A stretch of 64,000 nucleotides of DNA from Methylocystis hirsuta (GTDB lineage Bacteria > Pseudomonadota > Alphaproteobacteria > Rhizobiales > Beijerinckiaceae). Position 1 is the stretch's first letter; every line of letters starts with the position of its first letter. The stretch lies in contig NZ_QWDD01000001.1 of assembly GCF_003722355.1 (NCBI RefSeq), forward strand, positions 124,001 through 188,000, in the 5' to 3' direction. Both the position numbers and the translations under genes were made by a program. Shown here piece by piece: positions 1-64,000 of the stretch. The notes beneath the pieces were generated by a model. It had not been told where the DNA came from. It saw only the letters and a program-made list of their open reading frames with translations, and searched no databases.

Positions 1-240
1 TTCGTCCCATGCCGTTTCAATTCGTGCGCCAAAGGTCTCGAAACCGCGGCGCGCCAGCTCGCTCATCAGCGCGTCGCGTCCGCTGAAATGACGGTAGGGG
101 GCGGCGGGCGAAACGCCGGCGCGGCGCGCCGCCTCGGTGAGCGTTAGCGCCGATGGTCCGCCTTCGGCGAGAATCTCAAGAGCGGCGTCGATCAGCGCCT
201 GTTTGAGCGACCCGTGGTGATAGCCTCGCTTATTGTGCAT
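1..240 (-). CDS. TetR-family transcriptional regulator (N-terminal part, cut by window edge)
   Basis: Reading the minus strand from the ATG at 240 gives 80 residues that run off the window. They form a typical TetR helix-turn-helix: an opening helix (KQALIDAALEILAEGG), then LTEAARRAGVSPAAPYRHF, the recognition-helix signature of the family. The ligand-binding domain lies outside the window, so neither ligand nor target can be named. It lies 43 bp downstream of yebC on the same strand and could share its transcript. Confidence 0.85.
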   Translation of the reverse strand, partial: MHNKRGYHHGSLKQALIDAALEILAEGGPSALTLTEAARRAGVSPAAPYRHFSGRDALMSELARRGFETFGARIETAWDE

Positions 241-283
241 CTGTCACCCCGGCGCGGATCGGCGTCATCGCCCCGTCGCCGGG

Positions 284-1030
284 CTATCCCGAGAGCTTGG
301 CGACGAGCGCGTCGGAAACCTCGAAATTGGCGTAGACGTTCTGCACGTCGTCATTGTCCTCAAGCGCGCCGACGAGCTTGAGGATTTTCTCGCCGGAATC
401 GTCGTCGACCTTGATCGTGTTCTGCGGGCGCCAGATGAGCGCCGCCTTGCGCGGCTCGCCGAATTTCTCCTCGAGAGCCCTGGCGACGTCGCGCAGCGAT
501 TCGACGGACGTGATCACCTCATGCGTCTCGTCGGTCGTCGAGACGTCGTCGGCGCCGGCGTCGATCGCCGCCTCCATCATCGCGTCCTCCGTCGCCGCCT
601 TTTTGTCGAATTCGACGAGGCCGACGCGATCGAACATGAAGGACACGGCGCCGGTCTCGGCGAGCGCGCCGCCAGCCTTGGTGAAATAGGAGCGCACCTC
701 GCCGGCCGTGCGGTTGCGATTGTCGGTCAGGGCCTCGATGATCACCGCGACGCCGCCGGGCGCGTAACCCTCATAGCGCACCTCATCATAATTTTCGGCG
801 TCGGCGCCGGAGGCCTTCTTGATCGCGCGCTCGATATTGTCCTTTGGCATATTCTCCGCCCGGGCGGCGAGAACGGCGGCGCGCAGCCGCGCGTTCATAT
901 TCGGGTCGGGCAGGCCCATCTTGGCGGCGACGGTGATTTCTCGGGCGAGCTTTGAAAACAGCTTGGAGCGGATCGCGTCCTGCTTGCCCTTCTTGTGCAT
1001 GATATTCTTGAATTGACTGTGCCCGGCCAT
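284..1030 (-). CDS. yebC: YebC/PmpR/TACO1-family protein
   Basis: The 248-residue protein starts [19 protein letters not shown], the invariant opening of YebC/TACO1 proteins, and has the expected length for the family. These cytoplasmic proteins were described as DNA-binding regulators and more recently as ribosome-associated factors that relieve stalling, for instance at proline stretches. Internal signatures include [20 protein letters not shown] and the segment ending in [19 protein letters not shown]. It is transcribed away from the LOG-family gene, leaving a roughly 105-bp shared promoter region. In many proteobacteria yebC lies beside ruvC; that is not the case here. Confidence 0.95.
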
Positions 1031-1134
1031 GCGCTCTCGCCCTGCTCCTCGACCAATCTTCGCCTTTCGGCGTCCGGCGGGTCATATACGCCGGACGTAT
1101 ACGGAAATAAAGAAAAGCGCCAAGGAGAGCATGA

Positions 1135-2073
1135 TTGAGCGCGAGCGATGAAGAGCGAAATTCTCGGCCTGAGCCCGATGGGCGGGCTCCGTCCGGACTC
1201 CCCGCGCCGCACATCCCTGACCTCGCCGCCGCCAAGCGGCTGCAGGCGATCCTCTCCAGTCCGTCCTATCGCAAGGCCGACGAGGACATTCATTTCCTGA
1301 CCTCGGCCCAAGCGCGCGGTCCCCGACTGGAGCTGGAATATCTCAAGGCCGAACTGCTGCTGCGACGCCATGGCGTCACCGACACGATCGTCGTCTTCGG
1401 CTCGACCCGCATCGTCGAGCCCGCCTTGGCGGAAAGCCGCCTCGCCGAAGCGCAGGCGCTCGCGACGGCAAATCCCGAGGACGCGACCCTCGCCAGACGG
1501 CTCGCGGCGGCGAAACGCGCCCGCGAAAATTCGCGCTATTATCAGATCGCCCGCGAGTTCGGCGGGCTCGTCGGCGCCGCCCGCGAGAGCGGCGACCAGC
1601 CGCGCCTCGCGATCGTCACCGGCGGCGGACCGGGCATCATGGAGGCGGCGAATCGCGGCGCCTTCGAAGCCGGGGCCGAGACGGTCGGGCTCAACATCAC
1701 CCTGCCGCACGAGCAGTTGCCCAACAGCTATGTCACGCCCTCGCTTTGCCTGCGCTTCCGCTATTTTGCGCTGCGCAAGCTGCATTTCATGCTGCGGGCG
1801 CGGGCGCTGGTCGCCTTTCCGGGAGGCTTTGGCACTTTCGACGAATTGTTCGAGACGCTCACGCTTGTGCAGACCGGCAAGGTCAAGCCGATCCCGATCA
1901 TTCTCGTCGGGGAAAACTATTGGCGACGCGCCTTTGACGTCGATTTCCTGGTCGACGAGGGCGTCATCGACGAGCAAGACCGCCATCTTTTCCGCTATGC
2001 CGAAAGCGCTCCGGACATTTGGGCGGAAATCCGGCGCTGGGGCGAACGCAAGGAGGATCTCCTATTCGAATGA
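1135..2073 (+). CDS. LOG-family protein (Rossmann-fold nucleotide phosphoribohydrolase-like)
   Basis: The 312-residue protein carries the LOG/TIGR00730 signature: a glycine-rich GGGPGIMEAANRGA stretch, then PGGFGTFDELFETLTLVQTG, the PGGxGTxxE active-site motif. Characterised relatives cleave the N-glycosidic bond of nucleoside monophosphates, including cytokinin ribotides and AMP; the family was formerly mislabelled lysine decarboxylase. The N-terminal 90 residues are an extension beyond the minimal domain, as in longer alphaproteobacterial members. The start is the TTG at 1135, with an AAGGAGA Shine-Dalgarno 6-7 nt upstream; an ATG at 1131 is immediately followed out of frame by a stop. The true substrate is unknown. 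Confidence 0.85.
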   Translation: MSASDEERNSRPEPDGRAPSGLPAPHIPDLAAAKRLQAILSSPSYRKADEDIHFLTSAQARGPRLELEYLKAELLLRRHGVTDTIVVFGSTRIVEPALAESRLAEAQALATANPEDATLARRLAAAKRARENSRYYQIAREFGGLVGAARESGDQPRLAIVTGGGPGIMEAANRGAFEAGAETVGLNITLPHEQLPNSYVTPSLCLRFRYFALRKLHFMLRARALVAFPGGFGTFDELFETLTLVQTGKVKPIPIILVGENYWRRAFDVDFLVDEGVIDEQDRHLFRYAESAPDIWAEIRRWGERKEDLLFE

Positions 2074-2093
2074 AAGCCTTAGGCTGTGTCGGC

Positions 2094-2140
2094 GATCGCC
2101 TGCCAGATCCCCTGCCCGATCCCCTGCCCGATCCCCTGCC
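2094..2140 (+). repeat. 12-bp tandem repeat (about four units)
   Basis: The unit GATCCCCTGCCC occurs nearly three times from 2106 to 2140, preceded by a degenerate copy (GATCGCCTGCCA) at 2094-2105. It lies between the LOG gene stop and the YidB-like gene. The 12-bp unit keeps frame, but no ORF there looks real. Probably a slippage-prone spacer. Confidence 0.7.
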
Positions 2141-2211
2141 ATTGTAAAGCGTATGCCCTGCCTTATCTCAGCTAACGCGGCGCCAGGCGCGCGCTTTTTT
2201 AAAAAGGGAGA

Positions 2212-2562
2212 ATGACCATGAGTTGGCTTAAAGCCATCGCTGGCGGCGTGATCGGCGCCGAAGCCCTGAACCTTATTAAGGATTATGTGGAGAAGCAGGG
2301 CGGCCTCGACGGCGTCGTCAAGAATTTCGAGAACTCCGGACTGGGGAAGCAGATCCACTCCTGGGTCGGCCTCGGTCCCAATGAAAAGATCAGCGAGATG
2401 GACATCAGCAAGGTGGTCAACGCCGACAAGCTGATGGAAATCGCCAAGAACGCCGGCGTCGACATCGACAAGGCGAAAGCGCTTCTCGCCCAGTATTTGC
2501 CCGAGGCCATCGACAAGGCGACGCCGGAAGGCAAACTGCCGCCTCCCGACAAGCCGGCGTAA
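2212..2562 (+). CDS. YidB-like DUF937 protein
   Basis: A 116-residue protein of the DUF937/YidB type: a helical N-terminal segment (WLKAIAGGVIGAEALNLIKD), a GGLDGVVKNFENSGLGKQIHSW motif region, and a C-terminal part with DIDKAKALLAQYLPEAIDKATPEG. The family pattern of GL-G repeats, an SW pair and an LPEAIDKLTP-like ending is clearly present. An AAGGGAGA Shine-Dalgarno precedes the ATG at 2212; a second ATG at 2218 is possible. The function of the family is not established. It appears monocistronic. Confidence 0.85.
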   Translation: MTMSWLKAIAGGVIGAEALNLIKDYVEKQGGLDGVVKNFENSGLGKQIHSWVGLGPNEKISEMDISKVVNADKLMEIAKNAGVDIDKAKALLAQYLPEAIDKATPEGKLPPPDKPA

Positions 2563-2762
2563 GCGGACCAACGCCGTTCTCGACGCTGCCGACGGCGACG
2601 CCTGCCGCCGTCCGGCCCGTTCCCGCCCACGCTCTTGCTTCAGGCGCCCTGATTCTGTAATTGCGTCGCGCGCGCCCTTTTGCGCCGCGCCAGGGCGAGA
2701 AACGCCCTGAGGCCGCGCGGCGGCGGGGGCTTCGCCTTCGCCACGGCCGCCGGCCAATTTGA

Positions 2763-3758
<996 letters not shown>

Positions 3759-3777
3759 CCTGAAAAGGGCGCCCGCA

Positions 3778-4770
3778 ATGGCCGCCTTCGAGCGCATCTT
3801 GGTGACGGGCGGGGCCGGATTTGTCGGCGGGCACCTCTGCGGCGCCCTGGCCGAGGCCTATCCGCAGGCGACGCTGTCGCTGCTGCTGCGTCCCGGCGAA
3901 CGCGGCGGCCATGAGGCTTTCGCCGCGGCCGTCGCGGATCTTGTCGACGAAGCGGCGATCGACGCGCTGATTGCGCGGGTGCGTCCCGATCTCGTCGTGC
4001 ATCTCGCGGGTCAGTCGTCGATCGGTCAGGCGCTGCACGCCGCCGAAATGACCTGGCGGGCGAATTTTCACGGCTCCTTCGCGCTCGGGGCGGCGGTCGC
4101 CCGTCACTGCCCGACGGCGGCGTTTCTCTTCGCCTCGACGGCGGCCGCCTATGGCGCGAGCTTTCGCGACGGGGTCCTGAACGAGGACGCGCCGTTGCGG
4201 CCGCTCGACTTCTACAGCCGCTCGAAGGTCGCCGCCGAGAGCGCGCTTTCCGATCTGCTGGCTGCCAAAGGGCGGCTCGTTGTGGCGCGGCCGGTCAATC
4301 ATTCGGGACCCGGCCAGCGCAATCGCAACTTCGCTCTCGCCTCCTTCGCCGCGCAGATCGCGGCGATCGAGACCGGCCGCGCCGAGCCCCGACTCGTGGT
4401 CGGCGATCTCTCCAAGGCCCGTGATTTCCTCGACGTGCGCGACGTCGTCGACGCCTATATGCGGCTGATCGAAAAAGCGCGGGATCTGCCCGCCTCCGTC
4501 TCGATCTTCAACATCGCCTCCGGAACGGCGCATCGCCTGGAAGCGCTGCTCGAGCGGTTGCGGGGGCGGGCCAAGGCGCAATTTGCGATCGAGGTCGATC
4601 CGGCATTGCTGCGCCCCGGCGGCAGCGACCTCGCCAGCGTCGCCTGCGACGCGACGAGACTGACCGAAGCGACCGGCTGGCGTCCCCGCCACGACATTGA
4701 CGACATGCTGCAGGCGCTCCTCGACGACGCCCGCGCGGCCCAAACGCAGGCCGCAACGGCGACGTCATGA
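3778..4770 (+). CDS. rmd: GDP-4-keto-6-deoxy-D-mannose reductase (NAD-dependent epimerase/dehydratase family)
   Basis: A 330-residue extended SDR with the nucleotide-binding motif TGGAGFVGGHL at the N terminus and catalytic YSRSKVAAE (YxxxK) near residue 145. It starts 19 bp after gmd. That pairing is characteristic of Rmd, which reduces the Gmd product at C4 to GDP-D-rhamnose. GDP-L-fucose synthase is less likely, since it also epimerises and usually has a different catalytic-loop context, but substrate stereochemistry cannot be read from sequence. The stop overlaps the glycosyltransferase start by 4 nt (ATGA). Confidence 0.85.
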   Translation: MAAFERILVTGGAGFVGGHLCGALAEAYPQATLSLLLRPGERGGHEAFAAAVADLVDEAAIDALIARVRPDLVVHLAGQSSIGQALHAAEMTWRANFHGSFALGAAVARHCPTAAFLFASTAAAYGASFRDGVLNEDAPLRPLDFYSRSKVAAESALSDLLAAKGRLVVARPVNHSGPGQRNRNFALASFAAQIAAIETGRAEPRLVVGDLSKARDFLDVRDVVDAYMRLIEKARDLPASVSIFNIASGTAHRLEALLERLRGRAKAQFAIEVDPALLRPGGSDLASVACDATRLTEATGWRPRHDIDDMLQALLDDARAAQTQAATATS

Positions 4771-6191
4771 GCGAGCGGCAAAGCCGAGATCCGGAGCAGG
4801 CGCGCGAACGCATCCGCCTGCTCGAATTTCAGCTCGATCATTTGCGCGCCGAACTCCTGCATCTGACTCATGAGCGCTATCGGCTGATCTACTCGGTCTC
4901 CGGCCACATCTATCGCTTTCTCCGACCGATCGAAACGTTCTTCGCCGACGCCGCGAACGCTCTCGTCGCGCGCTTTCGCCCGCCGCCGCCCGATGCGACG
5001 ACGCCGTCGACGTCCAGTGAGGCCGCGCCGCCCGCTCGCGCGCCGCTGCCGGCGCGACGGCTGCTGGTCGATGTGACGGGAACGATCAAGCGCGACGCCG
5101 GCACCGGCATTCAGCGCGTCGTCAAGGAAGTGACGCGCGGCCTCTATAGCGGCGAAAGCTTCGACCTGCCGGCTCTGGCGGTTCGCTGCGAGGGCGGCCG
5201 GCTGCTGACCGCCAACGGCTTCGTCACGGAGCTTGTCGGCGGCGACATCGCGCCCGACTCCGAGATCGCGATCGCCGGCGGCGATCGCTTTCTAATGCTT
5301 TCCGACAGCTGGAACGCCTTTGACGAACTCGCGCCGATTTTCGCGAAGATTCGGGACGAGGGCGGCGAGGTCGTCACCTGCATCTTCGATCTCATTCCGG
5401 AGCTTTATCCGCACGCCTGCCACGAAGTGACGGTGCCGCGCTATCGCGCCTGGCTGCGCAAGGCGCTCCTCGAGAGCGACAGTTTCCTGGCGATTTCGCA
5501 AACGGTCGCCGACGAACTCGCCGACTATGTCGCCGCGCAAGGGCTGCCGCATCGTCCCGGCCTCAAGATCGGCTGGTTTCACTGCGGCTCCGATCTTGCG
5601 CTGCGCGCAGACGCCGCGCCGCGCGACAAGGTCAAAGCGGCGGTCGCCGGCGATGCGCCGATCTTTCTCGCCGTGGGCACGATCGAACCGCGCAAGGGTC
5701 AGCGCGTCGCCCTTCGCGCCTTTGAAGAACTCTGGGCGAAGGGGCGCGACGTCCGGCTCATCGTCGTGGGTCGTCGCGGCTGGTTTGAAGAAGCGGTGGC
5801 GAGCGAAATTCTCGGACATAAGGAATTCGGTCGTCGGCTGTTCTGGTTCGACGATTCGGACGACGACGAGCTTTCGTTTCTCTACGATCACGCGGCGGCG
5901 CTGATCTTCGCATCCTATGCGGAAGGTTTCGGCCTGCCGATCGTCGAGGCGGCGCGGCGCGGCCGCCCGGCAATCTGCAGCGACATCCCGGTCTTTCGCG
6001 AGGTCGGAGGGGCCGGCGCGCTCTATTTTCGCGTCAATGACGCCAGGGCGCTGGCCGAGACAATCGCCGACGTTCTCGACGGCCGCCGCTTCGCCGACCC
6101 GCACCAGGTCTTGCGCGTCGCCTGGCGCGACGCCGCGCGGCGCATCGTCGAGGTGGTCGCGCGCGAGGATTGGAGCCGGCGCCTGCATTAA
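4767..6191 (+). CDS. GT4-type glycosyltransferase
   Basis: A 474-residue glycosyltransferase translationally coupled to rmd. Residues about 1-50 form a charged, heptad-rich helix that may be a coiled coil. A GT-B fold follows, opening with LLVDVTGTIKRDAGTGIQRV, a GTGIQR loop seen in rhamnosyl- and mannosyltransferases. The C-terminal nucleotide-binding half has AVGTIEPRKGQ and EGFGLPIVEAARRGRPAICS, the EX7E motif of GT4 enzymes. Context suggests it uses GDP-D-rhamnose or GDP-mannose for surface polysaccharide assembly. No signal peptide or membrane segment is seen. Confidence 0.9.
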   Translation: MSERQSRDPEQARERIRLLEFQLDHLRAELLHLTHERYRLIYSVSGHIYRFLRPIETFFADAANALVARFRPPPPDATTPSTSSEAAPPARAPLPARRLLVDVTGTIKRDAGTGIQRVVKEVTRGLYSGESFDLPALAVRCEGGRLLTANGFVTELVGGDIAPDSEIAIAGGDRFLMLSDSWNAFDELAPIFAKIRDEGGEVVTCIFDLIPELYPHACHEVTVPRYRAWLRKALLESDSFLAISQTVADELADYVAAQGLPHRPGLKIGWFHCGSDLALRADAAPRDKVKAAVAGDAPIFLAVGTIEPRKGQRVALRAFEELWAKGRDVRLIVVGRRGWFEEAVASEILGHKEFGRRLFWFDDSDDDELSFLYDHAAALIFASYAEGFGLPIVEAARRGRPAICSDIPVFREVGGAGALYFRVNDARALAETIADVLDGRRFADPHQVLRVAWRDAARRIVEVVAREDWSRRLH

Positions 6192-6378
6192 CTTGCCGGT
6201 TTGCGCCGCAGCATGAAAATCGCCGCATTTCCGCGCTCCGCGAAAGCATGGTAGAGAGGCGCCAATTGGTCGTGCGGCCCGGCCAGCGCCCTTGCGGCGC
6301 GCTGGGCCGCGCGACTTTTCGCTTCCAATGCGGGCAGGGCTTTCGCCTTCTCCCACGCCAAAAACGGAAACGCTCTCC

Positions 6379-6909
6379 ATGCCGATCAATATTCCGCTTC
6401 TCAATCAGCAGACGCCGCAGACCGTGCTCAAGATGATCAATCTCGAAGCGTCGCAGCTCTCGCTGCCGGATTCGCGCGAATTGATGTGGGGCGCTTTCGG
6501 CGCCTATGGCGTGCTTCAGGCGATCGCGCAGTCGTTCAACCACTCGCTGCTCGGGAGCCTGATCTACGGCGTGATGAGCGTGGTCCTTCTCTACGGCGGG
6601 ACTTACGGCCTGCTGCGCGTTCTGAAAGAGGACGCAAAGTTTCAGCGCACCGCCACGGCGCTCGCCATCATGAGCGGGCTTGCGGCGCTCATCTATACTG
6701 TCCTGCACCTCCTCTTCGGCATCGCCCTGCCGCCGCCTTTGCCGACCGAAAAGCTGCTGCGCTTTCTGCTCTTTCCGATCCTGATTTGGATGGTGTTCAT
6801 GTACGCCTTCCTGTTCCGGCACGTGTCGCTGCGCCCGGCGCCGGCCTTCTTCGCGGCGGCGCTGTTCGTCATCGTCATCGAAGTGATCCTGTCGCCGATC
6901 AGCCGATAG
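6379..6909 (+). CDS. Uncharacterised four-helix membrane protein
   Basis: A 176-residue protein, not recognised. About four hydrophobic segments are visible: YGVLQAIAQSF with SLIYGVMSVVLLYGGTYGLL, ALAIMSGLAALIYTVLHLL, LLFPILIWMVFMYAFLF, and AFFAAALFVIVIEVIL near the C terminus. The open frame extends back to about 6292, but the added residues are Arg/Pro-rich and low in quality, so the ATG at 6379 (MPINIPLLNQQ) is preferred. It stands between the rhamnose operon and a kinase gene, with no evident functional link to either. Confidence 0.7.
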   Translation: MPINIPLLNQQTPQTVLKMINLEASQLSLPDSRELMWGAFGAYGVLQAIAQSFNHSLLGSLIYGVMSVVLLYGGTYGLLRVLKEDAKFQRTATALAIMSGLAALIYTVLHLLFGIALPPPLPTEKLLRFLLFPILIWMVFMYAFLFRHVSLRPAPAFFAAALFVIVIEVILSPISR

Positions 6910-7069
6910 CCGCAAATCCATAGTCGCAAGGCGCGGCGCTCGGCCGCTTCACTTCGCGGATTTCGCGAATGCCTCGCATGTGATCGACGGGACCGCGGCG
7001 CAATGCTAAACAACGCGCCAGCGGCGCGCAGACGCCCGATTGCCTACGCTAAACGGATTAACGACGCTC

Positions 7070-8071
7070 ATGACCTTATCATTTGATGTTCTGGGCATCG
7101 GCAACGCCATCGTCGACACGATCGCGCGCGCCGAGGACGACGATTTGCTGCAGGCCGGACTGCGGAAAGGCTCGATGACGCTGGTCGACGAAGCGCGGGC
7201 CGCTGAACTTTATACAGCGATGGGTCCGACGACGGTTATTTCCGGCGGCTCGGCCGCCAACACCATGGCGGGCCTTGCGAGCCTGGGGCGCGCCGCGGGA
7301 TTCGTCGGCAAGGTCAAGGAAGATGACGCGGGCCGTGAGTTCGCGCATGACATCCGCAAGGCCGGAGTCGCCTTCGACACGCCGGCGGCCGCCGACGGCG
7401 CCGCGACCGCGCGCTGCTTGATTTTCGTGACGCCGGACGGTCAGCGCACGATGAACACGTTTCTGGGCGCCTGTCAGGCGCTCGCCCCGACGGACATCGA
7501 CGAGGAGACGGTCGCGCGCGCGAAGGTTCTCTACATGGAGGGCTACCTCTGGGACCCGCCCGGCGCCAAGGAAGCTTTCCTGAAGGCGGCGAAGATCTCG
7601 CGCGCCAACGGACGCAAGGTGGCGATCACCCTTTCCGACAGTTTCTGCGTCGATCGCTATCGCGGCGAATTTCTCTCTCTCATCCGCGATCGGGTGGTCG
7701 ACATCGTTTTCGCCAATGAAAGCGAATTGCACGCGCTCTATCAAACCGGCGATTTCGAGACGGCCCTCGCGGCGCTGCGCGCCGAAGACGGGCTTCTTGG
7801 CGTCGTCACGCGGTCGGAAAAGGGCTGCGTCGTGGCGAATGGCGCGAGCGCCCTCGCCGCGCCGGCCTGTTCTGTCGATGCGGTCGTCGACACGACCGGC
7901 GCTGGCGACCTCTTCGCCGCCGGTTTTCTCGCCGGCTACACGCAGGACTTGCCGCATGAACGCAGCGCCATACTCGGCGCGCTCGCCGCGGCGGAGATCA
8001 TCTCCCACGTCGGCGCACGGCCGCAGAAGGATTTGCTGCAACTCGCCCGTGACACTGGCGTGCTGGAATAA
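7070..8071 (+). CDS. PfkB-family carbohydrate kinase (adenosine kinase-like)
   Basis: A 333-residue ribokinase/PfkB-family enzyme. It begins [12 protein letters not shown], has the first family signature region around [16 protein letters not shown], and ends with [17 protein letters not shown], in which the final Asp is the catalytic base. Alphaproteobacterial proteins with this architecture are annotated as adenosine kinases that phosphorylate adenosine with ATP; other sugars cannot be excluded. The frame opens at a TTG at 7040, but the ATG at 7070 starts the conserved domain. Confidence 0.88.
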
Positions 8072-8133
8072 GTTCGGGTTTCCTCGACCTGAGGCGCTCG
8101 ATCGGCGATTCAAACAAGCTGGAGGAACGAAAG

Positions 8134-8571
8134 ATGCGCCTTGTCTCCAAAACAGTGCTGGCCGCATTTGCCGCAGTCGCGAGCCTCGCGCTCACCGTTG
8201 AAGCGCGCGCTGAAGAGCCGATGACAAAAAGCCTTACCGGCCTTCAGTACAAAGACACGAAGGTCGGGACGGGCGCGACCCCCAAGATCGGCCAGACCGC
8301 GGTCGTGCACTACACCGGCTGGCTCTACAACAATGGCGAGAAGGGCAAGAAATTCGACTCCTCGCGCGATCGGGGTGAGCCGTTCGCATTCCCGCTCGGC
8401 CAGGGCCAGGTGATCAAGGGCTGGGACGAGGGCGTCGAAACCATGAAGGTCGGCGGCAAGCGCACGCTCGTCATTCCGCCGGAACTCGGCTACGGGGCGC
8501 GCGGCGCCGGCGGCGTCATTCCGCCGAACGCCTGGCTGATCTTCGATGTTGATCTGGTCGGGGTGAAATAA
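8134..8571 (+). CDS. Exported FKBP-type peptidyl-prolyl cis-trans isomerase
   Basis: A 145-residue protein with a Sec signal peptide ([21 protein letters not shown], cut after about residue 26) and one FKBP domain. Family residues are visible: [44 protein letters not shown] and the C-terminal [19 protein letters not shown]. It should catalyse prolyl isomerisation during folding of envelope proteins in the periplasm. An AGGAACGA sequence lies before the ATG. A strong intrinsic terminator follows. Confidence 0.95.
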
Positions 8572-8600
8572 ACGCCGCGTCGGCTGTTGACCAACCAAAG

Positions 8601-8640
8601 CGCCGCCCGCCATATTTGATGCGGGCGGCGTTTTTATTTT
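8601..8640 (+). terminator. Rho-independent terminator after the FKBP gene
   Basis: A perfect 10-bp stem, CGCCGCCCGC (8601-8610) pairing with GCGGGCGGCG (8621-8630), with a 10-nt loop and then TTTTTATTTT. It lies 30 bp after the FKBP stop and just before the patatin gene, so it separates the two units. Confidence 0.93.
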
Positions 8641-8653
8641 TAAGGCAACCATT

Positions 8654-10456
8654 ATGAGCAGCGATCAATCGCAAGCGGCGTTCGCCGCGCCGCAGGAATA
8701 TTGCGACATCGTCATGAAGGGCGGCATCACCTCCGGCGTCGTTTATCCGCTTGCGCTGACATCTCTCGCCAAGAAGTATCGTTTCTCGAACATCGGCGGC
8801 ACGTCCGCCGGCGCCATCGCTGCTGCAGCAGCGGCCGCAGCGGAATATGGGCGCTTGTCCGACAAAGGCGGCTTCCTAAGGCTCGCGACAGTGCCCGACG
8901 AAGTCGGGCCACATCTCAAGAGCCTGTTTCAACCGACGCCCGCGCTAAAACCGCTGTTCGATATTTTCGTCGCGCTGCTCGAATCGAGATCGACGTTCGG
9001 GAAGATTGCCGGCGTGCTGCGCGCAGCCTTGCTTGGCTACCGTAAGGAGGCGATCATCGGGGGAAGCCTTGGGTTCTTCCTCGCGTTGCCGCTCGTCGCT
9101 CAGGGCGTCGCCTTCTGGCCGAGCCTTGTCCTTTTTATTCTGCTTGTTACGCTTGGAGTCGCCGTCGCGCTCGTCTGGCGTCTGATAGAAGCGTTTAAGC
9201 GCGACCTGCCCGACAACGACTACGGCCTCTGCCCCGGCCTCCGACAAGAAGGAGGCGGAGACGAAGGTCTTACCGACTGGCTCGCTCGGTTGATCGACGA
9301 AGCGGCAGACCGCGCGCCCGACTCGGCGCCGCTGACATTCGGCGAGCTGAAGAAGCCGCCGGAAGACGGTCGTCCGATCACGCTGATGATGATGACGACT
9401 AGTCTGATGGAGAAGCGTCCCTATACGCTGCCGCTCGATAGCGGACGCGAGGGCGACGCCACCTATGGTTTCGTCTTTGAGATTGGAGAGTGGAAGAGGC
9501 TCTTTCCCGAACGGGTCATCGACTACCTCCTTAAGGTCTGCGAACGAGATTTTCAGTCGCAGGGGGAGCCCGGCGAATTTTATACGTTTCCCCACCGGGA
9601 CGATTTGCCGATCGTCGTCGCCGCGCGCATGAGCCTCAGCTTCCCAGGGCTAATTTCCGCTGTTCCGCTCTGGCGACGCGACTACAAATATGCCTCGAAG
9701 CCCGATCAGCAGACATTACGACGCTGCCTTTTTAGCGACGGAGGGCTCTCGAGCAACTTCCCAATCCATTTTTTCGACAAGCTGCTGCCGAATACGCCGA
9801 CCTTCGCCATCTCGCTCGATGTCTTTGATCCGAAGCGGCATGATCCAGAGGAGGGCGACGGGCGCATCTGGATGTTCCGCAATCCGCGCGAAGGGGCAAG
9901 CTTGCCCATTCTGCCTTTCTCGGGCTTCGGCGACTTCCTGTTCCGGCTTGTCGACGCAGCGAAGGATTGGCAGGATAATCTGCAGAGCGTTCTGCCGGGC
10001 TACCGTGAGCGTATCGTCCATGTCGGACTTTCGGACGACGAGGGCGGCCTCAATATCGCAATGACGGAGGAAACCGTCCGAAAGCTGGTTGCGCTCGGCG
10101 AAAGAGCGGGCGAACGGCTGACGGATTTTGACGGCGACGACATGGACGCGCATCGTTGGCGCCGCTTCCTCGTCGCCATGGCCCGCATGGAGCAGACGCT
10201 CGACGATCTCACCCGTTCGTGCGAAGGGGTCGCGCAGACGCGTAGCGGTCCGACTGTCGAGTCCTTCGGTCGTTTTCTGGAGCGCTACCCCGCGCTTGCG
10301 CGGGAATACGAGCAAACGCCCGAAGTTCTCAACGCTATGCTGACGCGCGCCGCGGAAATCGCGGAAATAGGCGCACAGTGGCGGGATTTGCCGACCATCC
10401 GATCAGGTCGGATTCCGCATCCAGACACCAATCTGCGCATCACGGCGAAGCCCTGA
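8654..10456 (+). CDS. Patatin-like phospholipase with inserted membrane hairpin
   Basis: A 600-residue patatin-family lipid hydrolase. The oxyanion loop (KGGITSGVVYPLAL), nucleophile motif GGTSAGA (Ser near residue 51) and catalytic dyad Asp in SDGGLSSNFPIHFF (near residue 361) are all present. Between them lie about 300 residues, including two hydrophobic helices around residues 125-170 (GGSLGFFLALPLVAQG and SLVLFILLVTLGVAVALVW), which suggest a membrane hairpin inside the catalytic domain. Substrates are probably phospholipids or other acyl esters. The gene ends 8 bp before the convergent ubiB stop. Confidence 0.9.
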   Translation: MSSDQSQAAFAAPQEYCDIVMKGGITSGVVYPLALTSLAKKYRFSNIGGTSAGAIAAAAAAAAEYGRLSDKGGFLRLATVPDEVGPHLKSLFQPTPALKPLFDIFVALLESRSTFGKIAGVLRAALLGYRKEAIIGGSLGFFLALPLVAQGVAFWPSLVLFILLVTLGVAVALVWRLIEAFKRDLPDNDYGLCPGLRQEGGGDEGLTDWLARLIDEAADRAPDSAPLTFGELKKPPEDGRPITLMMMTTSLMEKRPYTLPLDSGREGDATYGFVFEIGEWKRLFPERVIDYLLKVCERDFQSQGEPGEFYTFPHRDDLPIVVAARMSLSFPGLISAVPLWRRDYKYASKPDQQTLRRCLFSDGGLSSNFPIHFFDKLLPNTPTFAISLDVFDPKRHDPEEGDGRIWMFRNPREGASLPILPFSGFGDFLFRLVDAAKDWQDNLQSVLPGYRERIVHVGLSDDEGGLNIAMTEETVRKLVALGERAGERLTDFDGDDMDAHRWRRFLVAMARMEQTLDDLTRSCEGVAQTRSGPTVESFGRFLERYPALAREYEQTPEVLNAMLTRAAEIAEIGAQWRDLPTIRSGRIPHPDTNLRITAKP

Positions 10457-10463
10457 GCTTACG

Positions 10464-12026
10464 TCAATGCAAAATCCACATGGCGGCAAGGAGCACTAAG
10501 GCGAGACCGATCAGCATCGTCCTGTCGGAACGCCGGCGCGTCTCGCCCAGCGCCTCGATCGAGCGCGGCGAAAGATCGACGCCGCGCTCGGACATTTCGC
10601 TCACCCGCTGGATCGCCGTTTCGGCTTCCTGCAGCGTCTGCGGCAGGCGCGTCGCGAGCTTCGCCAGCTCCGTGAGACTTCTGCTCGCGTCCTCGATCTT
10701 CGCCTTGACGCCAAGATTCTCCTCGATCCAGGAGCGCACCACCGGATCGCAGGTCTTCCATATATCGAGCTTGGGATCGAAGGCGCGGGCGACGCCCTCG
10801 GCGACGACCATGGTCTTTTGCAGCAGCACCAGCTCGGTGCGCGTGCGCATGTCGAACAGCGCCGTCACTTCGAAGAGCAGGGTCAAGAGACGCGCCATCG
10901 AAATATCGGCGGCGTTGATCATGTGCATGGGTTCGCCGATGGCGCGCAGCGCCTGCGCAAACTCTTGAATGGAATGGGCGGCGGGAACATAGCCCGCCTC
11001 GAAATGAACCTCGGCGACGCGCTTGTAGTCACGAATGATGAAGCCGTAGAGAATCTCGGCGAGGAACCGGCGCTCCTTCAATCCCAGCCGACCCATGATG
11101 CCGAAGTCGATGGCGACGAGACGGCCCTTCTTGTCGACGAAGAGATTGCCCTGGTGCATGTCGGCGTGAAAGAAGCCGTCGCGCATCGCGTGGCGCAGAA
11201 AAGACTGCAGCACGTTGCGGCCGATGGCCTTGAGGTCATAGCCCTCGGCAGCAACGCGCTCGATATCCGAGAGAGGAACGCCGTCGACCCATTCGAGCGT
11301 CAGCACTTCGCGATCCGTGCGGCTCCAGTCGACGCTGGGCACGTGAATCTCCGGATCGCCGGCGACATTATCGGCGAATTCGGACGCGGCGGCCGCCTCG
11401 AGACGAAAGTCGGTTTCAAGCCTGACGGTGCGCGCGAGCGTATCGACGACCTCGATCATACGCAGCCGGCGCGCTTCGGAGGAATAGCGCTCAGCGAATC
11501 GCGCCACCCGATACATGTCGCGCAGATCGAGCGCGAATCGGCCTTCGATGCCCGGCCGCAGCACTTTCACCGCAACCTTGCGCACGCCCTCCTTGTATTG
11601 CGCCTGGGCGACATGCACCTGCGCGACGGAGGCGGCGGCGACAGGCTCGCCGAAAGACACAAACAGCTCGTCTATGCTGCGGCCCAGCGCCTTTTCGACG
11701 ATGGCGACGGCCTTGTCGCGGCCGAAGGGCTCCATCCGGTCCTGCAGCGCGGTCAGCGCATCGGCGATCTCGCCCCCGACGATGTCGGGGCGCGTCGCCA
11801 GAAATTGCCCGAGCTTCACATAGGAGGGGCCGATCTGCGCCAGCGCGCGCACCAACGCCCTCCCGGCGCCGTCGCGCTTGCCGCCCGCGAAGAGATTGGC
11901 GAAACGCACGAGCGGCGCCGCCGCCGGCGGCAGCAGCGCCGGATCGAGAAGCGCAAAGACGCCCTCGCGCGCCATGATGTAGCCGGCGCGCGCCAGACGA
12001 TAGAAATGACCGACGCCAAGGATCAC
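10464..12026 (-). CDS. ubiB: UbiB/ABC1-family protein for ubiquinone biosynthesis
   Basis: A 520-residue atypical kinase/ATPase of the UbiB/COQ8 family, needed for coenzyme Q synthesis by an accessory role. The diagnostic KxGQ helix is at residues 71-74 (YVKLGQFLATRPDI); VAAASVAQVHVAQ follows as the altered glycine-rich loop; the catalytic region reads FHADMHQGNLFV and AIDFGIMG. A C-terminal transmembrane helix (TMLIGLALVLLAAMWIL) fits inner-membrane attachment. The only in-frame start after a TAA is the GTG at 12026. It lies downstream of ubiE on the same strand, separated by a repeat element. Confidence 0.95.
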   Translation of the reverse strand: MILGVGHFYRLARAGYIMAREGVFALLDPALLPPAAAPLVRFANLFAGGKRDGAGRALVRALAQIGPSYVKLGQFLATRPDIVGGEIADALTALQDRMEPFGRDKAVAIVEKALGRSIDELFVSFGEPVAAASVAQVHVAQAQYKEGVRKVAVKVLRPGIEGRFALDLRDMYRVARFAERYSSEARRLRMIEVVDTLARTVRLETDFRLEAAAASEFADNVAGDPEIHVPSVDWSRTDREVLTLEWVDGVPLSDIERVAAEGYDLKAIGRNVLQSFLRHAMRDGFFHADMHQGNLFVDKKGRLVAIDFGIMGRLGLKERRFLAEILYGFIIRDYKRVAEVHFEAGYVPAAHSIQEFAQALRAIGEPMHMINAADISMARLLTLLFEVTALFDMRTRTELVLLQKTMVVAEGVARAFDPKLDIWKTCDPVVRSWIEENLGVKAKIEDASRSLTELAKLATRLPQTLQEAETAIQRVSEMSERGVDLSPRSIEALGETRRRSDRTMLIGLALVLLAAMWILH

Positions 12027-12042
12027 ATACGCCGCCGCTCTT

Positions 12043-12158
12043 TAGATCACGCTGCATTCGGGCGGAATCGCCCAAACTTCAGATAAGGTGATCGAATCCA
12101 AAGATTAGAGCGCGGCGTCACGCGAAAAACCGGATCCCGCTTTTTCGCAGCGCGCTCT
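12043..12158 (-). repeat. Interspersed palindromic repeat between ubiE and ubiB
   Basis: The stretch contains a nested hairpin at 12107-12158: outer arms AGAGCGCG and CGCGCTCT, inner arms GCGAAAAA and TTTTTCGC around a GGATCC core. It is preceded by an imperfect dyad starting TTAGATCACGCTGCATTCGG at 12043. This layout resembles an intergenic repeat common in Rhizobiales methylotrophs. A partial relative of the first half begins at the stop codon of the ORF ending at 21858. Confidence 0.7.
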
Positions 12159-12165
12159 TTTGAGA

Positions 12166-12933
12166 TCAGCTCTTCCAGCCGGAATGGATCGCCACCACGC
12201 CGCCCGTCAACCGCTCAAAGCCCGTGCGCCGAAAGCCCGCCCTGCGGATCATCCGTTCGAATTCTTCCGCGCTGGGGAATTTGCGGATCGATTCGACGAG
12301 ATAGCGGTAGGGCTCCGAATCTCCCGCGACAAGCTTGCCGATGGCCGGAATGACGTTGAACGAATAGGCTTCGTAGAGCTTGTCCAGGCCCGGAACGGCG
12401 ACCTGCGAAAACTCAAGGCACAGGAAGCGGCCGCCGGGCTTCAGCACGCGATGGGCTTCGGCAAGGGCGACGTCGATGCGCGGCACGTTGCGGATGCCGA
12501 AAGCGACCGTGTAGCTGTCGAAATGCGCGTCGGGAAAAGGCAGCGATTCGGCATTGGCCTGCACGAACTCGACGCCCGAAACGCCGCGCTCGCGCGCGCG
12601 ATCGCGGCCGACTTCGAGCATGTCGCCATTGATGTCGAGCACGACGATTTCCGCGTCATGCGCCGCGCTCGCGGAGATGCGAAAAGCGACGTCGCCCGTG
12701 CCGCCGGCGACGTCGAGATGGCGAAAGCCCTTGCGCCCCCGCGCATTGACCTTGGCGGCGAGCGTGTCCTTCCACAGCCGGTGCATACCGCCCGACATGA
12801 GGTCGTTCATGATATCGTAGCGCCGCGCGACCTTGTGGAAGACGTCGTCGACGAGGCCCTGTTTCTCGTTCAGGGGAACCTCGGAATAGCCGAAATGGGT
12901 CGAGCCCTCTCGCTCGGAAGTTCGATCAATCAT
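12166..12933 (-). CDS. ubiE: Demethylmenaquinone/2-polyprenyl-6-methoxy-1,4-benzoquinol C-methyltransferase
   Basis: A 255-residue SAM-dependent methyltransferase. UbiE landmarks are [20 protein letters not shown] at the N terminus, [18 protein letters not shown], motif I in [14 protein letters not shown], and [15 protein letters not shown]. It makes the C-methylation step of ubiquinone synthesis. The open frame continues far upstream, but MIDRTSE at 12933 is the family start. It is divergent from mutM with 111 bp between, and ubiB follows downstream, an arrangement conserved in alphaproteobacteria. Confidence 0.96.
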
Positions 12934-13044
12934 CAGGCGCTCGGGTGACGAGGAAGGAAGGGGACGGTATAGCCTGTCGCCGAGCCGGTGGCTACGCCCG
13001 CGCCGCCCCAGCCCGGCGGCGCTTTGACGGGGTCTACCCAGTTT

Positions 13045-13914
13045 ATGCCAGAGCTGCCCGAAGTCGAAACCGTGCGACGGGGATTGGCGCCCGCGCTCGT
13101 CGGCGCGACGATCGAGCGCGTCGAGCTGAGGCGCCATGATCTGCGCTTTCCTTTCCCCGAACGCTTTGCCGCGCGTCTCCAGGACCGGCGCGTTCTCGAC
13201 CTTCGCCGGCGCGCGAAATATCTCCTCGCCGATCTCGACGACGGCCATTCGCTGATCATGCATCTTGGCATGAGCGGCTCGTTTCGCATCGACGAAGCAA
13301 CGCCAGGCGCGTTTCACCACAAGCGCGACAAAAACGCCGCGCATGACCATGTCGTCCTGCATCTCGATCATGCGCGGCGCGTCGTCTACAACGACCCGCG
13401 CCGTTTCGGCTACATGCTGCTCATCGCCACGCATGCCATCGATGAAGACAAGCTCTTTCGCGGCCTCGGCGTCGAGCCTTTGAGCGACGCGCTCGACGCC
13501 GCATTCCTTGCCCGCGTCTTTGGCGGACGCGCGGCGCCGGCGAAAGCGCTGCTGCTCGACCAGCGCCTGATCGCCGGCCTGGGCAATATCTATGTCTGCG
13601 AGGCGCTGCATCGCGCGCATATTTCGCCGCTGCGCGCCGCGGGATCGCTTGTTCTCGCCAGCGGCCGACCGACGGCGGCGCTGGCGCGGCTGCCGCGATC
13701 GATCAAGGAGGTCTTGACGGATGCGCTGAAGGCGGGCGGCTCGTCCTTGCGCGATCATCGCCAGATCGACGGCTCGCTTGGCTATTTCCAGCACAGTTTC
13801 CGCGTCTACGACCGCGAAGGCGCCGCCTGCCCGACGCCGGACTGCAAGGGAACGATCGCGCGCGTCGTTCAATCCGGCCGTTCGACGTTTTATTGTCCCG
13901 CGTGTCAGAGGTGA
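13045..13914 (+). CDS. mutM: Formamidopyrimidine-DNA glycosylase
   Basis: The 289-residue protein begins [14 protein letters not shown]. After Met removal the N-terminal proline is the catalytic nucleophile and the next Glu assists, as in Fpg. HLGMSGSF and [10 protein letters not shown] follow, then [18 protein letters not shown], and a C-terminal zinc finger of the form CPTPDC...YCPAC. It excises oxidised purines such as 8-oxoguanine and nicks the abasic site. The frame opens earlier (12988), but the catalytic proline requires the start at 13045. Confidence 0.97.
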
Positions 13915-13954
13915 CGCCCTTGCGAGGCGGCGCGCGGCGAGCTTAATAACCCCC

Positions 13955-14719
13955 ATGTCCCAAAATGCAGTCGCGCCAAAGCCGACGCTCGCCGTCGCCG
14001 GCCTATCAAAGAGTTACGACAAGCGCAGAGTGGTCGGTCCGCTCGACTTCTCGCTGGAGGCCGGCTCCGTCACCGGGCTGCTCGGCGGCAACGGCGCCGG
14101 CAAGACCACGACGATCGGCATGGTGATGGGGCTGATCGAACCGACGCAAGGTTCGGTCCACGCTTTCGGCTGCGACATGTCGCGCGAGCGCTACGGCGCG
14201 CTCGGCCGGATGAACTTTGAAAGTCCCTATGTCGACATGCCGCATCGCCTGACCGTGCGCCAAAATCTGCGCGTCTTCGGCATGCTCTACGACGTCGAGG
14301 ATCTTAACGCCAAGATCGAACAGCTTGCGAAGGATCTGGCGCTGGGCGATTTCCTCGACCGCCAGACCGGGCGGCTTTCCGCAGGCCAGAAGACCCGCGT
14401 CGCCATCGCCAAATCGCTGATCAACGACCCGCAGCTTCTGCTGCTGGACGAACCGACGGCGTCGCTCGACCCCGACACGGCGGACTGGGTGCGGGCGCGG
14501 TTAGAGGCGCATCGGCGCACGCATAATTGCGCCATTCTGCTCGCCTCCCACAATATGAGCGAGGTCGAGCGTCTGTGCGACCGCGTGCTGATGTTGAAGG
14601 ACGGGACGCTCGTCGACGACGATTCGCCCGCAAGCCTCCTGGCGCGCTATGGCCGCGACACGCTCGAAGAAGTGTTTCTCGACGTCGCCCGCGGCCGCGT
14701 CGACGGGGCCCCGGCATGA
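13955..14719 (+). CDS. ABC transporter ATP-binding protein
   Basis: A 254-residue ATPase with Walker [11 protein letters not shown], signature [14 protein letters not shown], Walker [15 protein letters not shown] and the H-loop [12 protein letters not shown]. It pairs with the ABC-2 permease that overlaps its stop by ATGA, so the two should form an exporter. The signature motif is LSAGQ rather than LSGGQ. The ATG at 13955 is chosen because upstream in-frame sequence overlaps mutM. Substrate unknown. Confidence 0.92.
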
Positions 14720-15528
14720 ATTTTTCCTTCAAGCGCATCGGCGCGATGGTGCTGCGCTACGCCTATCTCCTACGCGCGTCCTATACGCGTGTGCTCGACA
14801 TCATCTATTGGCCGACCGTCCAGCTCCTCACCTGGGGATTTCTGCAGACCTATCTCGTGCGCGCCGGCGCTCTCGCGGCGCCGGGCGGGGCGGCGCAGGC
14901 CGCCGGCACGCTGATCGGCGCCATTCTTCTGTGGGACATTCTGCTGCGCGGACAACAGGGCTTCTGTTTCTCGTTCATCGAGGAATTGTGGTCGCGCAAC
15001 CTGCCGAACATTTTGATGAGCCCGCTGCGGCCGGCGGAGTTCGTCGGCGCGCTTGTGGCCTTGAGCCTCATTCGACTTGCTGTCGGCGTGCTTCCCGTGA
15101 CGATTTTTGCGATCCTGTTTTTCGGTTTCAATCTTTGGGCGCTCGGCATCGCCTTCGCCGCCTTCTTCGTCGTGCTGATGTTGTTCGCCTGGAGCATCGG
15201 CCTCTTCGTCTCCGGCATTCTGCTGCGTTATGGACTTGGCGCGGAAAACCTCGTCTGGTCGCTGATGTTCTTCGTGCAGCCGCTCGGCGCCGTCTATTAT
15301 CCGGTGACCACGCTGCCCAACTGGCTGCAGCCGATCTCCTGGATGCTGCCGCCGACCTATGTTTTCGAAGGGCTGCGCGGCGTGTTGATCGATCACGTTA
15401 TCCGCTGGGATCTGCTGGCGCAGGGCTTCGCGATCGACGTTTTTCTCTTCGCGGCCGCGTCGGCGGCGTTCGGCCTGCTGCTGAAAAGCGCGCGGCGCGC
15501 CGGCGCGCTGCTGCAGACCGGAGAGTGA
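14716..15528 (+). CDS. ABC-2 type transporter permease
   Basis: A 270-residue integral membrane protein with about six hydrophobic segments, beginning [19 protein letters not shown] and including LIRLAVGVLPVTIFAILFFG, VVLMLFAWSIGLFVSGILL and FAIDVFLFAAASAAFGLLL. The central LWSRNLPNILMSPLRPAEF region is the ABC2 membrane-domain motif facing the ATPase. It is translationally coupled to the ATP-binding gene. Exporters of this type move drugs, polysaccharides or lipids; nothing here singles one out. Confidence 0.9.
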   Translation: MNFSFKRIGAMVLRYAYLLRASYTRVLDIIYWPTVQLLTWGFLQTYLVRAGALAAPGGAAQAAGTLIGAILLWDILLRGQQGFCFSFIEELWSRNLPNILMSPLRPAEFVGALVALSLIRLAVGVLPVTIFAILFFGFNLWALGIAFAAFFVVLMLFAWSIGLFVSGILLRYGLGAENLVWSLMFFVQPLGAVYYPVTTLPNWLQPISWMLPPTYVFEGLRGVLIDHVIRWDLLAQGFAIDVFLFAAASAAFGLLLKSARRAGALLQTGE

Positions 15529-15530
15529 CG

Positions 15531-16259
15531 ATGGCCGGGACCCGCGCCGACTCGGCGCTCCTTGCGCGAGGGCTTTTCGAGAGTCGCGCCAAGGCGCGCG
15601 AGGCGATCGAAGCCGGGCTTGTCACCGTCGACGGCCGCATCGTCAAAAAGCCGTCCGAGCCGATTGCCGCCGACGCACATATTGTCGCGCGCGCGGCTTA
15701 TCCCTGGGTGTCGCGCGGCGGCGTGAAGCTTGCGCGTGCGCTCGAACAGTTCAGCGTCGATCCTCACGGGCGCTTCTGTCTCGACGTCGGCGCCTCGACG
15801 GGAGGCTTCACTGACGTTCTGCTGGCGCGCGGCGCGCGTCATGTCGTCGCGCTCGACGTCGGCCACGGGCAACTGCATGCGCGGCTGCGCGGAGATCCAC
15901 GCGTGACCTCGCTCGAAGGACAGGACGCGCGCACGCTGACCCCGGCGCATTTGACCGAGGCGCCGAGCCTGATCGTGATCGACGCGAGCTTCATTTCACT
16001 GGTGGCGCTCTTGCCGCGGGTCCTTTCGCTCGCCGCGCCGCGCGCCGACCTTGTCGCGCTGATCAAGCCGCAGTTCGAAGCCGGCCGGGCCGCCGTGAAG
16101 AAGGGCATGGTGCGCGACGAAAAGATTCACGCGCAGGTTTGCGCGCGCATCGAAGGCGAAATCGAAGCGCTCGGCTGGCGCGTTTTGGGTATTGTTCCCT
16201 CGCCGATCGAGGGCGGCGACGGGAATAAGGAATTTTTGATCCATGCCGCGCTTGGATAG
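15531..16259 (+). CDS. tlyA: TlyA-family rRNA methyltransferase/haemolysin-like protein
   Basis: A 242-residue protein with an N-terminal S4 RNA-binding domain (LLARGLFESRAKAREAIEAG) and an FtsJ-like methyltransferase domain with motif I CLDVGASTGGFTDVLL and the family motifs KPQFEAG and GNKEFL. TlyA proteins 2'-O-methylate rRNA cytidines and set sensitivity to capreomycin in mycobacteria. The start at 15531 follows the permease stop by 2 nt, with GGAGAG serving as the ribosome site, so it may be read with the ABC operon. Confidence 0.93.
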   Translation: MAGTRADSALLARGLFESRAKAREAIEAGLVTVDGRIVKKPSEPIAADAHIVARAAYPWVSRGGVKLARALEQFSVDPHGRFCLDVGASTGGFTDVLLARGARHVVALDVGHGQLHARLRGDPRVTSLEGQDARTLTPAHLTEAPSLIVIDASFISLVALLPRVLSLAAPRADLVALIKPQFEAGRAAVKKGMVRDEKIHAQVCARIEGEIEALGWRVLGIVPSPIEGGDGNKEFLIHAALG

Positions 16260-16296
16260 GACAAGAGGATTGTTTGAAAGTCGCGCCAATCCCCTG

Positions 16297-16436
16297 GCCC
16301 CTCATCGCACTTCTCCCCGCAAGCGGGGAGAAGTGATAACAGCGCAACGCCTTCGCGCCAGGAGGGAACGCGCTATTTCTTCGCGGAACGCCTGCCGCCC
16401 CTCTCCCCGCTTGCGGGGAGAGGTAAGGTGAGGGGC
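16297..16436. repeat. Inverted pair of palindromic repeats (140 bp)
   Basis: Two 35-bp ends are inverted copies of each other with about four mismatches: 16297-16331 (starting GCCCCTCATCGCAC) and the reverse complement of 16402-16436. Each end contains its own palindrome: CACTTCTCCCCGC-AA-GCGGGGAGAAGTG at 16308-16335 and CCTCTCCCCGC-TT-GCGGGGAGAGG at 16400-16423. The unit is a REP pair or small MITE-like element between tlyA and the next gene, and could terminate transcription. Confidence 0.85.
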
Positions 16437-16440
16437 TTGT

Positions 16441-17712
16441 GTGATTAGCCCGCAGCGTCTCGTCATCGAACGTCTCGGCAATCGCGGCGAGGGCGTTGCG
16501 CAGCTTGGCGCTCGTCGCGTTTTTGTGCCCTATGCTCTCGCAGGCGAAACCGTGGCCGCGGAAATCGATGGCGAGCACGCGCGTCTCGTCGACATCGTCG
16601 AAGCGTCGCCGCAACGCATCGCGCCGATTTGTCCGCACTTTGCGGAGTGTGGCGGCTGCGCCGTTCAAACGCTGCGCGCCGACGCCTATGCGGAGTGGAA
16701 GCGCAGTCTCGTCGAAACGGCGCTCGCAAATGCGGGGCTGGCGCTCGACGTCGCGCCGACCGTCGACGCGCATGGCGCCGGCCGGCGGCGCGTGACGTTC
16801 CATGCGCGGTTCGACGCCGGAAAGGCGCGGGTCGGCTATATGGCGGCGCGTTCGCATCGCATCGTCGAGATCGAGGCCTGTCCATTGCTCACGCCCGAGC
16901 TTCGCGCCGCGCTGCCCGCCGCTCGCGCAATCGCGGCGATTCTCGCGCCTTGCGGCAAACCGCTCGACATCGCCGTCACGGCGACCCTCGGCGGTTTGGA
17001 CGTTGAGTTGCGCGGCGCCGGGCCGCTCAATGATTCGGAAACCGGCGCGCTGCTCGCCGCGGCTGATGCGCATGATCTCACGCGGCTGACGAATCACGGC
17101 AAGCTTATCGCGCTTCGCCGCGCGCCACAGATCAAAATCGGCGAAGCGACGCTCACGCTTCCTCCTGGCGTATTCCTGCAGGCGACCCAGGCCGGCGAAG
17201 AAACGCTCGCGGCCCGCGTTCTGAGCGCGACGGCGAAAGCGCAAAACGTCGCCGACCTGTTCTGCGGCGTCGGGGCCTTCGCGCTTCGGCTGGCGCGGCG
17301 CGCGCAAGTGAAAGCCTATGATATGGACGCCGGCGCACTCGCGGCGATGCGCGCCGCGGCGCATGCGACGCCAGGCCTGCGCGCGCTCGAAGGCGTCGCC
17401 CGCGATCTCTTTACGCGTCCGCTCAGCGCCAGCGAACTCAATGGGTTCGACGCCTTCGTGTTCGATCCGCCGCGCGCCGGCGCCGCCGCTCAGGCGGCTG
17501 AAATCGCGCGATCGGACGTTCCGATCGTCGTCGCCGTCTCCTGCCATGCACAAAGTTTCGCCCGCGACGCCGCAATTTTGCTCAAAGGCGGGTACGTCAT
17601 CCGGGAGATCACGCCGCTCGACCAGTTCCGCTATGCGGCGCATGTCGAGATCGTGGCCGTTTTCGAGAAGACGAGCGGACGCAAATCCGCAAAACGGCGT
17701 CTGCTTGGATGA
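16441..17712 (+). CDS. TrmA/RlmD-type RNA m5U methyltransferase
   Basis: A 423-residue enzyme with a short TRAM-like N-terminal region (RLGNRGEGVAQLGARRVFVP), iron-sulfur cysteines in CPHFAECGGCAVQ and later ACPLL, and a SAM-binding domain with DLFCGVGAFALRLAR. DPPRAGA follows, then VSCHAQSF, where the Cys is the expected catalytic nucleophile (the family usually reads SCNPxT). It should methylate uridine C5 in rRNA or tRNA; the exact site cannot be read. The start is a GTG at 16441, directly after the repeat pair. Confidence 0.88.
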   Translation: MISPQRLVIERLGNRGEGVAQLGARRVFVPYALAGETVAAEIDGEHARLVDIVEASPQRIAPICPHFAECGGCAVQTLRADAYAEWKRSLVETALANAGLALDVAPTVDAHGAGRRRVTFHARFDAGKARVGYMAARSHRIVEIEACPLLTPELRAALPAARAIAAILAPCGKPLDIAVTATLGGLDVELRGAGPLNDSETGALLAAADAHDLTRLTNHGKLIALRRAPQIKIGEATLTLPPGVFLQATQAGEETLAARVLSATAKAQNVADLFCGVGAFALRLARRAQVKAYDMDAGALAAMRAAAHATPGLRALEGVARDLFTRPLSASELNGFDAFVFDPPRAGAAAQAAEIARSDVPIVVAVSCHAQSFARDAAILLKGGYVIREITPLDQFRYAAHVEIVAVFEKTSGRKSAKRRLLG

Positions 17713-17894
17713 AATTGTCGGCGCCTGCGCCGCGCTTGCGTGCCAAGAATGTCACAGGAGCGTCAAGAAGCGACATTGCGACGCAGCGGCTCCGCCCTGA
17801 GGAGTTGCCGCCTGGCCAAATCAGGCATAGGATTTGCAGTGGTCCAGCGTAGCCGGAAATTCAAATGATTTCCGTGATCTGGAAGGAGAACGTC

Positions 17895-18011
17895 ATGATG
17901 AATGCGCTTATCGCCGCGACATTGTGCAGTATCGTCCTCGCTAGCGCGCCGGTCGCCATGCGCGCTTATGTCTACGCCCGCCGCAAAGATGATCGCCGCA
18001 ACTATCGCTAA
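17895..18011 (+). CDS. Small membrane peptide (38 aa)
   Basis: An ATG at 17895 with a strong AAGGAGA ribosome site 5 nt upstream opens a 38-codon frame: MMNALIAATLCSIVLASAPV, then MRAYVYARRKDDRRNYR. It has one hydrophobic segment followed by a basic, Arg-rich tail, as in small single-pass proteins. The 334-bp gap between the methyltransferase and the FAD dehydrogenase holds nothing else recognised. The good ribosome site and clear layout argue that it is translated. Function unknown. Confidence 0.6.
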   Translation: MMNALIAATLCSIVLASAPVAMRAYVYARRKDDRRNYR

Positions 18012-18046
18012 GGACAGCGCGACAAAAAGGGCGCATCTTACTGCCT

Positions 18047-19471
18047 GTGACAGCCATTCGGTCTGACGCGCCTCTTTTGCTTTCTCGTCTCGCGGCCATT
18101 GTCGGCGAGGCGGCCGTCGTAACGGATGCGACGGCGATGTCCCCTTACCTGGCTGAGCCTCGCGACCTCTATCATGGCCGCGCGCTCTGCGTTCTCAAGC
18201 CAAGCGCCCCGCAAGAAGTCGCCAGCATCCTGGCGCTGTGCAATGAAACCGGCGCATCCGTGACGCCCCAAGGCGGCAACACCGGACTCGTCGGCGGACA
18301 AACCCCCGACGCGAGCGGCGCATCCGTCGTGCTTTCGCTGGAAAAGCTCAATCGGATTCGCGCCGTCGACGCGACGGCCGATGCGATGACCGTCGAGGCC
18401 GGCGTAACGCTATCGCAGGCGCAAGACGCCGCGCAGGCCGCCGACCGCTATTTCCCGCTTTCGCTGGCCTCCGAAGGAAGCTGCACGATCGGCGGCAATC
18501 TCGCGACCAACGCCGGCGGCGTGCATGTCCTCGCCTATGGCTCGATGCGCGACCTGGTGCTGGGCGTCGAGGTCGCGCTTGCCGACGGCCGGCTGCTTTC
18601 GACGCTCGGCGCGCTGCGCAAGGACAACACCGGCTACGATTTGACCCGCCTTTTCGTCGGTTCGGAAGGCACGCTCGGCGTCATCACCGCCGCGACGCTG
18701 AAGCTTTTCCCGGCTCCGCGCTCCCACGCCGTGGCCTTTCTCGGGCTTCGCGATCCGGCTCAGGCGCTTTTGCTCCTGAACTTCGTCAAAGGCCGTGCGG
18801 GTCCGATGCTCAACGCCTTCGAACTCGTGTCGCGGCAGGGCCTCGAACTCGTTCTGCGTCACATTCCCGCAACGCGCGATCCTCTGGCGCAGCCGCACGA
18901 CTGGTATGCGCTGATCGAGCTTGCCGCCTTCGCCGATGGCGAAGCGGAGCGCGCCGCCGCCGACATTCTCGCCGCCGCCATCGACGCGGCTTTGGCGCAG
19001 GACGCAACCCTCGCGCAATCGCTGGATCAGGCGCGCGCGCTGTGGAAGCTGCGCGAAAGCCTGTCCGAATCGCAAAAGCGCGAAGGCGGCTCGATCAAGC
19101 ACGACATCGCCGTACCGGTGAACATGATTCCGCGCTTCATCGAGGAGGCTGGGCGAAGGCTAAGCGCCGCTTTCCCGCTGGCGCGGCCGGTGCCCTTCGG
19201 CCACATGGGCGACGGCAATATCCACTATAACGTCTCGCAGCCTGTCGGCGCCGATAAGGCGGAATTCATCGCGCGTTGGGCGGAGGTCAACGCCATCGTG
19301 CACGGCGTCGTGCACGAGTTCGGCGGATCGATTTCCGCCGAACATGGGATCGGACGGCTGAAGCGGGATCTCCTGCGAGAGACGAAAGACCCCGTCGCGC
19401 TCGACGCCATGCGCGCCATCAAGGCGGCGCTCGACCCGAACGGCATCCTTAACCCGGGCGTGTTGCTTTAG
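18047..19471 (+). CDS. FAD-binding oxidoreductase (D-2-hydroxyacid dehydrogenase/GlcD-like)
   Basis: A 474-residue flavoenzyme of the VAO/GlcD family. The FAD-binding part has PQGGNTGLVGGQTP and EGSCTIGGNLATNAGG; the C-terminal oxidase domain has FGHMGDGNIHYNVSQP, with metal/substrate-binding histidines, and SAEHGIGRLKRDLL. Relatives oxidise D-lactate, D-2-hydroxyglutarate or glycolate and pass electrons to an acceptor. D-2-hydroxyglutarate dehydrogenase is a common annotation for single-subunit members of this size, but the substrate is unproven. The start is a GTG at 18047. Confidence 0.88.
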   Translation: MTAIRSDAPLLLSRLAAIVGEAAVVTDATAMSPYLAEPRDLYHGRALCVLKPSAPQEVASILALCNETGASVTPQGGNTGLVGGQTPDASGASVVLSLEKLNRIRAVDATADAMTVEAGVTLSQAQDAAQAADRYFPLSLASEGSCTIGGNLATNAGGVHVLAYGSMRDLVLGVEVALADGRLLSTLGALRKDNTGYDLTRLFVGSEGTLGVITAATLKLFPAPRSHAVAFLGLRDPAQALLLLNFVKGRAGPMLNAFELVSRQGLELVLRHIPATRDPLAQPHDWYALIELAAFADGEAERAAADILAAAIDAALAQDATLAQSLDQARALWKLRESLSESQKREGGSIKHDIAVPVNMIPRFIEEAGRRLSAAFPLARPVPFGHMGDGNIHYNVSQPVGADKAEFIARWAEVNAIVHGVVHEFGGSISAEHGIGRLKRDLLRETKDPVALDAMRAIKAALDPNGILNPGVLL

Positions 19472-19752
19472 CTTCGGCGTTGCGGACAGACGATTTTCAC
19501 CGTGATCCCGTCCCTATAGATGAAATATTCGACGCAAGACTGACCATTGACGTCGACCGGCCGTTTGCCCACGTCAGCGGCGCGCAGGAAATCCGCGATC
19601 GACGTACGGCCCTTGTCGTCCCAATCCATTTCCGCCCAGTCGTAGCCTTGCCGCCAGGCCGTGATGGCGCGCGCGACGAAAAAGAACGCCGGAATCGCCA
19701 GGATCGCGGCGATGGTCGTCACAATGAGTCGTTTGCCGAAGGGCGCCGACAT
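19468..19752 (-). CDS. Small membrane-anchored protein of unknown function
   Basis: A 94-residue protein with one N-terminal hydrophobic helix (LIVTTIAAILAIPAFFFVAR) and a polar domain containing two cysteines. It starts 1 nt after the stop of the lipoprotein gene upstream, whose last codons (AGGAAAGGA) supply its ribosome site, so the two are co-translated. Its stop overlaps the convergent FAD dehydrogenase stop. Not recognised. Confidence 0.75.
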   Translation of the reverse strand: MSAPFGKRLIVTTIAAILAIPAFFFVARAITAWRQGYDWAEMDWDDKGRTSIADFLRAADVGKRPVDVNGQSCVEYFIYRDGITVKIVCPQRRS

Positions 19753-19753
19753 G

Positions 19754-20203
19754 TCATCCTTTCCTGGAGCGCTTCACTTCGGTGAGCGCCCATTCGGCGG
19801 TTTTTTCGCGACAGGCCGCGCCCTGAAGGCTTTCCTGAGTGTCGCTGACGACGATGTCGCCATGGAAGGCGCGGCAAATTCTGCCTTCCAGCGGATAGGG
19901 CTGGCCCACCGGCGTGAAGGAGCCCTTGGCGCCGCTCTGCGGATTGTCCCAATTGACGCTCGCGCCGCTTCCTTGCGGATCGAGCGCGGTGCTCAGCGCC
20001 GCGATGGCCCGGCGCTGATCTTCCGAATCGAGCGCGCCGGAGAGTTTGGGCGGAGATTGTGGAATCGCGCTTGTGACGTCCGACGCGACGCGCTCCGAAT
20101 TCCACATGACGGAAGGGTCCGAGGCCATGGGCACGGCGATCGAACAGCCGGCGAGGCCGCCGGCCGTCGCCGTCAGGACGATGAGCGTTGCGCCGCGCGA
20201 CAT
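19754..20203 (-). CDS. Outer-membrane lipoprotein-like surface protein
   Basis: Starting at MSRGATLIVLTATAGGLAGC, the first 20 residues form a lipoprotein signal with lipobox LAGC, so the mature 149-residue precursor should be acylated on Cys. The rest (ALSTALDPQGSGASVNWDNP, GQICR-like GRICRAFHGD and EWALTEV) resembles the RT0821/Lpp0805 group of alphaproteobacterial surface proteins, based on family memory. The frame extends to 20356, but the lipobox decides for 20203. It is divergent from pdxH and in an operon with the small membrane protein. Confidence 0.72.
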   Translation of the reverse strand: MSRGATLIVLTATAGGLAGCSIAVPMASDPSVMWNSERVASDVTSAIPQSPPKLSGALDSEDQRRAIAALSTALDPQGSGASVNWDNPQSGAKGSFTPVGQPYPLEGRICRAFHGDIVVSDTQESLQGAACREKTAEWALTEVKRSRKG

Positions 20204-20304
20204 TTGAGCAATGACGCAAGCGGCGGTATGTCTGACGCACTGGAAGTGCAAAGCGCCACCTTTGAAGCGCCGATCTTTGAATCGGCTTGAGAAAGGATTC
20301 TCGC

Positions 20305-20919
20305 TTGAACGCGTTAACGCCGGGTGACTTTGTCGAGGCCGCCGAACCTTTCGCATTGTTTGGGCAATGGTTCGAGGAGGCCAAGCTCAAAGAGCCGAAC
20401 GATCCCGAGGCGATGGTCTTGGCGACGGCCGACGCGCACGGCCTGCCCGACGCGCGCATGGTGCTCCTGAAGGAATGGACGCCCGAGGGCTTCGTATTCT
20501 ACACCAACGCCGAGAGCGCCAAAGGGCGCCAGCTCGAGGCCAATATGCAGGCGGCGGGGCTCTTTCACTGGAAGTCGCTTCGCCGGCAGGTGCGGCTGCG
20601 CGGACCCGTCAGCCGCGTCAGCGACGCCGAGGCGGACGAATATTTCGCCAGCCGGCCGCGCGACTCCCGCATTGGCGCCTGGGCGAGCCAGCAGTCGCGC
20701 CCGCTGGAAAGCCGGTTCGCGCTCGAAAAGTCGGTCGCCGTCTTCGCCGCAAAATATGCGGTGGGCGGCATTCCCCGCCCGCCTTATTGGCGCGGCTTTC
20801 GAATTGCGCCGGTCGCAATGGAATTCTGGTCCGATCGGCCGTTCCGGCTCCACGACCGCGTCCGCTTTTTCCGGGCGGAGCCAGGCCAAGATTGGCGAAA
20901 GGAGCGGCTCTACCCATGA
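20305..20919 (+). CDS. pdxH: Pyridoxamine 5'-phosphate oxidase
   Basis: A 204-residue FMN enzyme that oxidises pyridoxine or pyridoxamine 5'-phosphate to pyridoxal 5'-phosphate. Family features include [41 protein letters not shown] and the C-terminal motif W...RLYP. The TTG at 20305 is chosen because AAAGGA lies 7 nt upstream; another TTG at 20287 would add six residues. The PLP product serves the glycine decarboxylase encoded near 30 kb. It overlaps the next gene by ATGA. Confidence 0.95.
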
Positions 20920-21533
20920 CGGCACCCAAGACGGCGCCCATGACGGCGCCCATGAGGGCGCGTGCAAGGCGCGCGACGACCACGCTCGCTATGGCGGCGG
21001 CCGCGGCGCTTTTTTCGGCCGAGGCCGCCGCGCAGGACCCTTTCGATTTCCTCTTCGGCGGCTTCGACGGCCCCCGCCGTTACCGGCGAGCGCCCGAGCC
21101 AAGGCGATCCGAGCGCCCGCCGCCGCGCAAGCGCGACGGCGCCGCGCAGACCCAGACGAAGGGTCAAAATCAGCAGGCTCCGGGCGCGCCAGGAACCACG
21201 GCGGCGCCGAGCGGGCCGGAGGGGCCGCCGCCGCCCTATGATCCCCAGATCACGCGGCTCTCGGAAGTGCTCGGCGCGCTGGCCTTCCTGCGCGACCTCT
21301 GCGGGTCGGGCGACGGTGAGGAATGGCGGGGGAAGATGTCGGCGCTGCTCGACGCCGACGCCCCCAGCGGAGCGCGTCGCCAGAGGCTCATGGCGTCGTT
21401 CAACCACGGATTTCGCGGCTATGAGCTGACCTATCGCGCCTGCACGCCCAACGCCAAGACGGTGATCTCCCGCTATCTCGCGGAGGCCTCCCGGCTGACC
21501 CGCGACATCACCTATCGCTACGGAAACCCATAG
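20916..21533 (+). CDS. TIGR02301-family exported protein
   Basis: A 205-residue protein coupled to pdxH by a 4-nt overlap. The start is an in-frame repeat of ATGACGGC-like units with possible starts at 20916, 20940 and 20952. A signal peptide ([24 protein letters not shown]) is followed by a Pro/Arg-rich linker and a C-terminal helical domain containing [17 protein letters not shown] and [16 protein letters not shown]. That domain matches my memory of the TIGR02301 family, whose function is unknown. Probably periplasmic. Confidence 0.75.
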
Positions 21534-21603
21534 AGCCGATCGAAATTAACCTTTCGGAGAGCGTCGCCTCGCGCGGCGCGGGCGGGTTCTCTAGAGTGGG
21601 GTC

Positions 21604-21858
21604 ATGAACGAATTGAACGTCGCCTCGCTCTACGACTTGGGCGGGGACCAGCACCGAGCGGCCCTTGCCTATGTCACCGAGGCCTTCGCCGAGGCGATTC
21701 TCGCGGGGATCGAAAGCGATTCCTTCGCGCATGCCGCCCTCTGCGCGGCGTTGCGCGAACTGGTGGCGACCTATGGCGAGGAATCGGTGGCGGTCTTCGC
21801 CGAAACGCTGCCCGCAAGGCTGCGGGCGGGGGAATTCACCACCGGCCTGAGGCATTAG
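21604..21858 (+). CDS. Conserved-looking small protein of unknown function
   Basis: An 84-residue, acidic, mostly helical protein (MNELNVASLYDLGGD, FAEAILAGIESDSFAHAALC). No membrane segment or known motif is seen. Codon use fits the genome and the ORF is intact. Its stop codon lies inside the start of a repeat-like sequence (TTAGATCACGCCGCATTTGG) related to the one at 12043. Confidence 0.6.
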   Translation: MNELNVASLYDLGGDQHRAALAYVTEAFAEAILAGIESDSFAHAALCAALRELVATYGEESVAVFAETLPARLRAGEFTTGLRH

Positions 21859-22100
21859 ATCACGCCGCATTTGGGCAAATCGACCGAATATGCCATCAAT
21901 CTCAAAAGCTTATGGCGCGCTCTATGCCGAAAAAACGCCGCCACTTTTGCGCGGCGCGCGCCAAGGCTTGCGGTTATTCGCCGCGACCCCGCGAATGCGG
22001 ACTGACTTTTGCACTGCAAGGCCCTAGAACGCCGGACGCCGCAGGCGTAGACGCCCGGCGGCTTTGCACAGCGACTCCTGCGCCTTAAATCCGAAACGAC

Positions 22101-23195
22101 ATGCCCCGCACGCTTCTGTGTCTCGCGCGCCACGGCGAGACCAATTGGAATATCGAAAGGCGCTTTCAGGGCCAGTTCGACATTGCGCTGAACGCGCGCG
22201 GACGCGCGCAGGCGGCCGCGCTGGCCAAGGAGCTCGCCGGCGCGCATTTCGACAGAGTCTATTCGAGCGACCTGCGCCGCGCGCTCGCGACAGCGACGCC
22301 GATCGCCGGCGCGCGCGGCCTCGACGTCGCCAAGACCCCGGCCCTGCGCGAGAAGGACGACGGCGTTTGGCAGGGCCACACGCATGCGGAAGTGCAGGCG
22401 ACGCACGCCGACATCTATCCGAACTATCTGACGCGCAGGCCGGATTTCGCCGCGCCGCAAGGCGAAAGCCTGGAACATTTCGCCGCGCGGGTGCGCAAGG
22501 CCTTGACCCAGATCGCCAGGGAAAGCGCCGGCGAGACCGTGCTCGTCGTCGCCCACGCCGGCGTGCTCGACATCGCCTGGCGACTCGCCGCCGGCAAGAA
22601 GCTCGACGAAAAGCGCGAGCATCCGGTGCTCAACGCCACGCCGAATTGGATCGCTTATGACGCCGGAAAATGGTCGCTCGTCGACTGGGCGACGCCGCAG
22701 GGGCGAGCCGAAATCGCCGCGCCATGGGACGGCCGCGCGCTGCCGCGCCGCGAAGCCGCGCGCGCGCTGATCGTCGATCAGGACGACGACGTCCTGCTGA
22801 TGCGCTACGCCGGCGGGCTCACGCCGCATTTTCTCGCGCTCGGACATCATCACTTCTGGGCGACGCCGGGCGGCGCCGTCATGGAAGGCGAAGACTTCGA
22901 GTCGGCGCTGCGCAGAGAGGTCTATGAAGAGACGGGCCTCACCGTTCTCGATCCCGGTCCCGTCGTCGCGACGCGCGAATTTCCGATGGAGATCGGCGAC
23001 GACTGGCATCAGGCGGTGGAGCGCTATTATCTCATCCGCACCGAACGCTTCGCGGTCGAGCCGCGCGACCTGACCGAGGAGGAAAAAATCCATGTGCTCG
23101 GCTGGCGCTGGTGGAGCGCGGACGAGATCGCGGTCTCGCACGATCTGATCTTCCCCGAGGGGCTTGAGGCGCTGCTGCGAAAGATCAGCAAGTGA
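22101..23195 (+). CDS. Fused histidine phosphatase-NUDIX hydrolase
   Basis: A 364-residue two-domain protein. Residues about 4-190 are a histidine phosphatase domain with the catalytic RHGET at 10-14 and the second histidine in VVAHAGVLD (His152). Residues about 215-350 are a NUDIX hydrolase with a perfect NUDIX box from Gly258 to Leu280 (core REVYEETGL). Each half looks catalytically complete. NUDIX enzymes cleave nucleoside diphosphates linked to another group, and the phosphatase could remove the phosphate left over; the real substrate is unknown. The roughly 240 bp upstream hold no recognised gene. Confidence 0.9.
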   Translation: MPRTLLCLARHGETNWNIERRFQGQFDIALNARGRAQAAALAKELAGAHFDRVYSSDLRRALATATPIAGARGLDVAKTPALREKDDGVWQGHTHAEVQATHADIYPNYLTRRPDFAAPQGESLEHFAARVRKALTQIARESAGETVLVVAHAGVLDIAWRLAAGKKLDEKREHPVLNATPNWIAYDAGKWSLVDWATPQGRAEIAAPWDGRALPRREAARALIVDQDDDVLLMRYAGGLTPHFLALGHHHFWATPGGAVMEGEDFESALRREVYEETGLTVLDPGPVVATREFPMEIGDDWHQAVERYYLIRTERFAVEPRDLTEEEKIHVLGWRWWSADEIAVSHDLIFPEGLEALLRKISK

Positions 23196-23233
23196 CGGAC
23201 GCGGTCGAGGCGCGCTCACACGCGCCTCTCCGA

Positions 23234-24340
23234 CTATTTCGTCATGAAGACGTCTCTGCGCGGGAATTTCTCGAAGACCGAGGGGTCCTGCCCGAAATTC
23301 GTCGCGAGAATGTCCGTCGGATTGCCGGCGATCCATTGCGACAGGTCGATCGTCTGATAATGCGCGTTGTTGAAGACGATCAGCACGCGCACCGTATCGG
23401 TTCCGACATTTTCGAGCGAATGACCCATGCCCTGTGGAATGTAGCCGACGTCGCCCTTCGAGAACGTCTCCTGGCGCCAGCGGCCCTTTGATCCAAACAG
23501 CGTGACGCAAAGCTGTCCGCTCAGCACATATTGCCATTCGGAAGCATTGGGGTGCCAATGCAGTTCGCGAAGCGCGCCCGGCTCCATTTCCAGAACGACG
23601 CCGGTCATCGTCGTCGAAATCGGGAATTGCGACCCGTCGACGCGCCATTCGATTCCGCCGGGAAACGTCTCATAGGGCTTTTGCGACAGAAGGCTGTATT
23701 TGTGGGTCAGCGGCGGCGGCTTCCATCCCTGCAACGGTCGCGAGGGAATTTCCGGCGGAATATTGCCTCTGGCGAAATAGACCTCCTGCTTGGGAAAACT
23801 GTCGAAGGTCGACGCCGGGACGCCGAAATTCTTCGCCAGCAGCTCCTTGGGCGCATGGCCGATCCAGTCGCTGATGCTGAATGTGCCGAACTCCGAGAAA
23901 TAGCCGTTGTCGAAGACAAGGATGAAATGACACAGGTCTTTTCCGAGCGTCTCGATGACATGGCCATGGCCGCGCGGAAAATACCAAAGATCGCCCGCCT
24001 CGAAGTCGTTGGTCTCCGAGCATCCCGCCGGATCGATGACGGTGGTGCGCACCCGTCCCTCGGTGACGAAGCCCCATTCGGCCGCGGTCGCGTGCCAATG
24101 AAGCTCGCGCATCACGCCCTGCTCCATGCGCATCGATACGCCGGCGATATCCTTGGAGATCGGCAGCTGAGCGACGGTCGCTTCCTTGCCGTAGCTCGCG
24201 CCGTCGACGCGTCCTTGAGATTTTTCCAGCTCGAACTTGAACGTCGGAAGTTCGGCGCCCGAGGTCACGGGATCGGGCACATTATTATGGAAGCTCGTAT
24301 GTCCGCCTTCCGAGCTGATCGGGATCGTTAATTGGAACAT
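23234..24340 (-). CDS. oxdC: Bicupin oxalate decarboxylase
   Basis: A 368-residue protein with two cupin domains, each with a manganese site: LHWHATAAEWGF (His81, His83, Glu88, and His127 in RGHGHVIE) and LHWHPNASEWQY. Oxalate decarboxylases split oxalate into formate and CO2. The lid segment reads FSEFGT at 148-153; the Glu corresponds to the catalytic Glu162 of the Bacillus enzyme, where the lid is SENST, so decarboxylase rather than oxidase activity is favoured. No signal peptide is seen. It is divergent from an Nramp manganese transporter. Confidence 0.92.
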   Translation of the reverse strand: MFQLTIPISSEGGHTSFHNNVPDPVTSGAELPTFKFELEKSQGRVDGASYGKEATVAQLPISKDIAGVSMRMEQGVMRELHWHATAAEWGFVTEGRVRTTVIDPAGCSETNDFEAGDLWYFPRGHGHVIETLGKDLCHFILVFDNGYFSEFGTFSISDWIGHAPKELLAKNFGVPASTFDSFPKQEVYFARGNIPPEIPSRPLQGWKPPPLTHKYSLLSQKPYETFPGGIEWRVDGSQFPISTTMTGVVLEMEPGALRELHWHPNASEWQYVLSGQLCVTLFGSKGRWRQETFSKGDVGYIPQGMGHSLENVGTDTVRVLIVFNNAHYQTIDLSQWIAGNPTDILATNFGQDPSVFEKFPRRDVFMTK

Positions 24341-24599
24341 TTACAAGCCCCACTTTTAGACCTGGACCGAAAAGGATCGCGCCGGCGTATGACAAACGCA
24401 ACTGGCTGATTTGCATAGTAACGGCCAAACTTCGACGCCACGCCGGCGCTCGGCGCGCTGGATCAATGTAAGCGATTCGGCCCCGCCTGAAATTTAGCGC
24501 CCGAATATTTACATGGGTGACAAAGGAACGCCCTAAGGCGAAAACCACTCGCGGAGCACCTCATGTCCGGCCGTCGCCGGCGCCGCCAAGGAGAACAAT
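24341..24599. promoter_or_regulatory. Shared promoter region of oxdC and mntH
   Basis: This 259-bp gap must drive both divergent genes. An imperfect dyad CGCAA-N9-TTGCA lies at 24397-24415 and could be a regulator site. I looked for a yybP-ykoY manganese riboswitch and saw no convincing match. The mntH ribosome site AAGGAGA is at 24588-24594. Confidence 0.4.
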
Positions 24600-25919
24600 G
24601 TGACGCCAGCGACGACGGCCGAGACGCCCGTTCCGCAGCGCGGCGATATGCGCCGGTCGGTGCATGTGCCCGAAGGCGGCAGATTTCTCCGGCGGCTCTT
24701 CGTGTTTCTGGGGCCCGGCTATCTCGTCGCCACCGGCTATATGGACCCCGGCAATTGGGCGACGGCGCTCGCCGGCGGCTCGAAATTCGGCACGGCGCTG
24801 CTTTTCGTCGCCGTGCTGTCGAGCCTGATGGCGATCGTCCTGCAGTCCCTTGCGGCGCGGCTCGGCGTCGGCGCGGAGCTGGACCTGGCGCAGGCCTGCC
24901 GGCGGCATTATCCCTTCCCGGCCGCGGTCGGGCTCTGGCTGCTGGCGGAAGTCGGCATTTTCGCCACGGATCTCGCGGAAGTGATCGGCACCGCCATCGG
25001 CCTGCAATTGCTGTTCGGCCTGCCGCTTGCGGTCGGCATCCTCATCACGGTGCTCGACACCTTTCTGGTGCTTGCTTTGGAGCGCGCCGGCTTTCGCAAG
25101 ATCGAGCTTTTCGTCGTGGCGATGCTTGCGCTCATCGCTTTTTCCTTCCTGGCGCAGCTCATCATGGCGCGCCCCGATCTGGCGCAGATCGCGCAAGGAC
25201 TGGTTCCGACGCGGCGCTTTTTCACCGATCCCGAGATGCTCTACATCGGGCTGGGCATCCTCGGCGCGACGGTGATGCCGCATAACCTCTTTCTGCACTC
25301 CTTCGTCGTGCAGACGCGCGCCGTCGCCGAGCCGCTCGAGAAAAAGCGCGAGGCGATTCGCTTCGCGGTGATCGACAGCACGCTGGCGCTGTTTCTCGCG
25401 CTGTTCGTCAACGGCGCCATCCTCGTTCTCGCCGCCGCGGTCTTCCACGCGACCGGGCACACGGAAGTCGCGGAGCTTGGCGAGGCCTATAGGCTGATCG
25501 CGCCGCTGCTCGGGCAACCGATCGCGGCGACGCTCTTCGCCGTGGCGCTGATCGCCTGCGGACTGAATTCGACGGTGACGGCCACCCTCACCGGCCAGAT
25601 CGTGATGGAGGGATTTGTGCGGCTGCGGATGAAGCCGGCGACGCGCCGCCTCATCACCCGCTGCATCGCAATCGCGCCGGCGATCGGGGTGACGCTTTAC
25701 GCCGGCGAATCGGCGACGGCGCAGCTGCTCGTCCTGAGCCAGGTGGCGCTGAGCGTGACGCTGCCTTTCGCCGTCGTGCCGCTCGTGGCCTTCACGGCGC
25801 AGCGCAGCGTCATGGGCGAACTCGTCGCTCCCAGACGCACCACCGCGCTTGCGGCGCTCATCGCCGCCGTCATCATCGCGCTGAATGCGAAGCTTCTCTG
25901 GGACGCCGTCGCCGGCTGA
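24600..25919 (+). CDS. mntH: Nramp-family divalent metal (Mn2+) transporter
   Basis: A 439-residue membrane protein with the Nramp metal-site motifs DPGNWATALAGG in helix 1 and GATVMPHNLFLHS in helix 6, and about eleven hydrophobic helices in all. It imports Mn2+ (or Fe2+) using the proton gradient. The start is GTG at 24600, with AAGGAGA 5 nt upstream; an overlapping ATG at 24598 hits a stop at once. Placement opposite a manganese-dependent oxalate decarboxylase suggests it supplies the cofactor. Confidence 0.93.
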   Translation: MTPATTAETPVPQRGDMRRSVHVPEGGRFLRRLFVFLGPGYLVATGYMDPGNWATALAGGSKFGTALLFVAVLSSLMAIVLQSLAARLGVGAELDLAQACRRHYPFPAAVGLWLLAEVGIFATDLAEVIGTAIGLQLLFGLPLAVGILITVLDTFLVLALERAGFRKIELFVVAMLALIAFSFLAQLIMARPDLAQIAQGLVPTRRFFTDPEMLYIGLGILGATVMPHNLFLHSFVVQTRAVAEPLEKKREAIRFAVIDSTLALFLALFVNGAILVLAAAVFHATGHTEVAELGEAYRLIAPLLGQPIAATLFAVALIACGLNSTVTATLTGQIVMEGFVRLRMKPATRRLITRCIAIAPAIGVTLYAGESATAQLLVLSQVALSVTLPFAVVPLVAFTAQRSVMGELVAPRRTTALAALIAAVIIALNAKLLWDAVAG

Positions 25920-25974
25920 GCGCCTTGCGGACGTGACAGACCGCGCCATTGCCAAGGCGACGCATCTAGCTTAA

Positions 25975-26004
25975 CTCGACGCAGTTTTTTGGAGCTGCGT
26001 CGAG
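25975..26004 (+). promoter_or_regulatory. Hairpin with the ribosome site in its loop, abutting the mcl start
   Basis: CTCGACGCAG (25975-25984) and CTGCGTCGAG (25995-26004) make a perfect 10-bp stem. The 10-nt loop TTTTTTGGAG holds the Shine-Dalgarno GGAG, and the ATG follows the stem directly. A translational control element or a transcript-protecting hairpin is possible. Confidence 0.6.
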
Positions 26005-27048
26005 ATGAAACTTCCCAATCAATTCTACCGTCCGCTCGCCATCGGCGCCCCGGCGCCGCTGCGCGAACCGCCCGTGAAGGTCGAGCGGATGATTCATTTC
26101 GTGCCGCCGCATCTTGAAAAATTTCGCGCCAAAGTTCCCGAGCTCGTCAAACAGGTCGACGTCGTGCTCGGCAATCTCGAGGACGCGATCCCGGCCGACG
26201 CCAAGGAAGCCGCCCGCGCCGGCTTTATCGAAATGGCCAAGGCGACCGACTTCGGTTCGACCGGCCTGTGGACGCGTATGAATGCGCTCAACAGCCCCTG
26301 GGCGCTCGACGACATGATCGAGATCGTCGGCGCGGTCGGGAGCAAGCTCGACGTCGTCATGCTGCCCAAGGTCGAAGGACCCTGGGACATCGCCTACCTC
26401 GACCAGCTCCTAGCGCAGCTCGAAGCGCGGCATAGCGTGAAGAAGCCGATCCTTATTCACGCCATTTTGGAGACGGCGGAAGGCGTCAAGAATGTCGACG
26501 CCATCGCTTCGGCTTCGCCGCGCATGCACGGCATTTCGCTCGGACCAGCCGATCTCGCCGCTTCCCGGGCCATGAAGACCACCCGCGTCGGCGGGGGCCA
26601 TCCGGATTATAAGGTGATCGCCGACGCCGAGCCGGGACAGGGACTGCGCGCCTCCTATCAGCAGGACCTCTGGCATTACACCATCGCCAAAATGGTCGAC
26701 GCCTGCGCTTCCGCCGGCGTCAAGGCTTTCTACGGCCCGTTCGGCGATTTCTCCGACTCGCCGGCCTGCGAAGCGCAGTTCCGCAACGCCTTTCTGCTCG
26801 GCTGCGCCGGCGCCTGGTCGCTGCATCCGTCGCAAATCGCCATCGCCAAGAAGGTCTTTTCGCCCGATCCGCAGGAAGTCGCCATCGCCAAGCGGGTGCT
26901 TGACGCGATGCCGGACGGGACCGGCGCGGTTATGATTGACGGCCGAATGCAGGATGACGCGACCTGGAAGCAGTGCAAGGTCGTCGTCGACCTCGCCAAG
27001 CAGGTCGCCGCCAAAGACGCCGACCTCGCCAGGATCTACGGATTCTAA
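26005..27048 (+). CDS. mcl: L-malyl-CoA/beta-methylmalyl-CoA lyase
   Basis: A 347-residue HpcH/HpaI-family (CitE-like) lyase. Family landmarks include [16 protein letters not shown] with the metal-binding acidic residues, [38 protein letters not shown] and [10 protein letters not shown]. It splits malyl-CoA into glyoxylate and acetyl-CoA, the closing step of the serine cycle, and can also act on beta-methylmalyl-CoA. Its length and N terminus ([14 protein letters not shown]) are closer to the Chloroflexus-type enzyme than to the roughly 320-residue MclA of Methylobacterium, from memory. Serine-cycle partners are not adjacent. Confidence 0.9.
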
Positions 27049-27111
27049 AAGAACTGGCCGTGGCGCGACGTCCGATTGACGTCTGCGCCCCGGCTGCGTT
27101 ACTAAAAGGCA

Positions 27112-27145
27112 AGTAAACAGCGTGCTAAAGTAAACAGCGTGTTAA
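27112..27145 (+). repeat. 17-bp direct tandem repeat
   Basis: AGTAAACAGCGTGCTAA (27112-27128) is followed at once by AGTAAACAGCGTGTTAA (27129-27145), differing at one base. It lies 12 bp before the hspQ start and may act in its promoter or leader. Confidence 0.7.
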
Positions 27146-27157
27146 AGGCGCTTTCGA

Positions 27158-27490
27158 ATGCCGCGAGAGAACATCGCTAAATTCGCTATTGGCCAAGTGG
27201 TCAAGCATCGCCGCTATCCCTTCCGCGGCGTAATCTATGACGTTGATCCGGTGTTCGCCAACACCGAAGAGTGGTGGCTTTCGATTCCGGAAGAGCTGCG
27301 TCCGAACAAGGATCAGCCTTTCTACCACCTCTTCGCCGAGAACGCCGAAACCGAATATGTCGCCTATGTGTCGGAGCAAAATCTGCTGCCCGACAACACT
27401 AACAGGCCGGTGCGCCATCCCCAGGTCGACGAGACCTTCGAGCGCGATGACGACGGCGTTTACCGTATGCGGGCGCCTAAGCGCCACTGA
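27158..27490 (+). CDS. hspQ: Heat shock protein HspQ
   Basis: A 110-residue protein with the HspQ/YccV core: KFAIGQVVKHRRYPFRGVIYDVDP at the N terminus, then PEELRPNKDQPFYHLF and EYVAYVSEQNLLPD. HspQ binds hemimethylated DNA in vitro and works as a specificity enhancer for the Lon protease. The start at 27158 lies just after a 17-bp direct repeat. The gene is monocistronic, since a riboswitch-controlled operon follows. Confidence 0.93.
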   Translation: MPRENIAKFAIGQVVKHRRYPFRGVIYDVDPVFANTEEWWLSIPEELRPNKDQPFYHLFAENAETEYVAYVSEQNLLPDNTNRPVRHPQVDETFERDDDGVYRMRAPKRH

Positions 27491-27602
27491 GCAGCGGCGC
27501 TTCCGATCGGACCGAACGCTGCCGCATTGCGAAAAAAACGCGCAGCCGACGGGATTGACGATCGCGCGAATCGGCCACATTTTGATGGCAGGTCAACTTC
27601 AT

Positions 27603-27788
27603 CGCGGGAGAGACCGGCGCTCGCGCCGGCGCCGAAGGCGAAACCGCCCCGGAAACGCTCAGGCCCAAAGGACCGCGACGAAGTAGAAACTCTGGAAAGC
27701 GGCGAAGCGCGCAAGCGTTTCGCCCACCGAAGGGCGTAACCTGTCGCTTTTAGCGCAGGGAAATCTCTCAGGTCACCGGACAGAGGGG
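27603..27788 (+). promoter_or_regulatory. Tandem glycine riboswitch
   Basis: Two glycine aptamers stand head to tail. The first has GCGGGAGAGACC, GCCGAAGGCG and CGCTCAGGCCCAAAGGACCGC (27604-27680). The second has ACTCTGGAAAG, CCGAAGGGCG, TCTCTCAGG and CCGGACAGAGG (27690-27788). These are the conserved core strings of the gcvT motif. It lies about 50 bp before gcvT, so glycine should switch on the glycine cleavage operon. It fills most of the gap between hspQ and gcvT. Confidence 0.93.
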
Positions 27789-27839
27789 GCGCGTAGCGAA
27801 GTTTGAGCTTTGCTGCGCCAACCATGTCTGGCGGAGTTG

Positions 27840-28997
27840 ATGGTGACCGAACTCGACGTCGCGACCGCTGCGCCTCCCGCGCTGTCGAAACTTCCGCTCG
27901 ACGCCGTGCATCGACGGCTTGGGGCGCGCATGGCGCCTTTCGCCGGCTACGAGATGCCGCTGCAATATGAGCAGGGCATCGTCGCCGAAACGCTGCATAC
28001 GCGGCGTCGCGCAAGTCTGTTCGACGTTTCGCATATGGGTCAGGCGATCCTCGCCGGCGCGCGCGCCGCACGGGCGCTTGAAAGCCTGACGCCGGCGGAT
28101 TTGGCGTCGCTTTCGCCAGAGCGCACGCGCTACACGCAGCTGCTCAACGAGAGCGGCGGCATACTCGACGATCTTCTCGTCACCCGTCTGCCAGGCGTTG
28201 AGGAGCGGCTGCTGCTTGTCGTCAACGCCTCGCGCAAGCAAGCCGATTTCGCGCTTATCAGCGCCGCGTTGCCCCAGTTCGACTTCAATCCTTTGGACCG
28301 CGCGTTGCTCGCCCTTCAGGGCCCGCGCGCGTCCGCGGTCCTCGGCGCACTCCTCCCCGGCGCCGAGGACCTTCCGTTCATGGGCTGGCGCGCTTTCGAC
28401 TTCGGCGGCGCGCCGCTCTTCGTGTCGCGCAGCGGCTATACGGGCGAAGACGGATTTGAACTGTCGCTGCGCGCCGAGCATGCCGAAGACCTTGCGCGCC
28501 TGTTGCTGTCGTATGAGGACGTTGCGCCGGCGGGCCTCGGCGCGCGCGACGCCTTGCGGCTGGAGGCCGGCCTGCCGCTCTATGGCCACGACCTCGAGGA
28601 AACCACCGATCCGGTTGAAGCGGGAGTCGGCTGGTCGATCGGCAAACGCCGACGTATGGAGGGCGGATTCCCCGGCTTCGAGCGCATTCGGAGGGCGCTT
28701 GAGCAGGGTCCGTCGCGTGTGCGCGTCGGGCTTTTACCGCAGTCAAAGGCGCCGCTGCGCGAAGGCGCGGAGCTTTCAGCGCGCGACGGCGAAGCTGTTG
28801 GCCATGTGACGTCGGGCGGCTTTTCGCCGACGCTGCAACGCCCGATCGCGATGGGCTATGTCGCCAGCGCTCACGCCAACGTCGGCGCGACGCTTTCGGC
28901 GCCGCTGCGCGACAAACGCGTCGACGTCACAGTGGCGGCTTTGCCCTTCGTCCCGCATCGCTACTTCAAAACGCCGGCTGGAAAGGATGCGAGATGA
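27840..28997 (+). CDS. gcvT: Glycine cleavage system T protein (aminomethyltransferase)
   Basis: A 385-residue folate-dependent aminomethyltransferase. It has MAPFAGYEMPLQYEQGI, FDVSHMGQ, RSGYTGEDGFELSL and the C-terminal barrel with GGFSPTLQRPIAMGYV. It takes the aminomethyl group from lipoyl-GcvH and yields methylene-tetrahydrofolate plus ammonia. The ATG at 27840 follows GCGGAG closely; the GTG at 27843 is an alternative with better spacing. It is the first gene of gcvTHPAPB, under the glycine riboswitch. Confidence 0.96.
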   Translation: MVTELDVATAAPPALSKLPLDAVHRRLGARMAPFAGYEMPLQYEQGIVAETLHTRRRASLFDVSHMGQAILAGARAARALESLTPADLASLSPERTRYTQLLNESGGILDDLLVTRLPGVEERLLLVVNASRKQADFALISAALPQFDFNPLDRALLALQGPRASAVLGALLPGAEDLPFMGWRAFDFGGAPLFVSRSGYTGEDGFELSLRAEHAEDLARLLLSYEDVAPAGLGARDALRLEAGLPLYGHDLEETTDPVEAGVGWSIGKRRRMEGGFPGFERIRRALEQGPSRVRVGLLPQSKAPLREGAELSARDGEAVGHVTSGGFSPTLQRPIAMGYVASAHANVGATLSAPLRDKRVDVTVAALPFVPHRYFKTPAGKDAR

Positions 28998-29368
28998 CCG
29001 ATCTTCGCTACTCCAAGGATCATGAATATGTCGCGCTCGATGGCGATCTCGCGACGCTGGGCATATCGGACTATGCGCAGTCGCAGCTCGGCGACATCGT
29101 CTTCATCGAACTGCCCGAAGTCGGCAAGAAGGTCACAAAGGGCAAAGAGATCGCGGTCATCGAGAGCGTAAAAGCCGCGAGCGAAGTCTATTCGCCGGTG
29201 AGCGGGGAAGTCGTCGAAGTCAATCCGGAGCTTGGCGAAGCGCCGGCGCTCGTCAACGACGATCCGATTGGACGCGGGTGGCTCATCAAGGTGAGAGTCA
29301 GCGACCCTGGCGAATGCGCATCGCTGATGGACGACGCCGCCTATTCGAGCTTTCTGAAGACGCTCTAG
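28994..29368 (+). CDS. gcvH: Glycine cleavage system H protein
   Basis: A 124-residue lipoyl carrier overlapping gcvT by ATGA. The lipoylated lysine is Lys60 in IESVKAASEVYSPVSG. It shuttles the aminomethyl intermediate between the P, T and L proteins. The C-terminal GRGWLIKVRVSDPGE and LMDDAAYSSFL match the family. No L protein (lipoamide dehydrogenase) is encoded here, so it must come from elsewhere. Confidence 0.97.
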   Translation: MTDLRYSKDHEYVALDGDLATLGISDYAQSQLGDIVFIELPEVGKKVTKGKEIAVIESVKAASEVYSPVSGEVVEVNPELGEAPALVNDDPIGRGWLIKVRVSDPGECASLMDDAAYSSFLKTL

Positions 29369-29479
29369 AGCAGGTTTGGAAAAAGCTGAAAGACTCTTTC
29401 GATGAGAACCTGCTCCACCATTTTGATTTTGAGCGAATCCTTATCGATCACATGATTCCATGTGATCGGGATGCGCTCT
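29368..29479 (+). repeat. Interspersed two-hairpin repeat, copy 1
   Basis: This block between gcvH and gcvPA consists of GAGCAGGTTT...GAGAACCTGCTC (first dyad), a TTTTGAGCGAATCCTTATC link, and GATCACATG-ATTC-CATGTGATC (second dyad). A close relative lies in the opposite orientation at 50101-50206. It begins at the gcvH stop codon and lies inside the transcribed operon. Confidence 0.85.
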
Positions 29480-29497
29480 AAGCGCAAGGAAAAAGCG

Positions 29498-30838
29498 ATG
29501 CGCTATCATCCGCTGTCACAGGCCGACAGAAGCGCCATGCTCGCCGCGATCGGCGTCCCCTCGATCGAGGCGCTCTACGCCGATGCGCCGCACGAGACGC
29601 TGCTAAAAACGACGCTCGACTTGCCGAACGGCAAGTCGGAGCTCGACGTCGAGCGTTTCTTCGCAAGGCTTGCCGCCCGCAACATGCCTGCATCACGCGC
29701 GCCGTTCTTTGTCGGCGCCGGCGCCTATAAGCATCACATTCCGGCAAGCGTCGATCATCTCATTCAACGTTCGGAATTCTTGACGAGCTACACGCCCTAT
29801 CAGCCGGAGATCTCGCAGGGCACGCTGCAATATCTCTTCGAGTTCCAGACTCAGGTCGCTCTGCTCACAGGCATGGAGGTCGCCAACGCCTCGATGTACG
29901 ACGGCTCGACGGCGACCGCCGAAGCCGTGCTCATGGCGCATCGCGTGACGAAACGGCGCAAGGCGCTGCTGTCCGGCGGACTGCATCCGCATTACGCCGA
30001 AGTGGTCCGCACCATCTCGCGCCTCGCCGAAGACGACGTCGAGACGATGGCGCCCGACGTTCGCGCCGCCGAAGATCTCATCGCGCGCATTGACGACACG
30101 CTGTCTTGCGTCGTCGTGCAGACGCCCGACGTCTTCGGCAATCTGCGCGATCTGACAAAGATCGCGGAAGCTTGCCATCGGAACGGCGCGCTTCTTGTCG
30201 CCGTCTTCACCGAAGCCGTGTCGCTTGGTCTCCTCAAATCGCCGGGCGCGGTGGGCGCCGACATCGTCGTCGGCGAGGGCCAGTCGATCGGCAATTCGCT
30301 GAATTTCGGCGGGCCTTATGTCGGGCTCTTCGCCACGCGGCAGGAATTCCTGCGGCAGATGCCCGGTCGCCTCGCTGGCGAAAGCGTCGACGCCGACGGC
30401 AGGCGTTCCTATGTGCTGACGCTTTCGACGCGCGAGCAGCATATCCGCCGCGACAAGGCGACCTCCAACATCTGCACCAACTCCGGCCTCTGCGCGCTCG
30501 CCTTCACCATCCATCTGACCTTGCTTGGCGAAGCCGGACTGACGCGGCTCGCGCGCGTCAATCACGCCAATGCGGTTTTGCTGGCGCACATGCTCGCGAA
30601 CGTTCCGAACGTCGAGGTTCTCAACGAGACCTTCTTCAACGAGTTTACGCTTCGCGTCGATGGCGACGCCGCCGCGCTTATTGAGAGAATGGCGGCGCGC
30701 GGCGTTCTCGCCGGCGTTCCCGTCTCGCGGCTTCTGCCGCACGCCGGGCTTGACGATCTCCTCCTCGTCGCCGCCACCGAAGTGAACACGCAAGAAGATC
30801 GCGACGCGTTCGTCGCGGCGTTCAAGGAGTCGCTCTGA
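29498..30838 (+). CDS. gcvPA: Glycine dehydrogenase (decarboxylating) subunit 1
   Basis: A 446-residue protein, the N-terminal half of the split P protein. Features include FFVGAGAYKHHIPASVDHL, SYTPYQPEISQGTLQ and ANASMYDGSTATAEA. With subunit 2 it forms the PLP enzyme that decarboxylates glycine and loads the aminomethyl group on GcvH. The frame opens at 29462 inside the repeat, but the ATG at 29498 (MRYHPLSQADR) has AAGGAAAAA upstream and starts the family sequence. It overlaps gcvPB by one base (TGATG). Confidence 0.96.
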   Translation: MRYHPLSQADRSAMLAAIGVPSIEALYADAPHETLLKTTLDLPNGKSELDVERFFARLAARNMPASRAPFFVGAGAYKHHIPASVDHLIQRSEFLTSYTPYQPEISQGTLQYLFEFQTQVALLTGMEVANASMYDGSTATAEAVLMAHRVTKRRKALLSGGLHPHYAEVVRTISRLAEDDVETMAPDVRAAEDLIARIDDTLSCVVVQTPDVFGNLRDLTKIAEACHRNGALLVAVFTEAVSLGLLKSPGAVGADIVVGEGQSIGNSLNFGGPYVGLFATRQEFLRQMPGRLAGESVDADGRRSYVLTLSTREQHIRRDKATSNICTNSGLCALAFTIHLTLLGEAGLTRLARVNHANAVLLAHMLANVPNVEVLNETFFNEFTLRVDGDAAALIERMAARGVLAGVPVSRLLPHAGLDDLLLVAATEVNTQEDRDAFVAAFKESL

Positions 30839-32379
30839 TGCTCGACAGACCCGCAGTCGTCGAACCGCTCGATGACGACAAAACGCCTGCGACCTTCACC
30901 GGCAATCGCGGGCTCGATCAGGAAGAGCCTCTGATCTTCGAGATCGGCCGGGTTGACGCGACCGGCGTCGATATCGACGATCCCGCGCCCATCGCGACGC
31001 GGCTCGGCGCGCTGGAGCGCACGGCGCCCATCGGTCTTCCGGGACTCACCGAACCCGAGACGATGCGCCATTACGTGCGTCTGTCGCGCAAGAATTACTC
31101 GATCGACGCCGGGCTTTATCCGCTCGGCTCCTGCACGATGAAGCATAATCCGCGCAGCAATGAGAAGATCGCGCGTTATGAAGGTTTCGCGGATCTGCAT
31201 CCGCTGCAGCCGCAGTCGACCGCGCGAGGCGCGCTGGAGTTGATGCAGATTCTTGCCGACTGGCTGATGACGCTCACCAATATGCCGGCGGTGGCGATGT
31301 CGCCGAAGGCCGGCGCGCATGGCGAGCTCTGCGGCATGATGGCGATCAAGTCTGCGATCGCAGCCAGAGGCGAAAGCGCGACGCGCAATGTCGTCCTCAT
31401 TCCGCAGTCGGCGCACGGCACCAATCCGGCGACGGCGGCGCTGCTCGGCTTTTCGGTGCGCGTCGTTCCGGCGGCGCCGGACGGAACGGTGCGGGCGCAA
31501 GCCGTTAAGGACGCGCTCGCTCCGGACGTCGCCGCGATCATGCTGACCAACCCCAACACTTGCGGTCTTTTCGAGCGCGAGATCGTCGACATCGCCGACG
31601 CGCTGCATGAGGCCGGCGGCTACTTCTATTGCGACGGCGCGAATTTCAACGCCATCGCCGGCGTCGCGCGGCCGGGCGACTTCGGCATCGACGCCATGCA
31701 CATCAATCTGCACAAGACCTTCTCGACGCCGCATGGGGGCGGCGGACCTGGCGCCGGCCCGGTCGTTCTCTCGGAACGTCTCGCGCCTTTCGCGCCGGTC
31801 CCGTTCATCCGCCGCAACGGGGACTCGTTGCAGCTCGTCGAAGACGCCGAGGGCACGCAAAGCTTCGGCCGGCTGACCGCCTTTCATGGCCAGATGGGCA
31901 TGTTCGTGCGGGCGCTCGCCTATATGCTCGCGCATGGCGGCGACGGGCTTGCGCAGGCGTCGAAAGACGCCGTGCTGTCGGCGAATTATGTCCGCGCGTC
32001 GCTACGTGACGTGATGACCCAGCCGTTCGGCGATCGCATCTGCATGCATGAAGTCTTGTTCGACGACGCCTGGCTGCGCGGCACCGGCGTGACGACGCTC
32101 GATTTCGCCAAGGCGATGATCGACGAAGGCTATCATCCGATGACGATTTATTTCCCGCTGGTCGCGCATGGCGCGATGCTCGTCGAGCCGACGGAATCTG
32201 AATCGAAAGCCTCGCTCGATCTCTTCATCGCGACGCTGCGCGATCTCGCGCGGAGCGCCAAAGCCGGCGAGGTCGCGCGTTTTACCCCCGCGCCGCGATT
32301 GGCGCCGCGTAGGCGCGTCGATGAAGCGCTCGCCGCGAGAAAGCCGGTGCTGCGCTGGGAGGCGAAAGCGGCGAGTTAG
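30838..32379 (+). CDS. gcvPB: Glycine dehydrogenase (decarboxylating) subunit 2
   Basis: A 513-residue protein, the C-terminal half of the split P protein, carrying the PLP lysine (about Lys293) in INLHKTFSTPHGGGGPG. Other landmarks are YPLGSCTMKHNPR, KAGAHGELCG and HGTNPATAALLGF. It forms a tetramer with GcvPA. It is the last gene of the operon; a transposable element begins roughly 80 bp downstream, in what must be the operon's 3' region. Confidence 0.97.
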   Translation: MLDRPAVVEPLDDDKTPATFTGNRGLDQEEPLIFEIGRVDATGVDIDDPAPIATRLGALERTAPIGLPGLTEPETMRHYVRLSRKNYSIDAGLYPLGSCTMKHNPRSNEKIARYEGFADLHPLQPQSTARGALELMQILADWLMTLTNMPAVAMSPKAGAHGELCGMMAIKSAIAARGESATRNVVLIPQSAHGTNPATAALLGFSVRVVPAAPDGTVRAQAVKDALAPDVAAIMLTNPNTCGLFEREIVDIADALHEAGGYFYCDGANFNAIAGVARPGDFGIDAMHINLHKTFSTPHGGGGPGAGPVVLSERLAPFAPVPFIRRNGDSLQLVEDAEGTQSFGRLTAFHGQMGMFVRALAYMLAHGGDGLAQASKDAVLSANYVRASLRDVMTQPFGDRICMHEVLFDDAWLRGTGVTTLDFAKAMIDEGYHPMTIYFPLVAHGAMLVEPTESESKASLDLFIATLRDLARSAKAGEVARFTPAPRLAPRRRVDEALAARKPVLRWEAKAAS

Positions 32380-32464
32380 GCGCGGATCGTTGACGGAATC
32401 GCATTGCGAGTCCGTCTCACACGAACGCCTTGACGCGTTCGCTCGGCGTGTCATATGTGGACGG

Positions 32465-32487
32465 CCCCGCTTGGCAAGGGGTTTTTT
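32465..32487 (+). terminator. Possible intrinsic terminator inside the IS right end
   Basis: CCCCGCTT and AAGGGG pair with a one-base bulge, followed by six T residues (32482-32487) on the plus strand. It could stop transcripts from the gcv operon entering the element. It overlaps the subterminal repeat, so the fold may instead belong to the element's end structure. Confidence 0.4.
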
Positions 32488-32711
32488 CTCGGCGCGGTGA
32501 ACCTGGTGGCGGGTTTCGGTCATATGTCCGGCCTTTTGGCGCGGCGCGTATGTCCGCTGGCCCTGATGAAGTTCGACTGCGAAGGCTCCTGATCATTCCC
32601 GCGAGCTTGTCGCTCGTGACACGTAGCGCGGAGTGTCCTTCGTCGTCGTTTCCGACCCTGTCGTTCATCACGTCGAGATTTCGCCCTCGCCAAACTGCAT
32701 GATTCGAACGG
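32471..32711 (-). ncRNA. Candidate bridge RNA region of the IS1111-like element
   Basis: These 241 bases lie between the transposase stop and the right-end repeat and encode no convincing protein. IS1111-type elements are known to express a structured bridge RNA from this position that pairs with target and donor DNA. GTCATATGT occurs at 32519-32527 inside the region and again at 32450-32458, straddling the element's end, as a guide loop matching the terminus would predict. Location and repeat are seen; the RNA itself is inference. Confidence 0.4.
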
Positions 32712-33755
32712 TTACGCCATCGATGGCTCCCCTGCGCGCGCCATGACTTCCGTTCGGAAGGCCTCGCCGGTCGTCATCATGGCCCAGATGATCCGCGCCA
32801 GCTTGTTGGCAAGCGCGACGGTCGCGAGCCGCGCCGGCTTCCTGGCCAAGAGGGCGACGAGCCAATCGCGCAGAACGCCGTTGCGTTTGCCGGCCACGCG
32901 CAACAGCGAGGTCGCGCCGAGCGTCAGGAGTTTCCGCAGATAGCGGTTGCCCTGCTTGGTGATGGCGCCGAGCTTTTCCTTGCCGCCGCTGGAGTTTTGC
33001 CTGGGCGTGAGGCCGAGCCAGGCGGCAAAGTCGCGCGCGGATTTGAAGACGCTGGGGTCCGGGACGCTGGCGACGATCGCCGTGGCGACGATCTTGCCGA
33101 CGCCTGGGACGCCGGCGAGCAATCTGCTGGTCTCGCTTTGCGCATGGACGTTGGCGATCTCTTTATCGAGCGCGACGATCGAGGCGCTGATCGCCTCCAG
33201 CTGCTGGACGAAAATCTTTACAGCCGCCTTGGCGATTTCTGGAAGCGTCGCGTCATTCTTGGCTTTTTCCAGCAGTTCGCCGGCATGGCCGACGCCCTTG
33301 GCGGCGACGACGCCAAACTCCGCGAGATGTCCGCGCAGCGCATTGACGCTCATGGTGCGCTGCTTGACCAGAAGCTCGCGCGTCTTGTGCAGCATCAAGC
33401 TCGCCTGGTTCTCGGCGCTTTTGATCGGCACGAAGCGCATGTCTGGCCGCGACACGGCCTCGCACACCGCCGCGGCGTCGACCGCGTCGTTCTTGCCGCG
33501 CTTGACATAGGGCTTGACGTAAATCGGCGGGATCAGGCGCACGTCATGGCCCATGGCGCGCAGTTCGCGTCCCCAATAATGCGCCGAGCCGCAGGCTTCC
33601 ATGCCGATCAGGCAGGGCCCCGCCTCGGCGAAAAATGCAAGAAAACCATCACGCCGCAGCTTGCGCGTGACGGCCCGCCCATCCTCGCTCACCAGCGCGT
33701 GAACTTGAAAATACCGCTTGCCCAAATCAATCCCGATTCTGATAAACTTCTTCAC
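32712..33755 (-). CDS. IS110-family DEDD transposase (recombinase)
   Basis: A 347-residue recombinase. The RuvC-like DEDD domain shows IGIDLGKRYFQVHAL, GMEACGSAHYW and KRGKNDAVDAAAV; the C-terminal Transposase_20 domain shows LLAGVPGVGKIVATAI, AAWLGLTPRQNSSGG (the Ser is the likely nucleophile) and GNRYLRKLLTLGA. The start is the GTG at 33755, preceded by GGGAGG; the frame extends upstream into repeat DNA. The gene appears intact, so the element may be active. Confidence 0.95.
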   Translation of the reverse strand: MKKFIRIGIDLGKRYFQVHALVSEDGRAVTRKLRRDGFLAFFAEAGPCLIGMEACGSAHYWGRELRAMGHDVRLIPPIYVKPYVKRGKNDAVDAAAVCEAVSRPDMRFVPIKSAENQASLMLHKTRELLVKQRTMSVNALRGHLAEFGVVAAKGVGHAGELLEKAKNDATLPEIAKAAVKIFVQQLEAISASIVALDKEIANVHAQSETSRLLAGVPGVGKIVATAIVASVPDPSVFKSARDFAAWLGLTPRQNSSGGKEKLGAITKQGNRYLRKLLTLGATSLLRVAGKRNGVLRDWLVALLARKPARLATVALANKLARIIWAMMTTGEAFRTEVMARAGEPSMA

Positions 33756-33833
33756 GGACGGCCTCCCTCTCTGTGGCGCTCCGGCGACCACGTCTTGGCA
33801 CTTTAGATGCCGTCGAGGCGGGGCCGTCCACCC

Positions 33834-33944
33834 CATCATTCCCGGCGGGCCGTAGGCCTGACCGGGAATCCAGAGCAACGTCACGCAAGATCATTCGTTC
33901 TGGATTCCCGATCGCGCGCTACGCGCGCGTCGGGAATGACATTC
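33834..33944. repeat. Pair of inverted REP-like palindromes beside the IS
   Basis: ATCATTCCCGGCGGGC...GACCGGGAATCCAGAG (about 33835-33876) faces CTGGATTCCCGATCGCGC...GCGTCGGGAATGAC (about 33900-33942). Each is a palindrome with a GC-rich centre and a CATTCCCG/CGGGAATCCAG end, and together they form an inverted pair. The first lies immediately against the IS left end. Confidence 0.8.
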
Positions 33945-33966
33945 GAACTGTTCGATAGACGCGATA

Positions 33967-35052
33967 TCAGAGCGCCGGCGGCCCCGTGCGCGGCGGTAAA
34001 ATCGGCAGAACCACCTCAGGCTGGCGCCCGGTTAGAGAATCGAGGAAGGCGACGATCTTGTCGGTCTCGTCGGCGCCGAGTTCGATGCCGAGCTGGCTTT
34101 CGCCCATCAACGCCACGGCCTTCTTCAGATCGAAGGTCGCGCCGGTATGGAAATAGGGCGCGGTCAGTTCGACGTTGCGCAGCGAGGGAACCTTGAAGGC
34201 GTATTTGTCGGCGATCGCCTTGGTGACCGCGTAGCGGCCCCAGTCGTCCGGCGGCAGAAATTCCGCGCTCGGCTGTTTGACGACGCCGAAACGCGCATAC
34301 ATGCCGCCGCCGACGTTGACGCCGTTATGGCAAGTTACGCAGCCCTTATCGATGAAGAGCTTCAACCCGTCCTTCTGCGCGTCGGACAGCGCCTGATCGT
34401 CCCCCTTCAGCCAGCGGTCGAACGGCGCGTCGGGCGTGATCAGCGTCGCCTCGAAAAGCGCGATGGCGCGGCCGATGTTGGCATAGGCGACGGGATCGCT
34501 CTGCTCGGGAAACGCCAATTTGAAGGCCGCAACATAACCCGGGATTCCCTTGAAGAGCTCGACGGCGCGCTGCTTTGCGGCCGCATGTTCCGTCGGATTG
34601 ATCGGCATCGGGCCGCCGCGGGTTTTCAGCATCGCCTTGGGATTGGCCATCACCGAATTGACCACCTGGTCGGAAAGATCGGCGGCGCGGCCGTCCCAAT
34701 ATTGGGCCTTGTTGAAAATGGCGTTCAGCACCGTGAGCACTTCACGGCCCGCGAGCTGCGCGTTGTGGCCCCCCGAGAGCGCGCCGCCATCGACGCCGCC
34801 CATGCTCAGATTGTGACAATCGGCGCAGCTGATGTCGTGAGTTTCGGAAAGTCGCGGCTCGAAATACAGCATCTTGCCGAGCGCGAGTTTTTCCGGCGTC
34901 GCCGTCTCTCCAGGAATCGCCGGCGGCGCTGACGGAATCGGCTGGAAAAGCTCCTTCGCCCGGTCCCTCAGGCCTGCGTCGGCAAACGCCGGGCCGCCGA
35001 CAAGAAGCGCGACAAGAAAGACGATCGAAGAAAGACGCATGGCGGATTTCAC
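33967..35052 (-). CDS. Di-haem cytochrome c peroxidase-family protein
   Basis: A 361-residue exported protein with a Sec signal (LSSIVFLVALLVGGPAFADA) and two CxxCH haem sites: CADCH around residue 76 and CVTCH in the C-terminal half. LALGKMLYFEPRLSETHDISC and VPSLRNVELTAPYFHTG are typical of the CcpA/MauG family. Such periplasmic enzymes reduce hydrogen peroxide or, in MauG, modify a partner protein. The start is a GTG at 35052; an ATG at 35040 is an alternative. No mau genes are nearby, so peroxidase is the safer label. Confidence 0.9.
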   Translation of the reverse strand: MKSAMRLSSIVFLVALLVGGPAFADAGLRDRAKELFQPIPSAPPAIPGETATPEKLALGKMLYFEPRLSETHDISCADCHNLSMGGVDGGALSGGHNAQLAGREVLTVLNAIFNKAQYWDGRAADLSDQVVNSVMANPKAMLKTRGGPMPINPTEHAAAKQRAVELFKGIPGYVAAFKLAFPEQSDPVAYANIGRAIALFEATLITPDAPFDRWLKGDDQALSDAQKDGLKLFIDKGCVTCHNGVNVGGGMYARFGVVKQPSAEFLPPDDWGRYAVTKAIADKYAFKVPSLRNVELTAPYFHTGATFDLKKAVALMGESQLGIELGADETDKIVAFLDSLTGRQPEVVLPILPPRTGPPAL

Positions 35053-35143
35053 CCGGATGGAAGCGGCGCAAAAGATTGAAGATTATAACACAGCTGCATC
35101 GGCGCGAGGCGAGATGCGTCGGTCGGCGGCTAAGCGTCACACG

Positions 35144-35788
35144 TCACTGGCTCGCCCAGAGAATGCGCGCCATCCAGCTGACCTCGTCGCGCGGAATCGT
35201 GCGGTCCGGGTAGGCCGGATTGACCGAACGCAGTTCGATCGTTCGCGCCGTCTCGCGTTTCAGCTCCTTGGCCATGATCTCGCCCGAAGTGGTCTTCACC
35301 ACCACCCGATCGCCGCGCCGCACCGGCGCGGCCGGCGAGACGATCACCACATCGCCATCGCGATACAGCGGCGCCATGGAGTCGCCTGAGATCTCGAGCG
35401 CGTAGGAATGTTCGTCGGCCTCTGCGAGCACGTCGATTTCGTCCCAGCCGGCGCCGGTGGCGAAGCCCGCATCGTCGAAAAAGCCGCCGACCCCCGCCTG
35501 GGCCAGGCCGATCAGCGGCCGCGTATGGCGCAACCGGCCGGCGGCGCTATTCGCCATCACCAAGGACATGAATTCGTCGAGCCCGGCGCCGGTCGCGGCC
35601 AGCACCTTGGCGATCGATTCGGTCGAGGGCCAGCGCTGGCGCCCGCTCGCCGTTTCGCGTTTGGAGCGATTGAAGGTCGTGGGATCGAGGCCGGCTTTGC
35701 GCGCCAGGCCGGACGGCGTCATGCCATATCGCTCTCCGAGCGCGTCGATCGCCGCCCAGATCTGGGCATGGGTGAGAATGTCGGACAT
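35144..35788 (-). CDS. S24-type (LexA/CI-like) transcriptional repressor
   Basis: A 214-residue regulator with an N-terminal helix-turn-helix (GLARKAGLDPTTFNRSKR) and a C-terminal S24 peptidase-like domain: nucleophile Ser137 in EISGDSMAPLYRDGDVV and a candidate lysine around Lys174 in EIMAKELKRE. LexA and CI repressors self-cleave when stimulated by RecA; relatives of this short chromosomal type regulate single loci. A TTCCTA/TAGGAA dyad lies just upstream. It is divergent from an anion permease, which it may control. Confidence 0.88.
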   Translation of the reverse strand: MSDILTHAQIWAAIDALGERYGMTPSGLARKAGLDPTTFNRSKRETASGRQRWPSTESIAKVLAATGAGLDEFMSLVMANSAAGRLRHTRPLIGLAQAGVGGFFDDAGFATGAGWDEIDVLAEADEHSYALEISGDSMAPLYRDGDVVIVSPAAPVRRGDRVVVKTTSGEIMAKELKRETARTIELRSVNPAYPDRTIPRDEVSWMARILWASQ

Positions 35789-35811
35789 GGCTGGCCGCGG
35801 CTTGGAAGAAT

Positions 35812-35859
35812 TTCCTAGTGGATAGGAATATATCTATTAACCATGCCGCACAATAGGAA
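35812..35859. promoter_or_regulatory. Probable operator between the S24 repressor and the permease
   Basis: TTCCTA (35812-35817), 5 nt, then TAGGAA (35823-35828) make a perfect inverted repeat; a third TAGGAA lies at 35854-35859. The dyad starts 24 bp before the repressor ATG and is in the shared 165-bp promoter, in an AT-rich patch unlike its surroundings. Autoregulation is inferred. Confidence 0.55.
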
Positions 35860-35953
35860 ATGTGCGCGTCGGCTTGGCGCGCGCGAGGCCAGGCGCCATA
35901 ACCCCTCCTCCCTGCGTCGTCTTCCACGCCGCGCGCTCTAATTGCCGGGTTGC

Positions 35954-37336
35954 ATGCCCTCCTCGCCCGAGCCCGCGCCAAATCGCCTGCGCCACCCTTT
36001 CCTCACTCTCTGGCTTGGGATTCTCGTCACCATCAGTGTCGCGGGAGGCGCGGCCTTGGCCGCTGTCGCGGTCCTGGGGCTTGGCGAATTTCTGTCACTC
36101 GTCAGCCGCCTGCCGACGCCGACGCCGCAGACGGCCGCCGTCGGCGCGATCTTCGCGGCGACCTATCTCGTGCTCGCGATCGGCAAGCTGCCCTATTATC
36201 GGCTCGACCGCGCCGGCGCCGCGCTGCTCGGCGCGAGCCTGATGATCGGCGTTGGCGCTCTGACGCTTGACGAGGCCTATCGCGCCATCGATTTCGACGC
36301 CATCACTTTGCTGCTTGGCATGATGATCGTCGTCGCCAATCTGCGCCTCTCGGGCTTCTTCCGCCGCGCCGCCGATTGGCTCGCGGACGTCGCGCGCCGC
36401 CCGATTTTTCTGCTCGCGGCGGTCGCGGCGGCGACGGGGCTGTTTTCCGCCTTTCTCGTCAATGACGCGATCTGCCTCGTCATGCCGCCGCTGGTCGTGG
36501 ATTTGGCGCAGCGGCTGAAGCGCGATCCGACGCCCTATGTTCTTGCGATCCCGCTCGCCTCCAATGTCGGCAGCGTCGCGACGATCACCGGCAATCCGCA
36601 AAATATGATTATCGCCACCGCCTCGGGCATTTCCTACGGCGATTTCACTCAAGCGCTATGGCCCATCGCCCTCGCCGGCGTCGCGCTCACGATCCTATTC
36701 GTGGCGATCGCCTTTCCGCACGAATTTTTCTCGCGCGAGAAATTGCCGCCGATCGTCACGGCGCCGCGCCCCTTTCATCCGGCGCTCGCGTCAAAAGCGC
36801 TGCTGATCACCGCGGCGATGATCGGGTTCTTTTTCGCCGGCGTTCCGCCCGCCAAAGCGGCGATCATCGCCGGCGGGCTGCTGCTGCTCACGCGACGCAT
36901 AGGCTCGAAGAAGATCTACGGCGAAATCGACTGGCCGCTGCTTTTGATGTTCGCCGGACTCTTCATCGTCGTCGGCGCCTTCGACAAGGTGGTGCTGACG
37001 CAAGGAGAGATCGCGGACGTCGGGCGGCTCAGACTCGATGACGCGCCGGCGCTCGCGCTCGTCTCCGCCGTGCTGTCCAATATCGTCAGCAATGTGCCGG
37101 CCGTTCTCGCGCTGAAGCCATTCGTCATCGGACTGAGCGATCCCAAGCGCGCCTGGCTGATCGTCGCCATGGCCTCGACGCTCGCCGGCAATTTCACGCT
37201 TGTCGGCTCGATCGCCAATCTCATCGTCCTCGAGCGGGCGCGCGCGCTTGGCGTCACCATCGGCTTCTGGACCTATTTCAAGGTCGGCGCGCCGCTGACC
37301 CTCGCGACGATCGCGCTCGGACTGTGGAGACTGTAG
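35954..37336 (+). CDS. ArsB/CitMHS-type anion permease
   Basis: A 460-residue membrane protein of the ion-transporter superfamily, with about 11-12 hydrophobic helices. Two inverted-repeat signatures are seen: NDAICLVMPPLVVDL with SNVGSVATITGNPQNMIIA, and NIVSNVPAVLALKP with ASTLAGNFTLVGSIANLIV. These resemble permeases for dicarboxylates, arsenite or other oxyanions; no ars genes are adjacent. The ATG at 35954 is preferred over a TTG at 35942. It faces the CPA2 antiporter gene, with 6 bp between stops. Confidence 0.87.
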   Translation: MPSSPEPAPNRLRHPFLTLWLGILVTISVAGGAALAAVAVLGLGEFLSLVSRLPTPTPQTAAVGAIFAATYLVLAIGKLPYYRLDRAGAALLGASLMIGVGALTLDEAYRAIDFDAITLLLGMMIVVANLRLSGFFRRAADWLADVARRPIFLLAAVAAATGLFSAFLVNDAICLVMPPLVVDLAQRLKRDPTPYVLAIPLASNVGSVATITGNPQNMIIATASGISYGDFTQALWPIALAGVALTILFVAIAFPHEFFSREKLPPIVTAPRPFHPALASKALLITAAMIGFFFAGVPPAKAAIIAGGLLLLTRRIGSKKIYGEIDWPLLLMFAGLFIVVGAFDKVVLTQGEIADVGRLRLDDAPALALVSAVLSNIVSNVPAVLALKPFVIGLSDPKRAWLIVAMASTLAGNFTLVGSIANLIVLERARALGVTIGFWTYFKVGAPLTLATIALGLWRL

Positions 37337-37342
37337 GGGGCG

Positions 37343-39199
37343 CTACGCCTCCTCCCCGCTCTCTTCCGAGGCGCGTCCCGATATGCGGCGGCGCGTATGC
37401 TCGCGCCGGATCTTTCGATTGCGCTCCGCATGCCGCGCGCGCGTCTTGTCATCGGACGGCTGCAGCAGCTTGCGAAACTCGTCGCGTTTCTCATGGATCG
37501 AGGCGATGACGAAGCCCATTGGGACGCCGATATCGACGAGCACGGTTTCGGCGAGCTGCAGGCTGGCTTCGACCGTTTCGGGAATCGCGTCGGTTGCGCC
37601 AAGCTTGTAGAGTTCGGTGGCGTGGTCGGCGTCGCGCGCGCGCGCCACGATGGTGAGATCGCCGCGGATGTCATGCGCCAGGCGGACGATCTCTCCGGCC
37701 GCGTGGACATTTTCGATCGTCACGACGAGCGCGCGGGCCTGCGCCACCCCGCAACGCATCAGGAACTCGCGCCGCGTCGCGTTGCCCCAGTAGATTTCGA
37801 CGCCGTCCTCGCGCCCCGCGGTCACCAGCGACACGACGTTTTCGACGGCGACGAACGGGATGTCGTGGCGCTTCAGCATTTCGCCGACAAGGCTGCCGAT
37901 TCTGCCATAGCCGACGATCACGACGCGGTCCTCGGCAACTTCAGCCGCCGGCGCGAGATCCGCATAAAGCAGTTCGTCCTCGGCTTCCGTCGCCGGCGGG
38001 ACAAGAGCGGCGCCGATCCGGCCCAGAAGCGGAATGGCGAAAATGCTGATCGTGACGACGATCATCGCGTCGGCGCCATAGTGACCCGGCAGCACGCCGA
38101 CGGCCATGGCCGATGTCAGCAGCGCGAAGGCGAATTCGCCGCCCGGCGCAAGCAGCAGCGACGCCTCGGCTGAGGGGCGCCAGTCGACGCCAAAGAGCCG
38201 CGCAAGAATGAAGATGATCGCGCCCTTAACCGCGATCAGCCCCGCGGCGTATATGAAGATCGGAAAGGGATCCGCGGCGACGGCGCCCATGTCGAGACCG
38301 GCGCCGACCGAAACGAAGAAGAGCCCGAGCAACAGACCCTTGAACGGCTCGATCGTCACCTCGACCTCGCGCCGGAACTCCGTCTCCGCCAGCAGCAGCC
38401 CGGCGATGAAGGCGCCAAGGCCCATGGAGAATCCGGCGGCCGCCGAAAGCGCCGCCTCGCCGATGACCACCAGAAGGCAGGCGGCCATGAACAGTTCGGT
38501 CAGCTGCACGGCCGCGACCATGCGAAACAGCGGACGCAGCAGCAGCCGTCCGATGAAGATCAGCGCGCCCATGGCGAGGAAGGCCCGCCCAAACGCCCAC
38601 GCCGCCTGTTCGCCCGTGAAGCCGCCGTTCTTGGCTTCGGCGAGCGCGGAAACCAGAAATAGCGCCGGCGCAACGGCAAGGTCCTGAAACAACAACACCG
38701 AGAACGCGACGCGTCCGGACGTCTTGTTCAGCCGCCGCGCCTCGGCGAGCACCGGCAGGACCACCGCCGTCGACGACATGGCGAGGGCGATGCCCATCAA
38801 CATCGAGGGGCCGAATTCGACGCTAAAATGATAGTAGCCGACAGCCGCGAGCACGCTTGCGCACACCGCGACCTGCGCGAGCCCCAGTCCGAAGACGAGC
38901 CGCCGCAGGCGGGCAAGTCGCTCCCAGGACAGCTCCAGGCCGATCATGAACAGCAGGAAGACCAGCCCGAATTCAGCGAGATTGGATACGCCTTCGACAT
39001 TGGTGATGGTGAAATTGCGCGCCCATTCATGGCCCTGCGCGAACCGGCCGAGGCCGAACGGCCCCAGCGCCGCGCCGGCGAAGAGAAAGCCCAGCACCGG
39101 CGAAATCTTGATGCGATGAAACAGCGGGACGACGACGCCCGCCGTGGCGAGAAAGACCAACGCCTCGCGATAGGATTCAAGATGGATGGAGCTGGTCAT
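37343..39199 (-). CDS. CPA2-family cation:proton antiporter (KefB/KefC-like)
   Basis: A 618-residue protein. Residues about 10-385 form the Na+/H+ exchanger-type membrane domain with some twelve helices (EFGLVFLLFMIGLELSW, AMSSTAVVLPVLAEARR, GLLLGLFFVSVGAGLDMG). Residues about 420-540 are a cytoplasmic TrkA-N (RCK) domain with the nucleotide site VIVGYGRIGSLVGEML. A charged, Arg-rich tail follows. It exports K+ or Na+ in exchange for protons, under NAD(H) or glutathione control in related systems. No KefF/KefG-like partner is nearby. Confidence 0.92.
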   Translation of the reverse strand: MTSSIHLESYREALVFLATAGVVVPLFHRIKISPVLGFLFAGAALGPFGLGRFAQGHEWARNFTITNVEGVSNLAEFGLVFLLFMIGLELSWERLARLRRLVFGLGLAQVAVCASVLAAVGYYHFSVEFGPSMLMGIALAMSSTAVVLPVLAEARRLNKTSGRVAFSVLLFQDLAVAPALFLVSALAEAKNGGFTGEQAAWAFGRAFLAMGALIFIGRLLLRPLFRMVAAVQLTELFMAACLLVVIGEAALSAAAGFSMGLGAFIAGLLLAETEFRREVEVTIEPFKGLLLGLFFVSVGAGLDMGAVAADPFPIFIYAAGLIAVKGAIIFILARLFGVDWRPSAEASLLLAPGGEFAFALLTSAMAVGVLPGHYGADAMIVVTISIFAIPLLGRIGAALVPPATEAEDELLYADLAPAAEVAEDRVVIVGYGRIGSLVGEMLKRHDIPFVAVENVVSLVTAGREDGVEIYWGNATRREFLMRCGVAQARALVVTIENVHAAGEIVRLAHDIRGDLTIVARARDADHATELYKLGATDAIPETVEASLQLAETVLVDIGVPMGFVIASIHEKRDEFRKLLQPSDDKTRARHAERNRKIRREHTRRRISGRASEESGEEA

Positions 39200-39455
39200 G
39201 CCGCCTCGTTGCTCGCGCGCTGGTCCTTAGCGAAGGATAAATGGGTCACGCGGCGATTGGCGACGAAACAGCAAGAGTCGCGCCGCCGGGCGAGCTTAGC
39301 GAAAGCCCGACTGGCGCGACCTTAGCGCTGCGCGCGAGATCAGTCCGATTGACCGCCGAACTCTATCCGATTCGGCGGCTGTCTCGCGCCCGCAGCGTCG
39401 GCGCTTGATAATAGTTATTGGTCCGTGACATGTTAACCACAAGGAGGCTCGTGTC

Positions 39456-39719
39456 ATGGCCATCAGCGCAGACTTGGGAAGCCAGCTCGAGGCCTTCGTC
39501 GCCAAGCTGGTCGCGTCGGGCCGCTACAACTCGAAGAGCGAGGTCTTGCGCGAGGGGGTCCGCCTCATTCAGGAGCGCGAAGCCCGTCTTGCCGCCCTGG
39601 ACGCCTCGATTGCGAGGGGCATTGCCGACGCTGACGCCGGACGGGCCAAGCCCGCGAAGGCGGTGTTCGATCGCTTGGAGGCTAAATTCAAGGCCAAGGC
39701 GCAAGCCAGGCGCCGATGA
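39456..39719 (+). CDS. parD: ParD-family antitoxin
   Basis: An 87-residue antitoxin with the ribbon-helix-helix DNA-binding half (ISADLGSQLEAFVAKLV, GRYNSKSEVLREGVRLIQERE) and a charged C-terminal tail that would wrap the toxin. It overlaps parE by ATGA. An AT-rich dyad, ATAA-TAG-TTAT at 39408-39418, upstream is a likely autoregulatory operator. Confidence 0.93.
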   Translation: MAISADLGSQLEAFVAKLVASGRYNSKSEVLREGVRLIQEREARLAALDASIARGIADADAGRAKPAKAVFDRLEAKFKAKAQARRR

Positions 39720-40015
39720 TTGTTGTCATCACCCAGGAGGCCGAAGCCGATCTTGAATCGATCGGCGATCATATTGCGCAAGAAAGCCCCGAGAGGGCCG
39801 TGACGTTCGTGCGGGAGCTCCAGGAGGCGTGCGAGGGACTGGGCGACATGTCGAAACGATTTCCGGTCGTGGCGCGCTATGAACACGCCGGGATCCGCCG
39901 TCGCGTCCACGGCAATTATCTCATTTTCTATCGGGTCGGGATTGAAACGGTTGATGTGATCCATGTGCTGCATGGAGCCATGAACTATGAACCGTTGCTG
40001 TTCCCCGAGGGATGA
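39716..40015 (+). CDS. parE: ParE-family toxin
   Basis: A 99-residue RelE/ParE-fold toxin, co-translated with parD. It has the family N terminus (ITQEAEADLESIGDHIAQESP) and the closing strands RRVHGNYLIFYRVG and DVIHVLHGAMNYEPLLF. Some ParE toxins inhibit DNA gyrase; the target of this one is unproven. The pair is complete and looks functional. Confidence 0.92.
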   Translation: MIVVITQEAEADLESIGDHIAQESPERAVTFVRELQEACEGLGDMSKRFPVVARYEHAGIRRRVHGNYLIFYRVGIETVDVIHVLHGAMNYEPLLFPEG

Positions 40016-40150
40016 TTGGCGGTCGCAACTCAGGGACCGCGATCGAACAGAGGCGGCTACGCATGACCACCCCCAAGCCGGCGAAACTCGTTCTGTTGAT
40101 GGATACATGCGTGTGGCAAACGTCAGCATGAACGGAGCTGATGACTCCGG

Positions 40151-41353
40151 CTAGAGCCCGAGCAGCCGCTCATAGACCTGCAGCGTGGCGCGCTGCATCT
40201 CCTCGACGGAGAAGCGCTCCTGTGCGTTTCGGCGCGCCCGCAGCGCCAGATCGTCATGCGCCGAGGCCTGCAGGCTCAGCGCCTCTGCGATGGCGTCCGC
40301 CAGCGCCGCCGGATCGCCGGGCGGCGTCCGCCAGCCTGTCGAAAGATGGCGCGGGGTCTGCGGCGGCGCCAGGACGATCTCCGGCGCGGCGCCGATATCG
40401 GAGATGATCACCGGCGCCCCCATCGCCTGCGCTTCGACGGCGATTCGCCCGAACGCCTCCGGCTCCGTCGCCGGCGCGACAATGACGGCCGCGGCCATAT
40501 AGGCGGCGGGCATGTCTTCGCAGTAGCCGGCGTTGCGAACGACGTCGCGCAGGCCGGCGTGCTCGATCTGCGTTTCGAGGGCGCGGCGCGTGGAATCGCT
40601 GTGCGGGTCGCCGACGAAAACGACGCGCAGATCGCAGATTCCTTGCTTGATCAGCCGCTTGGTCGCCTCGACCAGAACCGAATGGCCTTTGCGCGCGGAA
40701 AGCCGCGACGGCAGCAGCACGACGCGATCATGCGCCGCGACGCCCCACGCCGTGCGCAGGCGCTCGACGCGGCGCCGGTCGACGGCGGCGGGCGAGAAGG
40801 CGCGCAGATCCGCGCCGCGCGGGATGACGACGATGCGATCCGCGCTTTCGGGATGCAATTCCCGGATGCGCTGGGCGGCGAATTCCGAAATGGCGATCAC
40901 CGCGTCGCCCGCCGACATGATGGCGTTGTAGCGCTGCTTGATCTGCGACGCGCCGCTATAGGCGCTGTGATAGGTCGTGACCAGCTTTGCGCCGGTCTGT
41001 CGCGCCGCATAATAGGCGACCCAGGCGGGCGCGCGCGAGCGCGCATGCACGATGTCGACGCCTTCGTCGCGGATGATTCGCGCCAGCCGCACCGAATTCA
41101 GCGCCATCGCGAAAGGATTTTTCGTCGCCGCCGGAAACGGCGCCCAGACGCCGCCTTTCGACTGCAGCTCGCTGACCATGCGGCCGCCGCGCGACGCCAC
41201 AAGGCAGCGGGCGCCGACCCGGCTTAACGCTTCGGCCACGTCCACCGTCGCGCGCTCCGCCCCGCCCGACTGGAGATCGGGCACGATCTGCAGGATCGTT
41301 CGTCCGGCGAGTCGCTGGCCGGGGGCGGCGATCGTGGCGGTTTGTTGCGACAT
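40151..41353 (-). CDS. GT4-family glycosyltransferase
   Basis: A 400-residue GT-B enzyme. The N-terminal half starts ILQIVPDLQSGGAERATVDVA and has VDIVHARSRAPAWVAYYAAR; the C-terminal half has LLPSRLSARKGHSVLVEA, EPEAFGRIAVEAQAMGAPVI (EX7E) and DIGAAPEIV. Such enzymes build surface polysaccharide or lipopolysaccharide core. The frame opens at 41422, but MSQQTATIAAP at 41353 is a better start. It is divergent from a hydrolase gene and is not near the other sugar operon. Confidence 0.88.
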   Translation of the reverse strand: MSQQTATIAAPGQRLAGRTILQIVPDLQSGGAERATVDVAEALSRVGARCLVASRGGRMVSELQSKGGVWAPFPAATKNPFAMALNSVRLARIIRDEGVDIVHARSRAPAWVAYYAARQTGAKLVTTYHSAYSGASQIKQRYNAIMSAGDAVIAISEFAAQRIRELHPESADRIVVIPRGADLRAFSPAAVDRRRVERLRTAWGVAAHDRVVLLPSRLSARKGHSVLVEATKRLIKQGICDLRVVFVGDPHSDSTRRALETQIEHAGLRDVVRNAGYCEDMPAAYMAAAVIVAPATEPEAFGRIAVEAQAMGAPVIISDIGAAPEIVLAPPQTPRHLSTGWRTPPGDPAALADAIAEALSLQASAHDDLALRARRNAQERFSVEEMQRATLQVYERLLGL

Positions 41354-41480
41354 CGCTGAACTAACGCGAGCCCCGGACAGAATCGTCCGGCTGCGGCATT
41401 CTGTTCCGAGATCCTTTACCAAACATGAGCAAACCGCCTATTTTCAATCGCGTCGCCTCTTCGATCCCAAGTGAACCTTC

Positions 41481-42299
41481 TTGTCGGACACGCTCGACTT
41501 CCTCGATATTCCCAATCCGGCGGGGGGCGTCTGGCGCCTCGCGCGACGATTGCGCGCCGCGACGGCCGAGGCCGGAAACGCGCCGGGCCTCGTCTGGCTC
41601 GGAGGCTTCGCCTCCGATATGGACGGAACCAAGGCGAGCGCCCTCGACGCATGGGCGCAGGCGAGGGGGCGCGCCTTTCTGCGCTTCGACTATTCCGGCC
41701 ACGGCCGCTCGGCGGGACGTTTCGAGGAGGGCTGCATCGGCGACTGGCTGGAGCAAAGCTGCGCCGTTTTCGAGCGCTCGACGCAGGGGCCGCAGATCGT
41801 CCTCGGCAGCTCGATGGGAGGCTGGATCGCGTTGCTTCTGGCGCGGCGGCTGGCCGCGAGAGGCGAGACCGCCCGGCTCGCCGGACTGATCCTGCTCGCC
41901 CCCGCGGTGGATTTCACCGAGGCGCTGATGTGGGAAGGCTTCGACGAAGCGACGCGCCGCGAACTCATGGACAAAGGCGTTTTGCCCGCCAAGGAGCCGG
42001 ATCACGGGCCGGTCACGCGGCGGTTGATCGAAGAGGGGCGCAATCATCTGCTGCTCGGCGGCCTGATGCGCGCCCATGCGCGCGTGCATATTCTGCAGGG
42101 CATGCGCGATGACGCCGTGCCCTGGCGGCATGCGCTGACGATCGTGGAGCATCTGAACGCCGATCCCGTCACGCTGACCTTTATCGCCGACGGCGATCAT
42201 CGGCTGTCCCGCCCCGAAGATCTGGCGCAGCTCGCCGCCGCGGTGGAGACGATGAGCGCCCCGCCGCCGGGCGAGCCGCCGCCGACGCTTTTTGATTGA
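41481..42299 (+). CDS. Alpha/beta-hydrolase
   Basis: A 272-residue serine hydrolase. The nucleophile elbow is LGSSMGGW; FLRFDYSGHGRSAG is the region after strand 4; ILQGMRDDAVPW carries the acid and the His lies in DGDHRLSRPED. It resembles palmitoyl-protein thioesterase ABHD10-like esterases of alphaproteobacteria, but no substrate can be given. The start is TTG at 41481, without an obvious ribosome site. Confidence 0.85.
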   Translation: MSDTLDFLDIPNPAGGVWRLARRLRAATAEAGNAPGLVWLGGFASDMDGTKASALDAWAQARGRAFLRFDYSGHGRSAGRFEEGCIGDWLEQSCAVFERSTQGPQIVLGSSMGGWIALLLARRLAARGETARLAGLILLAPAVDFTEALMWEGFDEATRRELMDKGVLPAKEPDHGPVTRRLIEEGRNHLLLGGLMRAHARVHILQGMRDDAVPWRHALTIVEHLNADPVTLTFIADGDHRLSRPEDLAQLAAAVETMSAPPPGEPPPTLFD

Positions 42300-42403
42300 G
42301 GAGGGCGACGGGCGCCGATGCGCGTTCGCGTCGTCGGGCGCATTGCGTTTCCAATCGCCTCATAAGTATGATAAAGTATGAACCATGAGAAAGGGGGCCG
42401 AGC

Positions 42404-42691
42404 ATGGCCGAGATCGAACGATTGACGATCACCCTCCCCGCTGACATGGCCGCCGTCGTTAAGGCCGCCGTCGCCGAGGGGAATTACGCTTCGACGAGCG
42501 AGGTTGTTAGAGAGGCTATCCGCGACTGGAAAATGAAGCGCATGTTGCAGCTTCAAGAACTGTCCGCGCTCAAGGCCGACATCGACAAGGGGTTAGCGGA
42601 CGTGGCCGCTGGTCGCGTAAAGGATTTCGACGCCGACTCCATCGTCGCGCGAGGGAGGAAGCTATTAGCAGGCAGACCCGCCTCCGTTTGA
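42404..42691 (+). CDS. ParD/CopG-type antitoxin, second pair
   Basis: A 95-residue ribbon-helix-helix antitoxin: ERLTITLPADMAAVVKAAVA, then NYASTSEVVREAIRDWKMKR, and an acidic-charged tail. It is the first gene of a second parDE-type module, 2.4 kb from the first and clearly different in sequence. The promoter region contains AGTATGATAAAGTATGA, a short direct repeat. Confidence 0.9.
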   Translation: MAEIERLTITLPADMAAVVKAAVAEGNYASTSEVVREAIRDWKMKRMLQLQELSALKADIDKGLADVAAGRVKDFDADSIVARGRKLLAGRPASV

Positions 42692-42984
42692 CGGACACGG
42701 CGGAAGCCGACCTGGCCGAGATTTGGGCCTACATCGCCGCCGACTCGGAATCGGCCGCAACCCACTTGCTCGATAAGTTCAAAGCGACATGCGCGCGGTT
42801 GCTCGACTTCCCTTCCTCGGGGGCCTCGCGCGATCGATTGGCGCGCGGCCTTCGCGTTGTGTTTCAAGGCAATTACGCCGTCTATTACACGCTCGCTGAA
42901 TCCGAGATTATTATCGTCCGCATATTGCACAGCGCGCGCGACCCCGCCGTGATTGCGGAACATGGGAGCTTTTTCGTTCGATGA
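42688..42984 (+). CDS. ParE-type toxin, second pair
   Basis: A 98-residue RelE/ParE-fold toxin: LTDTAEADLAEIWAYIA, then GLRVVFQGNYAVYYTL and IIIVRILHSARDP. As called it starts at TTG 42688 inside the antitoxin stop, but no ribosome site precedes this. Upstream in frame, a perfect GGGAGGA (42653-42659) is followed by an ATT codon at 42664, which would add eight residues; the true start may be non-canonical. It overlaps the resolvase fragment by ATGA. Confidence 0.88.
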   Translation: MTDTAEADLAEIWAYIAADSESAATHLLDKFKATCARLLDFPSSGASRDRLARGLRVVFQGNYAVYYTLAESEIIIVRILHSARDPAVIAEHGSFFVR

Positions 42985-43328
42985 TCGACGACCGCGCGTT
43001 TCGACCAAACACGCTCGGCGCCATCGGCAAGGCCGGAGCGCGGTTTCGGTCGCTTGGCGACGCAGGGGCGGACACCACGACCGCGCACGGGCGTTTGTTG
43101 CTCACCTTCCTGGGCGGCATCGCCGAATTTGAGCGCGACTCATCCGCGCCCTCACGAGCGAAGGCCGCGCGAGCCAAGGCGCGAGGCGTTCATATGGGCC
43201 GCCCCCCTGCCCTCACGCCGCATCAGCGCGCCGAAGCCTTGCGCGACCTCGCCAAAGGCAACGCCACGCAAGCCGACATCGCGCGGCAGTTCAAGTTGTC
43301 GCGGAGTACGATTTCGAGGCTTGCATGA
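42981..43328 (+). pseudogene. Truncated serine-recombinase (resolvase/invertase) remnant
   Basis: The frame encodes the C-terminal part of a Tn3-type resolvase: LGAIGKAGARFRSLGD, TTTAHGRLLLTFLGGIAEFERD and the helix-turn-helix GNATQADIARQFKLSRSTIS. The N-terminal catalytic domain with its serine is missing. After FERD the protein reads SSAPSRAKAA instead of the usual LIRARTSEGRA; this is what a 1-nt loss followed by a 2-nt loss gives, with frame restored at RAKARGVHMGRPP. So it is decayed and inactive. Confidence 0.85.
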
Positions 43329-43756
43329 GACCGATGGTTCCCATGTTTCCGCAATTGTCGTCGGGATCGACGGCGTTGGATTATTTGAGCCTTGCCCGTC
43401 AGTATCAAGCGGCGGCTATCCAGCTTTCAGGGTACATAAACGGCGGCCAAATTAATTGGCCTGCCTATATGCTGGTGTTTCACGGCTGCGAGCTGGCTCT
43501 TAAGGCCTATAGCCTGCGGCACGCGCCGGCTGTGCATTTGCCAAAACACTCGCTCAAGAATCTGTATGCCATCGCTTCGGCCCATGGCTTTTCGTTGTCG
43601 TCAGACTCGATTGCGGCGCTTGATGTGTTGGAGGACATGCACGCGGATCACTGGCCACGCTATCCCGATAATCGGTCGGGGCGAGTTTTGGACGTTGAAG
43701 CACTCGCGGGCGATCTTCTCGAATCACTTATACGCGCAGTCTCAGCGAGCTTTTGA
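43325..43756 (+). CDS. HEPN-like protein of unknown function
   Basis: A 143-residue helical protein that overlaps the resolvase remnant by ATGA. The segment YMLVFHGCELALKAYSLRH, with KHSLKNLYAIASAHGF after it, resembles the HEPN pattern (a helix with ELALKA and a later H-L pair), and an Arg-x5-His occurs in RHAPAVH. HEPN proteins are often RNases in toxin or defence modules, but no nucleotidyltransferase partner is present. The HEPN call is a guess from pattern only. Confidence 0.45.
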   Translation: MRPMVPMFPQLSSGSTALDYLSLARQYQAAAIQLSGYINGGQINWPAYMLVFHGCELALKAYSLRHAPAVHLPKHSLKNLYAIASAHGFSLSSDSIAALDVLEDMHADHWPRYPDNRSGRVLDVEALAGDLLESLIRAVSASF

Positions 43757-43868
43757 TCCCCAGTGGTGTGTTCGCTTCCGGAATGCCCGCTCAACGTTTG
43801 CGCAATTGCTCAATTTCGCGCTCATATTTTTCAGCTTCTGCATTGGCAATTTCTAGCCACTTTTCCAC

Positions 43869-44213
43869 TCATGCAGCGCGCTCACGCCAGACTGCCACGG
43901 TCGGGTTGTCCTTGGAAATCTCGACATCAATTGGAGTGCTGCCAACGCCGGGCTGGAAACGCGATAGCATACTCCAATAGGATTCTGTTCTATCGCGATA
44001 GGTTTCGTTTTCGAATTCTTGTCCCCCCACGATCAACAGTTTGAATATTTGTATCATGCTTTCTTTTGGAGCAGGCAGCCATGACACATCAATGATGTGG
44101 TGGGGGTATGAATTTAATATCGAGCCGTAGACACTAATCACGCGGCTTGCGCCGTCTGCGAACGGTTCAGGAGCCGCTTGTTTCGCCGTTTTTTTCTTTG
44201 GCCATCCGAACAT
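43869..44213 (-). CDS. Hypothetical protein
   Basis: A 114-residue protein on the minus strand. It starts with a basic segment (MFGWPKKKTAKQ), then a mixed domain containing VISVYGSILNSYPHHIIDVS and ends VAVWRERAA. Base composition is less GC-rich than the surroundings, consistent with acquired DNA. A GAGGTG sequence precedes the ATG. Not recognised. Confidence 0.55.
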   Translation of the reverse strand: MFGWPKKKTAKQAAPEPFADGASRVISVYGSILNSYPHHIIDVSWLPAPKESMIQIFKLLIVGGQEFENETYRDRTESYWSMLSRFQPGVGSTPIDVEISKDNPTVAVWRERAA

Positions 44214-44374
44214 CGAGCACCTCTAATGTGCATCAGTTGGCGCACATCCAACAAGTATCATCTTCGTGATGGGACACCTATTGGCCTTTCGTGTCGATTG
44301 TCGAAATTCGCGTTTTGTGAATCTGGCCTCTCTTGCAAAAGGGAGAACTTTTGCAAGAGAGCGGATCATACGCT

Positions 44375-44686
44375 CTAAACAAGCTGCAGCGCGGTCGCCA
44401 TTGGCAGAAACATCCGCCGGGCTTCGTCGGGAAGTGAGGCGAAGCCGTTCGCTGCGTAAAAGATGCGCGCGCGTTCGTCTTTGGCGTCCACGATCAGCGC
44501 GTAAGCGTCGATGCGAAAGCTTTCCGTGCGGATGATGCCGTCGGCGATGAGGGCGCGCCCAAGCCCTTGCCCCTGTCCCTGGCGCTTCGTTGCGATGGCG
44601 AGCCGGCCGATCAGCATGGCCGGCAGCACGGGATAGCGGGGCAGCTTTTTCGCCGCCGCCGGCGGCGCCAGATTGAACGCAAACAA
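44375..44686 (-). pseudogene. 5'-truncated GNAT acetyltransferase
   Basis: The frame encodes the C-terminal two thirds of a GNAT enzyme: FAFNLAPPAAAKKLPRYPVL, MLIGRLAIATKRQGQGQGLGRALI (acetyl-CoA loop) and ARIFYAANGFASLPDE. Toxin-type GNATs of about 165 residues have some 60 more residues at the N terminus; here the frame upstream is only PEVEALRRRR, followed by a stop and a repeat element. No DUF1778 antitoxin gene is next to it. It is probably a remnant. Confidence 0.7.
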
Positions 44687-44754
44687 GAAGGCGAGAAGCG
44701 TCCGGCGCCGCCGCAGGGCTTCGACCTCGGGTTAATTTCAGCCTGTCTTTCACC

Positions 44755-44892
44755 CGTCTTGCCCGGCCTGTCCCGGCCATCCACGCCGGGACATTGCGGA
44801 AATGCATCGCGCGGAGCCGGCATGTTCGGCTCATGTTGTCACATTTGGATCGCGTCATCGCGTGGATGGCCGCGACAAGCGCGGCCATGACG
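44755..44892. repeat. Inverted pair of REP-like repeats upstream of metX
   Basis: CGTCTTGCCCGGCCTGTCCC...CCATCCACG (44755-44785) and CGTGGATGGCCGCGACAAGC...CATGACG (44861-44892) are imperfect inverted copies bounding a 138-bp block. The motif resembles the GTGGATGGCCGGGACAAG repeats abundant in Rhizobiales. It occupies most of the gap between the truncated acetyltransferase and metX and may be what truncated that gene. Confidence 0.75.
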
Positions 44893-44948
44893 AGGGAGAT
44901 GACGTCTCGTTAATCTGGATTCGAAGCCCTGGCGCGGCCGCGCGGCGC

Positions 44949-44996
44949 TTGACACCTCCGCCGGCCCCATCGATGTTGCCGAACGAATTGTTCGGC
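44949..44996 (+). promoter_or_regulatory. Probable metX promoter with a dyad operator
   Basis: TTGACA (44949-44954) is a consensus -35 box; the -10 position at 44972-44977 reads GATGTT, a poor match. GCCGAAC-N5-GTTCGGC (44978-44996) is a perfect 7-bp inverted repeat just after it and 23 bp before the start codon. A regulator site or a leader hairpin is possible. The SAM-II riboswitch often found before metX/metA was not seen. Confidence 0.5.
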
Positions 44997-45019
44997 ATAT
45001 CGAACGCTAGGAAGATCGC

Positions 45020-46201
45020 TTGTCCGTAGTGTCAGAAGCGCGGCCGGCCTGCAGCGAGGGCTTCACGCCGAAAACCGTCGTCTTTCAGCCCGACCGACCG
45101 CTTTTGACAGACGGCGGGGGCCGCATCGCGCCGCTCGCCGTGGCTTACGAGACCTACGGCGCGCTGAACGCCGCGCGCAGCAACGCCATTTTGCTGTGCC
45201 ATGCGCTCACCGGCGACCAATATGCCGCGGGCGTAAACCCGGTCACCGGCAAGACCGGCTGGTGGGAGGCCATGGTCGGCCCCGGCAAGCCTTTCGACAC
45301 CAATCGCTATTTCCTGATCTGCTCGAATGTCGTCGGCGGCTGCATGGGCACGACCGGCCCGGCGTCGATCAATCCGACGACCGGCAAGCCCTATGGCGTC
45401 GACTTCCCGGTCGTCACCATCCGCGACATGGTGCGCGCGCAAGCGATGCTCATCGATCATCTTGGCGTCGAGACGCTGTTTTGCGTCGCCGGCGGCTCGA
45501 TGGGCGGCATGCAGGTGCTGCAATGGGCGGCGAGCTATCCGGAGCGGGTCTTTTCGGCCATGCCGATCGCCACCGCCGCCAAACATTCGGCCCAGAATAT
45601 CGCCTTTCACGAAGTCGGCCGACAGGCGGTGATGGCCGATCCGGACTGGCGCTCGGGGCGCTATCAGGAGCAGGGCGTGCGACCCGAGAAGGGGCTCGCG
45701 GTGGCGCGCATGTCGGCGCATATCACCTATCTCTCGGAAGCGGCGCTGCAGCGTAAGTTCGGCCGCAAGCTGCAGGACCGCAGCGCGCCGACCTTCTCCT
45801 TCGACGCGGATTTTCAGGTCGAGAACTATCTGCGTTACCAGGGCCTCGCCTTCGTCGAACGGTTCGACGCCAATTCCTATCTCTTCGTCACCCGCGCCTG
45901 CGACTACTTTGATCTTGCCGCCGACTATGGCGGTTCGCTGGCCATGGCCTTCAAGGACACCAAGACGCGCTTTTGCGTCGTCTCCTTCACGTCGGACTGG
46001 CTCTATCCCACCTCGGACTCGCGCGCCATCGTTCACGCGCTCAACGCCGGCGGCGCGTCGGTGTCCTTCGTCGAAATCGAATCCGACAAGGGGCACGACG
46101 CTTTCCTGCTGCACGAGCCGATGTTCATTGCGACGACGCGCGGCTTTCTCGATTCAGCCGCAGACGCGCGCGGCCTCGCGCCTGACGGAACATCGAAATG
46201 A
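45020..46201 (+). CDS. metX: Homoserine O-acetyltransferase
   Basis: A 393-residue alpha/beta-hydrolase-fold acyltransferase of methionine synthesis. The nucleophile Ser160 lies in [14 protein letters not shown], after [15 protein letters not shown]; the C-terminal catalytic His is in [10 protein letters not shown]. It activates homoserine with acetyl-CoA (some MetX enzymes use succinyl-CoA; residues deciding this were not resolved). The TTG at 45020 has AGGAAG 5 nt upstream. It overlaps metW by ATGA. Confidence 0.94.
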
Positions 46202-46866
46202 ACGTGACGTCTGCGGCCAACGCGCCTGAGCGGCCCGCGCAGCCGCTCGATCAACCGCGTCTCGATCTCGCGGTCATCGCCGAGATGGTCGCGCCCGGCG
46301 CGCGCGTTCTCGACGTCGGCTGCGGCGACGGCGCGTTGCTGAAGCTCCTGGCGCAGAAGAAGGGCGTCGACGGCCGCGGCGTCGAACTCTCGCAGCGCGG
46401 CGTCAATGAATGCGTGGCGAAAGGACTTTCCGTCATTCAGGGCGACGCCGATACGGACCTCTCCGATTATCCGGACGACGGATTCGACTATGTCATTCTT
46501 TCGCAGACGCTGCAGGCGACCCGGCGCCCGCGCGCGGCGCTCGCCAATATGCTGCGCATCGGTCGGCGCGCCATCATCTCATTTCCCAATTTCGGCTATT
46601 GGCGCGTACGCGCGCAGCTCGCCTTTAGCGGCCGCATGCCGGTGACCGGGCGCCTTGACTATCACTGGCATGACACGCCGAACATTCATCTTTGCACCAT
46701 CCGTGACTTCGTCGAGATCGTCGACGAGCTTGGCGCGCACATCGAGCGCGGAGTCGCCTTTGATCGCGCCGGCGCGCCGATCCGCTTCAGCGCTCCTTGG
46801 TGGGTCTGGAATTTCTTTGGTGAACAGGCTGTGTTTCTGCTGGAGCGTGGCGACCGACGACGCTAA
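46198..46866 (+). CDS. metW: Methionine biosynthesis protein MetW
   Basis: A 222-residue methyltransferase-fold protein with motif I in [15 protein letters not shown] and [16 protein letters not shown]. MetW is encoded beside metX in proteobacteria that lack MetA; recent work describes MetW as an activating partner of MetX. The start overlaps the metX stop, so the two are made together. Confidence 0.94.
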
Positions 46867-47048
46867 CCCGTGCGACGGTTTGTCCCGCATGCGTCGCCTT
46901 TCGCGGGCTGACGGTTCGCGTTAGCCTTCCCGTTGGCTGCATAAAGAGAAACATGCGCGGGAGGGAGCGGCGGCGCCTCCGCTTCATGCGTCGTGTCATC
47001 CATTGGATGACGTGCGTGATTCCGCGCGCTTCGGGAGGAGGCGCGAGC

Positions 47049-47861
47049 TTGACAGTCGACACCGGCCCCGCCATGCGAAGCTATGACAGCGCCTCGCAAA
47101 AGAGACGCGCCGGTCCGTGCGCGCCGCAGCCGGCAGGCCCGGGGGAGCTGCGCAGAGCGCCGCTCTTCGCCGGGGTCGACGAAGCGACATTGTCGCGGCT
47201 GTCGGCGGACGCGAGGATCGAGTCCCTCCAGGACGGCGATTCACTTTTCCATCAAGGCGCTGTGGTCACAGACCTCGCATTCGTTTTGAGCGGCTATGTG
47301 AAGTTGCTGCGCCTTTCGTCGTCGGGACGCCAAACGCTCATCGGCATTCGCTCAAACGGCGAAATGATCGGCGAGGCGCCGACCGACGCCAATGAGATTC
47401 ACACACTCTCCGCCGAGGCGGTGGGCGCGACGCGCGCGCTCAAGCTGCCGGCGGCGCGCTTCGCTCGGCTCCTCAAGGAGTCGCCGTCGCTCTGCGCCGC
47501 GGTGATGCAGGACTCCAAGGAGAGCATCGCGCGTCTCGTTGGCGAGGTCGAGTCGCTCAAGAGCCAGAACGCCGATCAGCGCCTCGCTCATTTCCTACTT
47601 GGCCTCTGCCCGCCTGGCGAAGACCGGTGCCGCTTCCGCTTGCCCTATGACAAGCGCCTGATCGCCGCGCGGCTCGGCGTCAAGCAGGAGACGCTGTCGC
47701 GCGCTTTCGCCAAACTCCGCGCCCATGGCGTCCGCACGGAGACGCGCAACGTGCATGTCGAAAGCGTCTTGCATCTCGCGGACCAGTGCGACCGGCTCGG
47801 TCGGCCGCCGCGCCTTTCTTTGGGACGACGCAAGATCGAGACGCAGTGCGACGCCGCTTAA
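47049..47861 (+). CDS. Crp/Fnr-family transcriptional regulator
   Basis: A 270-residue regulator. Residues about 30-150 are a cyclic-nucleotide-binding-like beta domain (LFAGVDEATLSRLSADARI, GDSLFHQGAVVTDLAFVLSG); the C-terminal part is a winged helix with RLPYDKRLIAARLGVKQET and LSRAFAKLRAHGV. No N-terminal Fnr cysteine cluster is seen, so it is probably of the Dnr/Crp-like type with unknown ligand. The TTG at 47049 with GGGAGGA 8 nt upstream is preferred over an ATG at 47073. Confidence 0.85.
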   Translation: MTVDTGPAMRSYDSASQKRRAGPCAPQPAGPGELRRAPLFAGVDEATLSRLSADARIESLQDGDSLFHQGAVVTDLAFVLSGYVKLLRLSSSGRQTLIGIRSNGEMIGEAPTDANEIHTLSAEAVGATRALKLPAARFARLLKESPSLCAAVMQDSKESIARLVGEVESLKSQNADQRLAHFLLGLCPPGEDRCRFRLPYDKRLIAARLGVKQETLSRAFAKLRAHGVRTETRNVHVESVLHLADQCDRLGRPPRLSLGRRKIETQCDAA

Positions 47862-47869
47862 ATATCGGC

Positions 47870-48631
47870 GTGCTCCTCGCGGGCGTCGAGATGTTTTTCT
47901 TTCCCATCGCCGCGCGTGGGCAGGCGATTTCGCCCGACGCGTTGACGCACGCCTATCCGGACCAAATAACCGGTCGCGACGACGCCGCGATCATATTCCG
48001 CGACGGAACCAGACAAAATCTCTCTGACGGCAGGACCGACAAGAGCTTCGACGAGAAACTGAAAAACGCCTCTCTCCTAGATCAGTTGAGCCTTCCCTAT
48101 CCCAAGGGCGCGCTGACGAAGCCTCCCGGACCGCAGGACGATCCGGGGCGCTTCCGCAACGCCGCCTTCTTCGACAAGATGTATGGGGATTGCGACAAGC
48201 GCGAAACGCAGAAGCATTTGACCGATATTCCCTGGTTCACCGGCAAGGTGCGAGTCACCACGATCAATGGCGTCGCCGAAAAGCTGCGCGCGGTCGCCAC
48301 GGAAATCGATCGTCTGCCGCAGGACATTAAGCGTCACGCTTATCCGAGCGCCGGCGCTTTCAATTGCCGCGTTGTGAAGGACACTGGCAAACGCAGCATG
48401 CACGCCTATGGCGCCGCGATTGATCTCAACACCGCCTTCTCTGATTATTGGCTCTGGCGCAAAGGCGGTTATCGCAATCGGATTCCTTACGAGATCGTGG
48501 AGATTTTCGAACGCCATGGGTTCATCTGGGGCGGCAAATGGGGTCATTTTGACACGATGCATTTCGAATACCGGCCCGAATTTTTCGACACGCCGCCAGG
48601 CGGCGAAGAGAAAAAACAACACAGCGATTGA
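47870..48631 (+). CDS. Exported M15-family peptidase (D-Ala-D-Ala carboxypeptidase-like)
   Basis: A protein of about 253 residues with a signal-like start (LLAGVEMFFFPIAARGQA). The catalytic zinc site is visible as SMHAYGAAIDLN (His and Asp) and HFDTMHFEYRPE (second His), the VanY/M15_4 pattern. It should cut peptidoglycan peptides in the periplasm. GTG 47870 gives the best signal peptide; ATG 47891 is an alternative. It begins 9 bp after the Crp-like gene, so may be co-transcribed. Confidence 0.82.
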   Translation: MLLAGVEMFFFPIAARGQAISPDALTHAYPDQITGRDDAAIIFRDGTRQNLSDGRTDKSFDEKLKNASLLDQLSLPYPKGALTKPPGPQDDPGRFRNAAFFDKMYGDCDKRETQKHLTDIPWFTGKVRVTTINGVAEKLRAVATEIDRLPQDIKRHAYPSAGAFNCRVVKDTGKRSMHAYGAAIDLNTAFSDYWLWRKGGYRNRIPYEIVEIFERHGFIWGGKWGHFDTMHFEYRPEFFDTPPGGEEKKQHSD

Positions 48632-48681
48632 AAAGAATGGCGTAGATCGTAAGTAACCCCAATTACAGGAGGGTTCTTCCG

Positions 48682-48972
48682 ATGAGAACACAGAAGATTT
48701 TCACGGCGCTTAGCCTTATCGGCGCAATAGCCGCGGGATCGATGGGGGTCGCGCCGAGCCCGGCTGCGGCGCAGGATCCGGCTTACATGTCTTGCGAGGA
48801 ACTCTGGCACGCACGCAACCGGATATATGCGCGTAACGGCCATTGCTTCAATACCGACCGAGGGCGGGCCGTGTTCGGAGCCGGCTGTTTTCCACCTTAC
48901 GGGCGGCTGAGCGGTTGGGAGAAAAGCCGCGTCAATCAGCTTCAAATGTGGGAGCGCCGTAAGGGGTGCTGA
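48682..48972 (+). CDS. Exported YARHG-domain protein
   Basis: A 96-residue protein with a signal peptide (FTALSLIGAIAAGSMGVAPS...AAAQ) and a YARHG domain: ELWHARNRIYARNGHCF, FGAGCFPPYGRLSGWEKSRV. The motif reads YARNG here. Cysteines are paired as in other members and may form disulfides outside the cytoplasm. The function of the domain is unknown. The ribosome site AGGAGGG is strong. Confidence 0.85.
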   Translation: MRTQKIFTALSLIGAIAAGSMGVAPSPAAAQDPAYMSCEELWHARNRIYARNGHCFNTDRGRAVFGAGCFPPYGRLSGWEKSRVNQLQMWERRKGC

Positions 48973-49187
48973 GCTCCATGTGCAGGCCAAAATTTCGCAG
49001 TTCAACAAGGGCCGCCACATGAAATCGAGCGGTCTGGACGGTCCGCCTGCGCCTCTCATTTTCAGACGCGCATTCACGGTCGCGGAAATGGCGGATATGT
49101 TCGTCGCCGTCGACTGAACGCGCCTGCGTCGCAAATTCGGCGTCGGCTCTTGGTCAATTGCGCAGATGTATTTATCGGAGAATCGCC
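48973..49187. other. Gap with a short open frame, no confident gene
   Basis: A 32-codon frame (ATG 49019 to 49117) reads MKSSGLDGPPAPLIFRRAF and ends VAEMADMFVAVD; in frame it extends upstream to about 48980. It has no clear ribosome site and no recognised relatives. It may be a protein remnant or chance. Confidence 0.35.
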
Positions 49188-49664
49188 ATGATCGCATGCA
49201 AGACGATTGGACTGGTCCTTTTATCCGCCCTCGCGCCGGCCGCCGCTCAGGCGGGAGCCAGCAACGGCTCGAGCGCGCTGGCGCTTTCGGCGATCGTCGG
49301 CGAATTGTCGCCGCAGACGAGCCCATACGACAAAAAGCTTCTCGCTGCCTATTTCAGCGGACGCGCTGACGCGCCGCACGCCAAGAATCTGCGCATCGCG
49401 GTCAAGGCTGACGCGATCGACTGTCGCGCCGGAAACGTCGACATCACCTCTCGCGCCTGCGAGCTGACCTTTGGTTCGAAGAAGGTCGAGTTGCGCGGAC
49501 GCAAAGCGAATGAGCTCTATGCGACCTTGATCGAGAACGGCGTTGTGGCGGAAGGAGCCGCTGGCTCGTCGCATGCGTCGATCACGGCGCTCGACTGCAG
49601 CGTCGACGCCGATGAAGTCGCGGAGAAGGCCGGCGGCGGCGCACGCTGCGCGTATAATCCCTAA
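49188..49664 (+). CDS. Exported protein of unknown function
   Basis: A 158-residue protein with a signal peptide (MIACKTIGLVLLSALAPAAA). The mature part contains SPYDKKLLAAYFSG, four cysteines, and ELTFGSKKVELRGRKANELY. The frame opens at 49158, but the ATG at 49188 with GGAGA upstream begins the signal peptide. Not recognised; probably periplasmic with disulfides. Confidence 0.7.
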   Translation: MIACKTIGLVLLSALAPAAAQAGASNGSSALALSAIVGELSPQTSPYDKKLLAAYFSGRADAPHAKNLRIAVKADAIDCRAGNVDITSRACELTFGSKKVELRGRKANELYATLIENGVVAEGAAGSSHASITALDCSVDADEVAEKAGGGARCAYNP

Positions 49665-49734
49665 AGGCTGGGCCGACCCTTGTCTTTGGCGCGACTTTGG
49701 CCGAGAAGGCGCGTCCATAGACAGGAGTTCTGAA

Positions 49735-50097
49735 ATGGCAGCGCCGGGCGTCACGGTCTTTGTTTGCGTCTCCTGCCGCGACGGCGACGACGCCGACATG
49801 CGTCCCGGCGCGCTTTTGCTGGAGGCGCTGCGCACGCGGCTTGACGAGCGCAATCTCGATATCGCCGTCGAAGCGGTGGAATGCCTCGCGGTGTGCAAGC
49901 GCCCGGCGACGGTCGCCTTCGCCGGCGGCGGCAAATGGACTTATGTGATCGGCGATCTCGACGGCGGCGTCCATATCGACGAGCTGATCGATTCGGCGCA
50001 AAGCTTCGCCGCGACCGACAATGGCATCGTCGCCTGGAAGGACAGGCCGGCCTGTTTCAAGAAGGGCGTGGTGTCGCGCACGCCGCCGCTTCGCTAG
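49735..50097 (+). CDS. DUF1636 metal-binding-like protein
   Basis: A 120-residue protein with cysteines in FVCVSCRDGDD, a central ECLAVCKRPATVAFAG and a late RPACFKKG. The spacing CxxC...CxxxC resembles thioredoxin-like ferredoxins, and the family (DUF1636) is often near cobalamin or metal genes in Rhizobiales, from memory. A good AGGAG precedes the ATG. No metal or cobalamin genes are adjacent here. Confidence 0.75.
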   Translation: MAAPGVTVFVCVSCRDGDDADMRPGALLLEALRTRLDERNLDIAVEAVECLAVCKRPATVAFAGGGKWTYVIGDLDGGVHIDELIDSAQSFAATDNGIVAWKDRPACFKKGVVSRTPPLR

Positions 50098-50100
50098 GGC

Positions 50101-50206
50101 GCTTATCGATCACATGGAATCATGTGATCGATAAGGAATCGCTCAAAATGCTGGAGCAGGTTCTCATCGAAAAAGTCTGTCAACTTTTTCGATGAGAACC
50201 TGCTCC
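50101..50206 (-). repeat. Interspersed two-hairpin repeat, copy 2
   Basis: The reverse complement of this block matches 29368-29479: GAGCAGGTTCTCATCGAAAA paired with its complement as the first dyad, CATTTTGAGCGATTCCTTAT as the link, then GATCACATG-ATTC-CATGTGATC. The first dyad is more complete here than in copy 1. It lies between the convergent DUF1636 and ppa genes and could act as a two-way terminator. Confidence 0.85.
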
Positions 50207-50210
50207 AACG

Positions 50211-50744
50211 CTATTTCGCCGCTCTGGCCCGTTCGATCGCCTCGCTGATCAGCGCGCGCGCGTCGGCGGCGTCGCCCCAGCCCGCGATCTTGGCCCATTT
50301 GCCGGGCTCGAGATCCTTATAATGCACGAAGAAGTGCTCGATCCGTCGCCAGGTCATCTCCTGCAGGTCGGTGTAATTCTTCACGTCGATATAGCGTTGC
50401 GTGAGCCGCGCCGACGGCACGGCGACGATCTTCTCGTCGCCGCCGGCCTCATCCGTCATGCGCAGCACCCCGATCGGCCTGACCGCGATAACCGCGCCCG
50501 GCGCCACAGGCCGGGTGTTGGCGACGAGCACGTCGCAGGGATCGCCGTCGTCCGAAAGCGTATGCGGAATGAAGCCGTAATTGCCGGGATAGCGCATCGC
50601 CGTATAGAGGAATCGATCGACGAAGAGCGTGCCGGAAGCCTTGTCGAGTTCATATTTGATCGGCTCGCCGCCAAGCGGCACCTCGACGATGACATTGACT
50701 TCGTGCGGCGGGTTCGCGCCGATGGGAATGGCGTCGAGACGCAT
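50211..50744 (-). CDS. ppa: Inorganic pyrophosphatase
   Basis: A 177-residue family I soluble pyrophosphatase. It opens [20 protein letters not shown], carries [20 protein letters not shown] and the signature [12 protein letters not shown], with the metal-binding aspartates, and [18 protein letters not shown]. It hydrolyses pyrophosphate to phosphate in the cytoplasm with Mg2+. Monocistronic. Confidence 0.97.
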
Positions 50745-50897
50745 TCAAGTGCTCCGATTGAGACTGACGGCGCGGCGGCTGACGCGCCGGCGCAGCGTTG
50801 GGTTTTTTGTTGAGGAAGGTAGCGCACGAACCTGGCGAGGATCGAGGCGCTGCACGTCTGGATCCTCGCAGGCTTCGCGTTATTCCGCCAAATATGC

Positions 50898-51419
50898 TTA
50901 CCGCACCGGGGCGGAAACGAAACCGAAGGCGACGCGGGTCAGCATGTCCGCGCCGAAGCGCTCCTCGGCGCGGCGGACAGTCTGTCCGCCGAGACTGCGA
51001 TAAAAGGCGAGCGCCTTCTCATTGTCGGCGAGCGCCCAGACGATGGTGGAGAGATAGCCGTGCTCGGCGAGTTCGCGCCGGGTGGCGTTGAACAGGCGAC
51101 GGCCCAAGCCAAGTCCTTGCTGCTCGGGCGCCAAATAGATCTCAAAGATCTCGCCGGAATAGGGCATGGATGGAACGCGGTTGCGCCCATAGGTCGAGTA
51201 GCCGACGATATCGTCGTCGAAGTCGAGCACGAGAAGACCGGTGCCGCGCACGATCGCCGAATGCCACCAATTGGGCCCGCGGCGGGCGATCATCCGCTCA
51301 AGCTCGGCGCCGGGTATGACGCCGCGATAGGCGTAGCGCCACGAGGCGTCATGAACGCGCGCGATCTGCTCTGCGTCTCCGGGACGCGCATGGCGGATGG
51401 AGAAGGCGGTTTTGACCAT
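50898..51419 (-). CDS. GNAT-family N-acetyltransferase
   Basis: A 173-residue complete GNAT enzyme: SIRHARPGDAEQIARVHDAS at the start, the acetyl-CoA loop IYLAPEQQGLGLGRRLFNAT, and WALADNEKALAFYRSLGG. Substrate unknown. It is 153 bp upstream of ppa on the same strand. Confidence 0.88.
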   Translation of the reverse strand: MVKTAFSIRHARPGDAEQIARVHDASWRYAYRGVIPGAELERMIARRGPNWWHSAIVRGTGLLVLDFDDDIVGYSTYGRNRVPSMPYSGEIFEIYLAPEQQGLGLGRRLFNATRRELAEHGYLSTIVWALADNEKALAFYRSLGGQTVRRAEERFGADMLTRVAFGFVSAPVR

Positions 51420-51607
51420 AGGTGAATGTTAGGTCCCATCGGTTCGTTTCGGCAAGAGCCATAAGCGTTTCAGGTCAAAAATTCTCCTCGTCGGCCCGCG
51501 AGCCGCGCGCAATGGCGAGGCGGCGATGCGGCGCTTGCGGCGAGGGGCGCTCTTGAGCTATTCTTGCCGCGATTGCGGCCAACCGCCGCCGGAACGGGAC
51601 GAGATCG

Positions 51608-51721
51608 TTGCCCCACGCAACCGCCTTTGCGATTGACCACGCGACGCCGGCGCGCGCGCGCGGATTCGCTCGGCCGCGTTCCCTGCCGCTTTTCGGCCTG
51701 CTGCTTCTTAGTCGCCCCTGA
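51608..51721 (+). CDS. Candidate leucine-rich leader peptide of leuA
   Basis: A TTG-started frame of 37 codons in the 400-bp region before leuA ends SLPLFGLLLLSRP then stop, with six Leu codons in the last fourteen. A run of leucine codons just before a stop, 100 bp upstream of leuA, is what a transcription-attenuation leader looks like. Downstream, GCGCCCGACGGGCTCGCG and GAGCCCCTCAGCGGGCGC (51722-51797) can pair in alternative ways. The start codon and ribosome site are weak, so the peptide start is uncertain. Confidence 0.4.
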   Translation: MPHATAFAIDHATPARARGFARPRSLPLFGLLLLSRP

Positions 51722-51820
51722 GCGCCCGACGGGCTCGCGCCCAGGCCTTCAGGGGACATGTCATGCAGTCAGACGACAAGAGCCCCTCAGCGGGCGCGGC
51801 AAAGCAGGATTTCAAAACCG

Positions 51821-53398
51821 ATGAGCAACACGTCACAGCCCGGCGCCGTCGCAGATAACGACGCGCGCGTCCTGATTTTCGACACCACCCTGCGCGACGG
51901 CGAGCAATCGCCCGGCGCCTCGATGACCCTGGAAGAGAAGCTCGAGGTCGCCGATCTCCTCGACCAATTGGGCGTCGATATTATCGAGGCCGGCTTCCCG
52001 ATCGCCAGTCCCGGCGATTTCGAGAGCGTCAGCGAAGTGGCGCGGCGGGTGAAGAACGCCTCCGTCGCCGGATTGGCGCGCGCGTCCGAGAAGGACATCG
52101 ATCGCTGCGCCGAAGCGCTGCGGGAGGCTAAGCGTCCGCGCATCCATACCTTCATCTCCACCTCGCCGGTGCATATGAAATACAAGCTCCAGCTGGAGCC
52201 GGAGCGCGTCTTGGAGATGGTCTCCGCGTCGGTGACGCGCGCGCGCAATCACGTCGCCGACGTCGAATGGTCGGCGGAGGACGGCACGCGCACGGAGTTC
52301 GATTTTCTCTGCCGCTGCGTGGAGGCCGCGATCAAAGCCGGCGCGACCACGATCAACATTCCCGACACCGTCGGCTACAGCACGCCGGCGGAATATGAGC
52401 AGCTGTTCCGCGCCGTGCGCGAGCGGGTGCCCAATTCCGACAAGGCGATCTTCTCGGTGCACTGTCACGACGATCTGGGACTGGCCGTCGCCAATTCGCT
52501 CGCCGGCGTGCGCGGCGGCGCGCGGCAGGTGGAATGCACGATCAACGGCATCGGCGAACGGGCCGGCAACGCCGCGCTCGAAGAAATCGTGATGTCGATG
52601 AAGACGCGCGCCGACGCGCTGCCGTTCTTCACCAATATCGACGCCAAGCTCTTAACCCGCGCCTCGAAGCTCGTCTCGGCGGTCACGTCCTTTCCGGTGC
52701 AATACAACAAGGCGATCGTCGGGCGGAACGCGTTCGCGCATGAAAGCGGCATTCATCAGGACGGCATGCTCAAGAACGCGCATACCTACGAGATCATGAC
52801 GCCGGAGAGCGTCGGGGTCTCCAAGACCTCGCTCGTCATGGGCAAGCATTCGGGCCGCCACGCCTTTCGCGAAAAGCTGAAGGAGCTGGGCTACGATCTC
52901 GGCGAGAACGCGCTGCTCGACGCCTTCAACCGCTTCAAGGATTTGGCCGACCGCAAGAAATTCGTCTACGACGAAGATCTGGTCGCGCTGGTCGACGACG
53001 AGATCGTCAACGCCCATGATCACATCAAGGTCGAGGCGTTGATGGTGATGGCCGGCACGCATGGTCCGCAGTCGGCGGCGCTCACCCTCGACATCGACGG
53101 ACAGAAGCTGACGCATCAGGCGACCGGCAACGGCCCTGTCGACGCGATCTTCAACGCCATCAAGGCGCTCGCGCCGCATGAGGCGACTCTGGAGCTGTTC
53201 CAGGTCCACGCCGTCACCGAAGGCACCGACGCGCAGGCGGAGGTCTCCGTGCGCCTGAGCGAGAACGGCAAGTCGGTGACCGGCCGCGGCGCCGATCCCG
53301 ACACGCTCGTCGCTTCGGCGCGCGCCTATGTCTCGGCGCTCAACCGGCTGATGGCGAAGCGCGCGCGCGGCAAGCCCGAAGCCATGCAGGCGATTTAA
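51821..53398 (+). CDS. leuA: 2-isopropylmalate synthase
   Basis: A 525-residue enzyme with the DRE-TIM barrel: IFDTTLRDGEQSPGASM at the N terminus, the metal-binding SVHCHDDLGLAVANSLAG, NGIGERAGNAALEEI, and a C-terminal LeuA allosteric domain ending in alanine/glycine-rich sequence (SARAYVSALNRLM). It condenses acetyl-CoA with 2-oxoisovalerate, the first committed step to leucine. The frame opens at 51758, but MSNTSQPG at 51821 fits the family. Leucine feedback through the C-terminal domain is expected. Confidence 0.96.
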   Translation: MSNTSQPGAVADNDARVLIFDTTLRDGEQSPGASMTLEEKLEVADLLDQLGVDIIEAGFPIASPGDFESVSEVARRVKNASVAGLARASEKDIDRCAEALREAKRPRIHTFISTSPVHMKYKLQLEPERVLEMVSASVTRARNHVADVEWSAEDGTRTEFDFLCRCVEAAIKAGATTINIPDTVGYSTPAEYEQLFRAVRERVPNSDKAIFSVHCHDDLGLAVANSLAGVRGGARQVECTINGIGERAGNAALEEIVMSMKTRADALPFFTNIDAKLLTRASKLVSAVTSFPVQYNKAIVGRNAFAHESGIHQDGMLKNAHTYEIMTPESVGVSKTSLVMGKHSGRHAFREKLKELGYDLGENALLDAFNRFKDLADRKKFVYDEDLVALVDDEIVNAHDHIKVEALMVMAGTHGPQSAALTLDIDGQKLTHQATGNGPVDAIFNAIKALAPHEATLELFQVHAVTEGTDAQAEVSVRLSENGKSVTGRGADPDTLVASARAYVSALNRLMAKRARGKPEAMQAI

Positions 53399-53838
53399 GC
53401 GCGCGCAACGCGTGACGCATAGGATTGGCCGCGAGCGGATCTAACGATCCCGCTCGCGGCGCCGATCGGCCGTTTGGCGACACGTAACTCGGCACGACGG
53501 TGAACCTGTTGGCGGGACGCCTGCGCGCCCGCGCATCCGCAAAAAAATTCAAAGCCTCCATCGGCAAAAGAACACGGTTGAAAAAACGGCAGGATGCGTG
53601 CGGGTCGACGAGACGCGCGACTAGCCTCCAGAAATCGTTGAAGAAATAACGCAGCGCTCCGCCAAGGTCTGAGCCGATCGGCGCCGCGGGCCAACAAACG
53701 CGTGCGCGCGCCGTCAGCAGCTGCGGCCCAGCGGCCTTGCCTCCCCACGAAAGTCGGGTCTATCCTCGATATTGGGGATATGCGTTCATTTTCAATTGAG
53801 CGTAAGACGAGCGCGCCTTTTTGGCGCAGGGGGCTGAA
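53399..53838. other. Long gap before the FHA operon
   Basis: This 440-bp stretch has no convincing gene. GCCGCGAGCGG...CCGCTCGCGGC at 53428-53460 is a strong hairpin 29 bp after leuA, without a T-run; it may terminate or stabilise the leuA transcript. Near the end, TATCC-N10-GGATA (53761-53780) and a small GCGCC/GGCGC hairpin (53813-53827) lie where the FHA operon promoter and leader should be. Confidence 0.5.
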
Positions 53839-55671
53839 ATGACGACTCCAATCGAGCGTATCATCATACGACATCTGTCGGGCTCCAAAGCCAATCAGAT
53901 CGAACAGCTGCCCGTCGGCGACTCGCGCGAATTCACCATCGGCCGCGATCCCGCGTCGAAGATCGCTTTCGATCCTGTCGGCGACAGCGTCGTCAGCCGC
54001 AAACACGCGCTCATCCGCATAATGGGCGAAGGCGACAATATCTCCTTCAAGCTCTCGGACGCCGGCAGCAGCAATGGCACCTTTCTCAATGGCGAGCGGG
54101 TGAGTGGCGAAGTCGAACTTCTTCCCGAAGACACGATCGAACTTGGCGCCAAGGGTCCGAAATTCACCTTCGACGTTCAGCCGCGGCCGGCGAATTTCGC
54201 CGCACGAACGAAGGTCATCGGCGTCAGCGACACGGCGGCGACGCGCGTGATCAAAACGGCGGAAGTCGCCGCCTCGACCGCGGTGAACGCCGCAGCGACC
54301 GGCGCCGGCACGGCGAAAGGATCGAGCGACGACGGCGCAGCGCCGAAGAAGAGCGGCATCGGCCATGAGACTGTGCAGCGACTCATCGGAGAAGAGCGCG
54401 GCAAGGCCACGCGCACCATGACCGGCGCGATCGCCGCAGTCGTCGCCTTCTTCGTGCTGGGCGGCGCGGCGCTCTATTGGGCGCAGCATCGCGAGCTCGA
54501 GCGACGAGACGCGGAAGACAAGCTCGCCCAAAACGAGACGGATGAACGACTGTCGCGCATCCCGGACGACGTCAACAGCAAGATCGGCATGAAGCCGCGC
54601 GAAATCTACGACAAGTTCGCGAAGGCGACCGTTCAAATCGGCATGATGTGGCGCTTATATGATAAGCAGACCGGACGGCCGATCCAGCACAAGACCGTCG
54701 ATTACAAGGGTCGGCGCTATCCCGCCTATGTGCAGCTGCCAAATAATCTCGGCATTGTGCGCTGGCTGACGCTGGAGGACGACCACATCACCAATCTGAT
54801 GGTCGGCGGCGGCGGCTCCGGCAGCGGCTTCGTCATCAGCGAGCAGGGCTATATTCTAACGAATAAGCATGTCGCCGCCGGCTGGCAGGTCGGCTATGGC
54901 GCTGAAGGCGGCCGAGAGGGCATTCTCTACGACTATGTCGTGGTCACGTCGGGGAAAAAACGCAAGGCCAAAATCAAGGAGCCGAAGATCATCGATCTCT
55001 ATGACTCGGCCTATGCCGACGTGTTCCACTGGGTTCCGGAATCCGGCGGCTACATCTTCAAGACGGACGATCCGACGACGGCGCTCGCCGGCAATACGCC
55101 GGATCCAAACTCAAACAACAAGGCGTCTTTCGTCGGCCGCAATGAAGTTCTCGAGGTCAAGTTCCACGGCAGCCGCTTGGGCGTGAACGCCAGTCTGGTG
55201 CGGACGTCGCCGGACGCCGACGCGGCGCTCATGAAGATCGACTCGCCCCAGACTTTGACCAAGGTGGAGATGGCGCCCAACGCCGCCGTCGAGATCGGCG
55301 AGAACATCACCGTGCTCGGCTATCCCGCCGTCTCGGTCGAAAATTTCGTGCTGCGGCAAACGGAAGAGCGCGGCCGCATTCGCAGCCAGCTCGAAAAGAT
55401 CACCGAGGCGACCGTCACCGAAGGCATCGTGTCGAAGACCGCGAGCGGCGTGAAGTCGACCGAAGGCGGCACCTTCGCCAGCGACATGGGCGACGTTTAT
55501 CAGCTCAGCGTCGTCGCCACCGGATCGGGCAACAGCGGCGGTCCGGTGTTCAACTCCTCCGGCAAGGTCATTGGTCTGTTCACCTACAGCCGCAATGTTG
55601 GCGACACCAAAGCGACCATGGCGGTGCCGATCAAATATGGCGCCGAACTCACCCAGGCGCAGCGCGAATAG
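53839..55671 (+). CDS. FHA-domain transmembrane trypsin-like serine protease
   Basis: A 610-residue protein. Residues about 20-115 are an FHA domain (FTIGRDPASKI, VVSRKHALIRI, SNGTFLNGERV), which binds phosphothreonine. A linker follows, then one transmembrane helix at about 195-214. Residues about 255-605 are a trypsin/DegP-like protease with GSGSGFVISEQGYILTNKHV (His344), TSPDADAALMKID (Asp near 461) and GSGNSGGPVFNSSG (Ser566). The FHA part should face the cytoplasm and the protease the periplasm. It heads an operon with a PP2C phosphatase and a Ser/Thr kinase. Confidence 0.9.
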   Translation: MTTPIERIIIRHLSGSKANQIEQLPVGDSREFTIGRDPASKIAFDPVGDSVVSRKHALIRIMGEGDNISFKLSDAGSSNGTFLNGERVSGEVELLPEDTIELGAKGPKFTFDVQPRPANFAARTKVIGVSDTAATRVIKTAEVAASTAVNAAATGAGTAKGSSDDGAAPKKSGIGHETVQRLIGEERGKATRTMTGAIAAVVAFFVLGGAALYWAQHRELERRDAEDKLAQNETDERLSRIPDDVNSKIGMKPREIYDKFAKATVQIGMMWRLYDKQTGRPIQHKTVDYKGRRYPAYVQLPNNLGIVRWLTLEDDHITNLMVGGGGSGSGFVISEQGYILTNKHVAAGWQVGYGAEGGREGILYDYVVVTSGKKRKAKIKEPKIIDLYDSAYADVFHWVPESGGYIFKTDDPTTALAGNTPDPNSNNKASFVGRNEVLEVKFHGSRLGVNASLVRTSPDADAALMKIDSPQTLTKVEMAPNAAVEIGENITVLGYPAVSVENFVLRQTEERGRIRSQLEKITEATVTEGIVSKTASGVKSTEGGTFASDMGDVYQLSVVATGSGNSGGPVFNSSGKVIGLFTYSRNVGDTKATMAVPIKYGAELTQAQRE

Positions 55672-55689
55672 CAAAGGGTCCGTCTTCCC

Positions 55690-56568
55690 ATGACGGCGAA
55701 CCGGCCAGCAGCCCCGTTGCGCATCGCAGGCGCCATCCGCACGGATGTCGGATGCGTCAGGCAGCTCAATGAAGACTCCGTCGCCTTCATCGCAAGCGCC
55801 GGCCCCTCGCAGGCTCGCGACTACGGCGCGCTCGCGCTTGTCGCCGACGGCATGGGCGGCCACGCCGCCGGGGAGGTGGCGAGCGCGCTCGCGCTCGAAG
55901 TCGTGCGGCGCGTCTATTATTCGCTCGACAAGATCCCCTCCGAGGCGCTGCGCGCCGCTTTTGACGCCGCCAATCGGGCGATATTCGACTACGCCGCCAA
56001 ACATCCTGACTGCGCCGGCATGGGGACGACCTGCACGGCGATCGGCGTCAGGGACAATCTTCTATGGCTGGCGCATGTCGGCGACAGCCGCGCCTATCTG
56101 ATGCGCGACGGACAGCTGACTCAGCTTTCCGACGATCAGACGCTGCACGCGCAATTGGTGCGCGACGGCGTGATGTCGCCGGAGGACGCAGGCAAAGGCG
56201 CCGGAAGCAATGTCATTTTGCAGGCGCTCGGCACGCGTCTCGACGTCGAGCCGACGATCTGGACGGAAGGCCTGCCGCTGCGACAGGGCGACATCGTGGT
56301 CTTGTGCTCCGACGGTTTGACCAATCTCGTCTCCGACGCAAGGATCGCCGAAGTGGTCTCAAAAAACCCGCCGCCGGAGGCCTGCCGGCTATTGATCGAA
56401 GCCGCGCGCCGCGGCGGCGGACACGACAATATTTCAGTCGGCGTCTTTGTGGCGGAGCCCGACGCCGCCGATCGGACCGCCGATCAAGCGGCGACGAAGC
56501 GGATTAACATCGCCGACCCGCCGACGGGCGCCCTCACGGCGAAGATCGACGCCATCGCAGAGGGTTGA
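55690..56568 (+). CDS. PP2C-type Ser/Thr protein phosphatase
   Basis: A 292-residue soluble phosphatase. The metal-binding residues are visible in VRQLNEDSVAF, LVADGMGGHAAGEVAS, LWLAHVGDSRAYLMRDG and LCSDGLTNLVSD, followed by GGGHDNISV. It should remove phosphate from Ser/Thr in targets of the kinase three bases downstream. The C-terminal 30 residues are a short polar tail. Operon spacing: 18 bp after the FHA gene. Confidence 0.95.
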   Translation: MTANRPAAPLRIAGAIRTDVGCVRQLNEDSVAFIASAGPSQARDYGALALVADGMGGHAAGEVASALALEVVRRVYYSLDKIPSEALRAAFDAANRAIFDYAAKHPDCAGMGTTCTAIGVRDNLLWLAHVGDSRAYLMRDGQLTQLSDDQTLHAQLVRDGVMSPEDAGKGAGSNVILQALGTRLDVEPTIWTEGLPLRQGDIVVLCSDGLTNLVSDARIAEVVSKNPPPEACRLLIEAARRGGGHDNISVGVFVAEPDAADRTADQAATKRINIADPPTGALTAKIDAIAEG

Positions 56569-56571
56569 GCC

Positions 56572-58281
56572 ATGACCGACCCGCAGATGATCGGACACTA
56601 TCGCATCGTCAAGCTGCTCGGCGTCGGCGCGATGGGCAAGGTGCACGCCGCGCTCGACACCTTCCTCGAGCGCGAAGTGGCGATCAAATCCCTGCGCGCG
56701 GAACTCACGCAGGATCCTGATTTCGTCGGGCGATTCCGCGCCGAAGCGACGAGTCTCGCCAAACTCAACCACCCCAACATCACGACGCTCTATTCGCCGG
56801 TGCTGGAGGGCAACGACCTTTACATGGTCATGGAGCTCGTAAACGGCCGGCCGCTCGACGAGATCTTGAGGGAGCGCGGCAAGCCGCTCGGCGTCAAGGA
56901 AAGTCTCGCCGTCATCGCGCAGGCTGCGGATGGACTCGCCTATGCGCATCAGATGGGCGTTATCCATCGCGACATTAAGCCGTCGAACCTGATGGTCGCC
57001 GACGACGGGCGAATCAAGATCATGGATTTCGGCATTGCGCGGGTGCGCGGCAGCGTGCGTCTGACTCGCGCCGGCACGGCGGTCGGCACGCCGCTTTACA
57101 TGTCGCCGGAGCAGTGCCGCGGCGGCGAAGGCGACGAGCGCAGCGATCTCTATTCGCTGGCCGTCGTGCTTTACGAAATGCTTGCCGGCGCGCCGCCCTT
57201 TTCCGGCGCGACCGAATATGACCTCACCCAGGCGCAGATCCACGCCGAGGCGCCGCCGCTCGTGCCGCGCATATCTGGCGTGACGCCGGAACTTGAATCG
57301 GCGATCATGACGGCGCTGTCGAAGCGGCCCGAGCAGCGGTTCCCGAACATGCGCTCCTTCAGCGACGCGCTCGGCGCCACGGCGCTGCGCATCGACGCCT
57401 CGAGCATTGTTCGAAGCGCGGGACATCTTGTCCAGGATTCGACGGCCGAGCGCGACGTGCCGACGCCCGAGCACATGTCGACGAAGCTTATCGCCCTTGC
57501 GAAAAGTCGCAGCGCGACGCTCGTGCGCCGCTTCAAGCGGCTGCATCCCGCCGCTCAGGGCGCTTCACTTGGCGTCGCGGCCGCGGCGCTCGCCACGTTA
57601 GCTTTTCTCGCGCTGATCGAGCCGTCGTCGCCAGCACGGGACGAACGCCAGACCCGAACCGATTCAGGCGACGGCGACCACCGCCCCATCAGCAGAGTCA
57701 ACGATGAGCCCCTCCAACCGCGCGGCGACTGCAATTCTCAGTTCGCGACGCGGAACGATCCTTTGGGCTGCAATTGGCGCCAGCCGTCCTCGTCAAGCTC
57801 GAGCGCTTCGATTTACGACCTGCGCGCGGCGATGAAGGATCGCGGGCGATGGGACATCGCCTTCCCTCTTGCGCAAAAACTGGCGGAGTCCGGCGATAAG
57901 GAAGCGCAGTATCATCTCGCCACGCTCTACGCGAAGGCGCCGGGCCGGCAGAATTTCTCGGAGGCTTTCAACTGGTTCAAGAAATCCGCGATGCAGGGCT
58001 ATGCCGACGCGCAGGCCTCGCTCGGCGTCATGTACAAGGACGGCATGACGCCCGACGGCAGGCAAGACCCGACCGAAGCCTTGCGTTGGTTTCAGCAGGC
58101 GGAAACGCAAAACAACGGCAGGGCCCAATATTGGCTCGGCGAAGCCTATGAGAAGGGCTTGGCCGGACTGGACGTTAGTCGCAGCAAGGCCGAGGAGCTC
58201 TATTACAAGGCGAGTCTCCAGGATGTCCCCGACGCCGCCGAAGCCTTGCAGAGAATCAAGCGGCGACGCGGCCGGCGCTAG
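56572..58281 (+). CDS. Transmembrane Ser/Thr protein kinase with Sel1 repeats
   Basis: A 569-residue Hanks-type kinase. The kinase domain (about 10-270) has the glycine loop LLGVGAMGKVHAA, Lys39 in EVAIKSL, HRDIKPSNLM, DFG at 152-154 and GTPLYMSPEQ. One transmembrane helix lies at about 331-349. The periplasmic part has a low-complexity linker and Sel1-like repeats (AQYHLATLYAK, ADAQASLGVMYKDG, AQYWLGEAYEKG), which bind proteins or peptidoglycan partners. It starts 3 bp after the phosphatase gene. All catalytic residues are present. Confidence 0.95.
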   Translation: MTDPQMIGHYRIVKLLGVGAMGKVHAALDTFLEREVAIKSLRAELTQDPDFVGRFRAEATSLAKLNHPNITTLYSPVLEGNDLYMVMELVNGRPLDEILRERGKPLGVKESLAVIAQAADGLAYAHQMGVIHRDIKPSNLMVADDGRIKIMDFGIARVRGSVRLTRAGTAVGTPLYMSPEQCRGGEGDERSDLYSLAVVLYEMLAGAPPFSGATEYDLTQAQIHAEAPPLVPRISGVTPELESAIMTALSKRPEQRFPNMRSFSDALGATALRIDASSIVRSAGHLVQDSTAERDVPTPEHMSTKLIALAKSRSATLVRRFKRLHPAAQGASLGVAAAALATLAFLALIEPSSPARDERQTRTDSGDGDHRPISRVNDEPLQPRGDCNSQFATRNDPLGCNWRQPSSSSSSASIYDLRAAMKDRGRWDIAFPLAQKLAESGDKEAQYHLATLYAKAPGRQNFSEAFNWFKKSAMQGYADAQASLGVMYKDGMTPDGRQDPTEALRWFQQAETQNNGRAQYWLGEAYEKGLAGLDVSRSKAEELYYKASLQDVPDAAEALQRIKRRRGRR

Positions 58282-58292
58282 CTGGCGCGCCG

Positions 58293-58601
58293 TTAAAGCC
58301 CGCCTTTGCTGAATTGTCCGCCGCCGCCAGAACCGCCGCCACCGCCGCCACCGCCATGACGGTGACGGTTCGCGACATGTACGCGTCCGCGATGACGCGC
58401 ATAGTGGGGCCGCGCATGATAGTGGTGATAGCCGCCGTAATGGCGCCGACGAAAGCGAAACCCTCCGAGCATCGCGCCAATGAGACCCAGCTGCGCGGAT
58501 GCCGGCTCCGGCTCCAAAACGACAAGAGGCAGCGTGAAAGCGCCAAGCAAGAGAGCTCGGCGCGAAAGCCGACGGTCGGCGCCGTCGTCATTGTCAGTCA
58601 T
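58293..58601 (-). CDS. Exported His/Gly-rich mini-protein
   Basis: A 102-residue protein on the opposite strand, ending 11 bp from the kinase stop. It has a twin-arginine-like signal (RRLSRRALLLGAFTLPLVVL...ASA) and a mature part rich in His, Arg and Tyr (GGYHHYHARPHYARHRG), then a poly-Gly stretch. The His-rich region could bind metal ions. Short, low-complexity exported proteins of this type are common in Rhizobiales; none has a firm function. Confidence 0.65.
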   Translation of the reverse strand: MTDNDDGADRRLSRRALLLGAFTLPLVVLEPEPASAQLGLIGAMLGGFRFRRRHYGGYHHYHARPHYARHRGRVHVANRHRHGGGGGGGGSGGGGQFSKGGL

Positions 58602-58812
58602 GGAAATCGCCCCCGCAGACGGTAGGCGATGATATTGTTCTCGCGGCTGCGTCCTGTCAATTTGCCATGCGCTTCGTCAGAGATCGCGTTGCTTCTTGAA
58701 AGATCGCGCTCGGGCCGACGGGCGGCGTTGGCCGCGCCTTTCTCAAAGTATCCTCAATGTATCGCGGGCGCGCAGGATATTCCCGAAAGCGCAAAGTTTT
58801 GGAGAAGAGCTC

Positions 58813-59853
58813 ATGGGCGACATCGAAAATCGCCGCGCCGCCCCGTCCGACTTTGTCGACGAGCGCGCGGACGGACCAGGAGTCGTCAGCGTCGCCGAAA
58901 ATGATCCGGCCGCGCCCTTCTATCGATTGCTGTCGAAACTGCGCGCGCCCGTCGCGATGCGAGACATGATGATGGCGCCGGTGCGCGCCTGCTACAGAGG
59001 CGAGGGGCTGGCGATCGACCCGGCGGAACTGCCGCCGAGCGCCGCGCAGGTCTATCCGCAGGTCTTAGTCTCGACTCTCGCCGTTCCTTCGGACGCAGGT
59101 CCGATCCGCTGCGAATGTTTCACGCCGCCCGGCGACGGGCCTATGCCGATGATGCTGTACGTGCATGGCGGCGGCTTTGTCGTCGGACGATCCGAGGACA
59201 CGGCCTATGTCACCAGCCGCATCGCCGCCGAAAACAAATTCATCGTGGTCAGCGTCAATTATCGCTGGGCGCCGGAATGGCCGTTTCCCGCCGGCCTCGA
59301 CGATTGCATGGCGGTTTTGCGCTGGATGCGCGACGCAGGCGCCGACATCGGCGGCGACGCATCGCGCATATTGGTCTGCGGCGATTCCGCTGGAGGCAAC
59401 CTCGCGGCGGCATTGCCACTAAGAGCGCGCGAGGAGCGCCTCTCCATTCTCGCGACCGTGCTTTTATGTCCGCTCACGGATTTTCACTTCGAAAAATTTG
59501 CGTCCTACGAGCGGCTTGCCCCGACGGGCGTCGTGATCGACGCGTCTTTCATGGGATTTGCGCGCGGCGCCTATCTTACGAAATCGCAGCAGTGGCGGGA
59601 TCCCAGGGCGAGCCCGGCGCTCGGCGATTTGAACGGCTATCCGCGAACTCTGCTCATCAGCGGAACCGCCGATCCGCTTGTCGACGACAATCGCGCCTTT
59701 GCCGAGAAATTGACGGCGGCGGGCGTGGAGGTCATGCATTTCATCGGCGAGGCCATGCCGCACGGCTTCTATTTCTTCCCCGGCGTCTTGAAGGAGACCG
59801 ACGCAGCCTTCGCGGCGATCACGAGATTCGTCGCCGTTGCGCTGCAAAGTTAA
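58813..59853 (+). CDS. Alpha/beta-hydrolase of the hormone-sensitive lipase family
   Basis: A 346-residue esterase/lipase. The oxyanion motif is YVHGGGFVVG, the nucleophile elbow ILVCGDSAGGNLAAA, the acid lies in ISGTADPLVDDN and the histidine in MPHGFYFFPG. RWAPEWPFPAGLDD is the typical HSL-family helix. The frame opens at 58696, but ATG 58813 has GGAGAAG upstream. Substrate unknown. Confidence 0.9.
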   Translation: MGDIENRRAAPSDFVDERADGPGVVSVAENDPAAPFYRLLSKLRAPVAMRDMMMAPVRACYRGEGLAIDPAELPPSAAQVYPQVLVSTLAVPSDAGPIRCECFTPPGDGPMPMMLYVHGGGFVVGRSEDTAYVTSRIAAENKFIVVSVNYRWAPEWPFPAGLDDCMAVLRWMRDAGADIGGDASRILVCGDSAGGNLAAALPLRAREERLSILATVLLCPLTDFHFEKFASYERLAPTGVVIDASFMGFARGAYLTKSQQWRDPRASPALGDLNGYPRTLLISGTADPLVDDNRAFAEKLTAAGVEVMHFIGEAMPHGFYFFPGVLKETDAAFAAITRFVAVALQS

Positions 59854-60009
59854 GTCAAAACAATCCCCTCTTCGCTGCGCACGAAGCAAAGCTCAAGCAT
59901 TGAGTCTTGATCTTGGTCGCTGTTTGGCCACGTATTAGCCATTCATTATCGTTTAAATAAGAAATTCGCCTTAGTACCGAAGGTGCTCAACCGCAGTTTG
60001 GAGCGGCAC

Positions 60010-62061
60010 ATGCGCTTGCGAACGCGCTCTCGCGCCCGGCTTTTTTCGAAGGTGGCGGTGACCGCCGCCGCGGCGCTCGGCTTTGCGCAGACGCCCGTCA
60101 TGGCGCAGGGCTATTATTTCTGGGGCGACCGCGAGCCTCTCATCAATGCGGTTCCGGCGCCAGAGCGCGTCGTGCGGCCGCAACGCCCGGCCGCACGAAA
60201 AAAAATCTCCCGTCCGGCGACCGACAAAAGCGGCGCGGCGTCTCTGCCCGACGCCAAGCCCGAGGTTGCAAAGCTCGACCGGCCGCTCTTCGTCATCGCC
60301 TCCATCGCCGACCAGCAGATGTCGATCTACAACCATAGCGGCCTCGTCGCCCGTTCGGCGATCTCGACAGGCGTCGCCGGACATCCGACGCCGAAAGGCA
60401 TTTTCACCGTCATCGGCCGCGAACGGTTCCACCGATCCAACATCTATTCAAGTGCGCCGATGCCGTTCATGCAGCGGATCACCTGGTCCGGCATCGCCAT
60501 GCATCTTGGGGTCGTGCCGGGACATCCGGCCTCGCACGGCTGCATCCGGCTTCCCGCCGCATTCGCGGCGAAGCTCTGGGGCATGACCAGAATCGGCGAG
60601 CGGGTCGTGATCTCGCCGCACGACGTGTTTCCCGCCGAATTCGAACACCCATTGCTGCCCGCGCCTAAAATGCGCGCGTCCGCGGAAGCAGAAAAAGGCG
60701 CGCCAGCGGCCGGCTCTGAACCGCCTCTCCACGTCGCAGAAGCTCGCCCCGCGATCGCTCCGCAGCCGCAGGCGGAGCAGCCCAAAGCCGACGCTGACGG
60801 CAAAACGGCTGGAGCCGCCACGCCGACCGCCGATCTGCCACAGCCCTCCCCCGTCGAGGCCGACGCGCCTGCCGCCGATTCGCAGCGACACGCCGAGCAG
60901 CCCAAGGCGGACGCCGGCGCTGAGGTCGCTTCGGGCGACGCAGCCGCGCCCGCGGCAGACCAGCCGCAGCCGGCGCTCGACGCCGCCGACGCGCCCGCCG
61001 CTAAGATCGAGCAGGATGCGGAGCAGTCCAAACTCGGAAATGTGGCAAACAAACCGGCGTCATCGGCTCCCTCAAGTCCAGCCGCCGTCGCCGAACGGCT
61101 GACGGTGAATCCGCGCCAATATGCCCAGCAGCTCAAGGCCAAGGCCGTGGCTGAAGCCGCCGACGCCAACAGGGCCGTCAAGGCTTTGTCAGCCGAAGTG
61201 GGAATCAAGCGAAATGAGGCCGCGCGCGCAGCGGCGGCGCTCCGCGCAGCAGAAGCCGCGCAGGCCGCGGCCCGCGCTAGAGCGGACGCGGCCGCTGCAT
61301 TATCCGCCGCTGCAACGGCGGCGGCCGACAACCAGCAGGAGCCGGCCGTAACGGCGGAACGCAGCGCGTCGGCGGGCGATGCGCTGGCGAAAGCCAATGC
61401 CGACCGCCTGACGAGAGCCTATGGTAAAGCGCTCTTCACTCAGGACGCGGCGCTGCAGGCGAAAATCAACGCCGACTCCGCGCTTGCGGAAGCCACGGCA
61501 AAGCTCGAACAGGCGAGAACGGCCTTCGCCGCCACTGACTCGGATCTGGCGGACGCCGACCGGCGTTTGGAGGAGGCGAGAACGACCGCCGCCGCCGCCG
61601 CAACCGCTCAAAGAGAAGCCGAGCGCCGCATAACGCCCATCTCTGTGCTGATCAGCAAGAAGGATCGGCGGATCTATGTTCGCCAGGCCCTGTCGCCGCT
61701 TTTCGACGCGCCAATCGAGATCCGTGATCCGAGCGCGCCGCTCGGCTCGCATCTTTATATTGCGACGGCGGCCAAGGAGGACGGGAGTTCGCTCAAATGG
61801 TCGGTCGTCTCGATGCCGGAGGCGCGGACCGAGCGCAGGAAGAATTTGGCGTCGGCCGACGCTAAAGCCGACATATCCTGGGATTGGCGCCCCTCCGGCG
61901 CGAGCCCGTCCGAGGCTTTGGAGCGCGTCGACATTCCAAAAGACGTTCGCGAGCGGATCGCGGAGCGGCTGTGGACTGGGGCGTCGCTCATCATCTCGGA
62001 CCAGCCGGTCAGCGGCGAGACCGGAAACGACGGCACGGATCTGACGATCAAATTGCGCTAG
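60010..62061 (+). CDS. Large L,D-transpeptidase with coiled coil and second YkuD-like region
   Basis: A 683-residue exported protein. A signal peptide (KVAVTAAAALGFAQTPVMAQ) is followed by a YkuD domain (about 90-215) with the catalytic MHLGVVPGHPASHGCIRLP (Cys near residue 178). Residues about 230-370 are Ala/Pro/Glu-rich with repeated AEQPKAD units. Residues about 380-590 are Ala-rich coiled coil. The C-terminal region begins ISVLISKKDRRIYVRQALSP and resembles a second YkuD fold without the catalytic motif. It should crosslink peptidoglycan or attach proteins to it. ATG 60010 has GGAG 6 nt upstream; GTG 59983 is less likely. Confidence 0.9.
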   Translation: MRLRTRSRARLFSKVAVTAAAALGFAQTPVMAQGYYFWGDREPLINAVPAPERVVRPQRPAARKKISRPATDKSGAASLPDAKPEVAKLDRPLFVIASIADQQMSIYNHSGLVARSAISTGVAGHPTPKGIFTVIGRERFHRSNIYSSAPMPFMQRITWSGIAMHLGVVPGHPASHGCIRLPAAFAAKLWGMTRIGERVVISPHDVFPAEFEHPLLPAPKMRASAEAEKGAPAAGSEPPLHVAEARPAIAPQPQAEQPKADADGKTAGAATPTADLPQPSPVEADAPAADSQRHAEQPKADAGAEVASGDAAAPAADQPQPALDAADAPAAKIEQDAEQSKLGNVANKPASSAPSSPAAVAERLTVNPRQYAQQLKAKAVAEAADANRAVKALSAEVGIKRNEAARAAAALRAAEAAQAAARARADAAAALSAAATAAADNQQEPAVTAERSASAGDALAKANADRLTRAYGKALFTQDAALQAKINADSALAEATAKLEQARTAFAATDSDLADADRRLEEARTTAAAAATAQREAERRITPISVLISKKDRRIYVRQALSPLFDAPIEIRDPSAPLGSHLYIATAAKEDGSSLKWSVVSMPEARTERRKNLASADAKADISWDWRPSGASPSEALERVDIPKDVRERIAERLWTGASLIISDQPVSGETGNDGTDLTIKLR

Positions 62062-62111
62062 CGCGGCAGTCTCGGTTCGCAGCGACCGCAATCGAGCGCG
62101 GCGCAAGGCGA

Positions 62112-62273
62112 GCCGGAAGCTGCTTGTGCGGAGAGCCATCCGCGCACGTAGCGTTCATGCGCGCCGGTCTTGTCGGCGAGTTCGGCGGAGGTGGCCGCGC
62201 CTTGCGAGAGCGCGCGAAACAGACCGAGCTTGTCTCCGATGATCACCAGAGCCGCGTTGGAAGCGGCGCCCAG
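62112..62273 (-). pseudogene. Remnant of a class I methyltransferase (N-terminal part)
   Basis: The minus strand encodes LGAASNAALVIIGDKLGLFR and AELADKTGAHERYVRGWLSA, the usual N-terminal helices of a SAM-dependent methyltransferase family with a winged-helix lead. The frame breaks off after AQAASG and has no start or catalytic domain. It lies between the transpeptidase and cupin genes. Confidence 0.7.
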
Positions 62274-62307
62274 TCTAATGCACGGGCGTTCGTGTTCTAA
62301 TTCGCCG

Positions 62308-62754
62308 TTACGGCGCCGCTGGCCGATTGACCGTGACTTCGCCGCCTGGCGGCGACTGATCGATGACCAGCAATTTGACCTGCGCCGCCCCGACCGTGGC
62401 GCCGAAATGCCAGCGGTCGACGCTCTCAATGACGAATTCTCCAGCATGATAGAGGCGCGACGAGGAATCGGCCTGCTGGACCATCAGTTCGCCTTCAAGA
62501 ATATAGGCATAGCGCTGATACGGATGCTTATGTTCCGGCAATCTGACGCCGGGCGCCAGAATGTAAATCGAAGCCACGACCTCCAAGGGCCCCTGCGGAA
62601 GCATGATCGGCTGCCCAGTGGCGGTTTTCGTCGCCCTGGCGATTTCCGTCACGATTTCGGCTGGCGCAGGCTCCTTCGCGGCGGCCGCGCCGACGATGCT
62701 GAAAGCGACGCTCAGGACCGCGACAAACCCCAGGCGAATCATCTGCTGCTCCAT
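62308..62754 (-). CDS. Exported cupin-domain protein
   Basis: A 148-residue protein with a signal peptide (MIRLGFVAVLSVAFSIVGAA) and a single cupin barrel: LPEHKHPYQRYAYILEGEL and HAGEFVIESVDRWHFGAT, giving metal-binding His residues. The frame opens at 62787, but MEQQMIRLG at 62754 gives a proper signal peptide. The mature protein would be periplasmic. Substrate unknown. Confidence 0.82.
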   Translation of the reverse strand: MEQQMIRLGFVAVLSVAFSIVGAAAAKEPAPAEIVTEIARATKTATGQPIMLPQGPLEVVASIYILAPGVRLPEHKHPYQRYAYILEGELMVQQADSSSRLYHAGEFVIESVDRWHFGATVGAAQVKLLVIDQSPPGGEVTVNRPAAP

Positions 62755-62811
62755 TCGCAATCCACTTCTTGCATTCGCCATATACAACCGTTTCCGCGAT
62801 CGCCGGTTCTT

Positions 62812-63513
62812 TTAAACGGCCAATCCGAAGATCTTGCCGACGCCCGCCGTCAGCGCCAAGGCCAATGCGCCCCAGAACGTCACGCGAACCGCGGCGCGCA
62901 GGACGCCGGCGCCGCCGGCTTTCGCGCCGATCGCGCCAAGCAGCGCCAGGCACCCTAATGACGCGGCCGAGACGATGGGAATGATCGCGTTTCGCGGCGC
63001 GATCCCGACGATGAGAAGCGGCAGCGCGGCTCCAGCCGCAAAGGTTGCGGCCGACGTCAAGGCCGCCTGCACCGGCCGCGCGCTGGCGATCTCCGAGATG
63101 CCCAATTCGTCGCGCGCATGCGCGGTCAGGGCGTCCTTCTCCATCAACTGCGAAGCAACCTGCCGCGCCAGGTCAAGGTCGACGCCGCGCTCGACGTAAA
63201 TATGCGCAAGCTCCTCCCTTTCGAGTTCGATTTGCTCGCTCAATTCCTTGCGTTCGCGCGCGAGGTCGGCCTTTTCGGTATCGGATTGAGAGCTGACCGA
63301 AACATATTCGCCCGCGGCCATCGACATGGCGCCGGCCACTAACCCCGCCACGCCGGCGATCAGCACCTCGCTGCGCGTCGCTTGCGCCGCGGCGACGCCG
63401 ACGATGAGGCTCGCCGTCGACACGACGCCGTCATTGGCGCCGAGCACCGCCGCCCGCAGCCAGCCGATGCGCTGAACGAGATGACTCTCCCGGTGGATGC
63501 GAAGGCGGGTCAT
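62812..63513 (-). CDS. VIT1/CCC1-family (nodulin-21-like) membrane protein
   Basis: A 233-residue membrane protein: IGWLRAAVLGANDGVVSTAS, AAGEYVSVSSQSDTEKADLA (with the cytoplasmic metal-binding helices and EREELAHIYVERGVD), and three further hydrophobic segments. VIT/CCC1 proteins move Fe2+ or Mn2+ across membranes. It may complement the Nramp importer at 24.6 kb as an export route, though they are 38 kb apart. Confidence 0.9.
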   Translation of the reverse strand: MTRLRIHRESHLVQRIGWLRAAVLGANDGVVSTASLIVGVAAAQATRSEVLIAGVAGLVAGAMSMAAGEYVSVSSQSDTEKADLARERKELSEQIELEREELAHIYVERGVDLDLARQVASQLMEKDALTAHARDELGISEIASARPVQAALTSAATFAAGAALPLLIVGIAPRNAIIPIVSAASLGCLALLGAIGAKAGGAGVLRAAVRVTFWGALALALTAGVGKIFGLAV

Positions 63514-63644
63514 GTGGCCTCATGTGGCGCCGCGGAAGAACTCCTGCCGCCGCCGGCATCGTACACGACCTGGATCGACCGGCTCAATGAAGGATTGCAC
63601 GACGCCTCGGCGCCGCTGCGGCGCGCGCTGGCGCGATGATCGTA

Positions 63645-63673
63645 TTGACATAAGATTCATATCTCATTATGTG
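63645..63673 (+). promoter_or_regulatory. Probable promoter of the SnoaL-like gene
   Basis: TTGACA at 63645-63650, 17 bp, and TATGTG at 63668-63673. The spacer holds an imperfect dyad (CATAAGAT...ATCTCATTATG) that could bind a repressor. It lies about 30 bp before the start codon of the gene at 63703. Confidence 0.55.
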
Positions 63674-63702
63674 TTTAGTATCTCAAGATTGGGAGGTGGG
63701 CG

Positions 63703-64000
63703 ATGCCGCTGACGCCGCAGCAGATGGACCGGAAAATGGACGAGCACTTCGCCTATGAAAATTCCGACGACGTCGAAGGCGTGCTCGCGACGCTCACCGA
63801 CGACGTGGAGCACGACATTGTCGGTTGGCCACTCGGGCCCTCACATGGCCGCGAAGCAGCGCGTCGATTCTACGCGGCCACCTTCCGCGACCTCTCCGAC
63901 AGCAGCGTGCGCTGCGTCAGGCGCCTCTACGGCGAGAACTTCATGGTCGATGAATCGATCTGGGCCGGCAGAGCGCCCGGAACGCCGTTCGGACTCGAGG
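63703..64000 (+). CDS. SnoaL-like/NTF2-family protein (cut by window edge)
   Basis: The ATG at 63703 after GGGAGG opens a frame that runs off the window: MPLTPQQMDRKMDEHFAYEN, DDVEGVLATLTDDVEHDIVG, HGREAARRFYAATF. The pattern of a helix, an Asp-rich turn and HDIVGWP with GREAARRFY fits SnoaL-like polyketide-cyclase-fold proteins. Only the first 99 residues are present, so function cannot be narrowed. Confidence 0.8.
   Translation, partial: MPLTPQQMDRKMDEHFAYENSDDVEGVLATLTDDVEHDIVGWPLGPSHGREAARRFYAATFRDLSDSSVRCVRRLYGENFMVDESIWAGRAPGTPFGLE

Follow-up and report, generated by a model that had tools for sequence, protein, structure and literature searches.

Sequence comparisons across several phyla indicate that the genes for an FHA domain-containing protease, a PP2C-type Ser/Thr phosphatase and a membrane-bound Ser/Thr kinase form a conserved module, often with a second kinase, and that a similar threonine motif recurs in apparently flexible parts of the three proteins. 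In our best reading, which in our judgment has an even chance of being correct, the operon as a whole encodes one signalling unit spanning the inner membrane, in which a circuit of kinase, FHA domain and PP2C switches the protease. A phosphothreonine relay had already been proposed in a sequence-only reading of the same DNA, and this idea is partly supported and right in outline: the gene set is kept and a T-R/K motif is common to the three proteins, and from these features we infer the phosphorylation itself. The linker threonines with the shared motif and the scale of the conservation are new to that outline.

In the window, which is the whole 64,000-nucleotide stretch of Methylocystis hirsuta DNA and was annotated here beyond its first 48 kb, the three open reading frames lie on the plus strand in the order and with the spacing described before, 18 bp separating the FHA-protease from the PP2C gene and 3 bp the PP2C from the kinase gene. 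The first gene (53839..55671) codes for a 610-amino acid protein composed of an FHA domain, a disordered linker, a single transmembrane helix and an HtrA-like trypsin-fold protease without a PDZ domain. Pfam matches to FHA (1.2e-15) and Trypsin_2 (7.2e-21) within this one protein confirmed that the two domains are fused. The FHA domain comprises residues 33-103 (53935..54147), the linker about residues 118-194 (54190..54420), the transmembrane helix, placed with close relatives and the predicted structure, about residues 194-217 (54418..54489), and the protease domain, assigned by Pfam, alignment and fold match, positions 54814..55656. The second gene (55690..56568) encodes the PP2C-type phosphatase (Pfam, 1.1e-14, and NCBIfam). 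The third (56572..58281) encodes a 569-amino acid protein with a kinase domain (Pkinase, 7.7e-51), a transmembrane helix at about residues 331-349 (57562..57618) and Sel1 repeats (9.7e-19), which form an ectodomain (57817..58275) predicted to be periplasmic. Convergent with the kinase gene, the minus strand carries the gene of a His/Gly-rich exported mini-protein with a twin-Arg-like export signal (58293..58601).

The sequence-only reading had stated that all catalytic residues are present, and an alignment of 56 proteins (those of 55 loci described below plus that of the window) bore this out for the protease triad, with H344 conserved in 56, D461 in 54 and S566 in 56 proteins, and for the phosphothreonine pocket of the FHA domain, with R36 in 56, S53 in 46, H56 in 56 and N79 in 54. 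AlphaFold2 predicted a folded FHA domain, disorder in the linker from residue 125 to 194 (pLDDT < 50), a long helix containing the transmembrane segment and a mostly well folded protease part. The first 50 Foldseek matches of the latter were nearly all DegP, DegS, HtrA1 and their kin (E 2e-11 to 3e-10), and DegS chains were among the best PDB matches. No PDZ domain was found by the Pfam scan of the FHA-protease, and the chain ends at residue 610, just past the protease domain. One transmembrane segment was predicted in 51 of the 55 proteases and a second hydrophobic segment in four; the predicted topology places the FHA domain in the cytoplasm and the protease in the periplasm. A protein search yielded 696 homologs at E ≤ 0.001, and FHA and trypsin domains occurred together in 119 of the 120 homologs listed, the remaining one being marked partial, so that the fusion, earlier called unusual, is not peculiar to this genome. 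Close homologs also came from Methylocystis, that of M. rosea (L001) being 95% identical to the window protein. A published characterisation of the fusion or of the gene set was not found in the literature searched, with subscription papers and bioRxiv lying outside its scope.

The question of whether the three genes are kept together, raised by the sequence-only reading, could be answered in the affirmative. Genomes were scanned with a protease-only alignment, and the best 80 matches gave 77 loci, 55 of which contained the whole protein in one frame. L061 to L077 (weak, protease-only or partial matches) were discarded, as were L012, L053, L054, L057 and L059 (split between frames, partial or truncated); L012, L054 and L057 likewise have PP2C and kinase genes downstream. 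The 55 loci were chosen by the FHA-protease alone, and partners were scored in the 5.5 kb downstream if encoded by the same strand. Among these loci from the best 80 matches, 52 of 55 had both PP2C and kinase, in the order FHA-protease, PP2C, kinase in 30 cases, FHA-protease, kinase, PP2C, kinase in 19 and other orders in three; an extra kinase was present in 20 of the 55. The remaining three comprise two loci with a kinase and no PP2C and one with neither. Two of the exceptions (L021 and L030) are contig ends, 80 and 334 bp past the protease, whereas L043 is a real one, with a kinase and no PP2C match. In a hold-out set of 18 loci on contigs differing in length from the discovery contigs, 17 had full proteases and all 17 had PP2C and kinase downstream, as did L224 with its shorter match. 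Three of the 17 proteases were more than 85% identical to discovery proteases and 14 were below 80%. Omitted from the hold-out were 7 of 12 loci in one set, whose contigs equal discovery contigs in length, and six genomes of the Pyrinomonadaceae order with partial matches only.

Three threonines in the linker of the FHA-protease are nearly invariant. In 70 aligned proteases the median top-residue frequency of the linker was 0.31, compared with 1.0 for T178 (codon 54370..54372, GIGHETVQRL), 0.94 for T124 (54208..54210, ARTKVI) and 0.93 for T135 (54241..54243, AATRVI); the positions at which the window protein has its seven further linker threonines fell between 0.10 and 0.37. The residue following T124 and T135 is mostly Arg or Lys (Arg at 0.83 and 0.76, respectively), whereas T178 is invariant and falls outside this T-R/K rule. 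Similar motifs occur in the last kinase of the loci between the catalytic domain and the transmembrane helix, e.g., as KETRLG repeats, and near the C-terminus of PP2C, e.g., VTREVEAL. In the window they are represented by T304 of the kinase (57481..57483, MSTKLIAL), directly after a stretch predicted to be disordered (residues 288-303), and by T269 in the PP2C tail (56494..56496, AATKRINI).

Enrichment of the motif was determined with representatives clustered at 70% (40 linkers, 32 last kinases, 36 PP2C tails and 13 extra kinases) against composition-keeping shuffles; three PP2C tails (L029, L042 and the short fragment available for L020) were excluded. The pattern T[RK].[VILMF] was found 47 times in the linkers (8.8 in shuffles, sd 2.9) and 21 times in the PP2C tails (2.4, sd 1.5), and T[RK][VILMF] 30 times in the juxtamembrane segment of the last kinases (4.3, sd 2.2). 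The latter pattern was rejected for the PP2C tails (3 vs. 2.5 expected), which fit T[RK].[VILMF] instead. No enrichment was seen in the extra kinases (T[RK][VILMF], 0 vs. 1.0; T[RK].[VILMF], 1 vs. 1.0), and the control motifs S[RK], T[DE] and [RK]T were not enriched over shuffles. The patterns had been set after viewing the discovery set and were held fixed for the hold-out, where the motif occurred in 17 of 17 linkers (4.0 expected), 12 of 17 kinases (2.9) and 9 of 17 PP2C tails (1.1), and in the 14 loci below 80% identity in 14, 10 and 6 cases (3.3, 2.5 and 0.8). The signal of the PP2C tail was thus weaker in the hold-out, several tails from Spirosomataceae reading PTE.I or similar. In PP2C proteins elsewhere in the order, the motif was absent from all 18 tails of at most 70 residues, for which fewer chance occurrences are expected because they average only about 13 residues; the nineteenth short tail, which was positive, is that of the operon itself. 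A long PP2C tail outside the operon, that of L132, did contain the motif (TRIV); this genome has an FHA match close by. Other kinases outside the operon contained the motif in 2 of 16 cases (1.5 expected).

FHA domains recognise phosphothreonine, in many cases with selectivity for the residue at position +3, and HtrA enzymes are commonly trimers. We propose that the membrane kinase would sense the envelope through its variable ectodomain, aided by a lineage-matched exported protein, and would phosphorylate the T-R/K threonines of its own juxtamembrane segment and of the FHA-protease linker. The FHA domain could then bind these phosphothreonines within and between molecules and cluster protease and kinase, and clustering would assemble the membrane-anchored HtrA-type protease and thereby turn it on in the periplasm. 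Once phosphorylated, the motif of the PP2C tail may be docked by the same FHA domain, and PP2C would reset the switch. The circuit would correspond to DegS with its PDZ sensor swapped for a cytoplasmic phospho-reader. A whole-genome search found a single FHA match in this genome, as was the case in 2 of 12 other genomes tested, which makes the phosphothreonines of the operon itself the likeliest FHA ligands here. The genome contains another PP2C-kinase frame, which could cross-talk with the operon. With somewhat less than even confidence, we suggest a trans-envelope system of several phyla, in which a shared phosphothreonine code (T-R/K with an aliphatic residue at +2 or +3), written by the membrane kinase and present on writer, reader-protease and eraser, would lead to FHA-held clusters that switch a DegS-like periplasmic protease, interchangeable sensor ectodomains being paired with exported proteins of the envelope.

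The direction of the signal is a part of this proposal that we infer, and conservation of the neighbours alone also fits a protease acting on the kinase. The last kinase contains HRD and DFG/DLG in 50 of 52 loci and is cut before these motifs in the remaining two. It has one predicted transmembrane helix in nearly every complete case (exceptions: L034, just under the threshold; L058, short; L037, whose kinase domain contains a second segment). The extra kinases have HRD and DFG in 20 of 20 loci and PEGA matches in six. The C-terminal segment of the last kinase varies: Sel1 repeats, after which the sequence-only reading named the kinase, occur in 11 of 48 and represent one ectodomain type among several, Pro-rich segments being among the others. 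Similarity clusters group 13 ectodomains from Bacteroidota/Balneolaceae and five that are SNase-like in appearance, and Pfam scans of ten ectodomains gave sub-threshold matches only, including SNase (E 0.021, in one of these five) and TrbI (0.0031). The next gene after the last kinase on the same strand encodes an exported-looking protein in 31 of 47 usable loci, compared with 25 of 139 control ORFs, as called by a crude hydrophobicity rule and with spurious ORFs in the control set; with this protein and the extra kinase, the module often has more genes than the "three-gene" set described at first. Eight exported neighbours that were scanned included an outer-membrane beta-barrel, 17-kDa/glycine-zipper lipoproteins and sub-threshold TPR matches. 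In alphaproteobacteria with Sel1 kinases, a convergent exported ORF with a twin-arginine-like start is found instead (L001, L002, L003 to L007 and the inverted locus G034). That the mini-protein is a substrate of the protease is a guess, and it could equally be a ligand. By eye, the kinase ectodomains of L032 and L052 resemble a portion of the exported protein that other Acidobacteriota encode downstream.

The main rival to our reading is a reversed flow, in which the periplasmic protease acts upstream and cleaves the kinase ectodomain or an exported partner, the FHA domain merely joining kinase and protease. The kinase ectodomain is predicted to face the same compartment as the protease, the juxtamembrane motif would allow the FHA domain to hold the kinase, and ectodomain type and exported neighbour co-vary by lineage; since both types follow phylogeny, their pairing is no independent evidence. 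We nevertheless regard a reversed flow as unlikely, because several ectodomains from Acidobacteriota resemble low-complexity, Pro-rich tails without an obvious fold, yet protease and linker threonines are conserved, and because the motif within the protease's own linker would be left unexplained.

We also consider it rather unlikely that the threonine motif is a structural or docking site rather than a phosphosite and that the genes share only a promoter. The invariance of T178 without a T-R context would fit such a role, as would the presence of T-R/K in kinase activation segments, both within the module and elsewhere. The activation segment contains T-R/K in 31 of 48 last kinases (four were not parsed and three were parsed incorrectly), 8 of 20 extra kinases and 4 of 13 controls, counts to which we attach little weight. 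Against it, the T-R/K sites lie within or beside predicted disorder, and the side-by-side arrangement of kinase, FHA domain and PP2C makes phosphothreonine the obvious currency.

The full protease was present in 14 of 37 genomes of the genus (our own included, and some of the others incomplete) and in none of 24 genomes from other families of the same order, all 61 genomes giving a weak match of some kind, in most cases to the protease part. PP2C and kinase adjoin the protease in all 14 carriers, some genus genomes being apparently identical to records among the scan loci. In one carrier (G034) the pair is inverted; this locus had been considered a decayed copy, with one TGA inside the match and the partners missing from the short locus, until the partners were found adjoining in inverted orientation in 20 kb. 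The TGA appears to be a natural stop, because the open frame stops at the end of the match. Counting in each case the genome around which the set was drawn, prevalence was 15/81 in the family of Spirosoma, 6/198 in the Xanthobacter family and 15/119, six of them partial, in a Pyrinomonadaceae order. With the full profile, the class-wide count was 1/385 genomes, our own one only, from a scan that scored three candidates per genome at a strict threshold and may have missed some; the module therefore seems to be rare and patchily distributed, not a core feature. In the genome scan with the protease alignment, the carriers belong to what we take to be Alpha-, Beta- and Gammaproteobacteria, Acidobacteriota, Bacteroidota, Balneolaceae and two sulfate-reducer families. 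Such a patchy distribution (14 of 37 in the genus), together with good scores of the kinase against the PADLOC PD-T4-6 kinase models, a match at the HMM level, might suggest a phage-defence module in which the kinase senses infection and the protease kills. This is improbable in our view: the kinase matches many other kinase models, so that the PD-T4-6 score is unspecific, the protease is weak against PADLOC (best 1.5e-11, RT-Protease), the five neighbour proteins scanned with Pfam are LeuA, an abhydrolase, YkuD, VIT1 and a cupin, and the ectodomains are predicted to face the periplasm.

Among known systems, DegS, the inner-membrane HtrA protease of the sigma-E pathway, shares with the FHA-protease the N-terminal transmembrane anchor and the periplasmic trypsin-fold protease. 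The FHA-protease has the trypsin fold and His-Asp-Ser triad that characterise HtrA/DegS, but differs in the missing PDZ domain, the cytoplasmic FHA domain before the membrane segment and the link to kinase and PP2C, and it scores below the NCBIfam HtrA cut-offs (degP_htrA_DO, 60.6 vs. 416.2; DegS, 29.7 vs. 422.95). MarP-type serine proteases are likewise membrane-anchored and trypsin-like, with a multi-TM anchor and no FHA domain, and the NCBIfam MarP score was 34.7 (cut-off 250). The kinase scored 300.2 against the Stk1 PASTA family (cut-off 450), PASTA being absent from its Pfam matches, and PP2C scored 216.6 against Stp1/IreP, narrowly below the cut-off of 230. Kinase-kinase-phosphatase (KKP) clusters also combine two kinases, a PP2C and FHA; as described in the parts of the KKP report drawn on here, they are prophage-encoded, their kinases carry CSD and FHA domains, PP2C precedes both kinases and a protease is not mentioned (PMC11341870). 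In contrast, neither CSD nor FHA was among the Pfam matches of the module's kinases, the FHA domain sits on the protease, and two-kinase loci usually have PP2C between the kinases. In GarA/OdhI, conserved threonines outside the FHA domain are phosphorylated by Ser/Thr kinases (PMC12321487). The operon resembles these metabolic regulators in its conserved threonines outside the FHA domain, but the GarA/OdhI motif is ETTS and N-terminal to the FHA domain, whereas the T-R/K motifs follow it and recur in kinase and phosphatase. Intramolecular binding by the FHA domain is reportedly a feature of GarA/OdhI. In the passages used of a survey of conflict systems in eLife (PMC7159879), FHA and trypsin domains are mentioned separately and not as a fusion.

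The threonine phosphorylation pathway of type VI secretion (PpkA-PppA-Fha) likewise comprises a membrane kinase, PP2C and an FHA reader, the last binding a PpkA-dependent phosphothreonine of the membrane protein TssL in the portion of PMC3953482 consulted, whereas the output here is a protease fused to FHA. That the operon is a relic or offshoot of this pathway, as the same three signalling domains and the kinase-FHA-phosphatase logic might suggest, is highly improbable, since FHA is fused to the protease throughout the 55 loci and the marker VipB (PF05943) had no match in the whole M. hirsuta genome, while being matched in E. coli among 14 control genomes; judged by this one marker, the earlier statement that no type VI secretion genes are present holds. 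In our reading the operon would work like DegS combined with the signalling logic of type VI secretion or of GarA, but by the tests run it belongs to neither the DegS family nor the type VI secretion pathway.

The input and output of bacterial Ser/Thr kinases are often unknown. The module described here brings candidates for receptor, reader, eraser and enzymatic output into a single conserved set of genes and adds a short motif that points to residues for testing, and the single FHA match in the M. hirsuta genome offers a clean setting for such work. If our reading is right, cytoplasmic protein phosphorylation would command a periplasmic protease.

In genome G034 (locus L108, contig C301), the genes for the PP2C phosphatase, the kinase and the mini-protein are flipped together relative to the FHA-protease gene, and the inverted block still adjoins the latter. 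The FHA-proteases of the Accumulibacter loci L028, L033 and L039 have about 100 additional residues, and in the genome of L028 (G484:C90) the protein carries two FHA matches in tandem.

Shortly 3′ of the module, the window encodes a YkuD L,D-transpeptidase (59983-62061) whose C-terminal part is long and rich in Ala. At two further FHA-protease loci, L011 (12885-13598) and L060 (12852-13676), a gene for a second, exported-looking trypsin-like protease lies 3′ of the lipoprotein gene. This protein is related to the protease domain of the operon and has no FHA match; the two proteases could possibly form a protease cascade.

Use of the T-R/K threonine motif may extend beyond the module, as another PP2C (L132, G057:C1:824226-824576), which has an FHA match about 2 kb away, contains TRIV within its 98-residue tail. 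The M. hirsuta genome itself encodes a second PP2C (G000:C1:652441-653787), which is fused to a kinase domain in a single 571-residue frame and is a possible cross-talk partner for the module.
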